A stretch of DNA of 64,000 nucleotides, taken from the NCBI GenBank assembly GCA_029262065.1, contig JAJDAC010000036.1, forward strand, positions 1 to 64,000, written 5' to 3'. This document shows positions 1-64,000 of this stretch, piece by piece. Each line of letters starts with the position of its first letter. The first letter of the stretch is position 1. This DNA comes from Candidatus Krumholzibacteriota bacterium. GTDB taxonomy: Bacteria; Krumholzibacteriota; Krumholzibacteriia; JAJRXK01. Below the pieces are notes generated by a model. That model did no database searches. It saw nothing but the letters and a program-made list of their open reading frames with translations, and was not told the DNA's origin. Position numbers and translations under genes: made by a program.

Positions 1-475
1 TGAGGGTTTTCACTCCGCGCAGACACTGCAGGGCGTCGACCGTCTTGCGATACGGCTCCCGCCTGGATTCCCGTTCGATTTCAGCGTCGAGTGCGTTCAG
101 CTGACTCTCCAGGTACTCCAGGTGCTCGAGCTCCATCGACAAACACAGCTGCGCGGGTCCCTCAAGCTCACACCGCATTTGCGCAATCCAGATGCGGTGT
201 TTCTTGGTCCAGTTGGAATTGCTCCCGTCGAACGTGAGACCCTGGCGCAACAGAAAGCCACAGATTCTATGCTTCGCGCGCTTCGCCTCCTGCTTGAGCA
301 CGGCACGGCCGCTGCGCAGGAGTTTCGCAAGTTGGATCGCGTCGATCTTGTCGGTCTTTCGACGATCGCCGGGCTTACGCGGAATCAACGACGGGGCAAC
401 GACCTCGCACGAGTACCCGTGGTCGGTGAGCGCCCGGTGGAGGACGGTTAACACCTCTATCCAACCCGCGATCAT
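1..475 (-). pseudogene. IS110-family transposase remnant
   Basis: The minus strand encodes a recognisable piece of an IS110-type (DEDD) transposase. It contains the signature segment VVAPSLIPRKPGDRRKTD followed by KIDAIQLAKLLRSG, and further on FLLRQG, WTKKHRIW and the coiled segment before ALQCLRGVKTL, all in the family order. The N-terminal 50 or so residues that carry the first catalytic Asp are absent. A block of about 23 residues normally lying between the RSG and the following helix (the part around VWVPDE in relatives) is missing without loss of frame. The C-terminal half would lie beyond position 1. It is therefore very probably inactive. The limit at 475 is the first in-frame ATG, not a confirmed start. 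Confidence 0.8.
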
Positions 476-525
476 CGCGGGGGTCCAGCCGTTCCATAGG
501 GTCTAGGTCCGCTAGAGACCGATGG

Positions 526-565
526 ATCGGGCGAGGGGGTGGCTACCCTCTCGCCCGATTGTTTT
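526..565. terminator. Strong GC hairpin with short T tract
   Basis: Arms at 526-539 and 546-559 pair over 14 bases with one mismatch and a six-base loop (TGGCTA). On the plus strand they are followed by TTGTTTT. This is terminator-like on the plus strand, but no gene of that strand ends just upstream. It lies just beyond the broken 5' end of the IS110 remnant, so it may instead be part of that element's noncoding flank. Confidence 0.5.
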
Positions 566-714
566 CTGCGCACGTGTAGGCGAGTCGTATAAGCATCGGT
601 CACGAAGAACGTGTTATTCTTGAGTCGGTCTCTTTGTGGCGCTTCCGGGCATGGAACTGGAACTGGATTCCTGTCCAACGGGCTGAACCTCTTGGGTGGG
701 CGTGACGCCGGTGA

Positions 715-885
715 CTGGAGCGAACCGCCGGCGGCGTACCGGGCAATCCCGGCCAGAATGGCTTCGCCGGAAGCTGCGATGGCGCCCACGGAAACGGTGG
801 CGCCGGTGGTACGGGTACGTGTCCCGGTGGTGCGGGTGGTCGCGGTGGCCTCCAAGGCAGCAATTCGGGCCTGAACGGGAGCTAG
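715..885 (+). other. Gly-rich coding relic in a gene-poor stretch
   Basis: The stretch 476-973 has no convincing gene. One plus-strand frame, open from 715 to the TAG at 883-885, reads as a Gly/Asn/Ala-rich repeat peptide (NGGAGGTGTCPGGAGGRGG) with two cysteines. Upstream of the in-frame TGA at 712-714, a neighbouring frame reads GASGHGTGTG. This looks like the eroded end of a Gly-rich surface protein, but biased composition alone could produce it. No start codon or ribosome binding site is evident. Confidence 0.25.
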
Positions 886-973
886 CCGCGGTAGCGGCGG
901 CGCCGGTGGGAATTCTGGTTCGGGCGGGCGGGCTGTCAGGGAACACCAAACTAGACGGGTCGTAGAGTCGGGC

Positions 974-3900
974 TCACTTCAGCAGAAGGAGTTTCCGTTG
1001 ATCCCTGACGGTTCCCGCCACCAATCGCGCGTAGAAGACTCCGCTCGATAGCAACGTTCCGCGGTCGTCGCGTCCGTTCCACATTCGCGCGTGTGATCCC
1101 GCCGCCAGGTGCGCGTCCAACAGCGACCGCACCCGTACGCCTCGCACGTCGAAGATATCCAGCCGCACACGACCTGCGCGCGCCAACTCAAATTCGATGG
1201 CGGCGGCAGGATTGAACGGATTCGGTCGGACGTTGGCCAACCGCGTCGGCGAAATGGTCGGCGTTGTCCCGGTGGGAATGGGCGTGGTTGGTCCGAAATG
1301 CAGGCGATAGGTGCCAGTCCCCGTCATGCTCGATGGACCGTTCCGCCATACCGCCACGCAGTAGTATCCCGATTCGGGAATCGTGAAAGACACCGCTTCG
1401 TCCGAAGCTGGCCCCGCCAGAAACGACTCCACCGACCAGTCACGGTCGCTCCTTGATTGATGCGCGACGCTGGCGCGCAACACGGTCAGTCCCCAGTCAG
1501 TTGTTCCTGCCACGTGCTCGAGCTGCAGGTCGAGCACGCCACGCGTCAGTTGCACCTCATGCAACGCCACGAGCGTTCCATCGGCCAGGTCGAAGTCGCC
1601 GTAGGTTCCCAAAGGCACGCTGGCCAGGAACTTCGATTCAACCACATTGGCAGTGTAGCCAGCCGTTCCCTGCACGTTCACGATCCCCACGTCCATCGTC
1701 CGGGGTGATGTGACGCGGAAATTGGTAGCCACGAACTCCAACTCGTCGGGCCCCGTGTCCGACGCCACGTGGAACGCATGGAACCCCGTGCGCGCATCGG
1801 TCGCGGTTTCATGCAAGCGCACGTCCACGTCGCACTGGACGCCAGGCATGGCGGCAAACGCCAACCAATGACCGTCTTCGCCGATCGGCTGCGGGCTTGG
1901 AATGCGAATACCATCGCAATTGAGACTCAGGGCGCCACTTGCCAGAGCGTCCCATCCACCGATGGGATCGGGCGGGCTGCTGCGAACCTGGCTGGTGCCT
2001 ATCGCCAGCTCGGAAGGAAGGAAGACCCACTGGTCGGCGAACTTGTTATTCACCTCGTTTTCCTCGGTCACCAAACCGCGAGAATCGACGAACGCGCCCA
2101 CGGTGTGGCGTCCACCGGTTACAACACCCAATGAAAAATTCAGGAACGGACTGGTACTCGGGCCCGGGAGCGGACTCTGCGCAAGGTTTGCTCGGTGCAC
2201 ACCGTCCACGCGCATCGATGTGATCACGCTCGCGGCGTCCCGGCTTGTCTTGTTCTCCAGCGAGAAGTTCACGAACTGTGCCGCATCCCCGGACAGTTGG
2301 GTGGGTTCCGGGACGTTCACCGGATCGGAGTGTAGGGATGACATGGGTAACAGCGGTCCTGCCCATCCAGCCGCGTTCCCGGCCAGATAGTCGGCCTCTG
2401 TACTCCGAACCAGGATCGTGAACGGTTGCGCCGCACTCACGCCGTTGGCCGGATCGCGGTGGACGGCCAGCCCAAAACTTCCCTCCAGAATCGTCGCATC
2501 CATGAATAGCGTGGCGAAACCGGATCCGTTCGTGATCGCGGCCGCCTGCGCATCGTGCAGACCGCCATGCCCCATGTCGTCGTCCAATAGCAGCAGGTGA
2601 AGTGCGCCAAGCTGTGCGTCGGTGTCTACTTCGATGGCGAAACTGTGCAAACGCGGGTCGCCGGGGTTGCCAACGGGATCGAAATGGAACAAATCCATGG
2701 CTTCGTCCACGGCGAGCGTATGATTGCTCATCGCATCGACTGTCAAAGCCTCGCTGAATAGAACCTGTACGTGAGCATCGCTTTCGTTGCGAACCAGGAA
2801 CAGATCGTTGGAGTTGAGCAGGGCTACGTCCCAATCGGCTGCGCCCGCATTGTCTTCGCGTATGAACACAGCATCGAGCTCTCCGGCGGGCTCTACCGAG
2901 AATGCCAACAGGCTTTGTGCGAGGTAGCCGCTCTGAGGGCTTGCAGACTGTGGGAACACTCGTAGGTCATAGTCGTCGTCAGTAGACTCGGCGTAAGCGC
3001 TCACCGCCACGAACTCCGCGCCGTTGGTGTTGATGTCAAAGCCCTGGCAATTGGGACTCCCCACCAACGGTGCTGGATCCCAGCCGCCAAAAGGGTCGGG
3101 TGGCGCGGGCGTCGTTAGCAGACCCGCGGCTTGAATTGCCGGGGCCGACCATACCCACTGTCTTGCGAACGAGTTGTCGGACTCATTCTGTTCTGGCATT
3201 TCTTCAAGCGAATCGCCCACCAGTGTGAGTGTGTGGCGCCCGGCGGGGATCACGAAGATACCCTTGTTGTACCATTGGTAGAATGACCCCGCCGGCACGA
3301 TCAAGTTCTGGCTCAGGGTCTCCGAATCCAGTGGCAAGCCATCCAGGAGTGCGTCGATGCGTGCCGGTCCGGCGGCCGGAAGTTCTCCGGAATTGAACAG
3401 CTCAAAGCTCAGAAACGTCGACACGGTGTTCAGCGTGGTGGGCAGGGCGACCGCAGGTGTAAACACGGGATGTGGGTGCGGGATCAGCGGAAACGGGAAG
3501 AAGAGCGAAGCCGCTCCCGCCTGCAGATCGGCTGGCTCGGGATCGCGAACCACCACCGGGCCGTGCGAGGCGTACGACGTGCTCCAATTCCCGGCCCGAT
3601 CCAGGGCGCGGATACTGAGATAGTAGCTCCCCGGTGGGAGCGGCTGCGTGATCAACGTGCCGGCACTGGCGTGGTCCACCGTGGCGTCCGGCATCTGCGG
3701 TTGCGGACCGATCCAGACCGAGTAGTTGAAGCCCGGCGACATGGCATCATAGGCTGGGTCCCACTCGAACCGGATTGTCGCGTCGGGCGAGGGCACTCCC
3801 AACGCGTGGCTGGGCGACGTGAGATTCTGCACCACACTCGGGGGCGTACTGTCGATATTGAACCCGTTGTTGAACGCCGTGCTCCAGAGTGTGGCTGCGT

Positions 3901-5527
3901 CGCCGGGGTTTCGCTCCAGAAAGTCGGCCAGGAACGAGTAGCCCGATGTGGGCCCGTCGAGCAAGATGGTCTCGAGAATCGAAAAGAAGCTGTAGTTACT
4001 CGAGTCTTCGCCCACCCCCGCGGCGCGGGGGTCTTTGTCGTCGTCGAGGCTTCCGCCATCATCCAGGTCGCGCAGGAGCGCGGAAATCGTTCCCTCAGTG
4101 ATGTTCTCGGGGTCGTAGTCGTCGTTTCCGTTCGCTTCGCTTGAGCACTTCGCTTGCTCTTCGTAGTCCCGGGGAGCGAGGGCCTCTCCGCCCACATGGC
4201 CGTAGTTCGTGGACACCCAGCGTGTGACTTTGTCGGCAAAGAAGTCAGGCACGCCCTCGGCCCAAGCCACTATGTAGGTTTCCTGACACCAAGCGCAGTG
4301 TCGACACGGCTCGCCGGGGGTGTCGCAGCGCGAGCCCGCGTTGCAGTATCCGCCTTCTCCACCCGATGAACCGAAGAAGCGCATCCAGTGGTGCCCGTAC
4401 TCATGCCAGTAGGTCGAATCAGCCCACGTGGAGTCCTTGTCCGATGTCTGCGGCAGGTGGATTTCCTGGTCTTGGCCCTCGTAGTGCGGCCAGTCGGAGC
4501 TGGGCCACACTACGTTGATCTTGGGAATCGCGCCGAAGCCCACCTGGTCGAACAAGAGCCAGGCGCGCGTGAACTGCACCACCATGTGCACCGCCGCGGC
4601 GTACTCGTTCTCGTAGATCGCCTCGTGGTCCATGACTTCGTTAGTGGGAATCGAGTTCCAGATGACGCTCGTGTCCCAACGATAGGTTCCGAACTCGCCC
4701 GAGCCCACGCCCGCCTTCACCTTCACCTTGCCGTTTTCAGCCGCGAACCGAACGTACAGGTCGGGATGACCCTCGAAGATCCAGTTGTAGTTGATGGTGT
4801 AGTTCCCGTTTTCGTCGACGATCGAGCCGCCTAGTAGGCGGTCGGGCCCGGGCTCGGCGTCGTAGAGGAACGCCGTGATCCCTTCGGCTCCGACGCTATT
4901 GCCGAAGTTACGGCGATACGAGAGGCTGCCGGTCACCTTGCGCAGACTGGCCTTCCCGGCCAGCGTGGTTTCACTGGGTTCGTCGGTTTCCTTGTCGCCG
5001 ATGCCGGGGCGGAACACGGTGGCTGCGTCGGGTATGCCCACCGCCAGCGGGGACACCGCTGACTCGTTCAAGCCCGGGAAAGAACTCTCGCCCCGTTGCA
5101 GAACTCCTACGCGTGGGTCCACGAGATAGACATCGACCCGACGATGATCTCCATCGAGTTCGTATTCCAGGAACAGCGGCATCGTCGGTTCGTTGCAATA
5201 AAGGTCCATGGTGCCCGTGAACGACTCTCCGGCCGACAGCGCTATCGAGGCCGGCCATCCGAAGCGCGTGGCCAACCAAGCTGGTACTCATTTGGATGTA
5301 TTGTCCGACTTCACCTCGGGGTTCGAGATGGTCACGTCGAAGGCCGCCGTGAGTCGTACCGCGAGCGAGTAGCCCTCGCCGGCCGCCGGGCGGTCTTCGG
5401 CGTCGTAGATGAACTCCACGTCTACGTTGTCATAGATCGTGGCGCGAGCGGTGGAGGGGGTAAGGACCGCGAGCATCACCGCAAAGATCATTGCCGAAAG
5501 TTCTAGAGTGTTGAGTGCTCGTGTCAT
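974..5527 (-). CDS. Large secreted metalloprotease with CARDB and C-terminal sorting-like domain, interrupted by in-frame TGA
   Basis: The reading frame from the ATG at 5527 begins with a signal peptide (SAMIFAVMLAVLTPSTARA). It meets a TGA at 5288-5290 after 79 codons and continues in the same frame to 974. The continuation carries the zinc-protease motif HEYGHHW (about residue 375), a nearby Cys-rich stretch and a Glu-rich helix (AWAEGVPDFF) that may supply the third ligand. Fibronectin-III-like and two CARDB-like beta domains follow. The last 85 residues form a FlgD-Ig/T9SS-like tail (PNPFNP, DVRGVRVRSL, WNGRDDRG, SGVFYARL). The protein is probably exported and attached to or released from the surface. 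If the TGA is real, only the signal-peptide fragment would be made, unless the long part restarts at the TTG at 5275, which would lack a signal peptide. It follows the 5524-5964 gene with an ATGA overlap, so the two form an operon. Confidence 0.85.
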
Positions 5528-5964
5528 CGCTGCTCCTTACGGAACTTCGCGAACCACATCCGCTGCCGCGCGGCCGCTTCGCGCAGCGTGGATGCCAAAG
5601 AGGCGTCGCCGTCAGCTTCGGCGTATCGCGCTTGTAACTCGAGCAGATCCACCTGGAAGGCGAGCTTGCGGGCTACGATGACCGATCGCGCAGCGGTCGG
5701 TTCACCAGCCTTGCTCGCCGAGGCCTTCAACTCGCGCAGGTCGGCGTGGAGGTCAGTACGTAACGCCAGCAACTCCTCGGCGAAGGTCGTGGAGGAGGTC
5801 GCGCTGGCGAGCTTGAGATACTCGGGCGGTTGGTCGGCCCTGTTCGGGTCGGGGGCAAGGCCCTCGAGTTGGACCGGAACCGGCTCTGGATTGACCTCAG
5901 GCGTTGCTGACGTGGAATAGACAGGGACGAGTAGGGCGATTGTGAGCAACCAATGGGCACGCAT
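5524..5964 (-). CDS. Small exported helical protein of unknown function
   Basis: 146 residues. An N-terminal signal peptide (WLLTIALLVPVYSTSA) is followed by a Pro-rich linker. A long, charged, Leu/Ala-rich helical region from about residue 55 to the end (ELLALRTDLHADLRELKA and similar heptads) probably forms a coiled coil. I recognise no family. Its stop overlaps the start of the metalloprotease by four bases (ATGA), so the two are translated together. It could be an escort, inhibitor or periplasmic partner of that protease; this is inference from position only. Confidence 0.7.
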   Translation of the reverse strand: MRAHWLLTIALLVPVYSTSATPEVNPEPVPVQLEGLAPDPNRADQPPEYLKLASATSSTTFAEELLALRTDLHADLRELKASASKAGEPTAARSVIVARKLAFQVDLLELQARYAEADGDASLASTLREAAARQRMWFAKFRKEQR

Positions 5965-6054
5965 CGCGGATCTCCTGGGCGCGGGGGCTGGTGGTCGGCG
6001 TCATTGTGGTAAGGCTTTGGGTGTGGGTGACCGCACAGTCAGGCTCGTTCCTTC

Positions 6055-7061
6055 ATGAAGAACTACCAGATCCGTTGCCTCGTTCCCGCGTTTATCTTGT
6101 TCCTGGAGCTGGTCCTGGGCGCCTGCGGGAGCGACCCCACCGCACCGCCGGACGAACCCGTGATTCCCCAACCCGATCCGGACGGTGTGTTGCTCACGGG
6201 CGCCGACGGCGACAACGCGGTAGCCGCAACCATCGCGCTTCCCGGCGTGCGTGACATCAATGGGGGCCTGTCCGTGGGAACTCCCAACGGGGCCGGTGGC
6301 AACGACATCAGCAGTCTCGACGCGCTTTCCGACCTGGTTTCCATCAACAGCCTTTACATTCAGAACACTCAGATCACGAACCTGGATGCACTGGCTGGAG
6401 TCATCGAGTCAATAGGTAGTGGGGGGCAATGGGTCTGGCTGGAGAACAACAACGCGCTCACGGATATCAGCGACATTGGAGGCTTTCCTTACCTCTTACC
6501 ACGACTCCACATTCTCGAGAACGACCTGCTCCAAGACCTCGCTGGCCTCAACGTTTCAACGCTGTACACCTGCAATATTGCGGGCAACCGTTCGCTTACC
6601 TCTCTGGAGGGACTGGAATCCGTGACCGTCATCCAGGACGACCTGACAGTCAGGGATAACACCGCGCTGATCGATTTGGCGAACCTGGAGTCACTGGACA
6701 CAGTGGGTGGAGATTTCGGCGTCTTGTTCAACGACTACCTGGAGCCTCACCAGCGTTGGCACGCCACGGTCTCATCGACCTCGCCGGCTTGAATAGCGTG
6801 ACCGCCTGCAGCGACCTGTACGTTCAGAACAACAACGGTCTCATAGGTCTCGATGGGCTGGGCCTTACGCAGGTTGCCGGCGGTGTGAATTTCCAGAACA
6901 ACTCCTGTCTGGATCAGATCGTCATCGATGCATTCACGGACAACCTGCAGGTTGGCGGTACGATCGTCTCGACCAACAATGGAGAAAACTGCAACCAGGC
7001 CCGGCTCGCCCGGTTCCGGCAATCAGGGGCAGGCTTGGCCAACACCCCCCAAGTTCCGTAG
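6055..7061 (+). pseudogene. L-domain-like (leucine-rich) lipoprotein, frameshifted
   Basis: Starts with a lipoprotein signal peptide (LELVLGAC lipobox). Repeats of about 23-25 residues follow, of the receptor L-domain/LRR kind (SLYIQNTQITNLDALAGV, LTSLEGLESVTVIQDDL, DLYVQNNNGLIGLDGLG). The frame that starts at 6055 runs out at 6792 in unrelated sequence. The repeats resume in another frame from about 6756 to 7061. An intermediate frame at 6743-6757 reads SLTSVG, which also fits the repeat, so two small indels between about 6740 and 6765 are likely. The intact product would be about 335 residues, a surface adhesion or recognition lipoprotein. Sequencing error and true decay cannot be told apart here. 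Confidence 0.75.
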
Positions 7062-7089
7062 TTACAAGAAATCCCATCTTGCTGTAACA

Positions 7090-7102
7090 CGGAGATTCTC
7101 CG
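7090..7102. promoter_or_regulatory. 13-base palindrome upstream of the peroxidase gene
   Basis: CGGAGA-T-TCTCCG is a perfect inverted repeat 55 bases before the peroxidase start. It is placed where an operator could sit. No factor is identifiable and chance occurrence is possible. Confidence 0.2.
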
Positions 7103-7157
7103 ATGGTCTAGACTGGACCGGACGTTGCCTTTGGAACACCGATTTACGGAGGGTTTC

Positions 7158-9080
7158 ATGTCCCGGTCCGTTCTGTCCCTGACCTGTCTCCTGCTCACGC
7201 TCCCAGTCGTCTCGGCCGAGACTCCCGTGCGTGCCGAAGCGCAGGCTCTGACCTCGCTCTCCTACTACCGCTCCTTCGACGGCACTGGCAACAACCCATT
7301 CCATCCCACCTGGGGCGCAGCGGGAACCGCCTTTCAGCGTTTTGCTCCGGCCGACTACATCGACGGCTCGGGAATGCCAGTTGGGCAGGATCTCCCCAAC
7401 CCGCGTGCCATCAGCAACGCCTGCGCGGCTCAGTCGGGTTCGATTCCCAACGATCGACAGGCCTCACACTACGTGTGGCAGTGGGGGCAGTTCATCGATC
7501 ACGATATCGCGCTGACTCTCATTGCCGATCCGGGCGAGGCACTCCACATCGATGTGCCGATGGCCGACCCGTTCTTCGACCCCGACGAGACGGGTGTCCA
7601 GATCATTCCGTTCATGCGATCGAACTATGTCATGGTGAACGGTGTTCGCGAACAGCTGAATCAAACCACGTCGTACATCGACGGCTCCATGGTCTACGGT
7701 CCCAACGAAGACCGTGCGCGAGAACTTCGTACGCTCGACGGTACTGGAAGACTGAAGACCAGCACCGGGGATCTTCTGCCTTTCAACCTCAACGGATTCC
7801 CCAACGAACCCACATCGCTGGATCCGGGTTTGTTTCTGGCTGGCGACGTTCGGGCCAACGAACAGGTAGGTCTCACGGCGCTGCACACCCTGTTCGTGCG
7901 CGAGCACAACTACCAGGCTGACTGTATCCGCAATGACGCGCCACAGCTTCCTGGCGAAGACGTCTACCAGCTGGCTCGCGCCATCGTAGTGGCCGAGATC
8001 CAGGCCATCACGTACCGGGAGTTCCTGCCCATGCTTCTGGGTCCCAATGCCCTGGCTCCGTACGATGGGTTCGACCACGAAGTCCAACCCGACAACGCAA
8101 ATGTCTTCGCGGGTGCGGCGTTTCGGGTAGGGCACACGCTACTGCCATCGGTGCTGCCGCGTATCGACGCCAGCGGCACCGAGATTCCCCAGGGTCACCT
8201 TGCCCTCGCCGATGCCTTCTTCGACCCACAGCCCATTCTGGACGCTGGCATCGATCCGTTGCTGCGGGGGCTGGGCTCCGCCCGCGCCGAGGAAATCGAT
8301 GCCGTCGTGGTGGACGACATTCGTAACTTCCTGTTCGGTGATCCTGGTCAGGGCGGACTCGACCTGGCGGCTCTCAACCTGCAGCGGGGCCGCGATCATG
8401 GTTTGCCGCGATACAATCACGCGCGCCGCGATATGGGTTTGCGTCCGAGAAGCAGCTTTGCCGAAGTATCGTCCAATCCGCAGGTCGTGGCTCGACTGGA
8501 AGCCATCTACGACGATGTGAACGACATCGATGTGTGGCTTGGTGGCCTGTGCGAGGACCACGAATCGGGCATGATGGTGGGCGAGCTATTCGCGACCATC
8601 ATCACTCGTCAGTTCGTTGCCTTTCGAGATGGCGACGGTTTCTGGTACCAGAAGACATTGCCCGCCGAATGGATTGGCTACGTCGAACAACAGGACCTGG
8701 CCACGATCATCCGCCGGAATACTGCCATTGGCTCAGAGTTGCCCGACAACGTGTTCCTGGCTCCCGATCCGATCACGGCCGTGAATCTGGCCGCGGGCGG
8801 CGAACTGACGGTTGGAATTCCCTATCCGAACCCTACCTACGGACGGGTGTCGCTGCTCACGTCACCGTCGCAGGACTCAGCCATGGCCACGGCGAACGTC
8901 TTTGACCTGCGTGGTCGACGTGTGGCTACTCCACGTCTGGTTCCCTCCGCCGCCGGCGAGTTCCGCTTGGATTGGAGCGGCCTGAACGAGCAGGGTCGGC
9001 GGGTCAGCGCTGGCACCTACCTGATCGTGGTCGAGAGCGCCGGCCAGAGGGCCAGCCGCAAAGTGGTGGTCGTCGACTGA
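7158..9080 (+). CDS. Secreted animal-type haem peroxidase with C-terminal sorting-like tail
   Basis: 640 residues from the ATG at 7158, which has GGAGGG close upstream and begins a signal peptide (SVLSLTCLLLTLPVVSA). The body matches the peroxidasin/myeloperoxidase superfamily. FIDHD (about residue 115) carries the distal His, LFVREHN the catalytic Arg, and FRVGHTLLP (about residue 325) the proximal haem His; LNLQRGRDHG is also characteristic. The last 85 residues are a FlgD-Ig/T9SS-like tail (PYPNPTYG, FDLRGRRV, SAGTYLIVVES). It probably acts outside the cell, oxidising halides or organic substrates with peroxide for defence or polymer modification. The haem ligands are present, so it should be active. 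Confidence 0.92.
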   Translation: MSRSVLSLTCLLLTLPVVSAETPVRAEAQALTSLSYYRSFDGTGNNPFHPTWGAAGTAFQRFAPADYIDGSGMPVGQDLPNPRAISNACAAQSGSIPNDRQASHYVWQWGQFIDHDIALTLIADPGEALHIDVPMADPFFDPDETGVQIIPFMRSNYVMVNGVREQLNQTTSYIDGSMVYGPNEDRARELRTLDGTGRLKTSTGDLLPFNLNGFPNEPTSLDPGLFLAGDVRANEQVGLTALHTLFVREHNYQADCIRNDAPQLPGEDVYQLARAIVVAEIQAITYREFLPMLLGPNALAPYDGFDHEVQPDNANVFAGAAFRVGHTLLPSVLPRIDASGTEIPQGHLALADAFFDPQPILDAGIDPLLRGLGSARAEEIDAVVVDDIRNFLFGDPGQGGLDLAALNLQRGRDHGLPRYNHARRDMGLRPRSSFAEVSSNPQVVARLEAIYDDVNDIDVWLGGLCEDHESGMMVGELFATIITRQFVAFRDGDGFWYQKTLPAEWIGYVEQQDLATIIRRNTAIGSELPDNVFLAPDPITAVNLAAGGELTVGIPYPNPTYGRVSLLTSPSQDSAMATANVFDLRGRRVATPRLVPSAAGEFRLDWSGLNEQGRRVSAGTYLIVVESAGQRASRKVVVVD

Positions 9081-9196
9081 TTTTGTTTTTTGCGCCAACT
9101 TTCTCTGGCCGCGTGAGTACTTGCTGATGACTATCCCCAATCAGGGCCGTGGACCAACCACCGGGACCGCCGCCCTCGTGCCCGAAGGAGCCAGAC

Positions 9197-9718
9197 TTGT
9201 CCAACGCAACTGATCCTGTTTCTGGTCGTCTGCGCTACGTCGCGGTCTTTGTCGTGGGCATTGCGGTGGGCCTTGGTGTCACCACATTGCTCAGCGGCGG
9301 CAATGCCGGTCCCTCGGCGGAAGACGCCATGGGAACGTTTCTCCCGCGCAGTTCGGTAGAGCGCATGGAGCTCATCGACAGCAAGACCATCAGTGCCGGT
9401 GACATGAAGGGTGCGGTCGAAACCCGGGGCGGGCGCGGAATCGTAATGATGGAAGTTGCCATCGAGTCCGACGCCGCCGGCCAGATCACCGTGGAGTTCG
9501 ATCACGACGTTCTCAGCCCACGCGGCTTCAACCAGCAGAATGCGATGGCCGGTGAAATCCACTTCACCAGGAACGAGTACCAGCTCGTGAACTCCGGGTC
9601 GAACCGCTACCAGATGACGTTTCGCAAGCGCCAGGAGATCAACTCGAACATGCGGGTTCAGATTTCCGGCGGCGGCGGGGAACAGGTCATCGAGGTCGGG
9701 ACGCAGCCTACCTCTTAG
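9197..9718 (+). CDS. Membrane-anchored protein of unknown function
   Basis: About 173 residues from a TTG at 9197 preceded by GAAGGAG at seven bases; a longer GTG start at 9149 lacks such a site. A single N-terminal membrane helix (YVAVFVVGIAVGLGVTTLL) is followed by about 130 exported residues. These are rich in beta-type sequence and resemble nothing I can name (EVAIESDAAGQITVEFDHD). The layout is that of a periplasmic domain tethered to the inner membrane. Its 3' end overlaps that of the convergent LysR gene by 11 bases. Confidence 0.65.
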   Translation: MSNATDPVSGRLRYVAVFVVGIAVGLGVTTLLSGGNAGPSAEDAMGTFLPRSSVERMELIDSKTISAGDMKGAVETRGGRGIVMMEVAIESDAAGQITVEFDHDVLSPRGFNQQNAMAGEIHFTRNEYQLVNSGSNRYQMTFRKRQEINSNMRVQISGGGGEQVIEVGTQPTS

Positions 9719-10634
9719 CGCCTGACTTCGTGCTGACTCCCAACCTTGCCTGGGCTGCCGCCATCAGCTCCTTCATGAAGGTTTCGGCCATGGCCGAAGC
9801 CGAATCGGCGGATCGCGCCGCTACGATCTCCACCAACGGTAGAGTGTCTGTTACCTTGCACAAAGCCACCCCGGCACGCGACTCCGCGGTCGAGCCCGCG
9901 GGCACGAGGGCCACGCCAACGTTGGCCGATACCAAGGCCAACGCCATTGATTTCGTACTGGCCTCGTGGAGCATCTCGGGCTGGTAGCCCGCCTCGGAGC
10001 AAGTCTGCAACATACGGTCGAACAACGCGGGGTGGGTGGTACGCGGAAACAGTATCAATGGCTCGCTGTTCAGTCGGGACAGCGACACCCTCTTTCTCGC
10101 GGCCAATCGATGCGACGTAGGCAAAGCCAGAAGGTAGGGTTGTCGTTCCACGAGCTTGGTTTCCAACCCCGACAGATCGTGTTGATACGGTCGTAGCAAC
10201 CCAATGTCCTGTTCGCCCGAACGGAGCGCCTGTAGTTGTTGGTCGGTTCCGCGATGCCACACCGTCAGGCGTGACCGCGGATGCCGGTCACGAAAGCTAC
10301 GTAGCGCCCGCGGCAAGACTCCTTCCATGGCCGGCCCCACGAATCCGACCGTAAGTCGGCCCTGTTCGCCGCGGGCAACGCGGCCCACCTCGTCGGCCGT
10401 GAGTTCCGCGTGTCGCAGCAGTTGGCGTCCTTCCACCAAAAGTTGCTTCCCGGCCTCGGTCAGCGCCACCGAGCGCCGCGTCCGACGCAGCAGCTCGCCG
10501 CCCAACTCGTCTTCCAACGCCCGAATCTGCTGGCTCAGCGCCGGCTGGGATATGTGCAGCCGGGCCGCGGCGCGGCTGAAGTGAAGTTCCTCGGCCACGG
10601 CCACGAAGTAGCGTATTCGCCATAGTTCAATCAT
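9708..10634 (-). CDS. LysR-family transcriptional regulator
   Basis: 308 residues. The N-terminal winged helix-turn-helix (residues 1-60) reads LRYFVAVAEE-type sequence then FSRAAARLHISQPALSQQI, typical of LysR regulators. A linker helix and a two-lobed effector-binding domain follow (from about residue 90, beginning GRLTVGFVG), closest in feel to the BenM/CatM group. Such proteins bind as tetramers and act on a divergent promoter. Here the divergent neighbour is the membrane glycosyltransferase at 10740, about 105 bases away, which is the obvious candidate target. The effector is unknown. Confidence 0.9.
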   Translation of the reverse strand: MIELWRIRYFVAVAEELHFSRAAARLHISQPALSQQIRALEDELGGELLRRTRRSVALTEAGKQLLVEGRQLLRHAELTADEVGRVARGEQGRLTVGFVGPAMEGVLPRALRSFRDRHPRSRLTVWHRGTDQQLQALRSGEQDIGLLRPYQHDLSGLETKLVERQPYLLALPTSHRLAARKRVSLSRLNSEPLILFPRTTHPALFDRMLQTCSEAGYQPEMLHEASTKSMALALVSANVGVALVPAGSTAESRAGVALCKVTDTLPLVEIVAARSADSASAMAETFMKELMAAAQARLGVSTKSGAKR

Positions 10635-10739
10635 AGGCTCAGCTTATCATAACAGCTAGCAATAGGTATTGGCTGGATAACAACCGCCTCCCTACGCTCG
10701 ATGGGTAGGTGGCCAGAAGGGAAGCGCGGAGGTGCGTCG
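10635..10739. promoter_or_regulatory. Divergent LysR/glycosyltransferase control region
   Basis: This short, comparatively AT-rich interval separates the two divergent genes. It contains T-N11-A style sequence (TTATCATAACAGCTA) of the kind LysR proteins bind. No perfect dyad is visible, so the exact operator is not assigned. Confidence 0.35.
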
Positions 10740-12281
10740 TTGAACGAGGTCGAATTCAAGTGGAGGCCGGTGCTGTTCGTCGCTGCACTGGGTTTCGTGC
10801 TGCACCTGACGTCCGCGGTGGCTGGACACTACGGCTACTTCATCGACGAGTTCTACTACCTGGCCTGTGCCCGCCATCTCGCGTGGGGCTATATCGACCA
10901 TCCTCCGCTCGCTCCCGCAGTGCTCGCGTTGGTAAGCGAGACGCTGGGAACTTCGAAGCTTGCCGTAAGACTTCTTCCCGCCCTCTGCGGCGTCGCGGTG
11001 GTGTTATTGACGGGACGACTCGCCTCGCGTTTCGGCGCTTCGGCCGGAGGCCAGATCCTGGCCGCAGTGGGAACCACGTTGATCCCTACGCTCCTCGTAC
11101 TGTTCGGGGTATTCACCACTAACGCGTTCGACATCCTTCTCTGGATCGTGGCCCTGAGCCTGCTGTTCGAACTGGAGATGGGGCGCACCCCGCGCATCTG
11201 GATCGTCCTGGGCCTGGTTCTGGGTCTGGCCCAGATGACCAAGCACACCGCGTTCACGCTGGCGTTGGCCATGGCGCTGGCCACCGTGGTCACTCCTCTA
11301 CGCCGTCACTACCGTACGCGATGGCCTTGGCTGGGCGCCGGCGTCGCGCTGCTCGTCGTGATGCCGAACATCGTGTGGGAAGTGCACCACGACTGGATCA
11401 CGCTGGAGTTCGCTCGCAACGCCACGTTGAACAAGAACCTCAGCCTGGCTCCCGGCCAGGTTCTATTGCGCCAGGTGCTGTTCGGCAATCCCGGAAGTCT
11501 CCCCATGTGGCTGGGTGGGCTGGTTCTACTGTTGTCAGGCAAGACCCACGGCGCGGGCCGGGCCGTGGGATTCACGTGCCTGCTTCTACTGGCCGCGGCC
11601 GTGTCCACGGGTCAGGCTCGTCCCGATCGCATCGTCGCCATCTTTCCCGTGCTTCTGGCGGCGGGTGCGTGCCTCTGGACGAAGCTTGCCCACGTGAAAC
11701 GTGGACGGGCGTACCAGGCGCTCGCGGCGGCCGTTGTGGTTCTGCCCGGACTCGCACTTCTTCCCCTCTTTGCACCGGTGCTGTCCGCCGAAGTGACATC
11801 GGCCTGGGGCGCTACCCTGGGTCTCGAAGTCCAGATCGAACGCGGTCCCGGCAAAGTGGCCTCGCTTCCGCAGTGGCTCGCCGACCGGTTTGGTTGGCCA
11901 GAGTACACGAACGACGTAACCCGCGCGGTCGAACAGGCCCGCGACCGTCTCACGGAACGACAGCAGAAGGACCTGGTGATCATCACCAACAGTTACGGTC
12001 ACGCGGGCGCGCTCGAGTTGTTCGGACGCGGGCTGCCACCGGTTTATAGTACCCACAACAACTACGTTCTGTGGGGACCGCCTGACCACGAGGTCGACGC
12101 CGCGATCATCACTGGAGAAGATGCCGAAAGCCTGGGCGAGTTGTTCGGACATATAGAGTTGCTTGCGGTGCACGGTTGCGACTACTGCACTGCGTGGCGC
12201 GACCGGATGCCCATTTGGCTGGTATCAAACCCCCGCATGGATCTGAGTGCGCACTGGATGGACCTGCGCCACATCGAATAG
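10740..12281 (+). CDS. GT39/ArnT-like membrane glycosyltransferase
   Basis: 513 residues from a TTG at 10740 with CGGAGG seven bases upstream; an ATG at 10701 is possible but worse placed. The first periplasmic loop has the acidic family motif (GYFIDEFYYLACARHL) followed by GYIDHPPLAP, as in PMT/ArnT and related glycosyltransferases that use polyprenyl-phosphate sugars. About ten hydrophobic segments fill residues 10-370, and a soluble C-terminal domain of about 140 residues follows. It probably transfers a sugar to lipid A, a glycolipid or a protein on the periplasmic face. The acceptor cannot be told. It is divergent from the LysR gene. Confidence 0.85.
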   Translation: MNEVEFKWRPVLFVAALGFVLHLTSAVAGHYGYFIDEFYYLACARHLAWGYIDHPPLAPAVLALVSETLGTSKLAVRLLPALCGVAVVLLTGRLASRFGASAGGQILAAVGTTLIPTLLVLFGVFTTNAFDILLWIVALSLLFELEMGRTPRIWIVLGLVLGLAQMTKHTAFTLALAMALATVVTPLRRHYRTRWPWLGAGVALLVVMPNIVWEVHHDWITLEFARNATLNKNLSLAPGQVLLRQVLFGNPGSLPMWLGGLVLLLSGKTHGAGRAVGFTCLLLLAAAVSTGQARPDRIVAIFPVLLAAGACLWTKLAHVKRGRAYQALAAAVVVLPGLALLPLFAPVLSAEVTSAWGATLGLEVQIERGPGKVASLPQWLADRFGWPEYTNDVTRAVEQARDRLTERQQKDLVIITNSYGHAGALELFGRGLPPVYSTHNNYVLWGPPDHEVDAAIITGEDAESLGELFGHIELLAVHGCDYCTAWRDRMPIWLVSNPRMDLSAHWMDLRHIE

Positions 12282-12384
12282 GGCAGTCCCCAACCCACCA
12301 ACTGGTCAGAACCCGACCATGGCTTCCTCCCGGGCAGTAGGACGCAAGCGACGGGGCGATGGGGTGCCAGGGCGGGAGGTCGGT

Positions 12385-13857
12385 TCACGCGCGCTTTCGC
12401 AAGATACTCGCGAGTGCATCTACCCCCGCCTCGATCTCCGTTGCCTCCAGATCACCGAACCCCATCAGTAGTCCGGAAGCCTTCGGCACGCGAAAGTGCA
12501 ACGGAAGGTCAGGGTACACGCCGACGCCCTCGGCCGCCGAGTGCTCGACGAAGCTCAGGAGATCTTCAACTTCAACCGTCGGTAGCGTCGCGTGCACATG
12601 GAGCCCGCCGGGACGCGGGGCGGTTTGCATCAGTTCTGGTGGCTGCGCGCCGATCGCGTCGATCAGACACTTGCGCTTGGTTCTCAGTCGGCGCGTTACA
12701 CGCCGCAGCAGACTCTCCAGCTCGCCATTCTCCATGAATTCAGCCATCACCTGCATCTCGAGGCGGGAAGTTATATGCGCTTCGACCTCCAGGGCACTTG
12801 TGAACGCCTCCACGAGGGAGGGGGGGAGAACCACGTAGGCAAGCGCCGGCTCGGGAGAAAAGAGCCGGGTGAATGCCCCCACGTAGATCACCCGTCGATC
12901 TTCATCCAGACCCTGCAACGATTCGATCGGCGTACCGTGGTAGTTGTACTCGTAGTTGTGGTCGTACTCGATGACCCAGGCCTGTTGTTCGCGGGCCCAA
13001 GCGAGCAAGTGCAGACGCCTGGGCAGCGAAAGCACCGCTCCCGTGGTGGCGTGGTGCGACGGCGCGGTGCAGATGCCGCGCGTCGGCGCACCGGCGCGAG
13101 GCAACTCATCCACGAGCAAGCCATCTTCATCGGCGGGCACCGGCACCAGCTCACACTCCGAGCCCAGGAATGCGCTACGCGCACCGATGTAGTGGGGGTC
13201 TTCCAGCACGACACGATCCCCCGGATCGGTCAGCAGTCGCGCGATCATCTGGAAGCCCTGTTGTGCGCTATTCAGAAGCAGTATCTGCTCGGCCTGACAG
13301 TGGACCCCCCGCGTAGTCCGGAGGTAACGCACCAGCGCCATCTGCAGCGGATTGACTCTGCGCCGATACACGTACGGAAACGTGCGGGCCTCGAAGGCCG
13401 CCGCGTGCCGCCGCACGATGCGGTACCAGGCGCGTCTGGACGCGGCATCGGAGACGTTGGTATTGTAGTTGAAGTCCCATTGCACGCCCGACCGGTCAAT
13501 CCCCGCGAAGGGTGAGAAGCGCTGGCTGTTCTGGATCTGTGTCAGGCCTCGTTGCGACAGCCGGTTGACTGCTCTCCTGGGCGGCGATCCGACCCGCCCT
13601 TTCCGTTGCAGTGCTTGCCGCGGAAGCAATTGCGAAACATGGGTGCCGCCACCGCGACGTCCCTGTACATACCCTTCCGACTCCAACCTGCGATACGCGG
13701 TGACCGCGGTGTTGCGGGCAACCCCCAACTTCTGCGCCAGGGTTCGGGTGGCCGGTAGCCGCTCGCCCACGGCCAGATCGCCGCGGAGGATGGCCTCGCG
13801 CAGGAACACGTAGATCTGGTCGCCGAGCGGTTTGGTCTGGTCGATAGGAATAATCAT
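12385..13857 (-). CDS. MocR-family regulator (GntR HTH plus aminotransferase-like domain) lacking the PLP lysine
   Basis: 490 residues. Residues 8-75 form a GntR winged helix (DQIYVFLREAILRGDL, RNTAVTAYRRLESEGYV). Residues 110-490 are a fold-type I aminotransferase domain as in PdxR, TauR and GabR. The order of motifs is kept: NSAQQGFQMIARLL, DPHYIGAR, PSHHATTG. At the Schiff-base site, where relatives read TFSK followed by a conserved RLGY, this protein reads GAFTRLFSPEPALAY. The lysine is arginine (codon 12865-12867) and the RLG is lost. It probably cannot form the internal aldimine. The domain may sense another ligand or be purely structural. A direct repeat lies upstream of its start. Confidence 0.9.
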   Translation of the reverse strand: MIIPIDQTKPLGDQIYVFLREAILRGDLAVGERLPATRTLAQKLGVARNTAVTAYRRLESEGYVQGRRGGGTHVSQLLPRQALQRKGRVGSPPRRAVNRLSQRGLTQIQNSQRFSPFAGIDRSGVQWDFNYNTNVSDAASRRAWYRIVRRHAAAFEARTFPYVYRRRVNPLQMALVRYLRTTRGVHCQAEQILLLNSAQQGFQMIARLLTDPGDRVVLEDPHYIGARSAFLGSECELVPVPADEDGLLVDELPRAGAPTRGICTAPSHHATTGAVLSLPRRLHLLAWAREQQAWVIEYDHNYEYNYHGTPIESLQGLDEDRRVIYVGAFTRLFSPEPALAYVVLPPSLVEAFTSALEVEAHITSRLEMQVMAEFMENGELESLLRRVTRRLRTKRKCLIDAIGAQPPELMQTAPRPGGLHVHATLPTVEVEDLLSFVEHSAAEGVGVYPDLPLHFRVPKASGLLMGFGDLEATEIEAGVDALASILRKRA

Positions 13858-13888
13858 TTGGACCAGTCATTTTATCAAAAATTGGACC
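13858..13888. promoter_or_regulatory. Direct repeat TTGGACC upstream of the MocR gene
   Basis: TTGGACC occurs at 13858-13864 and again at 13882-13888, 24 bases apart, immediately before the MocR start codon and in an AT-rich stretch. MocR regulators commonly bind direct repeats of similar GGWCC-containing half sites, so this is a good candidate autoregulatory operator. It could also serve the divergent gene at 13987. Confidence 0.45.
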
Positions 13889-13986
13889 TTTTGAGGGGTT
13901 CAACCATTCCGTAGATTCTGGCCAAGGTAGCCCGACGCCCCCGGCTCGCTGCCCGTGATTTCCTCGTACCGTTAAGGAATTCGGCT

Positions 13987-15807
13987 ATGAATGGTCGCGA
14001 CGTACTGGCTATCTCCATTGTTGGCATTGTTTTATACGCGATTGCCGGCGTGCCCCCGGCTTCGGGCCAGTTCACGCGCATCACTAGCGGTCACCCCGTG
14101 GACATCGTAGACGGTTCACGCGGCGTAACCTGGATTGACACCGACGGAGACGGCGACCTGGACCTCTACGTAACCAACGGAGGCGCCTCGGCTGAATCCA
14201 ACGAGTACTACCGCAACGACGCGGGCGTGTTCGTGCGGGTCACCACGTCAGCGTTGACCAACGAGGGCATCCGCGACGACGGCGCTTCCTGGGGTGACTT
14301 CGACAACGACGGCGATGCCGACCTGTTCACGTGCAGCTGGCACGGTGAAGTGAACTACCTGTTCGAGAATCTCGGTAGCGGAGTGTTCCAGAGGAATCCG
14401 TTGGGGCCCACGTCCTACTCCGAGGGGTGCTCCTGGGTGGACTACGACAACGACGGCCGGCTCGATCTCTACGTGGCCAACTCGGGCAATTCGGGACTTC
14501 CCGTCGCCGAGCGAAACAACTTCCTGTTCCACAACGACGGGGGCAGTTTCACGCGCATTCTGGTGGGTCCGTTGGTGAACGACGAATTGCGATCGCGCCA
14601 GCCCAGTTGGTGCGACTACGACGGCGATGGCGACATGGATCTGTTCGTGGCCAACGAGTCGGGCGACAACAATCGGCTGTACCGGAACCTTCTGGTCGAG
14701 ACCGGCACCGCCGATTTCGAAGATCTCGCGGCGGGCGCTGTTACCAGCGACGGTGGCAACTCCTGGAGTGCGAGCTGGGGTGACTTCGATAACGACGGCG
14801 ATTTCGATCTGTACGTGGGCAACAGTGCCAACGAAACGAATTTCTTCTATCGCAACGAACTGGTCGAAACCGGAACGGCCACGCTTACGCGCATTACCAC
14901 CATGGACCTGGGCTCACAGGGTGGTTGGGCCGCGGGAACGTCCTGGGCCGACTGGGACAACGACGGCGATCTCGACCTGTTGCAGACAAATGGATTCCAC
15001 TCGAACTCGGGCCAGCAGCTTCGCAACTGGTACTACCGCAACGACGCGGGAATCATGAACCGGTTCACCTTCGCCAACGGTGCGCCCGACGACCAGGGGT
15101 GGGGTTACGGTCATTCGTGGGGTGACTACGACGGCGATGGCGATCTGGATCTGTACACCGCCAACTGGTTCCAGGTTGCGCAGGGAAACTTTCTCTATCG
15201 CAACGACGCCGAGCTTGTGGGTAATCACTGGCTTCAGATCGACTGTGTGGGAACGGACAGCAACAAATCGGGAATCGGCGCGCGTGTCACTGTCACGGCA
15301 TTGATTGATGGTTCCAGTGTAAGCCAGCTGCGCCAGGTGGCTGGTTCCGATGGCCACTGCAGTCAGAACAAGCGGGTTCACTTCGGGCTTGGCGATGCCA
15401 CGATCGTTGATATCCAGATCTCATGGCCGTCAGGCACGGTACAGGATCTGGCTGCCGTGACCGCCGACCAGGTGCTGACGGTGGTTGAGCCCGAGGTTGT
15501 CGCCGCAGTGCCTGTCGCAGGGTTGGCCGGTGAGCTGACGGCCAGTCCGAATCCGTTCGGGAATGAAACCGCGTTGCGGTACCGCCTGACGAACGCGGCC
15601 GACGTGAGGCTCGTAGTCTACGACGTGATGGGTCGTCGCGTGCGGCAGTTGGAGTCGGGAGTCAAGAGCGTCGGCTGGCACCGGATCGCGTGGGACGGTC
15701 GGGACGAAGCCGGACGGGTGTTGGCGTCGGGCGTCTACTACGGGCGGCTCGAACGAGCGGGGTCGTCCCGGGTTCTGGGTTGGACTCGGATTACCCTGTT
15801 GCGGTGA
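13987..15807 (+). CDS. Secreted FG-GAP/ASPIC (UnbV-like) beta-propeller protein with sorting-like tail
   Basis: 606 residues with an N-terminal hydrophobic signal segment (ending near PASGQF). Seven calcium-binding FG-GAP/VCBS loops of the form D-x-D-x-D-G-D-x-D-L (for example DTDGDGDLDLY, DFDNDGDADLF, DWDNDGDLDLL) are spread over residues 45-400 and should form a propeller. An ASPIC/UnbV domain follows (NHWLQIDCVG, SGIGARVTV, VDIQISWPSG). The final 85 residues are a FlgD-Ig/T9SS-like tail (SPNPFG, YDVMGRRVRQL, WDGRDEAGRVLASGVYY). The likely place is the cell surface, in carbohydrate or protein binding. The gene stands alone, 174 bases before the next one. Confidence 0.9.
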   Translation: MNGRDVLAISIVGIVLYAIAGVPPASGQFTRITSGHPVDIVDGSRGVTWIDTDGDGDLDLYVTNGGASAESNEYYRNDAGVFVRVTTSALTNEGIRDDGASWGDFDNDGDADLFTCSWHGEVNYLFENLGSGVFQRNPLGPTSYSEGCSWVDYDNDGRLDLYVANSGNSGLPVAERNNFLFHNDGGSFTRILVGPLVNDELRSRQPSWCDYDGDGDMDLFVANESGDNNRLYRNLLVETGTADFEDLAAGAVTSDGGNSWSASWGDFDNDGDFDLYVGNSANETNFFYRNELVETGTATLTRITTMDLGSQGGWAAGTSWADWDNDGDLDLLQTNGFHSNSGQQLRNWYYRNDAGIMNRFTFANGAPDDQGWGYGHSWGDYDGDGDLDLYTANWFQVAQGNFLYRNDAELVGNHWLQIDCVGTDSNKSGIGARVTVTALIDGSSVSQLRQVAGSDGHCSQNKRVHFGLGDATIVDIQISWPSGTVQDLAAVTADQVLTVVEPEVVAAVPVAGLAGELTASPNPFGNETALRYRLTNAADVRLVVYDVMGRRVRQLESGVKSVGWHRIAWDGRDEAGRVLASGVYYGRLERAGSSRVLGWTRITLLR

Positions 15808-15981
15808 AGCCGCTACCAACGCGACCCCGAACAACGCAGACTCCGGCCAGAACCCGACCACCAACGCCGTGCACCTTCCGGATTTGGGCTTGTTTGAGCA
15901 TCTGAGGCACGTTTCCTGTCGGCACGATCCTTCCAATATCCCGCACGCTCCCAACAACCCAACCCACCGGGAGGTCCCCAC

Positions 15982-18039
15982 GTGCGCCCAGTCCGTGCCA
16001 TTGTCTTCGTCTCGTTTCTCCTAGTCGGAGACCTACTCGTCGGATGTTCTTCCGACGATCCCTTCGCACCCATTCTGCCGGCGCCCGAATCCACGCTGCG
16101 AAGCGTCGAACCTCTTCTGCAGCTGGCCGACATGGCCACACCGGTGCGCAATCTTCAGCTTGGTCTGGATGGCCAACCCATCCGCTTGGCCGTCGGCGAC
16201 CGAATCGAGCTCACCATGACCCTGGATGGTGGGCACTCCTCGTCGTGGGTGGCGGAACTGACCCAGGCAACTGAGTCACTCGACGACGTGCTGGCTCGCC
16301 TGGAGCCAAGGCGACTCGGTGCGGCGGGTTGGATGCCACCGGTGTCCGTGGCGAATGGGCGGGCGACGATCGACAGCCGCGACACTGATATTCCGGTGGT
16401 TCCCACGCAGACGGTTTGGGTCGAGGGCGTCCTCGATTCCGATTCAGATGCCGCTGGGACGAGCTTGATTCAAACCGGGGGCCTCTTGGCCGATGCGCTA
16501 GGAAGCGATGACCTCTCTGGGCTGCGCAGCGGATCCGATGGAACAGCACTTGGGCTCAGCAACGGCAATGTCATTGCCGTGCTGGGTTCAATAGGCGGAT
16601 CTTCGATCAGTAGTATCCAGTTCGTAGTGGGGGAGACAGTCGACGGCGCTGACGGCACGACTCTCGAAAAGCTTCGTGCCTGGTTTCAGGCTGAACTGAT
16701 GAATGAGGGGGCCGCGGGTGTGACCGTGACTCTCAATGCCGACGGTAGCATGACCGTCAACAACGCCAGTGGTGCGCTACTCGAGGACATCCAGCTTCAG
16801 GTCGGCGGACGCCCGGCATTCAATCAGGCGATGCTGTTCGGCCAACAAATACCATCTGGCGAAACCGCTTCAAGCACGGCCCTGTTGAGTCCGGCCGAGA
16901 ATTCGGATGTTCTCGACACCGTGTTCAACGGTTCGGCAGATCGTCTGGACTTCAGATTCGTCGGCGGCCATACGGACATCAACATCAGCGGCACTCGGGG
17001 TGGAGAGGCGATCACCCCAGGTGGTCTGGCGGTAGTCCAGGGCGTTACCACTCTCGACGACTTGTTTAGCGTCATGGAGTCATCTTTCCAGGTCTCGAAC
17101 CAGGTGGGAATTCAACTGGATGCGTCCGGAAGAATCACCGTACAAGGCGATGAAGGCCTCCCCAGCGGGATCGGAAATATCAGTATCACCGAGGCGGGAA
17201 ACATCAATAGCAACATCACCGGCTCCATTGACTTCTCCGTGCTTTCACCGGCGCGGGATGCGACAGAGTTTGCCGCGGCGTCCTTGGTTGTCGATCCGGT
17301 TGGCCGCACGTTTCCGTTGCAATTCTCGTTCGAGAAACGAACCGGCGAGAATGTCTGGGATTGGTTCGCCAGCGTCGACGAGGGCACGATCACAACCGGC
17401 GCCGCTGGAATAGCCAGTTTCAATTCCGATGGTAGTCTCGCATCCTTCTTGATGACCGACGGAGGGGTCTCCATCACCATTGCGACCGATTCCGGAATCT
17501 CGGAGATCCAGATTCTGGCGGAAAACCTGCAGCAGGTGGATGGCCTCGGCGAGATCTACCTGAACCCCGATGGCGTGCCGCTTCCCGTCCGCATTGAACA
17601 GTTCGAGTTGGCGGCCGACCGCGCCGATGGCGAGCGCATTGCGCTCATCCAAACCAGTGGAATCGGCATCGGCGAGTTGTGGGTAGGCTCCACGGTGTGG
17701 TGGGCACCGGCTATTTCCCAAACCAGCCTGGCTTCGCTGCGCATGCCACGCACATGGCCTACGGGTTTGGAAGTCCTGGACGATGAGTTCACACTGACCA
17801 TGTCCGTCGAGCGCGAGGGCTTCGTGGGGCCGGCTCGTTCCATCGTTCAACCCGCCGATGCTTCGCTGGACGACTTCGTTTCCGCCCTGGCATCCGCGCT
17901 TGGCGAAACGTCTACTGCAACGGTTCTGGAGAACGGCTCGGTGCAGGTCGAGAGCCCGGGCGTGACGGCGCTGTGGTTGTGGGAGCCTGGGGACGAGGAG
18001 AACATCATGGAATTCCGCATGCTTCCTCCCGTGCAGTAG
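15982..18039 (+). CDS. Lipoprotein built from flagellar-hook (FlgE)-like modules
   Basis: 685 residues from a GTG at 15982 with GGGAGG upstream. A lipoprotein signal (LLVGDLLVGC) is followed by modules that resemble the outer domains of hook protein FlgE. TALGLSNGNVI and NADGSMTV occur near residues 185-260. A FlaE-like stretch lies near residues 433-500 (DPVGRTFPLQFSFEK, then FNSDGSLASF). A short core of the type TLDDLxxxxxxxL recurs four times (SLDDVLARL, TLEKLRAWF, TLDDLFSVM, SLDDFVSAL). The N-terminal and C-terminal rod helices that make FlgE polymerise are absent, and no flagellar gene is nearby. It is presumably a surface lipoprotein. Function unknown. Confidence 0.75.
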   Translation: MRPVRAIVFVSFLLVGDLLVGCSSDDPFAPILPAPESTLRSVEPLLQLADMATPVRNLQLGLDGQPIRLAVGDRIELTMTLDGGHSSSWVAELTQATESLDDVLARLEPRRLGAAGWMPPVSVANGRATIDSRDTDIPVVPTQTVWVEGVLDSDSDAAGTSLIQTGGLLADALGSDDLSGLRSGSDGTALGLSNGNVIAVLGSIGGSSISSIQFVVGETVDGADGTTLEKLRAWFQAELMNEGAAGVTVTLNADGSMTVNNASGALLEDIQLQVGGRPAFNQAMLFGQQIPSGETASSTALLSPAENSDVLDTVFNGSADRLDFRFVGGHTDINISGTRGGEAITPGGLAVVQGVTTLDDLFSVMESSFQVSNQVGIQLDASGRITVQGDEGLPSGIGNISITEAGNINSNITGSIDFSVLSPARDATEFAAASLVVDPVGRTFPLQFSFEKRTGENVWDWFASVDEGTITTGAAGIASFNSDGSLASFLMTDGGVSITIATDSGISEIQILAENLQQVDGLGEIYLNPDGVPLPVRIEQFELAADRADGERIALIQTSGIGIGELWVGSTVWWAPAISQTSLASLRMPRTWPTGLEVLDDEFTLTMSVEREGFVGPARSIVQPADASLDDFVSALASALGETSTATVLENGSVQVESPGVTALWLWEPGDEENIMEFRMLPPVQ

Positions 18040-18068
18040 AGCTCTAGCTAGTTCGTGACCATGACGAA

Positions 18069-18096
18069 AACGGGCCGGGAAGAATCCCGGCCCGTT
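18069..18096. terminator. Bidirectional terminator
   Basis: A perfect 12-base stem (18069-18080 with 18085-18096) has an AGAA loop. It lies between the converging ends of the hook-like lipoprotein gene and the DUF1579 gene. AAAA precedes the left arm, giving a T run on the minus strand; the plus-strand tail is weaker. Confidence 0.8.
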
Positions 18097-18128
18097 CTGT
18101 CGTATTCATTTCGAGGCTAACGACCACA

Positions 18129-18719
18129 CTACCGAGCGTCGGACACCCTGGTATACGAGATCTTCATGCCATCGAACCAGTTCTCGCCATCCATTGACTG
18201 CTCCATGACCCAGTCGTACTTGTCATCGGAAATCTTGTTGGTGGTGTAGCGCATGTGCATGGTCTGACCATTGTGGATGTCGATACCCGTGAGCACGAGT
18301 GTCCCGTCCACGAAGTTGCCGTGCGAAGTGCTCTCACGGCACGCCATGTTGTCGATCCATGTCGCTTCGTACTGACCCTCCTGGCGATCAAAGGTCATGG
18401 TGTACCAGCCTTCGAGCGGCATGCCCATCACCTCGCCCATGAAGTGTTGGCGCAGCGCGCCGCCACCCAATATGGTTTCACACGATGTGGTAGCCTTCGA
18501 TTTGGTCCAGGGCGCGTCCGGGGCCATCTTCATGGCCACGTCGCCCTCCCAATTGCCCACCATGTACATGACTTCGCTAAGCTCGGCGGGCGGGCCCATG
18601 GGGCCCCAGTCACCGGCGGCGGCGCTATCCGCGCTGTGGCCATGCTCGTCGCCGGCGAGGGCGGTGGTTGCGAGAAGCGCCGAAAGCGCCAATGCGGTGA
18701 GAAGTGACTTTGCTTTCAT
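18129..18719 (-). CDS. Exported DUF1579-family protein
   Basis: 196 residues with a clear signal peptide (SLLTALALSALLATTALA), then a His/Asp-rich spacer. The following domain of about 140 residues matches DUF1579: VGNWEGDVAMKM, a GGGALRQHFMG turn, GWYTMTFDRQEGQYEATWID and a Gly/Thr-rich strand pair. The family is a lipocalin-like small barrel of unknown function, usually periplasmic. The gene stands alone and shares its upstream region with the divergent kinase gene at 18840. Confidence 0.8.
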   Translation of the reverse strand: MKAKSLLTALALSALLATTALAGDEHGHSADSAAAGDWGPMGPPAELSEVMYMVGNWEGDVAMKMAPDAPWTKSKATTSCETILGGGALRQHFMGEVMGMPLEGWYTMTFDRQEGQYEATWIDNMACRESTSHGNFVDGTLVLTGIDIHNGQTMHMRYTTNKISDDKYDWVMEQSMDGENWFDGMKISYTRVSDAR

Positions 18720-18839
18720 TGGGTCTCCTGACGGGGCGAGCCTTTATCCAGGCTCTGACAAGGGCCGGAGGGATCGGGCCCGTCCATTCTAGCCCCAAAC
18801 CCAAGACGCACGCTACATCTCGGTGGTACCCTTAGATCT

Positions 18840-21503
18840 ATGGCCAGTAGCTCTGATCACAATCAGCAGGTCGAGGACCTCTTCGCGGCTGCGATAGCGC
18901 TCCCCATCGCCAAACGTGAGCGTTTCGTCATGGACGCGGCGGGTGCCGACACTGCGCTGGCACGCGAGGTTCTTGAACTCGTCACGGCCGATTCCGAGGC
19001 CGGGGATCTTGGTCTCGAAGCAACTCCACGCCCCGACGCATCCGCCGGTGATCGCGTGGGATCCTATCGGCTCGTTCGTCTCTTGGGCGTGGGGGGAATG
19101 GGCACGGTCTGGCTGGCCGAACGAGATGACGATGTCTACGACGCGCAGGTAGCTATCAAGCTCATCAAGCGCGGCATGGAGTCGGCGGAAACCCTGCGGC
19201 GGTTCAAACAGGAACGCGAACTTCTTGCCAGTCTTGAGCACCCCAATATAGCTCGGATCCTGGACGGTGGAGTAACGGCCGATGGTCGTCCCTACATGGT
19301 CATGGAGTACGTAGCTGGTCAGACCATCGACGTTTTCTGCCGCGACAGGTCGCTGGGTGTACGTGCTCGACTCGAGCTGTTCTTCGCGGTTTGCCAGGCC
19401 GTTCAACACGCCCATAACAATCTCGTAGTCCATCGTGATCTCAAGCCCAGCAACATTTTGGTCAACGAGGCTGGTGAACCCAAGCTTCTGGACTTCGGGA
19501 TTGCCAAGTTGCTGGATCCTGGACAGGGTCCAGATGAGACCATTGCCGTCCACCGCGTGCTTTCGCCCAGGTACGCCAGCCCCGAGCAGGTGCGCGGCGA
19601 TATCATCACCACCGCGAGCGACGTGTATTCATTGGGTTTGGTGCTCTACGAGATCCTGACCGGCGAGTCTCCGTATCCAACCGGCGAGGATTCCGTCCAG
19701 GCCGTACAGAGACACGTTCTCGAACACGAGCCACTGCGTCCCAGCGTTGCTGTTGTCACCAGGAACACTCGGCGCAAGCTTCCAAAGAACCAGGTTCGCA
19801 CGCTTCAGAGGCGATTGAGCGGCGACGTCGACACCATCATTCTCAAGGCCCTTCAAAAAGGGCCCGAACGTCGCTATAGCTCGGTCGACGGTCTGGCCGC
19901 TGATATCCGGCGTCACTTGGATGGCCTGCCGGTACTCGCACGGGCTGACTCCCTGGGTTACCGCACGATCCGCTTTATTCAGCGCAACGCCCTGGCGGTG
20001 GGAGCCGCCATGGTCATAGGTGTCGTGTTGGCCGCGGCCACGGTCACCAGTTCGTCGCTATTTTTCCGAGCCAGGCAGGCTCAGCAGGACGCGGCGGCGG
20101 AACGGGTGGTGGCCGAGCGGGTCAGTGGATTCCTGCAGGACATGCTCAGCTCCATTGACCCGCAGATTGCCAGGGGACGCGACACCGAACTTTTGTCCGA
20201 ACTACTGGATCAGGCATCCGGTCGCATCGACGACGAGTTGGGGGAGACGCCAAGGGTTGCCGCGGCTCTGTACCACACGCTTGGTATGACCAAGCTAACG
20301 CTTGCCGAGAACGAGTCGGGCGAGAAGTTTCTACGCCAGGCGGTCGATCTTCAGCGAGTGCGCCTTGAACAAGCCGGCCCCGGGAACGCCGGGAACCACG
20401 CCGACCTGATCATCAGCCTGCGTGATCTGGGATACGCCATCCACAAATCTGGGCGCTATGCCGAGGCCGAAGCGGTACTGCGCGAGGCATTGCAGTTGGC
20501 CGAGAGTCATCTCGATGTCAACGAATCGGATCTGGCCATGACGCGGTTTCATCTGGGAACGACGTTGGAGGCGAGTGGCAGTTACGACGAGGCCGAGAAT
20601 CAACTGCGACAGGCGGTAGCCACCTTGCGCCAAAACGGATCAGCGTCCCAGCGTATTGAAACCCTGAACGGGCTTGGGTCCTACGTCATGTACAACCAAC
20701 AGGAGTACGCAGAGGCCGAGTCGTTGTTCGTCGAGGCCCTGACGTTGGCTCGCACCGAACCGGCCGCGGGCGCTCTCGCGGAAGCCGGTTGCTTGCAGAG
20801 TCTGGCTACGGTCAAGCGCCACCAAGGTCAGAACGTGAAGGCCGAGGCGCACTATCGACAGGCGCTGGATAGTGCGGTTGCGATGTTGCCGGTACAGCAT
20901 CCGGTACTCGCCAACTGGAAGAGCCAACTGGCCACACTTCTGGAAAATGAAAAGCGTTACGACGAGGCCGAGCTTCTATACCGTGAAGCTCTATCAGCCC
21001 AGCGCGAAGTCCTGGGTGACGATCACCGCAACGTTGGCACCACGGCCAACAACCTGGCCGGAGCGTTGCGCAAGGCGGGGCGCTACGTCGATGCGGCGCC
21101 TCACTACGCCGAGGCCGTGCGTATCTACCGTGCGGCCTTGGGCGAAGATCACGCGTGGGTGGCCATCGTACTCGCGAACCAGGCCTACAATCAGTTCCTG
21201 GCGAACGACTTTGCGCAAGCCGAGCAAACCGCCCAGCAATGCCTCCAGGTCAGCGCCGGTCACTGGCCGCCCGAGCACTGGCGCATCGCCATGGTCGAGA
21301 CCATGGTGGGAGGGTGTCTGACGGCCCGGGGCGACTTCCGTGCCGCGGAGTCGCTTCTGACCGACAGTCTGTCGAAGTTGGAAAACGGAGAGGGCTCGCC
21401 GCCCCCGCGAATTCGCATGGCACGGGAACAATTGGCCGAACTCTATCGCCGCTGGGACAAGCCCGAACAGGCCGCTGCCTACGAGGCGCTTCTCAAGGAC
21501 TGA
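18840..21503 (+). CDS. Membrane Ser/Thr protein kinase with TPR domain
   Basis: 887 residues. A Hanks-type kinase occupies residues 70-340: glycine loop LLGVGGMGTVW (about 80), lysine in VAIKLIK (about 104), HRDLKPSN (about 198), DFGIAKLL and SPEQ. All catalytic residues are present. A membrane segment (AAMVIGVVLAAATVTSS) lies at about 385-405. The rest is a series of about eight tetratricopeptide repeats (AEAEAVLREALQLAE, DEAELLYREALSAQ). The kinase is cytoplasmic and the repeats would lie outside the inner membrane. The convergent neighbour encodes an ECF-like sigma factor, a pairing often seen and thought to be functional. Confidence 0.93.
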   Translation: MASSSDHNQQVEDLFAAAIALPIAKRERFVMDAAGADTALAREVLELVTADSEAGDLGLEATPRPDASAGDRVGSYRLVRLLGVGGMGTVWLAERDDDVYDAQVAIKLIKRGMESAETLRRFKQERELLASLEHPNIARILDGGVTADGRPYMVMEYVAGQTIDVFCRDRSLGVRARLELFFAVCQAVQHAHNNLVVHRDLKPSNILVNEAGEPKLLDFGIAKLLDPGQGPDETIAVHRVLSPRYASPEQVRGDIITTASDVYSLGLVLYEILTGESPYPTGEDSVQAVQRHVLEHEPLRPSVAVVTRNTRRKLPKNQVRTLQRRLSGDVDTIILKALQKGPERRYSSVDGLAADIRRHLDGLPVLARADSLGYRTIRFIQRNALAVGAAMVIGVVLAAATVTSSSLFFRARQAQQDAAAERVVAERVSGFLQDMLSSIDPQIARGRDTELLSELLDQASGRIDDELGETPRVAAALYHTLGMTKLTLAENESGEKFLRQAVDLQRVRLEQAGPGNAGNHADLIISLRDLGYAIHKSGRYAEAEAVLREALQLAESHLDVNESDLAMTRFHLGTTLEASGSYDEAENQLRQAVATLRQNGSASQRIETLNGLGSYVMYNQQEYAEAESLFVEALTLARTEPAAGALAEAGCLQSLATVKRHQGQNVKAEAHYRQALDSAVAMLPVQHPVLANWKSQLATLLENEKRYDEAELLYREALSAQREVLGDDHRNVGTTANNLAGALRKAGRYVDAAPHYAEAVRIYRAALGEDHAWVAIVLANQAYNQFLANDFAQAEQTAQQCLQVSAGHWPPEHWRIAMVETMVGGCLTARGDFRAAESLLTDSLSKLENGEGSPPPRIRMAREQLAELYRRWDKPEQAAAYEALLKD

Positions 21504-21534
21504 CGCTTGCCCCGTTGGTTCGATCGGTGAGGTT

Positions 21535-22101
21535 TCAGTCCGTCAAACGTTTGCACAACCAGGCGCGTGCAAAGCGCCAGCGTCGTTCCACCGTGCTCTC
21601 GCTGATTCCCTCCGCTACCGCCGTCTCGGCCACGGTGAGCCCTCCGAAAAATCGCAGCTCCACGATGCGCGCGTGCTCGGGGCGTTGCTGGGCCAGTTCA
21701 TCGAGCACGGTGTCAAGCTCCAGCAGGTCGAGGTTCGTGGTAACCGCCGGCGGGAGATCAGCTTCATCCAGTTCGAGGCGCAGTCGACCGCCGCCTCGCC
21801 TCTCGGCACCGTGCCGCCTTGCGTGGTCGACCAGAATCCGCCGGATGACCGTGGTCGCGACCGCGAGGAAATGAGCCCGGTTTTGCCACTGGACCCGGGT
21901 CTGGTCAACCAGGCGTAGGTAGGCTTCATGGACCAGCCCGGTCGCCTGCAGCGTGTGATCCGCCCGTTCGTGCCGCAGCTCATTACGGGCCAAACGACGG
22001 ACCTCGTCGTAGACCGCCGGCAACAGTCGATCCACGGCCTCGCGATCGCCCGCGCTGATCTCTCGGAGCATCTGGGTCAGGTCTGGTTCTTCCAATGGCA
22101 T
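21535..22101 (-). CDS. ECF-type RNA polymerase sigma factor (TIGR02999-like)
   Basis: 188 residues. Region 2 is present (LPAVYDEVRRLARNELRHE, then LVHEAYLRLVDQ, HFLAVATTVIRRILVDHAR), as is region 4 (ARIVELRFFGGLTVAETA, ISESTVERRWRFARAWL). The HARR and GGLT patterns are those of the ECF-like group that accompanies Hanks-type kinases. No anti-sigma gene is adjacent. The converging kinase gene ends only 31 bases away, so control by phosphorylation is plausible but not shown. Confidence 0.9.
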   Translation of the reverse strand: MPLEEPDLTQMLREISAGDREAVDRLLPAVYDEVRRLARNELRHERADHTLQATGLVHEAYLRLVDQTRVQWQNRAHFLAVATTVIRRILVDHARRHGAERRGGGRLRLELDEADLPPAVTTNLDLLELDTVLDELAQQRPEHARIVELRFFGGLTVAETAVAEGISESTVERRWRFARAWLCKRLTD

Positions 22102-22238
22102 CCTCGTTGTCGTAGGCCTACTTGAGGGTACCGGTGATCCAGGAATCCCACGAGTTCAGAGTTCGACCTCTGGTTTGAGTTGAATCCCTGGTACCATCGG
22201 CGGTCTCTACCGTTCGTATTACCCCAGGGAGATGACTC

Positions 22239-22745
22239 TTGTTTTCACATCGCAGAAATAGGTTCGTTGGTCCCATCAGGGTGTCCGTGGTTGTGGCCCT
22301 GGCCCTGGTATCGTTGTCGAGCCTCGCTATAGCCGCGGTAGGAGTAGGCCCCCGCGTGGGTGTGTCGTCCGATCCCGACCAGATCTTCGGCGGCATCCAC
22401 TGGAACTACGGCGAGATCACACGGAACGTCCAACTCAGGCCCAGCGTGGAACTGGGCCTTGGCGACGACGTGTTCTCCCTGGCCGCCAACGCCGATGTTG
22501 CCTACGAGTTCACTACTTCGGGTCGCTGGAAGCCGTACCTGGGTGGCGCGGTGTCGCTGTTCTACTACAAGTTCGATGTGCCGTTTCGCGTGAACCGCGA
22601 TGACGACGACATCTCCGCGGGACTCTCGCTGGTAGGTGGAGCCCGCACGCAGCGCAGCAACGGTGGCGAGTTTCTCATTGATCTGAAGCTGGGACTCACC
22701 AACCGCACGCCCGACTTCAAAGCCGCGGTGGGCTGGACCTTCTAG
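22239..22745 (+). CDS. Small outer-membrane beta-barrel protein
   Basis: 168 residues from a TTG at 22239 with AGGGAG upstream. After a signal peptide (VALALVSLSSLAIAA) comes a series of amphipathic strands of about ten residues. The last strand ends in Phe (FKAAVGWTF), the usual C-terminal signature for outer-membrane insertion. Size and pattern fit an eight-strand barrel of the opacity/OmpA-N type. The ligand is unknown. Its end nearly meets the converging hydrolase gene at 22779. Confidence 0.75.
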   Translation: MFSHRRNRFVGPIRVSVVVALALVSLSSLAIAAVGVGPRVGVSSDPDQIFGGIHWNYGEITRNVQLRPSVELGLGDDVFSLAANADVAYEFTTSGRWKPYLGGAVSLFYYKFDVPFRVNRDDDDISAGLSLVGGARTQRSNGGEFLIDLKLGLTNRTPDFKAAVGWTF

Positions 22746-22778
22746 CGACTTTCGAGAGTCCCAACACCGGAATTCCGG

Positions 22779-25255
22779 TTATCTGCGCCAAACGAACTCA
22801 CCGGTTGAGACTGCCCAGTCATTGCCGAAAAAGCCCGCGCCGGCCACGACTTCGCCTTCTCCGGAGTCGTGGAATACCGTTACATCCGGGTAGGCAATGC
22901 CCGGTGCCAAATACGGGCGACGATTCGTGAGCCGAAGCCCCGACGCGCCCGTGCCCGACACGATTCCCACCGTGGCGAAGTTGCTCCCCGATCGCGGACG
23001 CACGGCGATCACGCCCAGATCGTTGCCTTCGAGCGTGCGATCTCCCATGGCGAACCGGCCCCGCTCGACCCGCACGGTGTCTCCCCACAGTTCACTCCAG
23101 TGGGCGTGCGTGTCGGCGTTTCCGTAGAGAATCACATTCCGATCGGGCTCCGATAGTGGATCGAATTGGGTGTCCGCTACCACGTCGAGCGTTGCGTTTC
23201 CCTGGTACCACAGGTACTCCGCGTCGTAGCGGGCCTTCGCCCAGGCCCAGGCGGTTTCTTCCGCGCTGCCTTGCGTACCAACTACAAGCTGCACGCGATG
23301 GTTGAATGCTTCCTTGAAGGTGCCCGCGCGGCGGGGTCCCTTCTGCGTTGGGTCGGGTGGACTCGATGCTTGCCAGTTGCCGTCACGCTCCAACCAGACG
23401 CGAAGGTCTTCGGTTGGCTCGCAAAGCACGTCGTCACCGTCGAGTTCTACCCGAACCTCCCCATGAGCCAGGTGTCCCACATCAAACCCAATCATCTTCA
23501 CGTTTTCGGTGGTGCCATGGATCTTGCCGCCCTTGGGATCTGATTCCACATCTACCCGACTCATGGCGAACGGCCGGTCCTGCATGGCCAGGTGAACCCA
23601 GTGTCGCGAAGCGCTGACCCCCAGGTGTCCGGTCTGAAAGCGCACCTGGCGAACTTCTTCCATGGGCGGCCGTCGGTGGCGCGCCAGAAAATCAAACATG
23701 GGCGCCCAATCCACACAGTCCGCGCCTGCTTCTTCGGACAAGTCCCACCAGTGTCCCGCATCCGGCTGCTCGTGATATACGAAGTCCGTGTGGAACTCCT
23801 GGAGCCGGTTGACGGCCAGGCGCGCCTGATCCACCAGTACGTTGTCGTCGTCGGTTCCGTGCAGTACGTACACTCCCAGCCCGTCCAGGTTTGGCGCCAT
23901 CGCAAGGGTTCGGCTGGGATGCGTGCCTCGTTGAACCATTGATTCCAGCGGCGACGTGCCTTGTTCTTCCTCGCGCACGCGATACGTCCAGAAGCTGATC
24001 CAGCCGGCACTGGGTGCTATGGCGGCAACATGTCAGGATACAAGGTACCCAGGTGCCACGTGCCGTGTCCCCCCATGGAATGCCCGGTCAGGTAGACTCG
24101 ATCGGCATCGATATCCAGGTTTTGCGTTCCGTGGTCCAGAGCTTCCAGTGCATCGAGCCGGCCCCAGCCTTCCCAGTTGAACCCGTAGGGACGACGGTTG
24201 GTGGGGGCCACTACGTGTCCCCACGAAAACCCGCCGTACGAACCCGATTGATTGATGGCTTCCACCGCCGCGCCGTGCAGGCTCAGGAACATCGCCTTCG
24301 GTGAGTCGTCACCGCTGGCGGGCAAGAACCCGTAGTACTGAATACTGCCGTCGATCCGACTCTCGAACGTCACTCGCCGGTTCTCGTGAGAAGCTTTCAC
24401 GGCCAGTGGAATGTCGGCTGCGTCCACGATCTTCATCTGCGAGTGCAGAGAGATGCTCAGGTTCTGACTTCCTGCCTCGCGCGGTACCGAGCCCTGGATC
24501 GGGAACCGGACCTTGCGCGTACCCAGTGGCGGTACGGTTGGAATGTCCACCCATGCCGCGTCCGACGGTTCCAGCTGAACCTTCAGTCGCGCGTCCCGTA
24601 GCGGCGCATCGCGGAGATTCAAGACGACAATCGAGCCCCAGGTATTCACGCGCTGGCGAACCACCAGGTCTGGAAGCGTAACGTCCTTGGCATTCAACCC
24701 ACAGTCTTCGGTAACCCGGGTGAGTTCGGCCTTGAGTCGTCCGAATCGCGTGCCGAAGAACAACAGGTGATTGGTGCCCGCGTGAAGCTTCACGGGAATG
24801 CGTGAAAAATCAAACTGCGGCTCCCACGACTCCCAGGTTTCCTTGTAGCCGTAGACGTTTCCCATGCGAGGTTCGCCGTTCACGTACACGCCGGTGTAGC
24901 CCAGGCCGCGTAGTACGTAGACGCCATCGCGATCCACTTCCAACGTCGCCAGTGCATAGCCCGAAAGGTCGTCGTGTTCGATCCAGCCGGTGCTATCGGC
25001 CGAAACAAATGTCCACTGGCTATCCGATTCGGTCGGCGGTGCCCAAGTGTTCTGGGCCAGTTCTCTTTCCACTTCATCGGCTTGCATGTGTGGCCGGTGG
25101 AGGCGGTCGACGGCTCTTACTCGAACCGTGGCTACGTCGATTGACTGCGCCAAGGCGCAGTGGGGCGCAAGGGTGGCGAGCAACGCCAGCATGAGTAACG
25201 GTGCCAGGGGAGACTTCAGTGACAACAGAACAGTGGCAGGTCTCGCGTAGGTCAT
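22779..25255 (-). pseudogene. Secreted prolyl-oligopeptidase-like alpha/beta hydrolase, single frameshift
   Basis: The frame starting at the ATG 25255 has a signal peptide (LAPLLMLALLATLAPHCALA) and a beta-rich N-terminal region. It reaches the nucleophile motif VYLTGHSMGGHGTWHLG, then stops at 24017 just after YPDM. A second frame, from about 24026 to 22779, continues exactly as expected: AAIAPSAGWISFW, the acid site VLHGTDDD and the histidine DAGHWWD, then a C-terminal beta domain. One T missing in the ATGTTGCC run near 24026 would restore an 825-residue enzyme with an intact Ser-Asp-His triad. It is probably a periplasmic or secreted peptidase or esterase. As written, the gene is broken. 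Confidence 0.8.
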
Positions 25256-25281
25256 GGTCCACGTATACACAGCATGTGAAA

Positions 25282-25309
25282 CTTCGGACAGGGAAATCCC
25301 TGTCCGAAG
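25282..25309 (-). terminator. Terminator after the lipoprotein gene
   Basis: A perfect 13-base stem (25282-25294 with 25297-25309) has a minimal loop. On the minus strand it is followed by TTTCA. It ends transcription of the gene that stops at 25339 and separates it from the hydrolase gene. Confidence 0.75.
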
Positions 25310-25338
25310 CCTCAACCCCACGTGGTTGGCGTTTGTGG

Positions 25339-25956
25339 TTACGGGGTGACCGGCGTCCACGTAACGTAGTAGTATGCCGCGCCCTTGCACTCGTTGCGCG
25401 TGTTCCAAACCGAGAACTTGTACAGGCCCGACCCCGAGCCGTCGGAATTTTCCGTGTAGCGGTCGTCTTCGTAGCGCGTGCCGGCCGCCCACTTCTGGTC
25501 GGTGCCGCGTTCGAATCTGTGCGTGGCCCAGCTGTGGTTCAAGAAGTCGGCGTCGGCTCCGTCGTACTCGCCGATCCAGTATTCCACCTGGAAGGTAGCG
25601 TCGGGATCGCGAGGTACCAGGAATTGAATGGGGTCCATGTTCACGCCCATCCGGACCCCGTCGTCGATGGTCAGGTTCTGATTGCCCGTATCCTCGATGA
25701 TCACGTTGTTGCCGAACGTATCGGGCGTGCGAACAATGAGTCGGTAGCGGAACTCGCCGGGGTTGCCCGGGGTGTTCTCGCAGTCTTCCTGTGCCCAGAT
25801 CGACGACATCTTCACGGTCACCTCGAAATGTGTCGATTCGGCCGGCGCGGACGGGCCGGTGGGGTCATCGGAGCCACAGCCGGTAACCAGCGCCACCAGG
25901 GTTACCAGGGCCAGAATTGCTAACTTGTGGAAATCATTGTGTTTAATAAAAGTCAT
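25339..25956 (-). CDS. Lipoprotein of unknown function
   Basis: 205 residues from the ATG at 25956, which has CGGAGA upstream. The lipoprotein signal is LVTLVALVTGC, followed by a Ser/Asp/Pro linker. The mature part has two Cys (in QEDCENTPG and NECKGAAYYY) and an aromatic-rich, beta-type composition. No family is recognised. It has its own terminator and follows, by about 105 bases, the tailed protein at 26062-27663, so the two may share a promoter. Confidence 0.7.
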   Translation of the reverse strand: MTFIKHNDFHKLAILALVTLVALVTGCGSDDPTGPSAPAESTHFEVTVKMSSIWAQEDCENTPGNPGEFRYRLIVRTPDTFGNNVIIEDTGNQNLTIDDGVRMGVNMDPIQFLVPRDPDATFQVEYWIGEYDGADADFLNHSWATHRFERGTDQKWAAGTRYEDDRYTENSDGSGSGLYKFSVWNTRNECKGAAYYYVTWTPVTP

Positions 25957-26061
25957 GAGCTGTCTCCGCAGTTGGGGTTCACTAGGAGATGCGCAGATGC
26001 GAAGCAGAACGCGCAATCTCCTACCCAGGTTCCCCGCGGACATCCAGACAGCTTCAGCCAA

Positions 26062-27663
26062 TCACGGCCCCGGTTTCACCACGACCTTCCGCACCACCGT
26101 CCGCTGATCTTGCATCAACTGCACGAAGTACGTCCCGGCACTGACGCGCTGGCCATCTTCTGCACGGGCGCTCCACACCACTGTGCGCGCCTCGGGTGTG
26201 CGGGCGCCGGTAGCCAGGGTAGTGACGCGTCGTCCGCGTACATCAAACACGGCCACCCGGTAGGGGCCCGTGCCCGGCGCCAGGAAGGCGATGGTGGTTT
26301 GGTCGACGAGCGGGTTGGGTGTCGGCGCGTAGAGCGTGGCGGCCAACCCTATCGTGGCCGAGCTCAACTTGGCTGGTCCATGCCACCATCGGTTGCCGTT
26401 GTCGTCAACTTCCAGCCAGTAGTTGGTTTCACCCAGGGGCGGACTGGAGTCTGTCCACTCGTAGGAGTTGGTTCCTCCGCTCGGAAAGACAGACCCAAGT
26501 GGCTCGCGGCTGCCGTCAGCCGCGGTGCGGTACACGTGGAATGCCGCGGTGCCGACGCCGTTCAAGCCCCAACGAACCGTGGCGCCAACCGCGGCGCGGG
26601 TGGCTTCGAAGTACGCGAACGCCACTGGAACCGGCGGCTCGGGCTGTTCGTCACCCAGTACATAGATGTCGTCGACCACCCAGGTGTTGCCTGGTGGGTT
26701 CACGGTCTTCGACCCCGGAGGAAGTTGAAACTCCCATTGAAACATGTTCGCGGGAGTCAGTGCGATGCCCAGCGGAAAGATCTCAACGAGGGCAGGTTCG
26801 ACACACGGATCGGGCTCGGTGCACATGGAATCCTGAAACCACAATTCCGTCCAGGTGGCGCCCCCGTCCGAAGACCCCATGACACGGGCGGTTGCGGCCG
26901 TCTCATTGCGAACCACGCTTTGAAACTGAAGGGCAGGACTGAGCTCGTTCGACAAATCCAGAAGGGGTGAAGTGAGTGTAGCCGTGTAGCCGCCGGCCGG
27001 ATTGCCGACCAGGTCCCCCGAAGCGATCGCCGAACCTTCGTCCTGGATGTAGGTGTCGGGCACGACTTCCCAGTTGCTGGCGGGGTCGGTGGAGTCCCGA
27101 ACGTACCCTTGGCTTTCGGGCGGACCCTCGTCTTCGCTGCGCAGAAACGTGGCCACCGGCTGGGAGATGCAAAGCCCGTTGCCGTCATTGCCGAAGATGT
27201 CCTTCCAATCGACTACGACCAGTGGCGCCAGCTTGGGCGCGGTGGTACTGCAGATTTCCCAACCAAAGACCTGCGTGGTCTTGGGCCCAACCTTCTTCGA
27301 CGGGTCGGTGTTGATGTAGATCATCTCGCGCGTGCCGTCTTCGGGATCGATCTTCGTGGCTTGGTGTGTCCAACCCGGAGGATCGGTCGCGAACTCCGTG
27401 GACCCGCCATCCAGATGGAACACGCTGAATTGACACACCCGCAGACCATTGGAGTTGTTGATGATGTGGATCTTCAGGTTCCACTTGTCGGTTTGTCCGG
27501 TGATGGCTTCGGCCGAGTAGCCAACCTTGATGGCGGCACTGTTGGCGAACGCGTCGCTGCTGGAAGAGAGCAGCGTGACCGGCGGTACGCACAAGATCGA
27601 TACCACCGACAAAGCTGACAACCAGGATGCAGCGAAACTACGGATCATTGGCCATGCACGCAT
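26062..27663 (-). CDS. Secreted protein with C-terminal FlgD-Ig/T9SS-like tail
   Basis: 533 residues; the ATG at 27663 follows GGAGG by six bases. A signal peptide (LSALSVVSILCVPP) is followed by a beta-rich region. A second block near residues 180-330 carries paired Cys and a jelly-roll-like pattern (GYTATLTSPLLDLS, WVVDDIYVLGDE), reminiscent of MAM/immune-inhibitor-A accessory domains. A fibronectin-like segment and the tail follow (APTPNPLVDQT, FDVRGRRVTTL, SAGTYFVQLM). There is no visible catalytic motif, so it is likely a surface binding or structural protein. Confidence 0.82.
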   Translation of the reverse strand: MRAWPMIRSFAASWLSALSVVSILCVPPVTLLSSSSDAFANSAAIKVGYSAEAITGQTDKWNLKIHIINNSNGLRVCQFSVFHLDGGSTEFATDPPGWTHQATKIDPEDGTREMIYINTDPSKKVGPKTTQVFGWEICSTTAPKLAPLVVVDWKDIFGNDGNGLCISQPVATFLRSEDEGPPESQGYVRDSTDPASNWEVVPDTYIQDEGSAIASGDLVGNPAGGYTATLTSPLLDLSNELSPALQFQSVVRNETAATARVMGSSDGGATWTELWFQDSMCTEPDPCVEPALVEIFPLGIALTPANMFQWEFQLPPGSKTVNPPGNTWVVDDIYVLGDEQPEPPVPVAFAYFEATRAAVGATVRWGLNGVGTAAFHVYRTAADGSREPLGSVFPSGGTNSYEWTDSSPPLGETNYWLEVDDNGNRWWHGPAKLSSATIGLAATLYAPTPNPLVDQTTIAFLAPGTGPYRVAVFDVRGRRVTTLATGARTPEARTVVWSARAEDGQRVSAGTYFVQLMQDQRTVVRKVVVKPGP

Positions 27664-27872
27664 CGGGAGCCTCCGGGCAGAGGGACAGGGGTTCGCTTGG
27701 GCTTCCCAAGCCCTGTAAGTGTAACATAGGTAAAAGCCCTATTCGCCAGATTCCGATCCCTGGTTGTTGGCTTCTCGATTCGGCTGGTCTCCACTATTCT
27801 GAACGTTACGGGCCTGAACGGTGCGGGCCAGTAGCCCTTCTTGCTTGAGTCCCTTACATAGAGTCCGATCCG

Positions 27873-28493
27873 TTGGCGCGCTATCTCACCATCCATCCGC
27901 AGAATCCACAGCCTCGCCTGATTCGCGAAGCCGTCGAGATCATCCGCAAGGGTGGTGTGGTGGTGTATCCCACCGATACCACCTACGCCATTGGCTGCCG
28001 CATCGGCGACAAATCGGCGGTGGAACGTGTGCGTCGAATCCGCAAGAAGGACGACAAACACAACTTCGCGCTGATGTGTCGCGACCTGTCCGAGTCGGCG
28101 ACGTACGCTTCGTACCACACGCCGGTGTTCCGATTGCTGAAGTCGCATACGCCAGGGCCCTACACCTTCATTCTGCGTGCCACGCAGGAAGTGCCGCGGC
28201 GTCTCATGCATCCCAAGCGCAAGCAAATTGGCTTGCGGGTTCCCGATCACGCTATCTTGCAGGCGATCCTCGAGGAGTTGGGCGAGCCAATTCTCACGTC
28301 GACCCTCAAACTCGATGGCGACGAGTACCCCATGAATGATCCAGCCGAAATCTTTCGTCGGCTGGAACACGAGGTGGACCTGGTCATCGACGGCGGGCCG
28401 TGTGGCCTGGATCCCACCACGCTGGTGCGCATGGTCGACGACGACATCGAGGTGGTTCGAGTCGGTGTTGGAGACCCCACCGACTTCGAATAG
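27873..28493 (+). CDS. yciO: YciO/YrdC/Sua5-family protein
   Basis: 206 residues from a TTG at 27873. The whole length follows E. coli YciO: IHPQNPQ near the start, then GGVVVYPTDTTYAIGC, HNFALMCRDLSE, TPGPYTFIL, EVPRRL and GEPILTSTL. YrdC-fold proteins bind ATP and RNA. TsaC/Sua5 make threonylcarbamoyl-AMP for the tRNA t6A modification, whereas YciO branch members have an uncertain role. The HNF-type motif here points to the YciO branch, so the t6A assignment should not be assumed. The AraC gene starts four bases after its stop. Confidence 0.9.
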   Translation: MARYLTIHPQNPQPRLIREAVEIIRKGGVVVYPTDTTYAIGCRIGDKSAVERVRRIRKKDDKHNFALMCRDLSESATYASYHTPVFRLLKSHTPGPYTFILRATQEVPRRLMHPKRKQIGLRVPDHAILQAILEELGEPILTSTLKLDGDEYPMNDPAEIFRRLEHEVDLVIDGGPCGLDPTTLVRMVDDDIEVVRVGVGDPTDFE

Positions 28494-28497
28494 CAAC

Positions 28498-29481
28498 ATG
28501 AAAGTCTCGTTGGACATCAGCCAGAACATCCTCGAGCAGTTCTGCGCGATCTTTGGGATATCCCACGTGTCTGGCCTGGGCAGCATCGAGATGAGCCCAG
28601 ATGTTGGTGTGGGAAAAATGGACCTCATCGTCCTGCCGGACGGCCTCGAGTTCTATCACTACTCGAGCACGCTTCAGCAACCCATGGAGATCATTTCCAC
28701 CAACCCGGACGCAAGCGAGTGGTTCGGGTTGATCGTCAACCTGGGCAACGCTGAGGTTCTGAAACGAGTCGGCACCAACGAGGTAGCCATCCAGAGATCG
28801 CTACCATCGGGCATTCTGGTCTACCCGCCAGGATCGCTCATCAAGGGAATGACTCCGGCCGACCAATACTCCGAGTCGGTGTTCATTCGCTTCCACGTGA
28901 AATTCCTGGACACGTATTTCGATGCGACGTTCGATGCCCTACGGCCAGCGAACGGGACGGTTCTCTTCGAGGATCTGGACTACCGATCGGAAATGCTCCT
29001 CAACGAAGTGATTCGGTCGAAAGGCGACCGACTTGCCGTCCACGCCAACGTCCTTGCGTTCATGCGCCTGTTCTTGAACAAGATCGAAACACGGGATGTT
29101 GGTGAGACCTCTGCTTCGGAGCGCGGCAGTGCTGAGCGCATGAACGTCGAGGATCTGAAGAGCCTGTTCCGAGCCTCGGCGATGCTTCGCGATCCGGTGG
29201 CCACGGAAACACCTTCCATACCGGAACTGGCCGAGCTGGCTCACATGGGCGCCACGAAATTCAAGACGTCGTTTCGCGCCGTGTTTGGCCTGGCTCCCTT
29301 GCAATACCACCACCGGGTAAGAATGGATTACGCACGCGATGAGCTTCTGGCGCAGCGCAAGAGTCCCACCGAACTGAGTTACGAATTGGGGTATTCACAC
29401 CCCTCCAAGTTCACGGCCGCGTTCAAGAAGCACTTTGGTCAGCTGCCCTCGCGTGTGGCGGGAGAGCAATTTCGTCTTTGA
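28498..29481 (+). CDS. AraC-family transcriptional regulator
   Basis: 327 residues from the ATG at 28498, four bases after yciO ends. The last 100 residues form the double helix-turn-helix of AraC proteins: IPELAELAHMGATKFKTSF, then GLAPLQYHHRVRMDYA and ELSYELGYSHPSKFTAAFKKHFG. The first 220 residues are a sensing domain I cannot assign. Because yciO is a housekeeping-type gene, the regulator's likelier partner is the membrane protein downstream at 29569. Confidence 0.88.
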   Translation: MKVSLDISQNILEQFCAIFGISHVSGLGSIEMSPDVGVGKMDLIVLPDGLEFYHYSSTLQQPMEIISTNPDASEWFGLIVNLGNAEVLKRVGTNEVAIQRSLPSGILVYPPGSLIKGMTPADQYSESVFIRFHVKFLDTYFDATFDALRPANGTVLFEDLDYRSEMLLNEVIRSKGDRLAVHANVLAFMRLFLNKIETRDVGETSASERGSAERMNVEDLKSLFRASAMLRDPVATETPSIPELAELAHMGATKFKTSFRAVFGLAPLQYHHRVRMDYARDELLAQRKSPTELSYELGYSHPSKFTAAFKKHFGQLPSRVAGEQFRL

Positions 29482-29568
29482 CGGACAAACAAGCGACCTG
29501 CGCGGCTAACCCCTGATATTCCCACCATCGTAACCTTGCGTTGTACCTTCTCGGAAAGGCGCAGGTTC

Positions 29569-30372
29569 ATGACTATCTATCCCAGGGCCCATTGGTACCT
29601 CATGTTCGGGTTGGTCGTTGCGATCGGTGGATTCATCCCGTCGTATTGGTCTCAGGAGTTCGCGACATTCCGGGGCATTATCCACGTGCACGCGGCCACG
29701 GCGACGTTGTGGTTTCTGACCCTGATTCTGCAGCCATGGCTCGTGAATTCCGGAAAGCGGGCGGCTCATCGCGCTTTCGGATACGCCTCGCTTTTCAATG
29801 CCGTTGTACTCGTCGTCACGGCCGCCGTGATCACCCCCCGAAGCCTCGATCTCCAGACTCGGAACGCAAACCTTCCTTACATGTTCGTGTACTGGGATAC
29901 TGTTACGATCTGCTTGTTCGCGGTGTTCGTGATCCTGGGGATCAAGCACCGCCGCAATGAACAGCGTCATGCGCGTTACATGGTGGGTACGGTGTTCGTT
30001 CCCATGCTGCCGGCGCTGGGGCGCGGATTGTTCTTCTACGGCATCGTCGAGAACTTCGTTTCGGCCCTGTACCTGGGCAACGCGCTTACGTTGGCCGTGA
30101 TCTCCTTGCTGATCTACGACGATCACAAGAAGGGCAAGGTCCACTCGCCGTACGTGGCGCTCTACGTGGTGTTCGTCGTTCTGGGGGCAAGCATGGAAGT
30201 GGTGGGAGCGGCGCCGTGGTGGCAGCGGTTCGTGGACGCAGCCGTCGTACCGATCATCTGGACGCCTCTGGTGGTCAGCATTGTGGCGACGGTCGGGCTG
30301 GGTTCTTGGTGTACAATACTTGCCAAGATCACGCGCAACCGACCTCGAGGACCGATCGTTGAACACCGATAG
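29569..30372 (+). CDS. Multi-pass membrane protein of unknown function
   Basis: 267 residues from the ATG at 29569. About seven hydrophobic segments span the protein (YLMFGLVVAIGGFIP, TATLWFLTLILQPWL, LFNAVVLVVTAAVI and others). Paired His residues occur in the second and third segments (IIHVHAATATLWF, AAHRAFGYA), as in DUF2306-like or cytochrome-like membrane proteins. The similarity is only structural. It lies between an AraC gene and purU, and its end overlaps the purU start by 14 bases. Confidence 0.7.
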   Translation: MTIYPRAHWYLMFGLVVAIGGFIPSYWSQEFATFRGIIHVHAATATLWFLTLILQPWLVNSGKRAAHRAFGYASLFNAVVLVVTAAVITPRSLDLQTRNANLPYMFVYWDTVTICLFAVFVILGIKHRRNEQRHARYMVGTVFVPMLPALGRGLFFYGIVENFVSALYLGNALTLAVISLLIYDDHKKGKVHSPYVALYVVFVVLGASMEVVGAAPWWQRFVDAAVVPIIWTPLVVSIVATVGLGSWCTILAKITRNRPRGPIVEHR

Positions 30373-31219
30373 TGCCATTCTTCTCATTCATTGCCCCGAC
30401 CGTCCGGGAATCGTAGCCGCCGTATCACAGTTCATTCAGCACCACGGGGGGAACATCCTTCATTTCGATCAGCACGTGGATCGGGAGAAGCAGGTGTTCT
30501 TCATGCGGGTGGAATGGGAGATGGCCGGGTTCGACCTGTCGTTCGAGGACGCCGCGGCGGCCATCGAAACCGAACTGGTCCAGCGCTACGCGATTCAGTC
30601 GTCGTTTCATCGTTCAGGGCACGTTCCGCGCATGGCGATCTTCGTGTCGAAGCTCCCTCATTGCCTGTACGACCTGCTTGCCCGCGTTGCATCGGGCGAG
30701 TGGAACGTCGAGGTGCCGATCATCGTGAGCAACCATGAAGACCTGGCGCCGGTAGCCGAGAGATTCGGCATCGAGTTCCATTGCCTGCCGGTCGACTCCA
30801 ACAACAAGTCGACTCAAGAGCGGCGTGAGATCGAGCTTCTCGAGTCCCACGACGTTGAGTTGGTGGTGCTTGCCCGGTACATGCAGATCGTTACCGGGGA
30901 TTTCATTGCGCGATATCCCAACCGGATCATCAATATCCACCACTCGTTCCTACCCGCGTTCCCGGGCGCGCGGCCCTACCACTCGGCGTTCAAGCGTGGC
31001 GTGAAGATCATCGGCGCCACGAGCCACTACGTGACCGAAGAGCTCGACGCCGGGCCCATCATCGAGCAAGGCGTAGTGCATGTGAGCCACAAGGATGGCG
31101 TAGGCGATCTCATTCGGCGGGGGCGCGATCTGGAAAAAGTGGTTCTATCCCGCGCTGTCTGGCGTCACCTTCAACGTCGTGTTCTTGTGTACGACAACAA
31201 GACGGTGGTCTTCTCCTAG
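30359..31219 (+). CDS. purU: Formyltetrahydrofolate deformylase PurU
   Basis: 286 residues from a TTG at 30359. An N-terminal ACT domain (LIHCPDRPGIVAAVSQFI, residues 5-80) precedes a formyltransferase-fold domain. The active-site residues are present: Asn and His in NIHHSFLPAF and the Asp in ELDAGPII. The enzyme hydrolyses 10-formyl-tetrahydrofolate to formate and tetrahydrofolate, balancing one-carbon pools and supplying formate to PurT. The length is that of the family. Its start overlaps the preceding membrane-protein gene, which suggests co-transcription. Confidence 0.95.
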   Translation: MNTDSAILLIHCPDRPGIVAAVSQFIQHHGGNILHFDQHVDREKQVFFMRVEWEMAGFDLSFEDAAAAIETELVQRYAIQSSFHRSGHVPRMAIFVSKLPHCLYDLLARVASGEWNVEVPIIVSNHEDLAPVAERFGIEFHCLPVDSNNKSTQERREIELLESHDVELVVLARYMQIVTGDFIARYPNRIINIHHSFLPAFPGARPYHSAFKRGVKIIGATSHYVTEELDAGPIIEQGVVHVSHKDGVGDLIRRGRDLEKVVLSRAVWRHLQRRVLVYDNKTVVFS

Positions 31220-31298
31220 GGCCAACCATGGGCCGGCGAATCTGGTATCCAAAGTGCTTGACACTTTGCGCTGTGTCGCCAAATTTGTCGCAGTTGCC

Positions 31299-32453
31299 AT
31301 GATCTGTCTGCCCCGTAATCCCGTCTCCGGCTGGTTCGTGCTCCTGCTACTGGTGTGCGTTGGTTGCGCTGTGCCCTCCTGGGCCCACGAGCCGGACTCG
31401 CCCGACCAGCCCGATCACGATGGGCAACGGTCACGGCGCCAGAGGGTCGCTGAGCTACTCCAGGAGTATCTGAGTAGTCCCGGCGTGATCAACCTGAACG
31501 GTAGCGCCATGGGAATCCTGCAGGGTAGCTTCGGGGACGATCAAGACCTCGCCACGGCCACGGGCTCCTTCGATCTGTTTCTTGCGGCGCGACTCGGTGA
31601 CCACTCGCTGTTCTTCATCGACCTGGAGTCAGCCGGCGGTGAGGGGCCAAACGCGCACATTCCCACCGTGAATTCCCTGAACGACGACGCCGGTAGTACC
31701 GGGGACGAAGATGGCTTCGACCGATTGCACGTACGCGAGGTATGGGCCGAGATTCCAACGGCGAATCATGCCGTTACCTTCACCGTGGGCAAGATCGATC
31801 TGACGAACTATTTCGATACCAACCATCTGGCCAACGACGAAACGTCCCAGTTCATTACCGGCGCGTTCGTGAACAGCGCCGCGTTGGCGACGCCCGACAA
31901 TTCGCCTGGAGTGCGGATGCGGGCCGACCGTGGTTCGCTGGCCTTCCAGTTCGCGGCCAGCAGCAGCGACAACTCGGGCGACCGGATCTTCGACCAGCTT
32001 TTCGCCATCGGTGGAGTTGGCTTTGCCCACGATGCGGACGGCGCGTGGCACGGAAACTACCGCGGGTACGGCTACGCCAGTGGCGAGGTGCATGGTGCCG
32101 GAGGCTACGGGTTCAGCCTCGACCAGTTGTTCGCGGGGCAGGTGGCGGCGTTCTTCCGTTGGAGCCACAATGCCAGCGGGCTCGCTGAAGCGTCTGGCGT
32201 GGATTGGGCCTGGAGCTCCGGGCTGCAATTCGACCTGGGTGCGTCCGAGACCGCATCGACCCTGGGGGCGGCGTTCGGTGAGACCCGGCCGTTTGGCGAA
32301 TCTGCCGAGAGCGAGTTCGTGGGAGAGCTGTACTTACGACGCCAGATCAACGAATGGGTCCACCTCTCGCCGCACCTGCAGTTCGTGGACGAGGCAGGAG
32401 CGGGCTGGGGTCGCGTGGTCATCGTGGGAATGCGCACGAAATTCGAGTTCTGA
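31299..32453 (+). CDS. OprB-like carbohydrate-selective porin
   Basis: 384 residues from the ATG at 31299. A signal peptide (FVLLLLVCVGCAVPSWA) is followed by a short Arg/Gln-rich helix and a barrel of OprB type. Family landmarks include FLAARLGDHSLFFIDLE, VREVWAEIP, FTVGKIDLTNYFDTN and the final strand ending in Phe (MRTKFEF). It would let sugars or similar solutes cross the outer membrane. A small hairpin (31250-31268) overlaps a TTGACA box 17 bases from AAATTT just upstream and could be its promoter. Confidence 0.85.
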   Translation: MICLPRNPVSGWFVLLLLVCVGCAVPSWAHEPDSPDQPDHDGQRSRRQRVAELLQEYLSSPGVINLNGSAMGILQGSFGDDQDLATATGSFDLFLAARLGDHSLFFIDLESAGGEGPNAHIPTVNSLNDDAGSTGDEDGFDRLHVREVWAEIPTANHAVTFTVGKIDLTNYFDTNHLANDETSQFITGAFVNSAALATPDNSPGVRMRADRGSLAFQFAASSSDNSGDRIFDQLFAIGGVGFAHDADGAWHGNYRGYGYASGEVHGAGGYGFSLDQLFAGQVAAFFRWSHNASGLAEASGVDWAWSSGLQFDLGASETASTLGAAFGETRPFGESAESEFVGELYLRRQINEWVHLSPHLQFVDEAGAGWGRVVIVGMRTKFEF

Positions 32454-32513
32454 CGCGGCCGCGATGCTGCCGTACCGAACACCGACCGGAGTCATTCCCA
32501 CCGTCGATTCCGC

Positions 32514-33497
32514 TCAAGCTGACTTGCTGTCTTGGCGGACCTTGCCCGGCGATCTACCGATGATTCGTTTGAAAGCCCGGCTGAACGCGGCTTCTGACTG
32601 GTAGCCCAACCGAAGCGCCAGCTCCATGAGCGGAGCATCTTCTTCCTCCAGCCAACCGCAGGCCAGGTTCATTCTCCACTTCGCCACGTAGCGCATGGGC
32701 GATTGACCGACCAGCTCACCGAACCTGGCGGCGAACGCTGAGCGTGACATGGCTACTTCGGCGGCCAGGCTGCCGACGGACCAGTCTTTCGATGGATCGC
32801 GATGGATGAGCGCCAAGGCTCGACCTATGTGTTCGTCCTGTAGCGCGCCCAACCACCCTTGCTGTGCGGCCGGATCGCTCGTCATCCAGGCGCGGATGGC
32901 CTGAATCACGAGTATGTCGGCCAGTCGGGTAATCAGCGCCTCACCGCCGGTCCGCGGCTGACCCGCCTCGGCGGCCATCAGGCGCAGCGTGGTTTCCATC
33001 CACATCATGTCGGGCGATGCGGCGGCTTCAATAATGATTCGATCGGGAAGCAGTCCTACGAGCTGGCGCGCCGAGGGATGATCAAAGCGGACGGCGCCAC
33101 ACACCATGTGCGTCTTGTGTCCGCCACCGCCGTGACGGAGGATTTCGTACCGTTCGCTTATCTGCTCGCGCGACGTGTCGAATAGGTCCGTGGCGTGCGC
33201 GCTGGGTTCGCTGAGCAGGTTATGCCCCTCGCCATGGGGGACCATCGCGAACATACCTGGCTCCAACCGCCGGGGGTTGCCGCGTCCGTCGTCGAGCCAG
33301 GCCTGCCCCGACGTGATGACGTGGAACATCAGGCAATCGTCCAGGGCCGGCAAAGCCAATCCCCATGGTTCGGTCAGTTCCGATCGCGTGTAGAACACGC
33401 CGCTCATGCGCAGGAAATGGAGTGCTTCACCCACGGGGTCCATGGATTCCCACACCAGATCGGCGGGCGTCTGGTACGGGGTTGCAGTCTCGCTCAT
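32514..33497 (-). CDS. AraC-family regulator with cupin domain
   Basis: 327 residues from the ATG at 33497, preceded by GGGAG. Residues 20-200 are a cupin-type sensing domain of the AraC-binding group (MFHVITSGQAWL, LEPGMFAMVPHGEGH). Residues 225-325 are the DNA-binding domain (WSVGSLAAEVAMSRSAFAA, SPMRYVAKWRM, ALRLGYQSEAAFSRAFKR). Cupin AraC proteins of this sort commonly sit beside and control a small oxidoreductase gene. Here the divergent gene at 33667 encodes an NmrA-like protein, so it is the natural target. Confidence 0.92.
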   Translation of the reverse strand: MSETATPYQTPADLVWESMDPVGEALHFLRMSGVFYTRSELTEPWGLALPALDDCLMFHVITSGQAWLDDGRGNPRRLEPGMFAMVPHGEGHNLLSEPSAHATDLFDTSREQISERYEILRHGGGGHKTHMVCGAVRFDHPSARQLVGLLPDRIIIEAAASPDMMWMETTLRLMAAEAGQPRTGGEALITRLADILVIQAIRAWMTSDPAAQQGWLGALQDEHIGRALALIHRDPSKDWSVGSLAAEVAMSRSAFAARFGELVGQSPMRYVAKWRMNLACGWLEEEDAPLMELALRLGYQSEAAFSRAFKRIIGRSPGKVRQDSKSA

Positions 33498-33566
33498 GCG
33501 CCAACTCCCTACGAAAACGTTATTTACCAAAACACCGTCTGGTTTGGACGAATGATCATGATACGT

Positions 33567-33589
33567 GGAGTATAGGGCATAGTTACTCC
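33567..33589. promoter_or_regulatory. Inverted repeat in the AraC/NmrA divergent promoter
   Basis: GGAGTA and TACTCC are separated by 11 bases inside the 169-base AT-rich gap. Nearby, CCAAAACA and TGGTTTGG at about 33528-33546 form a second imperfect dyad. Both are plausible operator sites for the AraC protein. Confidence 0.35.
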
Positions 33590-33666
33590 TAAGTCATGGC
33601 TCTAGATTGGATGGCAGGCAGGGGGACGACCCCCCGGCTCCACCAACCGCCCCGGGGAGGGCCATC

Positions 33667-34515
33667 ATGAAAAGCGCGACCACAACCAACTCGAACATCA
33701 CGCTCGTTACCGGCGGCACCGGCAAGACGGGGCGCCGAATCGTCCAGGGCTTGAAAGCGCTGGGCCGACCCACGCGAGTCGGTTCGCGATCGGCCGACAT
33801 TCCTTTCGACTGGAACGATCCGGCCACGTGGGCCCCGGTGCTGGAAGGCGTTTCGTCCGTCTACATTGCCTACCAGCCCGACCTGGCCGTGCCCGCGGCC
33901 CCCGATACCATCCGTGCCTTCACCCGCCAAGCGGTGGATGCAGGCGTACGCCGCTTGGTGCTTCTTTCGGGTCGTGGCGAACGCGAGGCCGAGCGAAGCG
34001 AGCGCATCGTGCGGGAAGCTGGCGTGGAGTGGACCATCTTACGCGCCAGCTGGTTCGCCCAGAACTTCAGCGAAGGCTTCATTCGCGACCTGGTCATGGG
34101 CGGCACGGTCGCGCTGCCGGCGGACGATGTGCGTGAACCATTCGTCGATGTCGACGACATTGCCGAGGTTGCCGTGGCGGCTCTGACCGAGCCCGGTCAT
34201 GCCGGGGAACTCTACGAGATCACGGGCCCCCGACTCATGACCTTCGCGGACACGGTCGCTGAAATACAGCGTCAAACTGGACGCAGTGTTCAGTACGCAC
34301 CCATCTCGTTGGACTCGTTCACGAGCGCCCTGGCCGAGCAACAGGTTCCGGCCGACTACGTGTCGCTCCTGAGCTACCTTTTCACCGAAGTGCTTGATGG
34401 TCGCAACTCGAGTGTGACCGACGGTGTGCAGCGAGCGCTGGGTCGAGAGCCCCGTGACTTCGCCAAGTACGTACAGACCGCGGCGGCGGCAGGCGCCTGG
34501 ACCCAGGGGGAGTGA
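33667..34515 (+). CDS. NmrA-like NAD(P)-binding protein
   Basis: 282 residues from the ATG at 33667, preceded by GGGGAGGG. The Rossmann motif is near the start (ITLVTGGTGKTGRRIVQGL). It is followed by an arginine suited to NADP binding (VGSRSADI) and the segment EWTILRASWFAQNFSEGF typical of the NmrA/atypical SDR group, to which quinone reductase QdoR-like and redox-sensing proteins belong. The Tyr-x-x-x-Lys catalytic pair of classical SDRs is missing, as usual here. Expression is probably under the divergent AraC regulator. The gene converges on the CHASE kinase gene, 33 bases away. Confidence 0.88.
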   Translation: MKSATTTNSNITLVTGGTGKTGRRIVQGLKALGRPTRVGSRSADIPFDWNDPATWAPVLEGVSSVYIAYQPDLAVPAAPDTIRAFTRQAVDAGVRRLVLLSGRGEREAERSERIVREAGVEWTILRASWFAQNFSEGFIRDLVMGGTVALPADDVREPFVDVDDIAEVAVAALTEPGHAGELYEITGPRLMTFADTVAEIQRQTGRSVQYAPISLDSFTSALAEQQVPADYVSLLSYLFTEVLDGRNSSVTDGVQRALGREPRDFAKYVQTAAAAGAWTQGE

Positions 34516-34548
34516 CGTGCAACCTGGTGTTCGTAAGGGTCGGAAGGC

Positions 34549-36522
34549 TCACGGAAGGCGAATTCCGCCGGGGTGGTGGGACTCCCACCACCGGCGGGCT
34601 GAATGCTGGGTCCACGCGGACGTCTGTGAGCATGCCGCAAGCCGTCGCTCGAGTTCCGGCGCATCGCGTGGCCGATCGTCGGGGCGCTTCTGCAAGCACC
34701 ACATGACTATCGATTCCAGGTCTTCGGGAATGTCCAGTTCAGAGAGAGCGGAGGGCGCTCTTGGCGCCTGGTCTACATGGGCAACCATCATGGCGATAGG
34801 AGTCTTGCCGTCGAAGACCGTTCGCCCGGTAAGCAGCCAGTAGGCGACGCAACCCAACGAATAGATGTCAGAGCGTGCATCGACGTCGGCGGCGCGCGCG
34901 GCCGTCTCAGGTGCGCAGAATGCGGGGGTGCCGGCAAAGGCACCGAGACCAAGGGCGGTTGTGCCACCGTCGTAGTTCTGGCTACGGACCAGGCCGAAGT
35001 CGAGGATCTTCACGAAGTCGTACTCGAGCCCATGGTGGCAAAGGTAGATGTTGGCGGGCTTGATGTCGCGGTGCACCAGGCCCGCCGAATGCGCCTCGGC
35101 CAACGAGTGGCAGGCTTGTCGTAGGATATGGGTCACACGGGAGGGCTCGATGGGGCCCTCGTGTTCCACGAGTGTTTCCAGGTCCAGTCCATTCAAAAGT
35201 TCCATGACGTAGTAGAACTCGCCCCGGTCGGTGTGACCGAAATCATAAACCTTGATGGTGTGGGCTGAATGCAGAGCCGCGGTGGCCTTCGCTTCCCGCT
35301 CGAACTGTTTCATGAGCAACCGATGCTGCGATCCATCTGCACCGTTCTTGGCATTGGGTCGGATGAGTTTGATGGCCGCGGGGCGGGCGAGCATCCGGTG
35401 CTCGGCCTGATAGACGATTCCCATGCCGCCCTCGCCCAGGCGCCGTCCCAGTCGGTACTGGCCCAACTCCATGGCTTCGTCGACGCGCTTGCGCAATTGA
35501 CCGATCTGCAGCAACGCGCCCGATGCAAATGCCGCGGCTACACCCAGCAGAATCCCCGCCACCCACAGAGCCACCGGTCCGCGACCTTGAGCCCAGGACG
35601 ATCCGGGCAGGGGGGCCATACGTATGGAGTAGCGTCGATCCGCGAACGAAAATTCTCGCGTCCACGCGGCTTCCAGGTCCAGGCCCGGCTTGTCAATTGA
35701 GCTTGAGAACAGAACCTGTTTACCCTCGGGAGCGGACTCGTCGCGCAGCAGCACGTGGATTCCCTCGGTGCCGCCGCCGGCGATGGCTTCGCGGACGCCG
35801 GCGTCCAATCGCAGAAGCACGGCCACCAGCCCGAGAAACTCCCTGTCCGGTGAGCCGCCAACTTGCTTGAATACCGGTTCGTACCCAATGACCGAGAATA
35901 CGTCGTGGGGATCCTCGATCAGACTGTATCGCTCCGATGCCGTGGGGCTTCCGCTGTCACGAGCTCGAAACGACTCGTCGCCACGTTCGGGGTTGCCGGT
36001 CACGTCCAGTCCAAGCACCACCGGCTCGAGCGGCTCCATATATAAGATCGGCAGATAGTCGGGCCGACGTTCAGCCGCAATCAGCTTTGCCTCGGCATCT
36101 TTCTGCTGTACCCGGAATTCTGGAAATCCTTCCGCTCGGACAACGGTCTCCAGGCTGTCGCGGGCGGAGTCTCTGATCATTGGCATCCACTCGAATGCGT
36201 AGATGCTGGGGTGACGTTCGACGATGGGCCGCACGAACGTGGCAAATTCTTGCCGCGACACCTCCGCTGATGAAAGAAACAGTGCAGCTACCGAGCCCAG
36301 GAGATCCATTGCAACACCGAAATGGGTCTCGACGGCAAACGCCACCTGTTGCGCCTGCAGTATGAATTCTTCGCGCTTTTCGAGCCGGTCGCGTCCGCGA
36401 AAAGCTCCGAACAGGAGAGTTGAGAGCAGGGCGATGACCAGGAATACGCTTACGGGACCGATGATTCTCCACGGTCTCGCAGGATCGGCCGCGTGGCTCG
36501 GCTGGCCGAGTCGGGGGCGCAA
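34549..36522 (-). CDS. Ser/Thr protein kinase with periplasmic CHASE sensor domain
   Basis: 657 residues from a TTG at 36522; no ATG lies upstream in frame before the divergent promoter region. A membrane helix (VSVFLVIALLSTLLFGA, about 23-40) is followed by a CHASE domain of about 220 residues (FVRPIVERHPSIYAFEWMP, SLIEDPHDVFSVIGYEPVF). A second helix lies near 315-340. The cytoplasmic Hanks kinase has LGEGGMGIVYQAEH (about 360), lysine in AAIKLIR, HRDIKPAN (about 482) and DFGLVRS, all intact. CHASE normally feeds histidine kinases or cyclases, so joining it to a Ser/Thr kinase is uncommon. It should pass an external small-molecule signal to phosphorylation inside. Confidence 0.9.
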   Translation of the reverse strand: MRPRLGQPSHAADPARPWRIIGPVSVFLVIALLSTLLFGAFRGRDRLEKREEFILQAQQVAFAVETHFGVAMDLLGSVAALFLSSAEVSRQEFATFVRPIVERHPSIYAFEWMPMIRDSARDSLETVVRAEGFPEFRVQQKDAEAKLIAAERRPDYLPILYMEPLEPVVLGLDVTGNPERGDESFRARDSGSPTASERYSLIEDPHDVFSVIGYEPVFKQVGGSPDREFLGLVAVLLRLDAGVREAIAGGGTEGIHVLLRDESAPEGKQVLFSSSIDKPGLDLEAAWTREFSFADRRYSIRMAPLPGSSWAQGRGPVALWVAGILLGVAAAFASGALLQIGQLRKRVDEAMELGQYRLGRRLGEGGMGIVYQAEHRMLARPAAIKLIRPNAKNGADGSQHRLLMKQFEREAKATAALHSAHTIKVYDFGHTDRGEFYYVMELLNGLDLETLVEHEGPIEPSRVTHILRQACHSLAEAHSAGLVHRDIKPANIYLCHHGLEYDFVKILDFGLVRSQNYDGGTTALGLGAFAGTPAFCAPETAARAADVDARSDIYSLGCVAYWLLTGRTVFDGKTPIAMMVAHVDQAPRAPSALSELDIPEDLESIVMWCLQKRPDDRPRDAPELERRLAACSQTSAWTQHSARRWWESHHPGGIRLP

Positions 36523-36565
36523 ACGGCGGGAACTACTCAGGGCTTTCTCCTGGTTCGGTGGAAAA

Positions 36566-36579
36566 TGTCACGTCTGACA
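36566..36579. promoter_or_regulatory. Small inverted repeat between divergent kinase and cytochrome genes
   Basis: TGTCA-CGTC-TGACA is a perfect five-base dyad within the 189-base gap 36523-36711. Nothing else in the gap is assignable except the AAGGAGG ribosome binding site of the cytochrome gene. Confidence 0.2.
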
Positions 36580-36711
36580 CTATCACAGGAACGGTCCTTT
36601 CGCGCACCCCGACCAGCTGGGTGGTCTGATCACACAATCGCCCTAGAGCGGTCGCCCGCCCGCCCGGTACGCTTCGCGCATTCTCCGAAGCATCCAAGGA
36701 GGGCGTGTGAC

Positions 36712-37665
36712 ATGACCAGACAATCAATCTTGCCAACCTATACACTTCTACTCGCCGTGATCTTCGTCGTGGGGTTGTGCTCGTCGGGCATGGCGTACGA
36801 CCAGTGGTCAACCAATGGTGGTGCCACGAACTGTGGCACCTGCCATGGCGACTTTCGCTCAAACTCCTACACCTCTACTGTCGACGGGCTGTCTTGGGGA
36901 AATCTTCATAACATCCACCGCTCCGACATGCTCAGTGGCGATTGTGACACTTGTCATAACAGTGCAGATGATTTCCCGGTGTTCCTGGACTCTTCCGCCG
37001 GCGGCGACGGTCTCGCGGCCATTTCGTGCGCGGGCTGCCACGGTCGGGCCGAAGACAACACCGCCGCCAACCCCGAGGTTGGTACCGGTGGACGAAGTGG
37101 TTACGGGGCTGGCTTGCGGCAGCATCATTTCCGCACCGGTGTGACCGTGTGTACCGACTGCCACCTTGATGCAGACCCGGCGAACTACACCACGGTGCAT
37201 GAGAGCGTCCTACCTCCGTACTACGCCAACCCCGGCATTGGCCATCCGGCCATGCCGAACGATCCCTGCAACGACAACGGCAGTGAGGACTTTGCGGGCG
37301 CGACGATAGGCCTCGACAACGACGGTGATGATACCTATGACATGGTCGATGGCGACTGCGACGTCACGGCCACACCACCGATTCCGCAGATTGCGGCGCT
37401 GTCACAGAACGCCCCGAATCCGTTCAACCCGGTGACCGAGATTCGCTACACCGTGTTGCTACCAGGATGGGTTGGGATTCGTGTCTACGACGGAGCGGGG
37501 CGCCTGGTCCGCACGCTGGTCGGATCCGTTCACGATGATGCCGGAGAGTTCTCAGTGGTCTGGGATGGTCGCGATTCGGGCGGGCGCCCGCAACCCAGTG
37601 GGGTCTACTACTACCGGCTGGACGGTGAAGGTGTGGCGGTTCGCAAGATGGTGCTCATCAGGTAG
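36712..37665 (+). CDS. Secreted tetrahaem cytochrome c with C-terminal sorting-like tail
   Basis: 317 residues from the ATG at 36712 with AAGGAGG upstream. A signal peptide (YTLLLAVIFVVGLCSSGMA) is followed by four haem-binding motifs: CGTCH, CDTCH, CAGCH and CTDCH. Spare His residues (for example HNIHRSDM, RQHHFR) could serve as sixth ligands. An acidic linker and the FlgD-Ig/T9SS-like tail close the protein (APNPFNP, YDGAGRLVRTL, WDGRDSGG, SGVYYYRL). The tail argues for a location at or outside the outer membrane, so it could be an electron carrier at the cell surface. A terminator follows. Confidence 0.9.
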   Translation: MTRQSILPTYTLLLAVIFVVGLCSSGMAYDQWSTNGGATNCGTCHGDFRSNSYTSTVDGLSWGNLHNIHRSDMLSGDCDTCHNSADDFPVFLDSSAGGDGLAAISCAGCHGRAEDNTAANPEVGTGGRSGYGAGLRQHHFRTGVTVCTDCHLDADPANYTTVHESVLPPYYANPGIGHPAMPNDPCNDNGSEDFAGATIGLDNDGDDTYDMVDGDCDVTATPPIPQIAALSQNAPNPFNPVTEIRYTVLLPGWVGIRVYDGAGRLVRTLVGSVHDDAGEFSVVWDGRDSGGRPQPSGVYYYRLDGEGVAVRKMVLIR

Positions 37666-37707
37666 TCCATCCCGAACGTCGTCCCAGCCGAAATCAGTGA
37701 TTGCTTT

Positions 37708-37746
37708 GGGACCGCGCCGGTTTCGGCGACGGTCCCCTTGTTTCTG
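37708..37746 (+). terminator. Rho-independent terminator after the tetrahaem cytochrome
   Basis: Arms 37708-37719 and 37724-37736 pair over 12 bases with one bulge and a GTTT loop. They are followed by CTTGTTTCTG. Orientation fits the cytochrome gene. Confidence 0.75.
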
Positions 37747-37807
37747 TGATGCCCTGGCGGGCAACCGTGTACACTGTTCGCTTACCTTTCCCAGCGGATC
37801 AGTGCGC

Positions 37808-39454
37808 ATGATTGCCCTCAGCAACATCTCCAAGCAGTACGGTCGACAGATTCTCTTCGTCGAGGCGTCGCTGCAATTGAACCCCGGCGAAAAAGTCGGC
37901 CTGGTCGGCCCCAATGGTGCGGGCAAAACCACCATATTCCGACTCATTACCGGCGATGAATCGCCCGACGAGGGTACCGTCGCGGTTCCCAAACGTCTTA
38001 GCGTGGGCTATTTCCGCCAGGACCTTGGCGAACTGTCTGGCCGATCCGTTCTGGACGAGACCATTTCTGGAGGCGGTGAAGCGGGCCGCCTGCACGATGA
38101 GTTGAAAGAGCTCGAAGGAAAGCTGGCTGCCCCCGACTCCGATCCGGACCCCGACCAAACCCTGGCGCGTTTCGGCGAAGTACTTGAGGCCTACTCGCAT
38201 GGTGGCGGTTACGAACTCGACGCGCGGGCGCGACGGATTCTGTCCGGGCTGGGCTTTTCCGACGACCAGCTCGAAGGCGACGTGGGTGAGCTGTCGGGCG
38301 GCTGGAAGATGCGCGTGGGCATGGCGCGAATCCTCCTGGGCAAGCCCGAAGTCCTTCTCATGGATGAGCCCACCAACCATCTTGATATCGAGTCCATCAT
38401 CTGGCTTGAAAGATTCCTGTCCGACTACTCCGGCATTCTACTGATGACCTGCCATGACAAGGACTTCATGAACCGTGTGGTGTCGCGCATCATCGACGTG
38501 GACGCGGGCGAGTTTGTTTCCTACACGGGCACCTACGATCACTTCACGCGCCAGCGCGCGCTGGCCGCGGCCAACCGAGAGGCGGCCCACGCTCGTCAAC
38601 AGTCCATGCTGGCCAAGGAGCGGCGGTTCGTGGAGCGTTTCGCGACGCACGCGTCAAAGGCGGCTCAGGTCCAGAGCCGGGTCAAGAAACTGGAAAAGAT
38701 CGAGCTGGTGGAGCCCCCACGGCAGCGCAAGGTGGTGGAGTTCAAGTTTCGACAGCCACCACGCTCGGGCGAAAACGTGGTCGAGCTGAAGGGCGTGGCC
38801 AAGGCCTACGGGGAGAACGTCCTGTACGAGGATTTCGATCTCAAGATTCGACGCAACGAACGCTGGTGCGTCATGGGCCGAAACGGGGCGGGTAAGACAA
38901 CACTTCTGAAAATGGTGGCCGGCGCTTTGACTCCTGACGCGGGCACCGTGCAGTTGGGCGCGTCGTTGAAACTTGGTTACTTCGCGCAGCAGTCGCTGGA
39001 CCTGCTGGATCCTCAGCTCACCGTTTTCGATCAGGTACAGAACATGTTTCCCGCTGAAGGACAAGGCTCGTTGCGAACCCTATTGGGCGCGTTCCAATTC
39101 AGCGGTGGTGACGTCGAGAAACCCATTCGCGTGCTATCGGGCGGTGAAAAGACGCGGCTTGTGCTGGCCCAGATGCTGTTCGACCCACCAAATTTTCTGG
39201 TGCTCGATGAGCCCACGAATCACCTGGACCTGGAAACGAAGGAAATGCTGGTCGAGGCTCTGGTGGCGTTCGAGGGGACCATGCTGTTCGTGAGCCATGA
39301 TCGCACGTTCCTGCGCGGCCTGAGCAACCGCGTGCTGGAACTGCGCCCCGGTGATGGAGAAACAATTCCGGCCGAGGCCCCGTTGTTGTACGAAGGAACC
39401 TATTCCGAGTTCGTGCAAAGTACGGGAAGTGAGGCGGCAGGTGTACACCGCTAG
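37808..39454 (+). CDS. ABC-F family ATPase (ribosome-associated)
   Basis: 548 residues from the ATG at 37808. Two ABC domains lie in one chain without membrane segments. Walker A sites are GPNGAGKTT and GRNGAGKTT. Signature motifs are LSGGWKMRVGMARILL and LSGGEKTRLVLAQML. Walker B sites are LLMDEPTNHLD and LVLDEPTNHLD. The linker between the domains is long and basic (ERRFVERFATHASKAAQ). This is the ABC-F layout (Uup, YbiT, EttA); members bind the ribosomal E site and relieve stalls or give antibiotic protection. Which subgroup it belongs to cannot be settled by eye. Confidence 0.92.
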   Translation: MIALSNISKQYGRQILFVEASLQLNPGEKVGLVGPNGAGKTTIFRLITGDESPDEGTVAVPKRLSVGYFRQDLGELSGRSVLDETISGGGEAGRLHDELKELEGKLAAPDSDPDPDQTLARFGEVLEAYSHGGGYELDARARRILSGLGFSDDQLEGDVGELSGGWKMRVGMARILLGKPEVLLMDEPTNHLDIESIIWLERFLSDYSGILLMTCHDKDFMNRVVSRIIDVDAGEFVSYTGTYDHFTRQRALAAANREAAHARQQSMLAKERRFVERFATHASKAAQVQSRVKKLEKIELVEPPRQRKVVEFKFRQPPRSGENVVELKGVAKAYGENVLYEDFDLKIRRNERWCVMGRNGAGKTTLLKMVAGALTPDAGTVQLGASLKLGYFAQQSLDLLDPQLTVFDQVQNMFPAEGQGSLRTLLGAFQFSGGDVEKPIRVLSGGEKTRLVLAQMLFDPPNFLVLDEPTNHLDLETKEMLVEALVAFEGTMLFVSHDRTFLRGLSNRVLELRPGDGETIPAEAPLLYEGTYSEFVQSTGSEAAGVHR

Positions 39455-39458
39455 AATC

Positions 39459-39836
39459 ATGGTTTGGGCGCTATTGCTGATTCCGGGCGCGGCCTTGGGG
39501 GCTATGTCGTTCGGGGGTCTGAACTCAGCTTGCTTCGGCCTCGAAGCCCATGAGAGCTTCGGTGGCATCGGCATGCAGTCGCCGGCCATGCATCCGGTTG
39601 ACGACCTGTTCAGTCGCTACCGCAAAGCGCCCAAGCGTGATATGAAGATCTTCTTGAGTACGGGCACCAAGAGCGACAACGAAGGACGAACCCGAACACT
39701 GAAGGGAATTCTTCAGCACAAGGGTTACGCGATCCACTACGTGGAGGTTCCGTACGGTCACAATTGGAACAACTGGGGTCCGTTGCTTGACGACGCGCTC
39801 ATCTATTTCTTCGGAACGGAAAACAGCACCAGGTAG
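39459..39836 (+). pseudogene. C-terminal remnant of an alpha/beta hydrolase (esterase)
   Basis: The 125 codons after the ABC-F gene read GAMSFGGLNSACFG, then GIGMQSPAM, KIFLSTGTKSDNEG and VEVPYGHNWNNWG. These are the nucleophile, acid and histidine regions of a Fes-type (enterochelin esterase-like) hydrolase in the right order. The N-terminal half of the fold is missing. The frame begins in the last codons of the ABC-F gene. The ATG at 39459 happens to precede a hydrophobic run, so a short product could be made, but it could not form a complete fold. A deletion has probably joined this remnant to the ABC-F gene. Confidence 0.65.
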
Positions 39837-39840
39837 CGGG

Positions 39841-42800
39841 TCAGGCGCTCGACGATCTCGAGATTTCGAGCCCGCGGTACGTGTTGGCAAAGCCGCAGTC
39901 ACGCATGAGCGTCAGGTACCGCGACTCGCTCACGGGCTGTCCGTCGACTTCCTGCACCAGGAGGCGCCGCTTTCCCACTGCGCCGGGAAGTCGCTCCAAC
40001 GCCGCGAATGCTGCCGCCAACGATTCCGGGGCGGGGCGTCCGGGTATGGGAAATGTGAGCAATTGACGGCCGCCGGGCCCGACCCACAACACTGGATAGC
40101 CGCCCAACATCAACACCCATGCTCCCGATATGCGCCGCGGTCGGGCACCATTGGCGTGTTCGTTCTCGGGCCACGGCAACAATGAGCCGTACGGATTGGC
40201 CGGATCGACCGCGGCGGTCATGACCACATCTTTCGCGGTCCATCGTTCATCGCCGTCTTCATCGGGTCGCGATGCCCGCAGCCGATCCACCGCGCCCGCG
40301 TGCGCGAATTGAGCCCCCGACAGGCCCTCGACGAAGTAGCCTCGTCGAACCTGGCCAGCTTCTTCCATGGCGCGCAGTACTTTATATATGGAAGTGAATC
40401 CGCCCACGATATCTTCCGCGTGGGCCGCCTCGCGGCTCACCACGCCGTACCTTTCCAACAGCCCCTGTGCTCGGGCCAGTGCGCGCTCGGTATCGGACAC
40501 TTCGTCCCGCACCAATTTCCCCACCAACGACCAGCGGCCTCCGGCCACGGGGTTGCGAAGCGGAGTACGTCGCCGTCCTGACATCCTTCGGGGGGGCATG
40601 CGCCGGGCCGGGCGACGAAGCTGATGTAGGGGAGCCAGAGTGTCGTTGGAGATATAGCCGTTCCATACCAGATCCCACAACGCCGCGTGGAATTCTTCGG
40701 TCGTGGCCGTGGTGTCCTTGAGAACCACCGACTGGATCTCACTTTGGAACGAAGCGCCCATGTCACTTAGAACGCGCAGAATCGTGGCCTGAACCGCCCC
40801 CCCGTGGGGATCTTCGTTGGGCTTGGGGACCAGCGCCGCGGCGTGTGCGCGCAGATACAACGAAACGCGTCCGTTGCGGGCGCCCAAGGCTCCACGCCCG
40901 ACCCATACCACCGCGCCCGAAGCACATAGGGCATCGAGCTGATCGAGCGTGAAACGGGGCACGCGCTGGGGAAAGACCACGTCGGCCAGGTCGGTCCAGG
41001 GCAGCGCCACGCCTTCGAGTTGCGCCACCGCGTCGAGCAACGACGTAGAGCCAGGTTGTGACGTTGCGATGCCATGCCACTGCGGCAAGAACGTGCCCAG
41101 GGTACGTGCGTCGACCGGCGCGACCTCGCGGCGAAGGAGGGCCAGCGTTCTGCGTTTCAACCGTCGCAATACTTCGGCGTCGCAGATATCGGTCGCCACA
41201 CCTCCGGGCCGGATCTCGCCGCGGACCAGAACGCCCTGTTGCTCCAGGTGGGTCAAGGTGGGCTCCAGCTGCTTGGTGGCCAGGCGATATCGACCGGCCA
41301 GTTCTTGCAGCAGAAACGGTCCGTGGTGTCGCGCGAAACGCCGAACGATCTGTTCCAACGGTTGATCCACCACGGAAAGGTACGCGTCGGGCAAGCCAGC
41401 TGGAGGCATGCAGCCCAGGGCATCGCGATAGAGTCCGGCGTCTTCGGCGGCGATCCATCGAAGATCGCCAGCCACCGCAATGCTCACGGCCCGTCGCTCG
41501 TGTTCCAGTTGTTTCAACCAAGGCCGAGGATCACCCACGCTTCGATCTTCTATTTCCGCCGGCGTGAGATCGCCCAGGCGCCGCAGGAGGTCCTGCAGTT
41601 CGTCGGCGTCGCGTGCTTTCCGATTGTCGGCCAGGTGCTGGAGTTCCAGCTCCATCTGTATCAGCACGTCGCGATCGATGAGTTCGCGTAACTCTTCTTG
41701 CCCCAACAATTCTCCCAGCAACGCGCGGTCAACCGACAGTGCCTGCGCCCGCCGTTCGGCAATGGGAGAATCTTGTTCGTACATGTAGGCGGCTACGTAG
41801 GCAAACACCAGCGAGCGTGCGAATGGCGAGGCCGAAGGCGTTTCGACTTCGTGCACAAGGATTTCACGTGAGCGAATGTCGCGTAGCAACGTACGTAGTG
41901 CGGGCAGATCGAACACGTCGCGCATGGCCTGACGATAGGTCTCCAGCACCATGGGAAACGCGGGGTAGTTGCGCACGGTGGCCAGTAGCTGCTGCGCTTT
42001 CAGTCGTTGTGCCCACAATGGCGAACGTTGCGTGGGCCGTCGCCGGGGCATCAGCAACGAACGGACGGCGTTCTCGCGAAACAGGCCGGCGAACATGGCG
42101 GTGTCCGATAGTTGCGCGGTAAGAAGATCCTCGATTTCATCGGGGTCGGGGAAGAGCTGGTCGACCTCGGGAAGTTCTTCGGTGTCGGCGAACCGCAGTA
42201 CGATGCCATCTTCGGAGTACATGAGCTGCGTTTCGAAGCCATTGGCGCTCGACAGTTGGTGCTGGATAGCCATGGCCCAGGGCGCGTGCAGGCGCGCACC
42301 GAATGGCGTGAGTATGCAAACCCGCCAATCGCCCAACTCGTCGCGGAAGCGCTCCACGCAGATCTGACGATCAGTAGGCAGCACGTCGCAGTGTTCGCGT
42401 TGGGCTTTGATGTAGGCCGCCAGGTTCTCGGCCGCGAATCGATCCAGAGGGGTTTGCCGAGCGACGAAGTTGACCAGGCGATCGCCCCGCTGGGTCGACG
42501 CCTTGCGCAGGAAACGACCAATCGCGCGGCCGACCTCGATGGGTCGGCCGGGACCTTCGCCTCGCCAGAACGGGAGTCGACCCTGTTCGCCCGGAGCGGG
42601 CGTTACCACCACGCGATCTCGCGTGACTTCTTCGACCCGCCAGGTGGTTGCTCCCAGCACGATGTGTTCACCGGTCTGCGTTTCGAAGACCATCTCTTCG
42701 TCGAGCTCGCCAATGCGTGGACCATCCACGCCGATATGTACGCCGTAGTTGCCGCGATCGGGAATCGTGCCCGCGTTCATTCGGGAAACCATGGGGGCGC

Positions 42801-44289
42801 CGCGACGCGCTTTCAGCAAGTCGTTGGTTCGGTCCCACGCCAGCAACGGTCGCAGGTCGGCAAAATCACTGGATGGATACCGCCCGGACAGCATGTCCAA
42901 CACCGAGTCGAGGACACCGGGTGTGATCTGATGGAAGGGGTAGGCCCGCTTGATGAGCGTGGCTATTTCGTCTCGGGTACGATCGGTATCCACACACATG
43001 GCCACGATCTGTTGCGCGAGTACGTCGAGGGCATTGTGCGGTATCCGAGTGGTTTCCAGTTCGCCTTCGCGCATGAGCGACGCAATAACCGCGGACTCCA
43101 GTAGATCGCCCCGAAACTTGGGAAAGATCCGACCGACGCTGGTTTCGCCCACCTGGTGTCCCGCCCGACCCACGCGTTGGAGCCCTCGCGCCACCGAGCC
43201 CGGGGATTCAATCAGTAGCACGCGATCCACCGCGCCCATGTCGATGCCCAGTTCCAGCGAACTGGTGGCCACGATGCCGCGTATCTCGCCGGCCTTGAGA
43301 CCTTCTTCTATTTCGGCGCGCTTCTCGTGCGATACGCTTCCGTGGTGAGCGAGGACCAGTTCCTCGCCGGCCAATTCATTCAGGCGCCGCGTGAGTCGTT
43401 CGCAGATGCCGCGACTGTTCGTGAAGATGATGGTCGAGCGATTGGCGCGAATCTCTTCCACCAACTTGGGATAGATGGCCGCCCAGATCCCGCGCTCGGG
43501 CGTGGTTGCGTCGGCGTGGCGGTCCTTGAGCTGGCCGGTACGAGATTTCCCTGGTTCTTCGGCCAACTCGACGGGGATGTTGGTCATGTCGGGCACCGGC
43601 ACGGTCACCAGTAGGTCCAGGGCCGGTCGGCGCGATGCGTCCACGATCTCCACCGCGCGATCGCCGCCGAGATAGCGAGCCACCTCGTCCAGGGGTCTGA
43701 CCGTGGCGGATAGCCCAATTCGCTGCGGGTCCTTGTCGGCGATCTCCGACAGTCGTTCGAACGACAACGCCAGGTGAGATCCTCGCTTCGTGGGTGCGAG
43801 GGCGTGCACTTCGTCGAGGATCACTGTCTCGACTGAACGTAGATTCTCTCTCGCCCGGGAGCCCAGCAGTAGGAACAACGATTCAGGCGTGGTGACGAGA
43901 ATGTCCCCGGGCGTGCGTAGCTGGCGCTGGCGATCGCGGCTGGGCGTATCGCCGGTGCGCACGGCCACGGAAATCCGCGGCGCGGCCATGTCCAAGCGCT
44001 CGGCGGCTCGCTGAATCCCCACCAGTGGCGCGCGCAGGTTGCGCTCGATGTCGTATACCAGCGCCTTCAGTGGCGATATGTAGAGAACCCGGGTTCCCCG
44101 CGATTCTGAAGGATTCTGCGCCAGGGCGTCGATGCCCGCGAGAAATGCGGCGAGGGTCTTTCCGCTACCGGTTGGCGCCACCAGCAAGGCGTGATCGCCG
44201 CGGTTTATGGCTTCCCAGCCGCGCCGCTGGATTTCAGTGGCCCCCGCGAAGGTCTCGTCGAACCAGATCTGGGTAGCTTTGCCGAACAT
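39841..44289 (-). CDS. lhr: Lhr-type large ATP-dependent helicase
   Basis: 1482 residues, the usual size of full-length Lhr. The helicase core is intact: Walker A APTGSGKTLAAF (about 40), ISPLKALVYDIERNL, DEVH (Walker B), GLSATVRPLDEVARYL, TIIFTNSRGICERLTRRLN, SSLELGIDMG and QRVGRAGHQVG. A winged-helix region and the long C-terminal part shared by Lhr proteins follow. Lhr unwinds RNA-DNA or DNA substrates 3' to 5' and is linked to repair of interstrand crosslinks. It converges on the esterase remnant, with only four bases between stops. Confidence 0.95.
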   Translation of the reverse strand: MFGKATQIWFDETFAGATEIQRRGWEAINRGDHALLVAPTGSGKTLAAFLAGIDALAQNPSESRGTRVLYISPLKALVYDIERNLRAPLVGIQRAAERLDMAAPRISVAVRTGDTPSRDRQRQLRTPGDILVTTPESLFLLLGSRARENLRSVETVILDEVHALAPTKRGSHLALSFERLSEIADKDPQRIGLSATVRPLDEVARYLGGDRAVEIVDASRRPALDLLVTVPVPDMTNIPVELAEEPGKSRTGQLKDRHADATTPERGIWAAIYPKLVEEIRANRSTIIFTNSRGICERLTRRLNELAGEELVLAHHGSVSHEKRAEIEEGLKAGEIRGIVATSSLELGIDMGAVDRVLLIESPGSVARGLQRVGRAGHQVGETSVGRIFPKFRGDLLESAVIASLMREGELETTRIPHNALDVLAQQIVAMCVDTDRTRDEIATLIKRAYPFHQITPGVLDSVLDMLSGRYPSSDFADLRPLLAWDRTNDLLKARRGAPMVSRMNAGTIPDRGNYGVHIGVDGPRIGELDEEMVFETQTGEHIVLGATTWRVEEVTRDRVVVTPAPGEQGRLPFWRGEGPGRPIEVGRAIGRFLRKASTQRGDRLVNFVARQTPLDRFAAENLAAYIKAQREHCDVLPTDRQICVERFRDELGDWRVCILTPFGARLHAPWAMAIQHQLSSANGFETQLMYSEDGIVLRFADTEELPEVDQLFPDPDEIEDLLTAQLSDTAMFAGLFRENAVRSLLMPRRRPTQRSPLWAQRLKAQQLLATVRNYPAFPMVLETYRQAMRDVFDLPALRTLLRDIRSREILVHEVETPSASPFARSLVFAYVAAYMYEQDSPIAERRAQALSVDRALLGELLGQEELRELIDRDVLIQMELELQHLADNRKARDADELQDLLRRLGDLTPAEIEDRSVGDPRPWLKQLEHERRAVSIAVAGDLRWIAAEDAGLYRDALGCMPPAGLPDAYLSVVDQPLEQIVRRFARHHGPFLLQELAGRYRLATKQLEPTLTHLEQQGVLVRGEIRPGGVATDICDAEVLRRLKRRTLALLRREVAPVDARTLGTFLPQWHGIATSQPGSTSLLDAVAQLEGVALPWTDLADVVFPQRVPRFTLDQLDALCASGAVVWVGRGALGARNGRVSLYLRAHAAALVPKPNEDPHGGAVQATILRVLSDMGASFQSEIQSVVLKDTTATTEEFHAALWDLVWNGYISNDTLAPLHQLRRPARRMPPRRMSGRRRTPLRNPVAGGRWSLVGKLVRDEVSDTERALARAQGLLERYGVVSREAAHAEDIVGGFTSIYKVLRAMEEAGQVRRGYFVEGLSGAQFAHAGAVDRLRASRPDEDGDERWTAKDVVMTAAVDPANPYGSLLPWPENEHANGARPRRISGAWVLMLGGYPVLWVGPGGRQLLTFPIPGRPAPESLAAAFAALERLPGAVGKRRLLVQEVDGQPVSESRYLTLMRDCGFANTYRGLEISRSSSA

Positions 44290-44369
44290 AGCCTTGGGGC
44301 ACCTCTTGGGGAAGCCTACGGCAGCGGGGGCACCATGGCAAACCGGGTCCGGCGCCGCCGGGCTGGTGA

Positions 44370-45068
44370 CTAGGGCATTCGACCTTTCAACTCAGCGAAT
44401 TTCGCGCGGCTGACCGGTAGTTCTTCGTCGTTGACCATCCGCACCAGATACTGGCCTCCCGACCGACTCAGGTATTTCGATACCCTGTTGGTGTTGACGA
44501 TGTACGAGCGATGAAGTCGCTCGAAGAACGAAGGCAAGATCTGTTCGAGAGCGGCAAGGGTCTTGGCGTGGAGAAACCGACTTCCGTCCTCGCAGTGGAT
44601 CTCGCTGTAGTCGTCGGCCCCCTTGATATAGCAGATCGACTCGATGGGCACGGGCGTGATTTCTCCGGCCTTCTTCACGGCAAGGTATCTCAGGCGCCCG
44701 CCTCGGGGCTCTTCGGGTTTCGCCAGGCGCGAGATGGCGGTGCGAAGTCGTGTTTCGTCGTATGGCTTCGCCACGAAGTCGGTCACTCCGTATTCGAAAG
44801 CGCGTAGCGCCTGTTCGTGCTGCGCGGAGACCACCACGGTCTGAAAGGGTTGTGCAGCCGCTTCGTGCAGTAGCCGAAATCCGTCTTGGCCTTGAAGATT
44901 GAGATCGAGAAAGAGAACGTCCACGGGACGCGTGCGGATGTGTTCGAGCGCGTCGTTCAGCGTGGCCGCCAGGTCCAGCGACTCGAGTTGATCGCCCAGG
45001 ATCTTCTCGACCAGGCGCAATAGGCGCCTGGCCACCACTTGTTCATCCTCCACCACGAAGACACGCAT
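44370..45068 (-). CDS. LytTR-family response regulator
   Basis: 232 residues. The receiver domain (1-120) has the acidic pocket VVEDEQV, phosphoacceptor Asp in VLFLDLNLQG and lysine in DFVAKPYDE. The C-terminal 105 residues are a LytTR DNA-binding domain (IESICYIKGADDYSEIH, LHRSYIVNTNRVSKYL). It lies five bases downstream of the sensor kinase gene, with which it forms a pair. LytTR proteins bind direct repeats and often control surface or secreted functions; no target site is obvious here. Confidence 0.93.
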   Translation of the reverse strand: MRVFVVEDEQVVARRLLRLVEKILGDQLESLDLAATLNDALEHIRTRPVDVLFLDLNLQGQDGFRLLHEAAAQPFQTVVVSAQHEQALRAFEYGVTDFVAKPYDETRLRTAISRLAKPEEPRGGRLRYLAVKKAGEITPVPIESICYIKGADDYSEIHCEDGSRFLHAKTLAALEQILPSFFERLHRSYIVNTNRVSKYLSRSGGQYLVRMVNDEELPVSRAKFAELKGRMP

Positions 45069-45073
45069 AACCC

Positions 45074-46810
45074 CTACTCCGGAACGAGAATCTCAGTGCG
45101 CCAGGTCGATGCCTGCGGGCTGGACGTCAGACTCCACTCTTCTCCGAAGCTCTCCTGCAGTCGAGCCCGTATGTACCGCATGCCAGTTCCTTCTTCGTGG
45201 GGGCCGTTGTTGGAGTTGCCCGCGTAGGGCGATTCGAAAACATAGCAACGTTGATTGCCACGGCGCTCTTCGGTCAGTCGAAAGGCGGCGTCGGGGGACG
45301 TCGAGTCGCCGTGGGTGATAGCGTTTTCGAGCAAGGTGTGAATAACCGCCGGCGGAATCTGAGCGTCGCGATCGACACCATCGACCGACATGCTGTAGCT
45401 CTGTCCCCTGCGATGACTCATGATGCTTATGTGGCTCCGGCACAGACGTATTTCGTCTTCCATCGGGATGAGGCGCCGATTGGAAATGTCCGATAGCACG
45501 CGAAACTCTTCGGCCAAAGATTGAATGAGCTCGCCGGCCGTTTTCGGTTCTTCCTCGATCCACTCGGACAGGGCCGTGAGGGTGTTCATGAGGAAGTGGG
45601 GTTGGATATGCTTTTTCAGGAGTTCGATTTCCAGGCGCGCTGACTTCAACAACGCCAACTCGCGTTCCTGTCGGGATCGACGGACCTGTAGGGCGTGCGA
45701 GGCCAGGAGGCAGACGAACAGAAAGTCCAGGGCGAGGTACAGATTGCGATCGACGAACTGGGAACGGGACATCAGCAGCAACACCAGGCAAGCGGAAATG
45801 CCCAGCAGGGCCAGGAAGCTGCCGTGGAGCCGTTTGATGACCGCCGTTGCACACCACAGTATGGACAAGGAGAACACGCACAGAAAGCCAACGGCCACTT
45901 TGGGATCCCATGATTGCATGACGAAGATCGGTATCGCCGCCATGATCGCGCCCACCAGCACGAACCACTTTGCTCGGGGCAACGGGAATCGCCGGGTCAG
46001 GAACACGAGCAGGGTAAGGTCGAGCAGATACGCCAGACCCGTCACGACGCACAGCCGCAACAGATGCCAGTTGTAGGTGTAGCCAAAGAGATTCCGATAG
46101 GACTCAGCCACCAGTAGAAGCGCGCCGACGCTGCAGAGAATACTCAGAAACAGGTTCGACTTGTCCTGTGGATTCTGCATGAACATCATGGCCGCGAAGA
46201 TCGCCATCATCACGATGCCACTCAAGCTGATCAGGGCGATGCGTGTGCTCGACACGCCGGCTTCGGCAAGCTGATCGTACTCGCCGACCACCACGGCCCA
46301 GTAGCCGACGCTGGGTTTGAAGTGACGGTGGAACGCAGAGAAGCGCATGGCAAGCGTGTGCGGGCCGGGCGCGGCCAGCCGGTCAGGTATCAGGTAGTAG
46401 GCCTGGATGGGCCCAGGCTGCTCCGACTGTGGGGATGATCCAACGACCCCGCCGCGGGCGATCTGTTCGCCGTCCCACCAGATCTCGTGCGAGGCCAGCC
46501 CGGCGATGGCGATTCCCAGAGGCTTGGTTTGGTCGAAGCGTTCGGGGTCCAGCTCGACCGCGCGGCGAAGCCATACGATGTCGTCGACGTGCGGCACGTC
46601 GTACAGACCCACGGGTTCCCAGCTGGAGTCGTCGAACTGTGGGTCCGACCACGCAGGATCATCGCCGATCTGCATGACGTATTCGTACAGGAACACAGCT
46701 TGGGCGGCGCACGGCTCAGTGGCGACACCGTTCGCAAGCCACAGTACGACGCATGTGGTCGCTCGCATCCCCAGCACTCTGAGATTGGGTGTCGGCCAGG
46801 ACTTCTTCAC
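45074..46810 (-). CDS. LytS-type sensor histidine kinase with jelly-roll and 7TM input domains
   Basis: 578 residues. After a signal-like helix there is an exported domain (about 45-165) with a beta-galactosidase jelly-roll pattern (DPQFDDSSWEPVGL, VWLRRAVELDP, HEIWWDGEQIARGG). Seven or so membrane segments lie at about 195-395, as in 7TMR-DISM receptors. The kinase part is of the His_kinase (LytS) group with KKHIQPHFLMNTLTAL (about 400) and the ATP-binding Asn in LLENAITHG. A jelly-roll ligand domain suggests sensing of a carbohydrate. Its partner regulator follows directly. Confidence 0.9.
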   Translation of the reverse strand: MKKSWPTPNLRVLGMRATTCVVLWLANGVATEPCAAQAVFLYEYVMQIGDDPAWSDPQFDDSSWEPVGLYDVPHVDDIVWLRRAVELDPERFDQTKPLGIAIAGLASHEIWWDGEQIARGGVVGSSPQSEQPGPIQAYYLIPDRLAAPGPHTLAMRFSAFHRHFKPSVGYWAVVVGEYDQLAEAGVSSTRIALISLSGIVMMAIFAAMMFMQNPQDKSNLFLSILCSVGALLLVAESYRNLFGYTYNWHLLRLCVVTGLAYLLDLTLLVFLTRRFPLPRAKWFVLVGAIMAAIPIFVMQSWDPKVAVGFLCVFSLSILWCATAVIKRLHGSFLALLGISACLVLLLMSRSQFVDRNLYLALDFLFVCLLASHALQVRRSRQERELALLKSARLEIELLKKHIQPHFLMNTLTALSEWIEEEPKTAGELIQSLAEEFRVLSDISNRRLIPMEDEIRLCRSHISIMSHRRGQSYSMSVDGVDRDAQIPPAVIHTLLENAITHGDSTSPDAAFRLTEERRGNQRCYVFESPYAGNSNNGPHEEGTGMRYIRARLQESFGEEWSLTSSPQASTWRTEILVPE

Positions 46811-46949
46811 AGCCAGAGCTTAGCACGGCAATTGTGCGGGAATCGAGCCGTTCGCCGACGCAGGGTGCCACTCACCGATTCGATTGAATCCTGCCGCGCT
46901 TGTCCGCGTAGTCTGCCCATACCCGCGACCCGAAAACAGGAGGCTTCCC

Positions 46950-48674
46950 GTGAGAATGGCAATCGTAGTCTTGTTCGTAGCCGTGTTGGCGTGCCCGGTG
47001 TCTGCGGCCCCACATTTGAAGATAGAGCCCTATGAATTCGAGACCTACGACGGTCAGACCGTAGCCGCCGAGCTGGGTGAATTTTCCGTGGCCGAGAATC
47101 GTTCGCTCGCGGACTCGAGAACCATCACCATCAGGTTCGTTCGCTTCAAGAGCACCGCCGAAAACCCGGGTTCGCCGATCGTCTATCTCGCCGGTGGGCC
47201 TGGAGGGTCGGGCACCGGTACCGCGAAGGGCACGCGCTTTCCCCTGTTCATGGCCTTGCGCGAGTTTGGGGACGTGATTGCCTTCGACCAGCGGGGCACG
47301 GGCATGACCGGGTTCGAAGACCTCGATTGCGACGATCGCTACATGATTCCGTTCGACAAACCCGTTGATAGAGCGGCGGCCGCGGCTATCGTTTCTGGCG
47401 TCACCGGCGACTGCATCGAACGCCTGAGAGAATCCGGGGTCGACGTTTCTGCCTACAACACCAGGGAGAGCGCCGCCGATCTGAACGACCTGCGACTTGC
47501 TCTGGGCGCTGACAAGATCACGCTGTGGGGAATCAGCTACGGTACTCACCTGGCGTTGGCCACCATGAAGTACCACGAAAAGGCCGTGGATCGCGCAATT
47601 CTGGCTGGCCTCGAGGCGTTGCATCACTCCTGGAAACTGCCGAGCGACCAACAGGCACTCATGGAAGAAATAGCCCGGCTCTCGAATCAGGATCCGGCGG
47701 TCAGCGCCGTCGTTCCCGATTTGTTGGCGTCGATCGAGAGGCTCATGGCGCAGTTGGAACAGAGCCCGCGCACGATCGAGCTGACGGATCCGCACGGCCG
47801 ATCCAATTTCAAGGTAGGCGTGGGAAAATTCGATCTGCAAGTCGTGTTGTCGAATATGCTGCGGGGTCCCTCGCTGTTCTCGGCCATGCCTGACGCAATT
47901 TCTCGTCTCGAACAGGGCGACTGGGTGGAGCTTGCCCTTGCCAGCGGCCGGGAAAGAATGGGCGAAGGCATTCACAGCATGTCGGTGGCCATGGACTGTG
48001 CCTCGGGTGCTACGAGCGAACGGCTCGCGCGCATCGAGCAGGAGGCGGGGGGTACGTTACTCGGCGATGCAATCAACTTTCCTTACCCCGATGTTTGCGC
48101 TGGCCTGGGCATCGGCGACCTGGGCGACGAGTTCCGCGCGCCGGTTCGGTCCAACGTGCCTACCCTTCTCATCAGTGGGACGCTCGACGGACGAACCCCG
48201 GTGGAGAACGGCATCGAAGTGGAACGTTACCTGGCCCAGGCCCAACACCTGGTGATCGACGGCGCGGGGCACAGCGATCCGTTGTTTCTGTCATCGCCGG
48301 ACATACTGGTCGCGATGCAGACGTTCCTGCGCGGCGAGACCATTGCCAAGAAGCGAATCGTGCTGCCCCCCGTGGAGTTCATTGCTCCACGCACGGTGGT
48401 GACACTCGATGACGAGGCCCTCACGCGCTACGAAGGAAGCTATCAGATATCCGAGGATGAAACCCGGGTGGTAAGGAAAGCAGGGAATCTGTTGTACACC
48501 CAGCGGGGCCGCGGCCCGTCGCTTCCGATTCGACCCACGTCGAACACCGAGTTCTTCTACGTGGGAAGTTCAACGCAGCTGAAGTTTGAAACCAACGGCA
48601 ACGGCGAAGTGGTAGGGATGGTCGTATATCACGAGCCAGGATCGGAGGGCGAGCGCGCCCAGAAGGTAGATTAG
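46950..48674 (+). CDS. Secreted TAP-like alpha/beta hydrolase (proline iminopeptidase/tripeptidyl-type)
   Basis: 574 residues from a GTG at 46950 with AGGAGG six bases upstream. A signal peptide (MAIVVLFVAVLACPVSA) precedes an alpha/beta hydrolase of the TAP/prolyl aminopeptidase type. The oxyanion loop GGPGGSG, FDQRGTGM, nucleophile GISYGTH, acid SGTLDGRTP and histidine GAGHSDP are all present. A large helical cap is inserted between residues 230 and 400. A C-terminal domain of about 100 residues follows. It probably trims peptides outside the inner membrane. A relative starts at 63641. Confidence 0.88.
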   Translation: MRMAIVVLFVAVLACPVSAAPHLKIEPYEFETYDGQTVAAELGEFSVAENRSLADSRTITIRFVRFKSTAENPGSPIVYLAGGPGGSGTGTAKGTRFPLFMALREFGDVIAFDQRGTGMTGFEDLDCDDRYMIPFDKPVDRAAAAAIVSGVTGDCIERLRESGVDVSAYNTRESAADLNDLRLALGADKITLWGISYGTHLALATMKYHEKAVDRAILAGLEALHHSWKLPSDQQALMEEIARLSNQDPAVSAVVPDLLASIERLMAQLEQSPRTIELTDPHGRSNFKVGVGKFDLQVVLSNMLRGPSLFSAMPDAISRLEQGDWVELALASGRERMGEGIHSMSVAMDCASGATSERLARIEQEAGGTLLGDAINFPYPDVCAGLGIGDLGDEFRAPVRSNVPTLLISGTLDGRTPVENGIEVERYLAQAQHLVIDGAGHSDPLFLSSPDILVAMQTFLRGETIAKKRIVLPPVEFIAPRTVVTLDDEALTRYEGSYQISEDETRVVRKAGNLLYTQRGRGPSLPIRPTSNTEFFYVGSSTQLKFETNGNGEVVGMVVYHEPGSEGERAQKVD

Positions 48675-48697
48675 CCCGACGTAGGCTGCGTCCAAAA

Positions 48698-49309
48698 CTA
48701 CAGGCCGCCCTGCAATACGCCGTCGGCGAAGCGCAGCGAAGCAAACACGCCCAGCTTCAGGCCGGGCCATCCGTAACGATCGCTGCAACGGTCGCGCAGT
48801 ATGGATGCGTCAAAGTCTGGCTTGCTGCGAATGGACGCGGCCACGTCGATACCCTTGTGCCACTGCACGGCCACGCGTGTGCCGGGGCCCAGCGTTCGTT
48901 CCATTTCTTCGAGTTTGGTCTTGCCTTCGGCCCACTCGGGGTGATCGCCCAACGTGTTCTTGGCTTTCAGGCCGTCCTGTACCGCGTACGCGCCCGCGGT
49001 TTGCAGCTGACCGTCGCTGAACATTGCATCGGCGTGCCAGGCGTCTTTCCTCCATCGCAACAAGGTCATGCCGGGTCCCTCGTTTCGCTCGTCGGGTTCG
49101 CCGTACAGTGCGATCAGCTCACGCTCAGTGCTTCCGCGTTTGAGCGAGCACAGTCCGTCGGCCACGTGGTCGGGGACCGGGACGAGAGTTGTGCCTGTGG
49201 CACCGACAGTCTCATCGACGGCCGGCTGGGCGTCATCCTGGGCGCTGGAACACGCCGAAATAGCCATTGCCACGGCCAGGATACTGAAGAAGCCAATTCT
49301 GGAAACCAC
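48698..49309 (-). CDS. Lipoprotein of unknown function
   Basis: 203 residues from a GTG at 49309. The lipobox is AVAMAISAC, followed by a Ser/Asp/Gln-rich spacer. The first part of the mature region (LKRGSTERELIALYGEPDE) resembles the SmpA/BamE-like pattern of a helix followed by a strand, and two further Cys lie near the end (DRCSDRYG and upstream). The similarity is too slight to name a family. It converges with the hydrolase gene at 46950. Confidence 0.65.
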   Translation of the reverse strand: MVSRIGFFSILAVAMAISACSSAQDDAQPAVDETVGATGTTLVPVPDHVADGLCSLKRGSTERELIALYGEPDERNEGPGMTLLRWRKDAWHADAMFSDGQLQTAGAYAVQDGLKAKNTLGDHPEWAEGKTKLEEMERTLGPGTRVAVQWHKGIDVAASIRSKPDFDASILRDRCSDRYGWPGLKLGVFASLRFADGVLQGGL

Positions 49310-49486
49310 TGTGCGTACTGCCTTTCGCTGAAACTGACCACCGTTTGGCGGGCTCGATGCTGATGGATCCTGGGCAAGATCCGGGCCTCGAGAATTCCTA
49401 CAGAACGCCTGGCCGGATCCGGAGTCCAATCTCGTCTACGGCACTGGAGGCTGACTATTTTCGTAACTCACAGAGGAGATCCAACC

Positions 49487-50179
49487 ATGTCGCGAAGCAT
49501 CCGATTCATTTCCCACGCATTTATTGCATTGAGCCTGCTGGTTGCGAGCTATCACCCGGCCGTGGCCCAAAACCTGATTGTCGACGGTGGATTTGAGCTG
49601 GGTTCCGTTCCGCATTGCAGTCAGGGCGTGGTACCCGCCGACTGGTTCCTGGCCAGCGTTACCCCGGACGTCTATTCGTTTGATTGCGCGACGCTTCCGG
49701 GCGTCGCACCAACTTCATTCGGGAATTTCACAACCATCACGTCCGCCCAGGCCGGCTTGCGGTACGTGGGCGGTGGCACAAACGCTGGAATCGAAGCCTT
49801 CGGTCAGAATATGCCCGCGGCGCCCACGCCTGGTCACCGATATCGGGTGAGTGCCTATTTCAGTGGCTCTGACCGCATGCCGCACACCGGCGCGTTTGAT
49901 GTCTATCTGTCCATGGACACGGGGATTATCGCAGGAGTGTTGGTGGGGAGCATTGGCGAGAACGCGGTTATTGGATCGTGGACCTACGACGAGTTCGAGT
50001 TCTGTGCACCCGAAGATGCTGATACCCGGCCCTACATCATCATGTGGCCTCGAGGCATCAGTGGCAGCAGCTACTATAGTGGCACCGACGAGTGGGTCCT
50101 GGAAGAAATCGGTGAGTGTGGGCCCGTGGGCACCGAATCTTCAACCTGGGGCGCGGTGAAAGCCAGGTTCGAACGGTAG
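49487..50179 (+). CDS. Secreted carbohydrate-binding-like protein with TWGAVK-type C-terminus
   Basis: 230 residues from the ATG at 49487, with AGAGGAG upstream. A signal peptide (FIALSLLVASYHPAVA) precedes a single beta-sandwich domain beginning NLIVDGGFELG, a common opening of CBM-like and PEP-CTERM-associated jelly-roll modules. Strand patterns continue through YRVSAYFSGSD and FDVYLSMDTG. The last residues STWGAVKARFER form a short basic terminus unlike the body. They may be a processing or attachment signal. No catalytic residues are visible. Confidence 0.7.
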   Translation: MSRSIRFISHAFIALSLLVASYHPAVAQNLIVDGGFELGSVPHCSQGVVPADWFLASVTPDVYSFDCATLPGVAPTSFGNFTTITSAQAGLRYVGGGTNAGIEAFGQNMPAAPTPGHRYRVSAYFSGSDRMPHTGAFDVYLSMDTGIIAGVLVGSIGENAVIGSWTYDEFEFCAPEDADTRPYIIMWPRGISGSSYYSGTDEWVLEEIGECGPVGTESSTWGAVKARFER

Positions 50180-50187
50180 TGACAAAT

Positions 50188-50219
50188 GCCAGCTGGCCTG
50201 GATGGCCAGGTCAGCTGGC
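50188..50219. terminator. Terminator-like hairpin between convergent genes
   Basis: Arms 50188-50201 and 50206-50219 pair over 14 bases with one mismatch and an ATGG loop. The hairpin lies between the 49487 gene and marC and includes the marC stop codon. There is no T run on either side, so termination would rely on the stem alone. Confidence 0.5.
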
Positions 50220-50798
50220 CAGGAACGCTTTCGTCCCCTCGAGGACCATCTGGACCGCCAACATCACCAGTAGCATGCCCATGAGTCGTTCGATCGCGAG
50301 AATTCCACGCCGTCCCGTGATTCGTAGGATGAGCGACGACGACGACAGGATGATGGCCGAGGCGGCCCAGGCGCAGACGATTGCAATCAGGCCCGCGGTT
50401 CGTTGGCCGGGTCCCGACTCGACCAGAAACAGAATGGTGGCCAGGGCGGATGGTCCAGCAAACATGGGGACGGCGAGAGGGAACACGAGCGGCTCCCCTT
50501 CGAGTTCTTCTCCCTGCATTCCGCGCAGCGGCGGGAAGATCATGCGCAGGGCGATGACCAGCAGCACGATTCCGCCACCCACGCGGATGGCCTCCTGTTG
50601 GAGATGGAGGACTGCCAGAACGTAACCGCCGGCGTACAGAAACAGCAGCAGGAAACCCAATGCTATGAGCAACTCGCGCGCAAGAACGAAGCGGCGACGC
50701 TCTGGAGCGACGCGTTCGAGCACGCTGCTGAATATCGGCAGGTTTCCCAGGGGGTCCATTACGAAGAACAGAACCAAAGCCATGGAGACGATGCTCAC
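50211..50798 (-). CDS. MarC-family integral membrane protein
   Basis: 195 residues from a GTG at 50798 with AGGGAG upstream, matching the family length better than longer starts. Six hydrophobic segments are visible. The family signature is present at the start (FFVMDPLGNLPIF) and in the middle (GGGIVLLVIALRMIF, PLAVPMFAGPSALAT). MarC proteins were once linked to multiple antibiotic resistance but their function is unsettled. The gene is alone in its direction. Confidence 0.92.
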   Translation of the reverse strand: MSIVSMALVLFFVMDPLGNLPIFSSVLERVAPERRRFVLARELLIALGFLLLFLYAGGYVLAVLHLQQEAIRVGGGIVLLVIALRMIFPPLRGMQGEELEGEPLVFPLAVPMFAGPSALATILFLVESGPGQRTAGLIAIVCAWAASAIILSSSSLILRITGRRGILAIERLMGMLLVMLAVQMVLEGTKAFLAS

Positions 50799-50922
50799 TG
50801 CAACTCCCTGGGTGGTGGAAGGCGAAACCAGGTTCGAACATTGCCGAAATCGGGGCCGCAAGTCACCCTTCATTTGCTAGTATCTGGGTCCTTCCTCGTC
50901 CCATCCATCAAAGGTCCATCCC

Positions 50923-52746
50923 ATGCGATTGCCATCGATCATCCGACGGGTCCCACCGTCCTGGTTCGCGGTTCTCTATTGTCTGTCGCTCTCTGCGTGT
51001 AGTGATTCTCCTATCGAGCCGGACATGACGCCTGAGCAGCCGGACCCCTGGATAGAGGTATTGGGCCAAACCGTTCGCGCGCGGGCAGTTCACGCGTTCG
51101 CGGCCGACGATGTCTTCGTACTGGGAGTGAATGGGCACATCTCGCGTTTCGATGGCCAGCAATGGACACTGGTCGATGCCCTGGGTGGCTGGGGCATGCG
51201 GGGCATCTGGGGGTCGTCGCCCGATAATGTCATCATGGTGGGTTTCAAGGGTCGCGTGGCGCGTTTCGATGGAACCAGTTGGACCGACGAGAACAGTCGT
51301 TCCGAAGCATTCCTGTGGGATGTGTGGGGTTCGGGACCGTCGAACATCTACGCAGTGGGCGACGATGGAGCCATCTTGCGCTACGACGGTAGTGGCTGGA
51401 AATCCGAGGATAGCGGCGTCAGCGCCAACCTTCGCGGCGTGCATGGTACCGACGACGGTCACGTGTACGCGGTGGGCGCGGGCGGCACAGTTCTGTTGAG
51501 AACGCCCGGAGCTGGATGGGAGACCGTACACGAAGACGCGTCGGCGATGCTCCAGGACGTTTGGGCCGCCTCGAGTGACTGGGCCATAGCGGTGGGCGAC
51601 GACGGTCCCAGTGGTCGGCTCATCCTACAGCGGGCGAATGGGATCTGGACCACGAGCTCTTCCGCCCCTGGGTTCTCCCTGCAATCGGTCGACGGCAACT
51701 CGGACGATGACGTTCTCGCCGTGGGGATCGGCGGGGCCTGGCGCTGGAACGGACAGGGCTGGACCGAGGAATTCAGCGGTGGTGCGTTGGTCGATGTCCA
51801 CTTCACCGACGACGGCGCGACGGTCTATCAGATTGAACGCAACACCACATCCATCGAAGTGGGCGGCACGCGTACGCCGTGGAACAACGGAATCGGCGAC
51901 ACAGGGGTTGCGGCCATCGTAGGGTTTGGTGACGACGACGTCATGCTGGTCAGTGCTTCGGCCGCCCACCTGCGGTTCGACGGTCAGTCGTTCTCGGTTC
52001 TACAGAATCCACGCATTCGTACCCGCCATGCCTGGGGCAATGCCGACGGAAGCCGCGTGTTTCTTGTGGGCCAGGGGAATCAGGTCCATCGGCTGGAGAA
52101 CGGCGTTCAAAGCGAATTCCATACGGTACAGTCCACGAGCGGCCTGAACACGGTCTGGGGTGTGGATAGCGAACTCTTCGTCGGCGGTGACGATGGTTGG
52201 GTGGCGCATTTCGACGGCGCTACCTGGACCGACACCCAGTTGCCAACCACATTCCACGGCCCCTTCATCGGAGCGATCGACGGCAGCGCGCCCGACGACG
52301 TCTATGCACTCAGTCGGGACACGATCTTCCGGTTCGATGGCGATGAATGGACCATCTTCCACGAACTGGGCGATGACTATTTTCTTGATAACCTTCTTGT
52401 GGTAGGTCCCAACGAAATCTACGCCGAGGGTTCCTTCGAGTTTGGTCAGGCCGGGTTGTTCCTGGACGTGAACTACTTCAATGGCACTTCGTGGACTCGG
52501 CCCGTTCGAAATAGCAGCTACTCCATCGCCGACCTTGCTCGAGCGCCCGACGGAAGTGTTGTTGGGGTGGGTATCCGGTTCTTTTCCGATCCATCGGGTT
52601 TCATCATGCGAGGCCGCCAGACACAGTGGGCCTTCGAGGGCCTCGAGCTTGGACTGGGTTTTGGCATCGAAGACGTTTGGGTGTCCGACAGCGGGCGCAC
52701 CTGGCTGTGTACCAACGAGAATGTGTGGCGTTCCAGCGCACCCTGA
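50923..52746 (+). CDS. Lipoprotein with repeated beta-propeller-like motifs
   Basis: 607 residues. The lipoprotein signal is YCLSLSAC. The mature chain is a run of about ten repeats of 40-50 residues built on a Val-Trp-Gly and Asp-Gly pattern (MRGIWGSSPDNVIMVG, WDVWGSGPSNIYAVG, SQQW/TSW-type turns, DGAILRYDG, DGWVAHFDG). Such repeats are typical of beta-propellers in predicted surface lipoproteins of Myxococcota and related bacteria. No enzyme motif is present. The prolyl oligopeptidase gene follows 128 bases later, with a possible small hairpin (AGCCC/GGGCT) in between. Confidence 0.8.
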   Translation: MRLPSIIRRVPPSWFAVLYCLSLSACSDSPIEPDMTPEQPDPWIEVLGQTVRARAVHAFAADDVFVLGVNGHISRFDGQQWTLVDALGGWGMRGIWGSSPDNVIMVGFKGRVARFDGTSWTDENSRSEAFLWDVWGSGPSNIYAVGDDGAILRYDGSGWKSEDSGVSANLRGVHGTDDGHVYAVGAGGTVLLRTPGAGWETVHEDASAMLQDVWAASSDWAIAVGDDGPSGRLILQRANGIWTTSSSAPGFSLQSVDGNSDDDVLAVGIGGAWRWNGQGWTEEFSGGALVDVHFTDDGATVYQIERNTTSIEVGGTRTPWNNGIGDTGVAAIVGFGDDDVMLVSASAAHLRFDGQSFSVLQNPRIRTRHAWGNADGSRVFLVGQGNQVHRLENGVQSEFHTVQSTSGLNTVWGVDSELFVGGDDGWVAHFDGATWTDTQLPTTFHGPFIGAIDGSAPDDVYALSRDTIFRFDGDEWTIFHELGDDYFLDNLLVVGPNEIYAEGSFEFGQAGLFLDVNYFNGTSWTRPVRNSSYSIADLARAPDGSVVGVGIRFFSDPSGFIMRGRQTQWAFEGLELGLGFGIEDVWVSDSGRTWLCTNENVWRSSAP

Positions 52747-52874
52747 TGGGTGGTAGCCCTCCTCGGGCTTTCCCGGGCTTGGCGGCACCGAATCCGGATA
52801 CCGGTGTTCACGTTGAGTCTGCTAGACTGTCCCGTCGTTATCACACATTTCAGGCGCACTCCCAAGGAGACTCA

Positions 52875-54947
52875 ATGCGCAGTTCAGTCTGGACCCTAAT
52901 TGTGGCCGTTCTCTTCGTTTCCAGCCTTGCCTCCGCCGAGATCGAAGATCCTTATATATGGTTGGAAGAAGTAGACGGTGAGAAAGCTCTGGAATGGGCC
53001 AAGGCCAAGAGTGCCACCGATTCGGCCGAAATGGAGGCCGTGCCCGAGTTCGAGGGGATCCACGAAAAACTGCTGGAGATCTACAACTCCAAGGACCGCA
53101 TCCCCGAGCCGGAAATCATCGGCGAATGGGTCTACAACTACTGGCAGGACGCCGTGCATGTTCGCGGTATCTGGCGCCGGACCACTCCCGACGAGTACAT
53201 CAAGGAATCGCCCGCCTGGGAAACGGTGCTCGACCTCGATGCGTTGGCCGAGACCGAAGACGAGAACTGGGTGTGGAAGGGCGCTACATGGTTACCGCCC
53301 GAATACGATCAATGTTTGCTGACGCTTTCCCGCGGTGGCGGTGATGCCTCGGTGCAACGCGAGTTCGATCCGAACGCCAAAGCGTTCGTCGAAGGCGGAT
53401 TCTTTGTACCCGAGGCCAAGGCCCGCGTCAGTTGGAAAGACAAAGATACCGTTTGGATCGGTACCGACTTCGGCGAAGGCTCGCTGACCGAGTCTGGATA
53501 CCCGCGTCTGGTAAAGGAATGGAAGCGAGGCACCTCCTTGGACGAGGCCGTTACCGTTTTCGAAGGCGCGGTTGATGATGTTTCCGTGGGCGCGTACTCC
53601 GATCACACGCCCGAGGGTCGTTACGACATCATCTACCGGATACCCGAGTTCTTCCGCGGCGATGCGTACGTCAAGCTGGGTGACCACCTGGTGAAGCTGG
53701 ATGTTCCCGAAGATGCCAACGCGCAAGGTTTCTTCAAGGGTCAACTCCTGGTGACTCTACGGTCGGACTGGTCGGTGGGGGGTACTGTGTATCCCGCCGA
53801 CGCACTTCTCGCGATCGACTTCGATGCCTTCCTTCGGGGAAGTCGCGATTTCCAGGTGCTGTTTGAGCCCTCCGAGCGGGTTTCTTTCGCGAGTCTCGCG
53901 ACCACGAAAGATCACATCATCTATTCCACCCTCGACAATGTAACGGGCCGACTCTACCGGCTGGTGCAAGGCGAAGACGGATGGGTCCAGGAAGAGATCA
54001 AGCTGCCCGGTCTGGGCACCGTGGGTATTGAAAGCACCGGTGATGTGGACAATTCGTTCTTCTTTACCTACACCGACTTCCTTACGCCATCCAGCCTGTA
54101 TCTGGTGCGCGAGAGCGAGGCGCCCAAGCAGGTGAAGACCACGCCCACCTACTTCGATGCCAGCGGCATGACGGTCGCGCAATACGAAGCTACGTCGGTC
54201 GACGGTACCAAGATTCCGTACTTTATCTTCATGCCGAAAGACTTCGTGGCCAACGGCGCCAACCCCACCATGCTCTATGGCTACGGTGGGTTCGAGGTCT
54301 CGATGCGACCCACCTACTCAGCCACCGTTGGCTATTCCTGGGTCGAGCGTGGAGGCGTCTACGTGCTGGCCAACATCCGTGGTGGTGGCGAGTTTGGCCC
54401 CAAGTGGCACCAGGCGGCCATGAAGGAGAATCACCAGCGCAACTTCGACGACTTCATCGCGGTGGCCGAAGACCTGGTGGAGCGAAAGATCACTTCGCCC
54501 GAGCGCCTGGGCATCGTCGGCGGTTCGCAGGGTGGTCTTCTCGTAGGCGGGTGTTTCGTTCAGCGCCCCGAATTGTTTGGCGCCGTGGTATGCCAGGTTC
54601 CGTTGCTCGACATGCAGCGCTACAACAAGCTGTTGGCGGGTGCCAGTTGGATGGCGGAATACGGTGATCCTGACACCGACGACTGGGAATACATCAAGAC
54701 GTGGTCGCCGTACCACAATCTGGATTCGTCCAAGGACTACCCCAGGGTTTTCTTCACCACTTCGACTCGCGATGATCGTGTCCATCCCGGCCACGCGCGG
54801 AAAATGGTGGCCAAGATGGAAGATATGGGCAAACCGGTCTACTACTACGAGAACACCGAGGGTGGCCACAGCGCAGCGGCCAACCTGAACCAGCGCGCCT
54901 ACATGTGGGGGCTCACCTTCGCGTATCTCTGGAAGTCGTTGCGATAG
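52875..54947 (+). CDS. Secreted prolyl oligopeptidase (S9A)
   Basis: 690 residues from the ATG at 52875, preceded by AAGGAGA. A signal peptide (TLIVAVLFVSSLASA) is followed at once by the S9A opening DPYIWLEEVDGEKALEWA. A seven-bladed propeller spans about 75-420, and the catalytic domain has Ser in GIVGGSQGGLLVGG (about 549), Asp in TSTRDDRVHPGHA (about 632) and His in EGGHSAA (about 664). The oxyanion region GYGGFEVSM is also intact. The enzyme cleaves short peptides after proline and here acts outside the cytoplasm. Confidence 0.95.
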   Translation: MRSSVWTLIVAVLFVSSLASAEIEDPYIWLEEVDGEKALEWAKAKSATDSAEMEAVPEFEGIHEKLLEIYNSKDRIPEPEIIGEWVYNYWQDAVHVRGIWRRTTPDEYIKESPAWETVLDLDALAETEDENWVWKGATWLPPEYDQCLLTLSRGGGDASVQREFDPNAKAFVEGGFFVPEAKARVSWKDKDTVWIGTDFGEGSLTESGYPRLVKEWKRGTSLDEAVTVFEGAVDDVSVGAYSDHTPEGRYDIIYRIPEFFRGDAYVKLGDHLVKLDVPEDANAQGFFKGQLLVTLRSDWSVGGTVYPADALLAIDFDAFLRGSRDFQVLFEPSERVSFASLATTKDHIIYSTLDNVTGRLYRLVQGEDGWVQEEIKLPGLGTVGIESTGDVDNSFFFTYTDFLTPSSLYLVRESEAPKQVKTTPTYFDASGMTVAQYEATSVDGTKIPYFIFMPKDFVANGANPTMLYGYGGFEVSMRPTYSATVGYSWVERGGVYVLANIRGGGEFGPKWHQAAMKENHQRNFDDFIAVAEDLVERKITSPERLGIVGGSQGGLLVGGCFVQRPELFGAVVCQVPLLDMQRYNKLLAGASWMAEYGDPDTDDWEYIKTWSPYHNLDSSKDYPRVFFTTSTRDDRVHPGHARKMVAKMEDMGKPVYYYENTEGGHSAAANLNQRAYMWGLTFAYLWKSLR

Positions 54948-54960
54948 CTGGCCACGGGGC

Positions 54961-56259
54961 TTAGCGGGGGTTCAGGTACCGCTCGTGCCCTTGGATCTGC
55001 GCAGGGTCGCCCGTCCAGCGCGGGACCCCCGCGTAGTGGCAGTAGCTACAGAATCCGGACCGGGCCCGGTCGCCAATGGCCGGGGCCGGGAACCGGAACA
55101 CGCCCGCTTCGTGGTACGCCTGATCCACCAGTTCGATACTGCGGTGGAAAATCCAGTCGCTCAGCTCCAGGTTGTGCACGCCACCGCCTGACTCGACCAG
55201 TGAAACCAGCGAGTCCGCACGCACGACCAGATGTTCCTGTGCGACTTCCGGGCCGAGGGTTCGTCGCGCGCGATCGATGTCGGCGCGCACCATGGCCTCG
55301 CGAACGGACAACCCCTCCAGCCACCAGTCCAGAATCTTCGCGTACTCCGGTTCATGACAGTCCTGGCACGAGTCGGATCGTCCAGGTTCACCCGCATGAC
55401 AACTGCGGCAGGAAAGCCCCGCCATGAACTTCTGGCTGGGCTTGTCCATGCCTTCATCGATGGATCCCAGCAGGAGCTGCTGTTGTTGCACGTGGATGCC
55501 GACGTGACACTCGCGGCAGGTTTCAACGGGATCGGTGCCCGCAATGTCGGCGTCGTCCGCGTGCGAATCGGCGTGACAATCCGCGCATACCAATTCGACG
55601 GCTGAACTCATGGCTCGTACCCGGTGCGTCGTGGGGCCGTGGCAACGTTGGCAGCCGAATCCGCCGTGGGATGGATGGAGCTCACGGCCGGCCCCTTCGC
55701 GCACGACGCTATCGGCGTCGGAATGGCATTCGACGCAACGGTCCACGGCCACGTCGATCGGCGCTTCGCCTACGTCGTAGTGGCAGCGTAGGCAGCGGTC
55801 TTCCAGAAGTGTGGACCACGCGTGTTCCACAGGGGCGCCTTGACTCGTGACTTCCTGGTGCACGGCCTCGCCGTGACAAAGTAGGCAGTCACGTTCTACA
55901 GGGTTGAAAATTTGCTCGCGGTGGCAAAGAACGCAAGAGTCGAGCGAAGGGGTCAGCGGATCTTCACCCACATCGTGACCGTGACAACCGGCACATGTCG
56001 GTGGCGTGTCCGATTCTGTCCCGTGCCCTCGATGGGTAAACTGCACCAGATCCAGGCGGGCGGCCTGGGGGCCACCGTCGGGATGACAACCAGCCGTCGT
56101 GCAGCTTGAGGACTCCACGCCAGCCAATCCCTTGGCTGCGAGGTCGCCGGAATGACATCGGTTACAAGACACTGCATCATGCGCGTGGTCGCCGGTGGAC
56201 GGAACCGCGCAACCCGAAAGAAGCGCGATCAGCGCCACGACTAACAGGTAAGTGCCCAT
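54961..56259 (-). CDS. Multihaem c-type cytochrome lipoprotein (12-13 haems)
   Basis: 432 residues from the ATG at 56259, overlapping the cytochrome b gene by 19 bases. The lipobox LIALLSGC indicates lipid attachment. Twelve CxxCH motifs follow (CNRCH, CAGCH, CVLCH, CLLCH, CLRCH, CVECH, CQRCH, CADCH, CRECH, CRSCH, CQDCH, CSYCH). One expanded Cx4CH (CTTAGCH) lies between the first two. A haem-free helical stretch separates the last two motifs. It is the last gene of the operon. It probably takes electrons from the upstream complex and passes them to a periplasmic or outer-membrane acceptor. Confidence 0.92.
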   Translation of the reverse strand: MGTYLLVVALIALLSGCAVPSTGDHAHDAVSCNRCHSGDLAAKGLAGVESSSCTTAGCHPDGGPQAARLDLVQFTHRGHGTESDTPPTCAGCHGHDVGEDPLTPSLDSCVLCHREQIFNPVERDCLLCHGEAVHQEVTSQGAPVEHAWSTLLEDRCLRCHYDVGEAPIDVAVDRCVECHSDADSVVREGAGRELHPSHGGFGCQRCHGPTTHRVRAMSSAVELVCADCHADSHADDADIAGTDPVETCRECHVGIHVQQQQLLLGSIDEGMDKPSQKFMAGLSCRSCHAGEPGRSDSCQDCHEPEYAKILDWWLEGLSVREAMVRADIDRARRTLGPEVAQEHLVVRADSLVSLVESGGGVHNLELSDWIFHRSIELVDQAYHEAGVFRFPAPAIGDRARSGFCSYCHYAGVPRWTGDPAQIQGHERYLNPR

Positions 56260-57113
56260 GCGATCATTCCAATGATGGCTATGCCAACTCCCAAGGCCAT
56301 GTATCCGAATACGGCGGCAACGATGGTGGCAATCCGACCCGGTGCGGGGGCTTCGGCGTCGCGAACCTTCTTGCCGGCTTCCCAATCGGCGACCATGTCC
56401 GGGTGTTCTTCTTCCATGTAGTCCAGGGTGGCCCGGCCCGTGAACATCACCGCGTCCATGGGAAACTTGTCTGGCCGCAGGTGTACGTTGAAGAAGTGCA
56501 CGGTGAACAGGAAGCAGATGGCGATAAGAGCCTCGTACGAGTGGAAGATCGTGGCCACGTTGAAGGCCCAGCCGGGGAGTCGGTGCGCGAAGAACTCGGG
56601 AAACCAAAGCAACAGGCCCGAGCCTCCGATGACGAAGAAACCCCACGCCTCGCCCCAGTAGTCCAGTTTCTCCAGGTAGCTGTAGCGAAGGAAGCGCGGC
56701 CGGGGTCCGCGACCGAAGAACCAGCGCCACTGTCGCAGGAAGTCCAACACGTCGCGCGGTTGGGGTATCAGCGAATCGCCGCCCCAGAAATAGTCGCGTT
56801 TGCGCGGCGCCCGGATGACTCGCCACGCCAGGTAGCCCAGGTGCGCACTCGTGTAGGCGATGGTCACGACCGCGGCACCACGGTGAATGAGGCCGGCCCG
56901 TTCCACGCCACCGAACATGTGCACGAGGAAATCCGACCACGGCGCGCACGTGAATCGCAGGGGAATACCCGTGAGGGCCAGGGTATAGAAGGTCAGGATG
57001 GCCATCAGGTGCGTGAAGCGGTGGAAACCCCGGAAGCGCCAGATGTAGGGACCGCGCCCGCGTTGGGCGGCGTCCATCTGGATGACCGGTCGCACGGGGG
57101 GTGGCGCATTCAT
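56241..57113 (-). CDS. Di-haem cytochrome b membrane subunit
   Basis: 290 residues from the ATG at 57113, whose ATGA overlaps the stop of the preceding gene. Four to five membrane helices carry His pairs for b haems (FHRFTHLMAILTFYT, LIHRGAAV, YTSAHLGYL, IFHSYEALIAICFLFTVHF). The end NVHLRPDKFPMDAVMFTGR is typical of the cytochrome b/b6-like subunits of formate dehydrogenase, thiosulfate reductase and Geobacter CbcL. It should oxidise or reduce the membrane quinone pool and exchange electrons with the multihaem partner encoded just upstream. Confidence 0.92.
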   Translation of the reverse strand: MNAPPPVRPVIQMDAAQRGRGPYIWRFRGFHRFTHLMAILTFYTLALTGIPLRFTCAPWSDFLVHMFGGVERAGLIHRGAAVVTIAYTSAHLGYLAWRVIRAPRKRDYFWGGDSLIPQPRDVLDFLRQWRWFFGRGPRPRFLRYSYLEKLDYWGEAWGFFVIGGSGLLLWFPEFFAHRLPGWAFNVATIFHSYEALIAICFLFTVHFFNVHLRPDKFPMDAVMFTGRATLDYMEEEHPDMVADWEAGKKVRDAEAPAPGRIATIVAAVFGYMALGVGIAIIGMIAWALTC

Positions 57114-58285
57114 CGGGGACCTCCCTCGCGCGATTGGGCCCGCAGGTCCAGACCGATACGGATCCACCAGGCCAGGGTATGCAGCAAGAACACGCCGAGC
57201 ACGCCCGCGAGCAGCAGGTTCATGAACCAGAAACTGTAGAACACGTAAGGGTTCTTGGCTCGATCGCGAGGATCGGGATGGGGTTGGTAGAGCTCGAAAC
57301 CGGCCTCGGCCTTTGCGTGGCAAGTCCGGCATGTTTCCAGGCGGTTGGCGTCCGACATGAGACTGAGCGGGTCGTCACTGGGAAATATGCCGTGCGATCC
57401 GTGACAGTCGGCGCAGCTGGCGGCGACATCCGACCCCAGAAAGCGCGCGCGAATGTGGTAGGTGTCGGTGGCACTCTGTGCGGCGTCCTCGTGACACTCG
57501 CCGCAACGGGTAGTCATCCACGATGCGAACTCCGCGTGCTCCACCGATTTCATATCGTGTGGTTGATGACACGTGGTGCACGTGGGTGGCACGGATTCAC
57601 CGGTGGTGACCGGTGTGGGTCCCTCCCAGTCCGCCAATGCCTGGCCGTGTATGTCGTTGGCGTGGGCGTCCCACTGCTCTTCGTGACAATCGCGACAGCG
57701 TTCCAGGATGTTCCGTACGTTGGTTTCGCGGGTGTCTCCCTGCAGGCGTCCAATGTCGTGCGACCCATGGCAGTGCGAACAGCCAATCTCACTCTGGTGG
57801 CGATCGGCGGTCGTGGGCGATTCCGCTTCGTGGCAACGGGCGCAGCGATCGTCGAGGTCGGCGGGAGAGAACTCGTAGTCCACGACAGCCACGTCGTGCA
57901 CGCCGTGGCAGCTCGAGCACGTTTCGCCCGCTTGGTTCATCAGTTCGAGGTCGGCGTGGATGCTCGACGCGTGGCCGGTCGCTTCGTCTTCATGGCAGGA
58001 AGCGCACCGTTGCGTTTCCCGTCCCGTGGATGGGTGTGGATGTTGGTCGAATCCAGAATGACAGTCCGCACAGCCGAGATCGCCGTGGGAGGAAGCCTCG
58101 AACAGTTCATCGCTCACCCAAGCCGCCGCGGCCGCGGCCGGGTCGTCGAAGTTCTGTCGTAGCAGTTCCATGTCGCCATGACACCGAACGCAAGAATCTC
58201 CGGATTTTTGGCCAAACGCGGGAATGACCCCGCCCATCCAGACGGAAACACCAACGAGTAGCGTGATTGAGTAGAAGTGGTTCAT
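57110..58285 (-). CDS. Undecahaem c-type cytochrome with C-terminal membrane anchor
   Basis: 391 residues. A signal peptide (ITLLVGVSVWMGGVIPAFG) precedes eleven CxxCH motifs: CVRCH, CADCH, CASCH, CSSCH, CARCH, CSHCH, CRDCH, CTTCH, CGECH, CADCH and CRTCH. A membrane helix near the end (FMNLLLAGVLGVFLLHTLAWW) anchors it in the inner membrane. With the next gene it looks like a split form of CbcL-like proteins, where a multihaem head and a cytochrome b are one chain. The start overlaps the regulator stop by four bases (ATGA), so expression is tightly coupled. Confidence 0.93.
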   Translation of the reverse strand: MNHFYSITLLVGVSVWMGGVIPAFGQKSGDSCVRCHGDMELLRQNFDDPAAAAAAWVSDELFEASSHGDLGCADCHSGFDQHPHPSTGRETQRCASCHEDEATGHASSIHADLELMNQAGETCSSCHGVHDVAVVDYEFSPADLDDRCARCHEAESPTTADRHQSEIGCSHCHGSHDIGRLQGDTRETNVRNILERCRDCHEEQWDAHANDIHGQALADWEGPTPVTTGESVPPTCTTCHQPHDMKSVEHAEFASWMTTRCGECHEDAAQSATDTYHIRARFLGSDVAASCADCHGSHGIFPSDDPLSLMSDANRLETCRTCHAKAEAGFELYQPHPDPRDRAKNPYVFYSFWFMNLLLAGVLGVFLLHTLAWWIRIGLDLRAQSREGGPR

Positions 58286-59631
58286 TCCATGCCGAACTTC
58301 TTGAGTCGCTGACGCACCTGGTGCCGGGAAAGTCCCAACAACCTCCCGGCCTCGGTTCGGTTGCCCGCCGCGCGCGCGATGGCCTTCTCGAGCAACTCCC
58401 GCTCGAGCGACGCCAGATCGACGCCGTTTCGACCCAGTGGATCATGGGAATCGGAAGGCTCCGGCTCGAAATCGATCAACAGACAGTCTTCGTCGAGCGT
58501 ATCTCCCTCGGCCATGAGGACGCCGCGCTCAATGGCGTTGCGTAGTTCGCGCACGTTGCCAGGCCAGCGATGCTCCGCCAGCATGTCCATGGCGCCGGGG
58601 CTTATGTTGCGGACGCGGTGTCCGAACTCACGGGCGAATTCGTGCAGGAAGTGATTGGCCAGAACGGGAATGTCCGGGGCTCGATCGCGTAGGGGGGGGA
58701 TGACGATGGGAAATACCTGCAAGCGGTAGTACAGGTCCTCACGGAAGTTGCCGTCGCGTACCTCCTGCTCGAGCGGCCGGTTGGTGGCGGCCAGTATGCG
58801 TGTACGGACCTTCAGGTCGACGGTGCCGCCCAGGCGACGAAAGCTGCGGTCTTCGATGAACTGCAGAAGCTTGCCCTGCAAGCGCAGTGGAAGTTCGCCG
58901 ATCTCATCGAGGAACAAGGTTCCCTTGTGGGCCAGCTCCACCAGCCCCCGTTTTCTCGACGATGCATCGGTGAACGCGCCCTTCTCGTGTCCAAACAGTT
59001 CCGACTCGATCAACGTTTCCGCCAATGCCGAGCAGGTCACCGTCAGGAAGGGGCCGTCGGCCACTGGGCTCAACTCGTGCAGAAGCCTGGCCAGCATGCC
59101 CTTGCCGGTTCCCGTTTCGCCGCGCAACAAGACGGACGTACTGGCCGATCGAGCCACGCGCTCCGCCAGCTTCATGACCTTCTCCATGGCGGGGCTGACG
59201 GCCACGAGTGTGGTGGAGGCACGGGGCCGCTGGCGTTCGATGGCGCGCACGTGTTGGTGCAGGTGTCCCACCCGGGCCGCCGCGGCGACCGTGGCCGATA
59301 GCCGTTCCATGGTGAACGGTTTCTCCAGGAAGTCGTGGGCGCCCCGTTGCAGTGCCTCCACCGCCAGGGGGATGGTGCCGTGGGCCGTGACGACGATGGC
59401 CGGGATCGGACCACGTTCTTTCAGTTCGTCCAGCAGGTCGGTGCCGCTGCCGTCGGGTAGCTGGACGTCGAGTATCGCCACGTCGGGTCGCTCCTCGGCC
59501 AGAAGCTCCCGCGCGGCGGCGAGGGTCTCGGCCGTCTCGACTCTGTACCCCTCGTTGGTCAGGCGGTCGCTAAGAAGGCTACGCAACAGAGCGTCGTCGT
59601 CGAGTACCAGAATGCGCAGTTCTTCTTTCAT
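58282..59631 (-). CDS. NtrC-family sigma-54-dependent response regulator
   Basis: 449 residues. The receiver domain has the DDDA pocket, Asp in VAILDVQLPDG and lysine in FLEKPF. The AAA+ domain has Walker A GETGTGKG, the sigma-54 contact loop GAFTDA, Walker B LFLDEIGELPL and arginine finger region NFREDLYYRLQVFP. A Fis-type helix-turn-helix ends the protein (NRTEAGRLLGLSRHQVRQRL). It should activate a sigma-54 promoter, most simply that of its own cytochrome operon. No clear -24/-12 site is visible immediately upstream of the operon, so the target may be elsewhere. Confidence 0.95.
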   Translation of the reverse strand: MKEELRILVLDDDALLRSLLSDRLTNEGYRVETAETLAAARELLAEERPDVAILDVQLPDGSGTDLLDELKERGPIPAIVVTAHGTIPLAVEALQRGAHDFLEKPFTMERLSATVAAAARVGHLHQHVRAIERQRPRASTTLVAVSPAMEKVMKLAERVARSASTSVLLRGETGTGKGMLARLLHELSPVADGPFLTVTCSALAETLIESELFGHEKGAFTDASSRKRGLVELAHKGTLFLDEIGELPLRLQGKLLQFIEDRSFRRLGGTVDLKVRTRILAATNRPLEQEVRDGNFREDLYYRLQVFPIVIPPLRDRAPDIPVLANHFLHEFAREFGHRVRNISPGAMDMLAEHRWPGNVRELRNAIERGVLMAEGDTLDEDCLLIDFEPEPSDSHDPLGRNGVDLASLERELLEKAIARAAGNRTEAGRLLGLSRHQVRQRLKKFGME

Positions 59632-61058
59632 GCGTCATTCTCTCCGGCGCTGGATTGTGATATCGCAACAGCGTCGATATCCAGCGGTAGCGCTATCGTG
59701 ACGGTAGTGCCTTCTTTGGGAATACTCGCGATCGTCAACCGCCCACCGTGGGCTTCGACGACGCGAGCTACCAGCGACAGACCCAGGCCCGTACCCTCGG
59801 CCTTGGTGGTGTAGAACGGTCGCAGCGCCTGTTGTACCTGCGATTCGGTCATTCCGCTGCCGTTGTCCGAAACGCAGAACGTCATTTCCCGGTCTCGGGG
59901 GCGCATGCTCAGGTCGAGCTTGCCGCCTTCGGGCATGGCTTGCACCGCGTTCAGGACTACGTTGGCCAAGGCCATTTCCACGCGTTTTCGATCGCCCATG
60001 ACCGGGGCCACATCTTCCGCGCAGTAACGTTCGACCTCCACGTTCTGGGCCGAGATCAACGGGCTCAGCTGGATCAGAACGTCGTCGACCACCGTGCACA
60101 GGTCGATGCTCTGCATGTCGACTTCCACCGGCTTTGCCAGCGCCAGAAGGTCGCGCATGGTCTCGTCGATCCGGTCGAGTTGACCTTCCATGTTTCCAAG
60201 TAATGTCTGCTCCTTCTCGCCCATCTCGTATTCCTGGCGGAACAGGTCGAGGGCCATGAAGATGGACGCCAGGGGCCGTTTGAATTCGTGCGCCATCTCG
60301 GCGGCCAATTGACCCACTTGAGCCAGCCCTTCCTTGGATTCGAATTCCCGCTCCTCGTCCAACAGTCGCGAGACTCGGGCCTGGATGCGTTCGAGTTCGT
60401 CGGGATTTCGCGTCGAGGAAGACCCTGAGGATTCGTTGGTGGCCAGAAGCCGGTCGATACGGCGCACGGGCGCTACGACTTCGCGTTGCACCATGGTGAG
60501 TAGGATGACGCCGAGGGCTACGATCGAGCCGATGAGCAACGTGTTGCCCAGCTGGGAGGCGCGCAGCATGGCCGCCTCAACTGGAGCCGTGGGAAAGCCA
60601 ACTTCAAGTACGTGGTGGCCCGCCGTGTGCAGGTGTTCGTAGGCCAGCGCAGTTGTTCCGTCGTCCACGATCCGGACCAACCCGTCGTTGGGAATGTCGC
60701 TCCAACGCGGGATCCAACGCGTCCTCGAGGGCGTGGGGCCCAGATCATGTTCCATGGCCAGGACCACGGTGTGGTGTTCGTCGTAGACCCGCGCCGAAGT
60801 GAGCTCCGATCGCTGGGTGATTTCCTCGAGTTGAGCTCGCGCCTCTTCCCATCGGCCGTAACGCAGGCTGGGTTCGAGCATGGCATGAAGGGTACGGGCA
60901 GTAAGCAGAGCCTGCTGTTCGGCGGCCAGCCTGGCCTGGTCCCGCCAGTAGCGTTGGGAGATGAGCGTGGTAGCGGCCACCAACAACACGGCTGCTCCCA
61001 GCACCGTGATCAGCAGCTTGGAACGAAGCGATGTTTCCGCTAGCCGGACGCGACTCAT
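59628..61058 (-). CDS. NtrB-like membrane sensor histidine kinase
   Basis: 476 residues from the ATG at 61058. Two membrane helices (LLITVLGAAVLLVAATTLI, and TLLIGSIVALGVILLTMV at about 165-185) bound a periplasmic sensor of about 125 residues. A HAMP-like linker follows. H-box QLAAEMAHEFKRPLASI (about 254), N-box NVVLNAVQAMP, DNGSGM and GTGLGLSLV are all intact. It is the first gene of the operon and overlaps its regulator by ATGA. The signal is probably redox state, an electron acceptor or a respiratory substrate, judged from the operon content. Confidence 0.94.
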   Translation of the reverse strand: MSRVRLAETSLRSKLLITVLGAAVLLVAATTLISQRYWRDQARLAAEQQALLTARTLHAMLEPSLRYGRWEEARAQLEEITQRSELTSARVYDEHHTVVLAMEHDLGPTPSRTRWIPRWSDIPNDGLVRIVDDGTTALAYEHLHTAGHHVLEVGFPTAPVEAAMLRASQLGNTLLIGSIVALGVILLTMVQREVVAPVRRIDRLLATNESSGSSSTRNPDELERIQARVSRLLDEEREFESKEGLAQVGQLAAEMAHEFKRPLASIFMALDLFRQEYEMGEKEQTLLGNMEGQLDRIDETMRDLLALAKPVEVDMQSIDLCTVVDDVLIQLSPLISAQNVEVERYCAEDVAPVMGDRKRVEMALANVVLNAVQAMPEGGKLDLSMRPRDREMTFCVSDNGSGMTESQVQQALRPFYTTKAEGTGLGLSLVARVVEAHGGRLTIASIPKEGTTVTIALPLDIDAVAISQSSAGENDA

Positions 61059-61142
61059 CTTGGTTCCCCCGACGTGACTCGAATTCCTGTTCCAAGGGTA
61101 GACGCGAGACATGGGAGTCGAAACAGACCCACGGGTGCGAGA

Positions 61143-61156
61143 CTGTGAGATCACAG
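61143..61156. promoter_or_regulatory. Inverted repeat upstream of the cytochrome operon
   Basis: CTGTGA-GA-TCACAG is a perfect six-base dyad 85 bases before the kinase start. The half sites recall CRP/FNR recognition (TGTGA/TCACA), but the two-base spacer is shorter than the usual six. It lies where an operator for the operon would be expected. Confidence 0.3.
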
Positions 61157-61172
61157 AATTGAAAACAAACGA

Positions 61173-61204
61173 CAGCCCCCCGGCCCAAATGGACCAGGGG
61201 GCTG
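61173..61204 (-). terminator. Terminator of the 61230-62441 gene
   Basis: CAGCCCCC (61173-61180) pairs with GGGGGCTG (61197-61204), with further weaker pairing inside. On the minus strand it is followed by a T-rich tract (TCGTTTGTTTTC). It isolates the cytochrome operon from the gene upstream of it. Confidence 0.7.
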
Positions 61205-61229
61205 CTTCCCGAGGAGGAGTCGAGTGGTT

Positions 61230-62441
61230 CTACAGGGCCGCGAGCAACCCCACGACGGCTATCGCCGATCCGTCGGCAACCACCGCGGCTCCCAGTCCGC
61301 GACGAACGTAGAGGGTTCCGAAGATCAGAGCCGGGATCAGAACGGCTGCACCCAGGTACGCTACCGTTGTCCAGTCTGACCGCAGGCCGTAGGCAATCGC
61401 GCCGGGCGCGTAGACCAACACCTGGACCACCGCGGCTCCGACCACCGCGAGCACCGAGGCAGTATTGCGGCTGCCCAGGTGGTACCGCCACGCCAACCAC
61501 AGAATGGTGCTGGTCAGTCCGACGCGGAGAAGCGCTTCGTCCAGAAGAGCTCTCGAAGCGAGCAGCATGACGGCCAGTCCCACGGTGCTTCCCTGCCACA
61601 CACTCGGCAGTCCGATCGGGTCGCGGTAGAAGGGCAGCGCGATCAAAGCTACGACCAGGCCGCAGGCGATGCCGATCGCCGTGTTCGTCAGGTTCAAGTC
61701 ACGGCCAGAACCTTTGCCAGAGCCACGGCCGGTTGCCGCGCGCCAAGCGGGGAGTCCCACGTTCATGCGATGGGCCGAACGAAGGCCCAGCGTAAGCATG
61801 GGACCCACGATCCACAGCGAAGCCGCGGCGGCTATGAGCACGGCTCCCACGGGAGTGAGACGCAACTGCGTGCCCCAGAGTTCGGGGTTGCCATTCAGTA
61901 GAATGGCTCCAAGTGCGACGAAGGTCAGGGGAACCAGGATCCTGCCGGTCTCACGCTCGGGCCAGCGGGCGTAGGCGTTGCGCGCCGCGCGCCAGGTTAC
62001 CGATGCGGCCCAGAGCAACAGCAAGATGCCGGCTGCCCACGACAACGCGCTGAGCACGATGGGCTCGGTCTGGCCGGTGTAGCGGCTCATGATGGTCATG
62101 GCAATCCAGGTCGTGAACGGCCACGCCACGGCCAGTGCAGGCATGGCGTACAGCAGGCTGCGTGCCTCTGAGATGAGCGTGCGTCGTTTGTCCGATCCGG
62201 GCTCACGGCCGATGTAGCCGAGTACGAGTCCGTGCAGACCGCCGATGAAAGACCCGATCAGGAAGAAGCCCGTGCTCGAGAGCATCAGGCCGCCACCGCT
62301 CAGTTTTTCCATGAGGGTCATGATGGCCACCAGGAAGCCGCCCATGCCCACGGCGCCGGCGAGCGTCAGGGCGATGACCGTCTGCCCAGGCAGACCGATT
62401 CCATCCGAACGAGTGTGGGTATTTGTTGCGTGCGTGTTCAT
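61230..62441 (-). CDS. Multi-pass membrane protein of unknown function (possible degenerate CPBP protease)
   Basis: 403 residues from the ATG at 62441, after a GGAGGAA site. Ten or more hydrophobic segments cover the chain, with a basic Gly/Ser/Arg-rich loop in the middle (GRGSGKGSGRD). Near residue 300 the sequence SRALLDEALLRVGLTS resembles the first motif of CPBP intramembrane proteases (EExxxR). The later histidine motifs of that family are not evident, so protease activity is doubtful. It has its own terminator and is not part of the cytochrome operon. Confidence 0.7.
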   Translation of the reverse strand: MNTHATNTHTRSDGIGLPGQTVIALTLAGAVGMGGFLVAIMTLMEKLSGGGLMLSSTGFFLIGSFIGGLHGLVLGYIGREPGSDKRRTLISEARSLLYAMPALAVAWPFTTWIAMTIMSRYTGQTEPIVLSALSWAAGILLLLWAASVTWRAARNAYARWPERETGRILVPLTFVALGAILLNGNPELWGTQLRLTPVGAVLIAAAASLWIVGPMLTLGLRSAHRMNVGLPAWRAATGRGSGKGSGRDLNLTNTAIGIACGLVVALIALPFYRDPIGLPSVWQGSTVGLAVMLLASRALLDEALLRVGLTSTILWLAWRYHLGSRNTASVLAVVGAAVVQVLVYAPGAIAYGLRSDWTTVAYLGAAVLIPALIFGTLYVRRGLGAAVVADGSAIAVVGLLAAL

Positions 62442-62597
62442 GGCCTTCCTCCTCGTGACTGCGGCACCATGCCGCGACCCCATGCATTGCATTTGCGGTG
62501 CCTAGCCGCGGATTCTGCGCTGTAGTCCGTAACTGCCGTCATTGCACTGGTTGTCGAATAGGGACACGCACGATGGCAAGGTCGAACAACTGTTCAG

Positions 62598-62636
62598 CGC
62601 GCGGAACCGCGCGCTCAGAACGCGCAGTTCCGCGCG
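62598..62636. repeat. Long perfect-type hairpin in an intergenic gap
   Basis: The arms 62598-62613 and 62621-62636 pair over 16 bases with a single mismatch and a CTCAGAA loop, one of the strongest stems in the window. It stands in the 310-base gap 62442-62751, which shows no other feature besides the ribosome binding site (GGAAGG) of the next gene. No T run follows on either strand, so it is not a simple terminator. Confidence 0.6.
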
Positions 62637-62751
62637 GTGCCGCATCGGTCAAGGCGCCTTGGAGATGCTGTCATGGAAGGGCCGCGCAACCTCACGATCT
62701 GCGCCACGTAGAACAAGACGAACCAACTGCTCCGCCAGGCGGAAGGCGACG

Positions 62752-63582
62752 ATGTACATCTCCTATGCTCTGCCCCATGCCCGGCTACGGGGCTTCATTG
62801 CGAATTACTGGTTCATACGACTCGACGCTCCCGACGGGCTGTATCGTAGCTTTCGCTTGTCGCCGACGCCCGCTGTACAACTCTTGCTGCATGACCAATC
62901 CGCATTGTTGTACGAGAACTCGCCGGGGGAATGGTTCACACATCCACGTGCATCCATGGCCGGCGTTGTTACGAGAACACGGCACCATCGTTGGATCGGC
63001 ACGACGTCTTGCGTGGGCATTGACTTCCATCCTCAGGCCAGTGCGTCGATGGTCTCCATGCCGATGGCCGAGCTCACCGACAACGTGGTCGACGCCCGGC
63101 TCGCGCTACGCGACCCTGGTCTGGTGGGCCGCATACGCGGTGAACTGGAGACCTGTGCATCGATTCAACAGCGCGTGCACAAGCTTGACGCGTGTTTCAG
63201 TGCCTACTTCTTCTCGATCGACCTTCCCGGCAATCCAGTCCTGATTCCGGTTGGCAGCACGGGGTCGCACAACCCTCATCCTTCGGTCCGCCAATTGGCC
63301 GGTGACCTGGGCATGAGCACGCGCCACTTCAATCGACTGTTTCAGAAGGGGCTGGGCTTGCGGCCGAAAACGTTCCTGCGCATCCAGAGATTTCGCTCGG
63401 TGCTGTGGCAGATGCATACCGATCGCGGCAGAGTGGGCAACTCGTGGCCAGAAATGGCTAGAAAAGCGGGCTACGCCGATCATCCGCATCTGATCCGTGA
63501 GTTTCGCGAGTTCACCGATCACACGCCAACGGCCTACATGGCCCACCCTTCATTTCGGCGCGATCTTCTGGCCCGGCCATAG
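62752..63582 (+). CDS. AraC-family transcriptional regulator
   Basis: 276 residues from the ATG at 62752, preceded by GGAAGG. The N-terminal 150 residues are of the DUF6597-like kind (PHARLRGFIANYWFIRLD, GVVTRTRHHRWIGTTSCVGIDFHP). The C-terminal AraC domain is present (SVRQLAGDLGMSTRHFNRLF, GLRPKTFLRIQRFR, WPEMARKAGYADHPHLIREFREF). The divergent neighbour across the hairpin is the membrane protein at 61230. The hydrolase gene at 63641 starts 58 bases after its end and could be co-transcribed. Confidence 0.9.
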   Translation: MYISYALPHARLRGFIANYWFIRLDAPDGLYRSFRLSPTPAVQLLLHDQSALLYENSPGEWFTHPRASMAGVVTRTRHHRWIGTTSCVGIDFHPQASASMVSMPMAELTDNVVDARLALRDPGLVGRIRGELETCASIQQRVHKLDACFSAYFFSIDLPGNPVLIPVGSTGSHNPHPSVRQLAGDLGMSTRHFNRLFQKGLGLRPKTFLRIQRFRSVLWQMHTDRGRVGNSWPEMARKAGYADHPHLIREFREFTDHTPTAYMAHPSFRRDLLARP

Positions 63583-63607
63583 CGCCCTTATGCTGTTCAT
63601 TGAAGAA

Positions 63608-63621
63608 ATGCGACATCGCAT
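63608..63621. promoter_or_regulatory. Palindrome upstream of the last gene
   Basis: ATGCGA-CA-TCGCAT is a perfect six-base dyad 20 bases before the 63641 start codon. It could be an operator or simply chance. Confidence 0.2.
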
Positions 63622-63640
63622 CCCAAGGGAAAGGCACGCC

Positions 63641-64000
63641 ATGAATCTGGTTTCCAGGTTTCTCCTGCTCGCGCTTCCGGCCGTCGTGGTCATTACAGCA
63701 ACGGAGGCCCAGGGCTCGTGGCCCAGATGGCTTGCCCCCTGCGAGGAAGCAGGGGTGGAGGGGGCCCTTTGTGGAACGTACGACGTGTTGGAAAACCGGG
63801 CTGCAACCGAGGGTCGGCAAATCAGCCTATATGTAGTGGTATTGCCCGCTACGGTTCAGGCCACGGAGCCCCCCATCTTTCCGTTGGCCGGCGGTCCCGG
63901 CCAGGCCGCGTCGCAGGTGGCTGGGTTCATGGCGCAGGAGCTGGAGCCTCTGCGAAGCAATCGCGATCTGGTGTTCCTGGACCAGCGAGGCACGGGGCGT
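63641..64000 (+). CDS. Secreted TAP-like alpha/beta hydrolase, N-terminal part
   Basis: The ATG at 63641, with AAGGGAAAGG upstream, opens a frame that runs off the window end after 120 codons. A signal peptide (LLLALPAVVVITATEAQG) is followed by a Cys pair (APCEEAGVEGALCG) and a strand. The oxyanion loop LAGGPGQAA and the FLDQRGTGR motif are the same landmarks as in the hydrolase at 46950. It should be a secreted peptidase-like hydrolase of about 500 residues. The catalytic serine lies outside the window. Confidence 0.85.
   Translation, partial: MNLVSRFLLLALPAVVVITATEAQGSWPRWLAPCEEAGVEGALCGTYDVLENRAATEGRQISLYVVVLPATVQATEPPIFPLAGGPGQAASQVAGFMAQELEPLRSNRDLVFLDQRGTGR

What the first reader, a model, noticed from the sequence alone, without database searches (positions are those of the whole stretch)
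15982..18039. Lipoprotein assembled from flagellar-hook-like modules without a flagellum
The sequence has a lipobox and at least four FlgE-like cores, plus a FlaE-like region with VGRTFPLQFSFEK and FNSDGSLASF. It lacks the terminal rod helices needed for hook assembly. No flagellar gene is nearby. It may be a hook-derived adhesin or surface scaffold that has not been described.
Basis: partly seen in the sequence, partly recalled or inferred. Interest (0 to 1): 0.6.

Follow-up and report, generated by a model that had tools for sequence, protein, structure and literature searches.

The report
Lipoprotein carrying the flagellar hook's head
This flagellated, uncultured bacterium has a second copy of the outer domains of its own flagellar hook protein, cut off from the parts that build the hook and joined to a lipid anchor; selection has kept the outermost domains while the inner one decays, which points to a hook-like part reused on the cell envelope.

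Summary
In detail: window 15982-18039 (+) encodes a 685-aa predicted lipoprotein (lipobox LVG|C22) whose middle matches the flagellar hook protein FlgE (Pfam FlgE_D2 above cut-off). It lacks the D0/D1 rod parts. "Without a flagellum" is wrong: the genome (Krumholzibacteriia, inferred from relatives) carries a full flagellar cluster on contig C16, with its own 691-aa FlgE. The lipoprotein's residues 135-503 are 75% identical to that FlgE, against 48-52% to FlgE of the same family. It is therefore a lineage-specific paralogue of the host's hook head, found in 1 of 80 genomes of the phylum. Silent sites against FlgE are saturated, so the copy is old and under purifying selection. Selection is domain-specific: D3/D4 (151-430) is 82% identical to own FlgE while the D2 remnants are 52%; hook orthologues show the reverse. 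Lipoprotein-only changes at conserved sites are 3/173 versus 21/70 (P=4e-10). Both flanks are weak but significant extra D3/D4-like modules, so "four cores" is supported. Best reading: an envelope-anchored hook-head mimic whose D3/D4 surface still makes hook-type contacts; the target is inferred, not shown. I found no published precedent and no relative beyond FlgE itself.

The parts
15969..15975 (+). Shine-Dalgarno-like GGGAGGT, 6 nt before the GTG start
   Evidence: sequence read directly
15982..18039 (+). 685-aa predicted lipoprotein carrying the FlgE head (LIP)
   Evidence: open frame, Pfam FlgE_D2, 75% identity to own FlgE over residues 135-503
15982..16047 (+). lipoprotein signal peptide, residues 1-22: basic RPVR, hydrophobic core, lipobox LVG|C22, then SSDD (no Asp at +2)
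   Evidence: sequence; lipobox consensus from general knowledge, no signal-peptide program was run
16090..16383 (+). N-terminal module, residues 37-134, degenerate D3-like
   Evidence: FlgE profile positions 185-256, 7.6 bits, above all 2000 shuffles; strands and helix predicted at 74-130 (low confidence)
16390..17490 (+). FlgE-derived block, residues 137-503 (start of D2, D3/D4, most of the rest of D2)
   Evidence: 75% aa identity to own FlgE; DNA 72% over 959 columns
16432..17271 (+). outer hook domains D3/D4, residues 151-430, the part under strong purifying selection
   Evidence: 82.1% identity to own FlgE, 3/173 lipoprotein-only changes at conserved sites; pLDDT mostly 80-97
17272..17490 (+). 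D2 remnant, residues 431-503; class-wide motif YDSLGxxH replaced by VDPVGRTF
   Evidence: together with 137-150: 51.7% identity to own FlgE, 21/70 lipoprotein-only changes; Pfam PF07559
17509..17781 (+). linker, residues 510-600, mostly low confidence; no match in the own genome and only weak chance-level hits in 80 genomes
   Evidence: pLDDT 24-35
17785..18018 (+). C-terminal module, residues 602-679, degenerate D4-like
   Evidence: FlgE profile positions 302-404, 5.2 bits, above all 2000 shuffles; pLDDT up to 79

Best explanation
SHOWN: the gene is a chimera made from a duplicate of the host's own flgE. The stretch encoding D3/D4 and part of D2 (residues 137-503) sits behind a lipoprotein signal peptide and is flanked by two further, much more diverged modules of the same kind; D0 and D1, which build the hook tube, are absent. 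The copy is old at silent sites and under purifying selection concentrated in D3/D4, while D2 has decayed. INFERRED: the protein is exported by Sec, lipidated, and sent to the outer membrane (no Asp at +2, by the E. coli rule), where it displays a hook head. It cannot polymerise as a hook. D3/D4 still makes the contacts it makes in the hook, either by docking laterally on the hook where it leaves the outer membrane, in the way D3/D4 domains of neighbouring FlgE subunits touch in the Campylobacter hook, or by binding whatever partner the hook head binds. It would act as a membrane-anchored partner or mimic of the hook.
For: Own FlgE, 691 aa, lies just after a FlgD-like gene on contig C16 in a full flagellar cluster that includes the L-ring gene flgH, so the hook crosses an outer membrane. 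Identity to own FlgE is 75%, to family FlgE 52/48%; trees pair the lipoprotein with own FlgE (100% support for D3/D4, 78% for D2). Silent differences in D3/D4 are at saturation (0.588 vs 0.610 expected) while 82% of residues are identical; dN 0.20 with dS saturated. Domain contrast: outer 82.1% vs D2 51.7% for lipoprotein-FlgE, but 56.8/64.4, 50.0/65.5 and 61.8/80.5 for FlgE orthologue pairs; lipoprotein-only changes 3/173 vs 21/70, Fisher P=3.8e-10. ML branch of the lipoprotein relative to FlgE: 2.2x in the outer block, 6.8x in D2. D3/D4 in the C. jejuni hook make D3-D3, D4-D3, D4-D2, D3-D2 and D3-D1 contacts between subunits (PMC5097172). Structure search: best hits H. pylori FlgE2 (5npy) and the C. 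jejuni hook (5jxl).
Against: No direct evidence of expression, location or binding. D3/D4 could be conserved only for fold stability. The gene is not in the flagellar cluster, has no clear flagellar promoter (one imperfect sigma-54-like site, shuffle P=0.03, no -12 GC), and is known from one genome only. The extra modules and a linker of about 90 residues would also suit a plain surface scaffold. Foldseek alignments of the whole low-pTM model (0.46) have large rmsd.
Confidence: 0.4

Rival explanations
1. A plain surface adhesin or spacer: the D3/D4 beta modules were co-opted as a stable extracellular scaffold, extended by two more modules, with no remaining link to the flagellum.
For: Four tandem modules with a long flexible linker and a lipid anchor look like a stalk. 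The gene lies away from the flagellar cluster, among unrelated genes. FlgE of P. aeruginosa has been studied as a protein that takes part in host interactions (PMC5431167).
Against: The copy's D3/D4 stays 82% identical to the host's own hook head with saturated silent sites, while the flanking modules and D2 diverged freely; a mere scaffold need not hold that particular sequence.
Confidence: 0.35
2. A decoy: the lipoprotein shows the hook's outermost surface to phages or other agents that use the hook as receptor, or competes with the hook for them.
For: The most exposed hook domains are the ones kept. Phages that attach to flagella exist, e.g. phage Chi (PMC10399903), though Chi uses the filament.
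Against: No hook-binding phage is known to me for this group; no relative of the head was found in viral contigs. A decoy would be expected to vary fast rather than be strongly conserved.
Confidence: 0.1
3. A gene in decay, or an assembly or binning artefact (a chance chimera, or a contig from another species).
For: Only one genome has it; the genome is a set of 59 contigs and the gene and flgE lie on different ones.
Against: A 685-codon open frame with ordinary coding composition (GC by codon position) throughout, saturated silent sites with conserved protein, and matching GC; genome contamination 0.57%. A recent pseudogene or assembly chimera would show near-identical DNA to flgE.
Confidence: 0.05

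Closest known systems
Flagellar hook protein FlgE (long form with D3/D4, as in Campylobacter jejuni, PDB 5jxl/5az4)
   Same: Residues 137-503 are homologous to D2-D3-D4 of FlgE; D3/D4 is inserted in D2 in the same way (PMC5069557).
   Different: No D0, D1 or C-terminal rod helix, D2 truncated and eroded, lipoprotein signal peptide, two extra modules; cannot form a hook.
H. pylori FlgE2 (hook-protein paralogue, PDB 5npy)
   Same: A second FlgE-type gene in a flagellated genome; best structural match of the model (E 2.8e-5).
   Different: Deposited as a flagellar hook protein; as far as I know it has no lipid anchor. Only 11% identity in the structural alignment.
FlgH, the L-ring lipoprotein
   Same: A flagellum-associated outer-membrane lipoprotein around the rod/hook base; the genome has a normal FlgH.
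   Different: A different family; no FlgE-derived sequence.
FlgD_ig / Por-type C-terminal domains in neighbouring secreted proteins
   Same: Flagellar-looking Pfam names on envelope proteins in the same window.
   Different: These are sorting-tail or Ig-like domains, unrelated to FlgE; the lipoprotein has none.

Membership tests
Flagellar hook protein FlgE | FlgE_D2 domain (PF07559) | tested here: met
   23.1 bits vs cut-off 22.7 at 432-499; own FlgE 56.1 bits
Flagellar hook protein FlgE | N-terminal rod domain PF00460 and C-terminal PF06429 (D0) | tested here: not met
   absent in the lipoprotein, present in own FlgE
Flagellar hook protein FlgE | D1 domain (PF22692) | tested here: not met
   absent in the lipoprotein, present in own FlgE
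Flagellar hook protein FlgE | Encoded in a flagellar cluster and exported by the flagellar secretion system | tested here: not met
   gene on contig C36 with no flagellar gene among the neighbours scanned, and a Sec/lipoprotein-type signal peptide; flgE follows a flgD-like gene on C16
Long-form hook head (D3/D4) | D3/D4 block homologous to class FlgE, keeping residues conserved in at least 90% of class FlgE | tested here: met
   306-bit profile match over 136-504; 33 of 41 such sites kept in 137-503, and 7 of the 8 changes fall outside 151-430
Bacterial lipoprotein | Basic n-region, hydrophobic core, lipobox [LVI][ASTVI][GAS]C at the end of the signal peptide | tested here: met
   RPVR, a hydrophobic stretch, then LVG|C22, read from the sequence; consensus from general knowledge
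Bacterial lipoprotein | Lipidation and outer-membrane location | not testable with these tools
   needs fractionation or labelling; no Asp at +2
Adhesin | Binding to a host or surface ligand | not testable with these tools
   no binding data

The most novel reading that the evidence does not exclude
An outer-membrane-anchored hook-head protein that docks on the rotating or growing hook (a lipid-tethered collar, cap or brake), held by selection to match the host's own hook surface: a new class of accessory flagellar component made by excising D3/D4 of FlgE.
Probability: 0.25. Interest if true: 0.8.

Novelty: new variant of a known kind. Interest (0 to 1): 0.55.

Why it matters
Outer domains of hook proteins vary widely between bacteria, and their role beyond stiffening the hook is open. 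Here evolution ran a domain-excision experiment: the outer domains were freed from the hook, given a lipid anchor, and then kept, while the structural D2 domain decayed. If these domains bind the hook or a hook partner, it shows that D3/D4 has a portable binding function and that flagellar parts can be recruited as envelope lipoproteins. The signature (fast D2, slow D3/D4, saturated silent sites) can be searched for elsewhere.

Tried and rejected
Non-flagellate relic: rejected, the genome has a full flagellar cluster. Recent gene conversion or recent duplication: rejected, silent sites are saturated; an old conversion of the D3/D4 block cannot be excluded. Related lipoproteins elsewhere: none by P0001 patterns in 84,980 GTDB genomes (close relatives only), none in 80 phylum genomes by protein or profile (the two-match genomes G020 and G033 look like one FlgE split at contig ends), none in viral contigs. 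N and C flanks searched alone: only weak hits to beta-propeller peptidases and other unrelated proteins. PDB sequence search: nothing credible. Synteny in the family: neighbours have no clear orthologues at a shared place. Promoter: no sigma-70 or sigma-28 site; one imperfect sigma-54-like site, inconclusive.

Full report
Observation. The open frame at 15982-18039 (+) is 685 codons long with a GTG start and a ribosome-binding-site-like GGGAGGT. It starts with a lipoprotein signal peptide ending in LVG|C22. Pfam finds FlgE_D2 at residues 432-499 just above the curated cut-off, and nothing else. A profile made only from FlgE proteins of the class matches residues 136-504 at 306 bits.

What it is. 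The same genome carries a normal FlgE of 691 aa just after a FlgD-like gene on contig C16. The cluster also holds FliM, FliP, FlhB, FlhA, MotA, MotB, FliK, the L-ring protein FlgH and flagellin, so the organism is flagellated as far as genes can tell. Its closest named relative by FlgE is a Krumholzibacteriia MAG. The lipoprotein is 75% identical to its own FlgE over residues 135-503 and only 52% and 48% identical to FlgE of two other members of the family. Among 80 genomes of the class, which is the whole phylum as held, 48 have the FlgE head, and only this genome has two different copies. So it is a lineage-specific duplicate of the hook's outer part. Own FlgE has the rod, D1, D2 and C-terminal Pfam domains; the lipoprotein has only D2.

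Anatomy. Campylobacter FlgE has D3 and D4 inserted inside D2 (PMC5069557). By alignment, the lipoprotein has the start of D2 (137-150), D3/D4 (151-430) and about the first two thirds of the rest of D2 (431-503). These boundaries are mine, set from the alignment and the predicted strands. AlphaFold2 gives pLDDT mostly 80-97 for 160-500 and shows beta-beta-alpha-beta-beta-beta modules at 197-273 and 330-404, with the same topology at lower confidence at 74-130 and 602-667; 510-600 is mostly low confidence. The flanking modules score 7.6 and 5.2 bits against the FlgE profile, above all of 2000 shuffles each and 71 natural fragments. They align to the D3 and D4 parts respectively. Structure search returns H. 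pylori FlgE2 and the C. jejuni hook first, although global superposition is poor because domain orientations are uncertain (pTM 0.46). A model of a Krumholzibacteriia FlgE finds the C. jejuni hook at 1.7e-28.

Selection. Codons at identical residues differ between the lipoprotein and own flgE as often as randomised codons would (outer block 0.588, expected 0.610), so silent sites are saturated. Against this, 82% of D3/D4 residues are identical; dN over the whole block is 0.20. The contrast between domains is the strongest result: lipoprotein versus FlgE is 82.1% in D3/D4 and 51.7% in D2, whereas all FlgE pairs tested are better conserved in D2 (56.8 vs 64.4, 50.0 vs 65.5, 61.8 vs 80.5 within the family). 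At sites where two outgroup FlgEs agree, the lipoprotein alone changed at 3 of 173 outer sites and 21 of 70 D2 sites (P=3.8e-10), while FlgE alone changed at 4 and 1. Branch lengths: outer 0.139 (lipoprotein) and 0.064 (FlgE), D2 0.715 and 0.106. The class-wide YDSLGxxH motif of D2 became VDPVGRTF. D2-D2 contacts hold hook protofilaments together and D3/D4 add further contacts (PMC5097172), so the pattern fits a protein that no longer packs in a hook but still uses the outer domains. D2 is also cut short, so part of its decay may be structural.

How it may work. The lipid anchor and signal peptide suggest export by Sec and attachment to the outer membrane (inferred). The conserved D3/D4 head could bind the hook itself, the hook's partners, or other cells. 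I favour contacts of the hook type because the retained sequence follows the host's own hook, but none of this is shown. A plain surface scaffold is nearly as likely (0.35), a decoy less so (0.1).

Known or new. A search of a library of 5.39 million open papers found no FlgE-derived lipoprotein. Hook paralogues such as FlgE2 exist. The protein fails three tests of being a hook protein (rod helices, D1, locus and export route), so I file it as a hook-derived chimera, not as FlgE.

Limits. One genome, a draft assembly, no expression data. An ancient conversion of the D3/D4 block could mimic part of the domain contrast, though not the saturation with conserved protein.

Noticed in passing
window 7125-9080, 13987-15807 and 26062-27663: Secreted-type proteins ending in FlgD_ig or Por-type C-terminal domains (a haem peroxidase, an FG-GAP/ASPIC-UnbV protein, and one of unknown type; the last is below Pfam's cut-off), suggesting a sorting-tail secretion route in this genome.
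   Followed up: no
genome G001 (same family as the window genome): No FlgE head detectable although the genome is 97% complete, while family members G002 and G003 have it: flagellum loss within the family is likely.
   Followed up: no
window 34549-36522: A CHASE sensor domain and a Ser/Thr protein kinase domain in one 657-aa protein; CHASE is more usual with histidine kinases or cyclases.
   Followed up: no
L147, L116 and L117 (flagellar cluster on C16): Good sigma-54 (-24/-12) like sites, e.g. TGGCACGGCCATTGCG and TGGCACATGGGTTGCG, and a sigma-54 activator gene: flagellar genes here may be under sigma-54.
   Followed up: partly
window 22779-23978 and 24017-25492: Two adjacent open frames on the minus strand without any Pfam match.
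   Followed up: no
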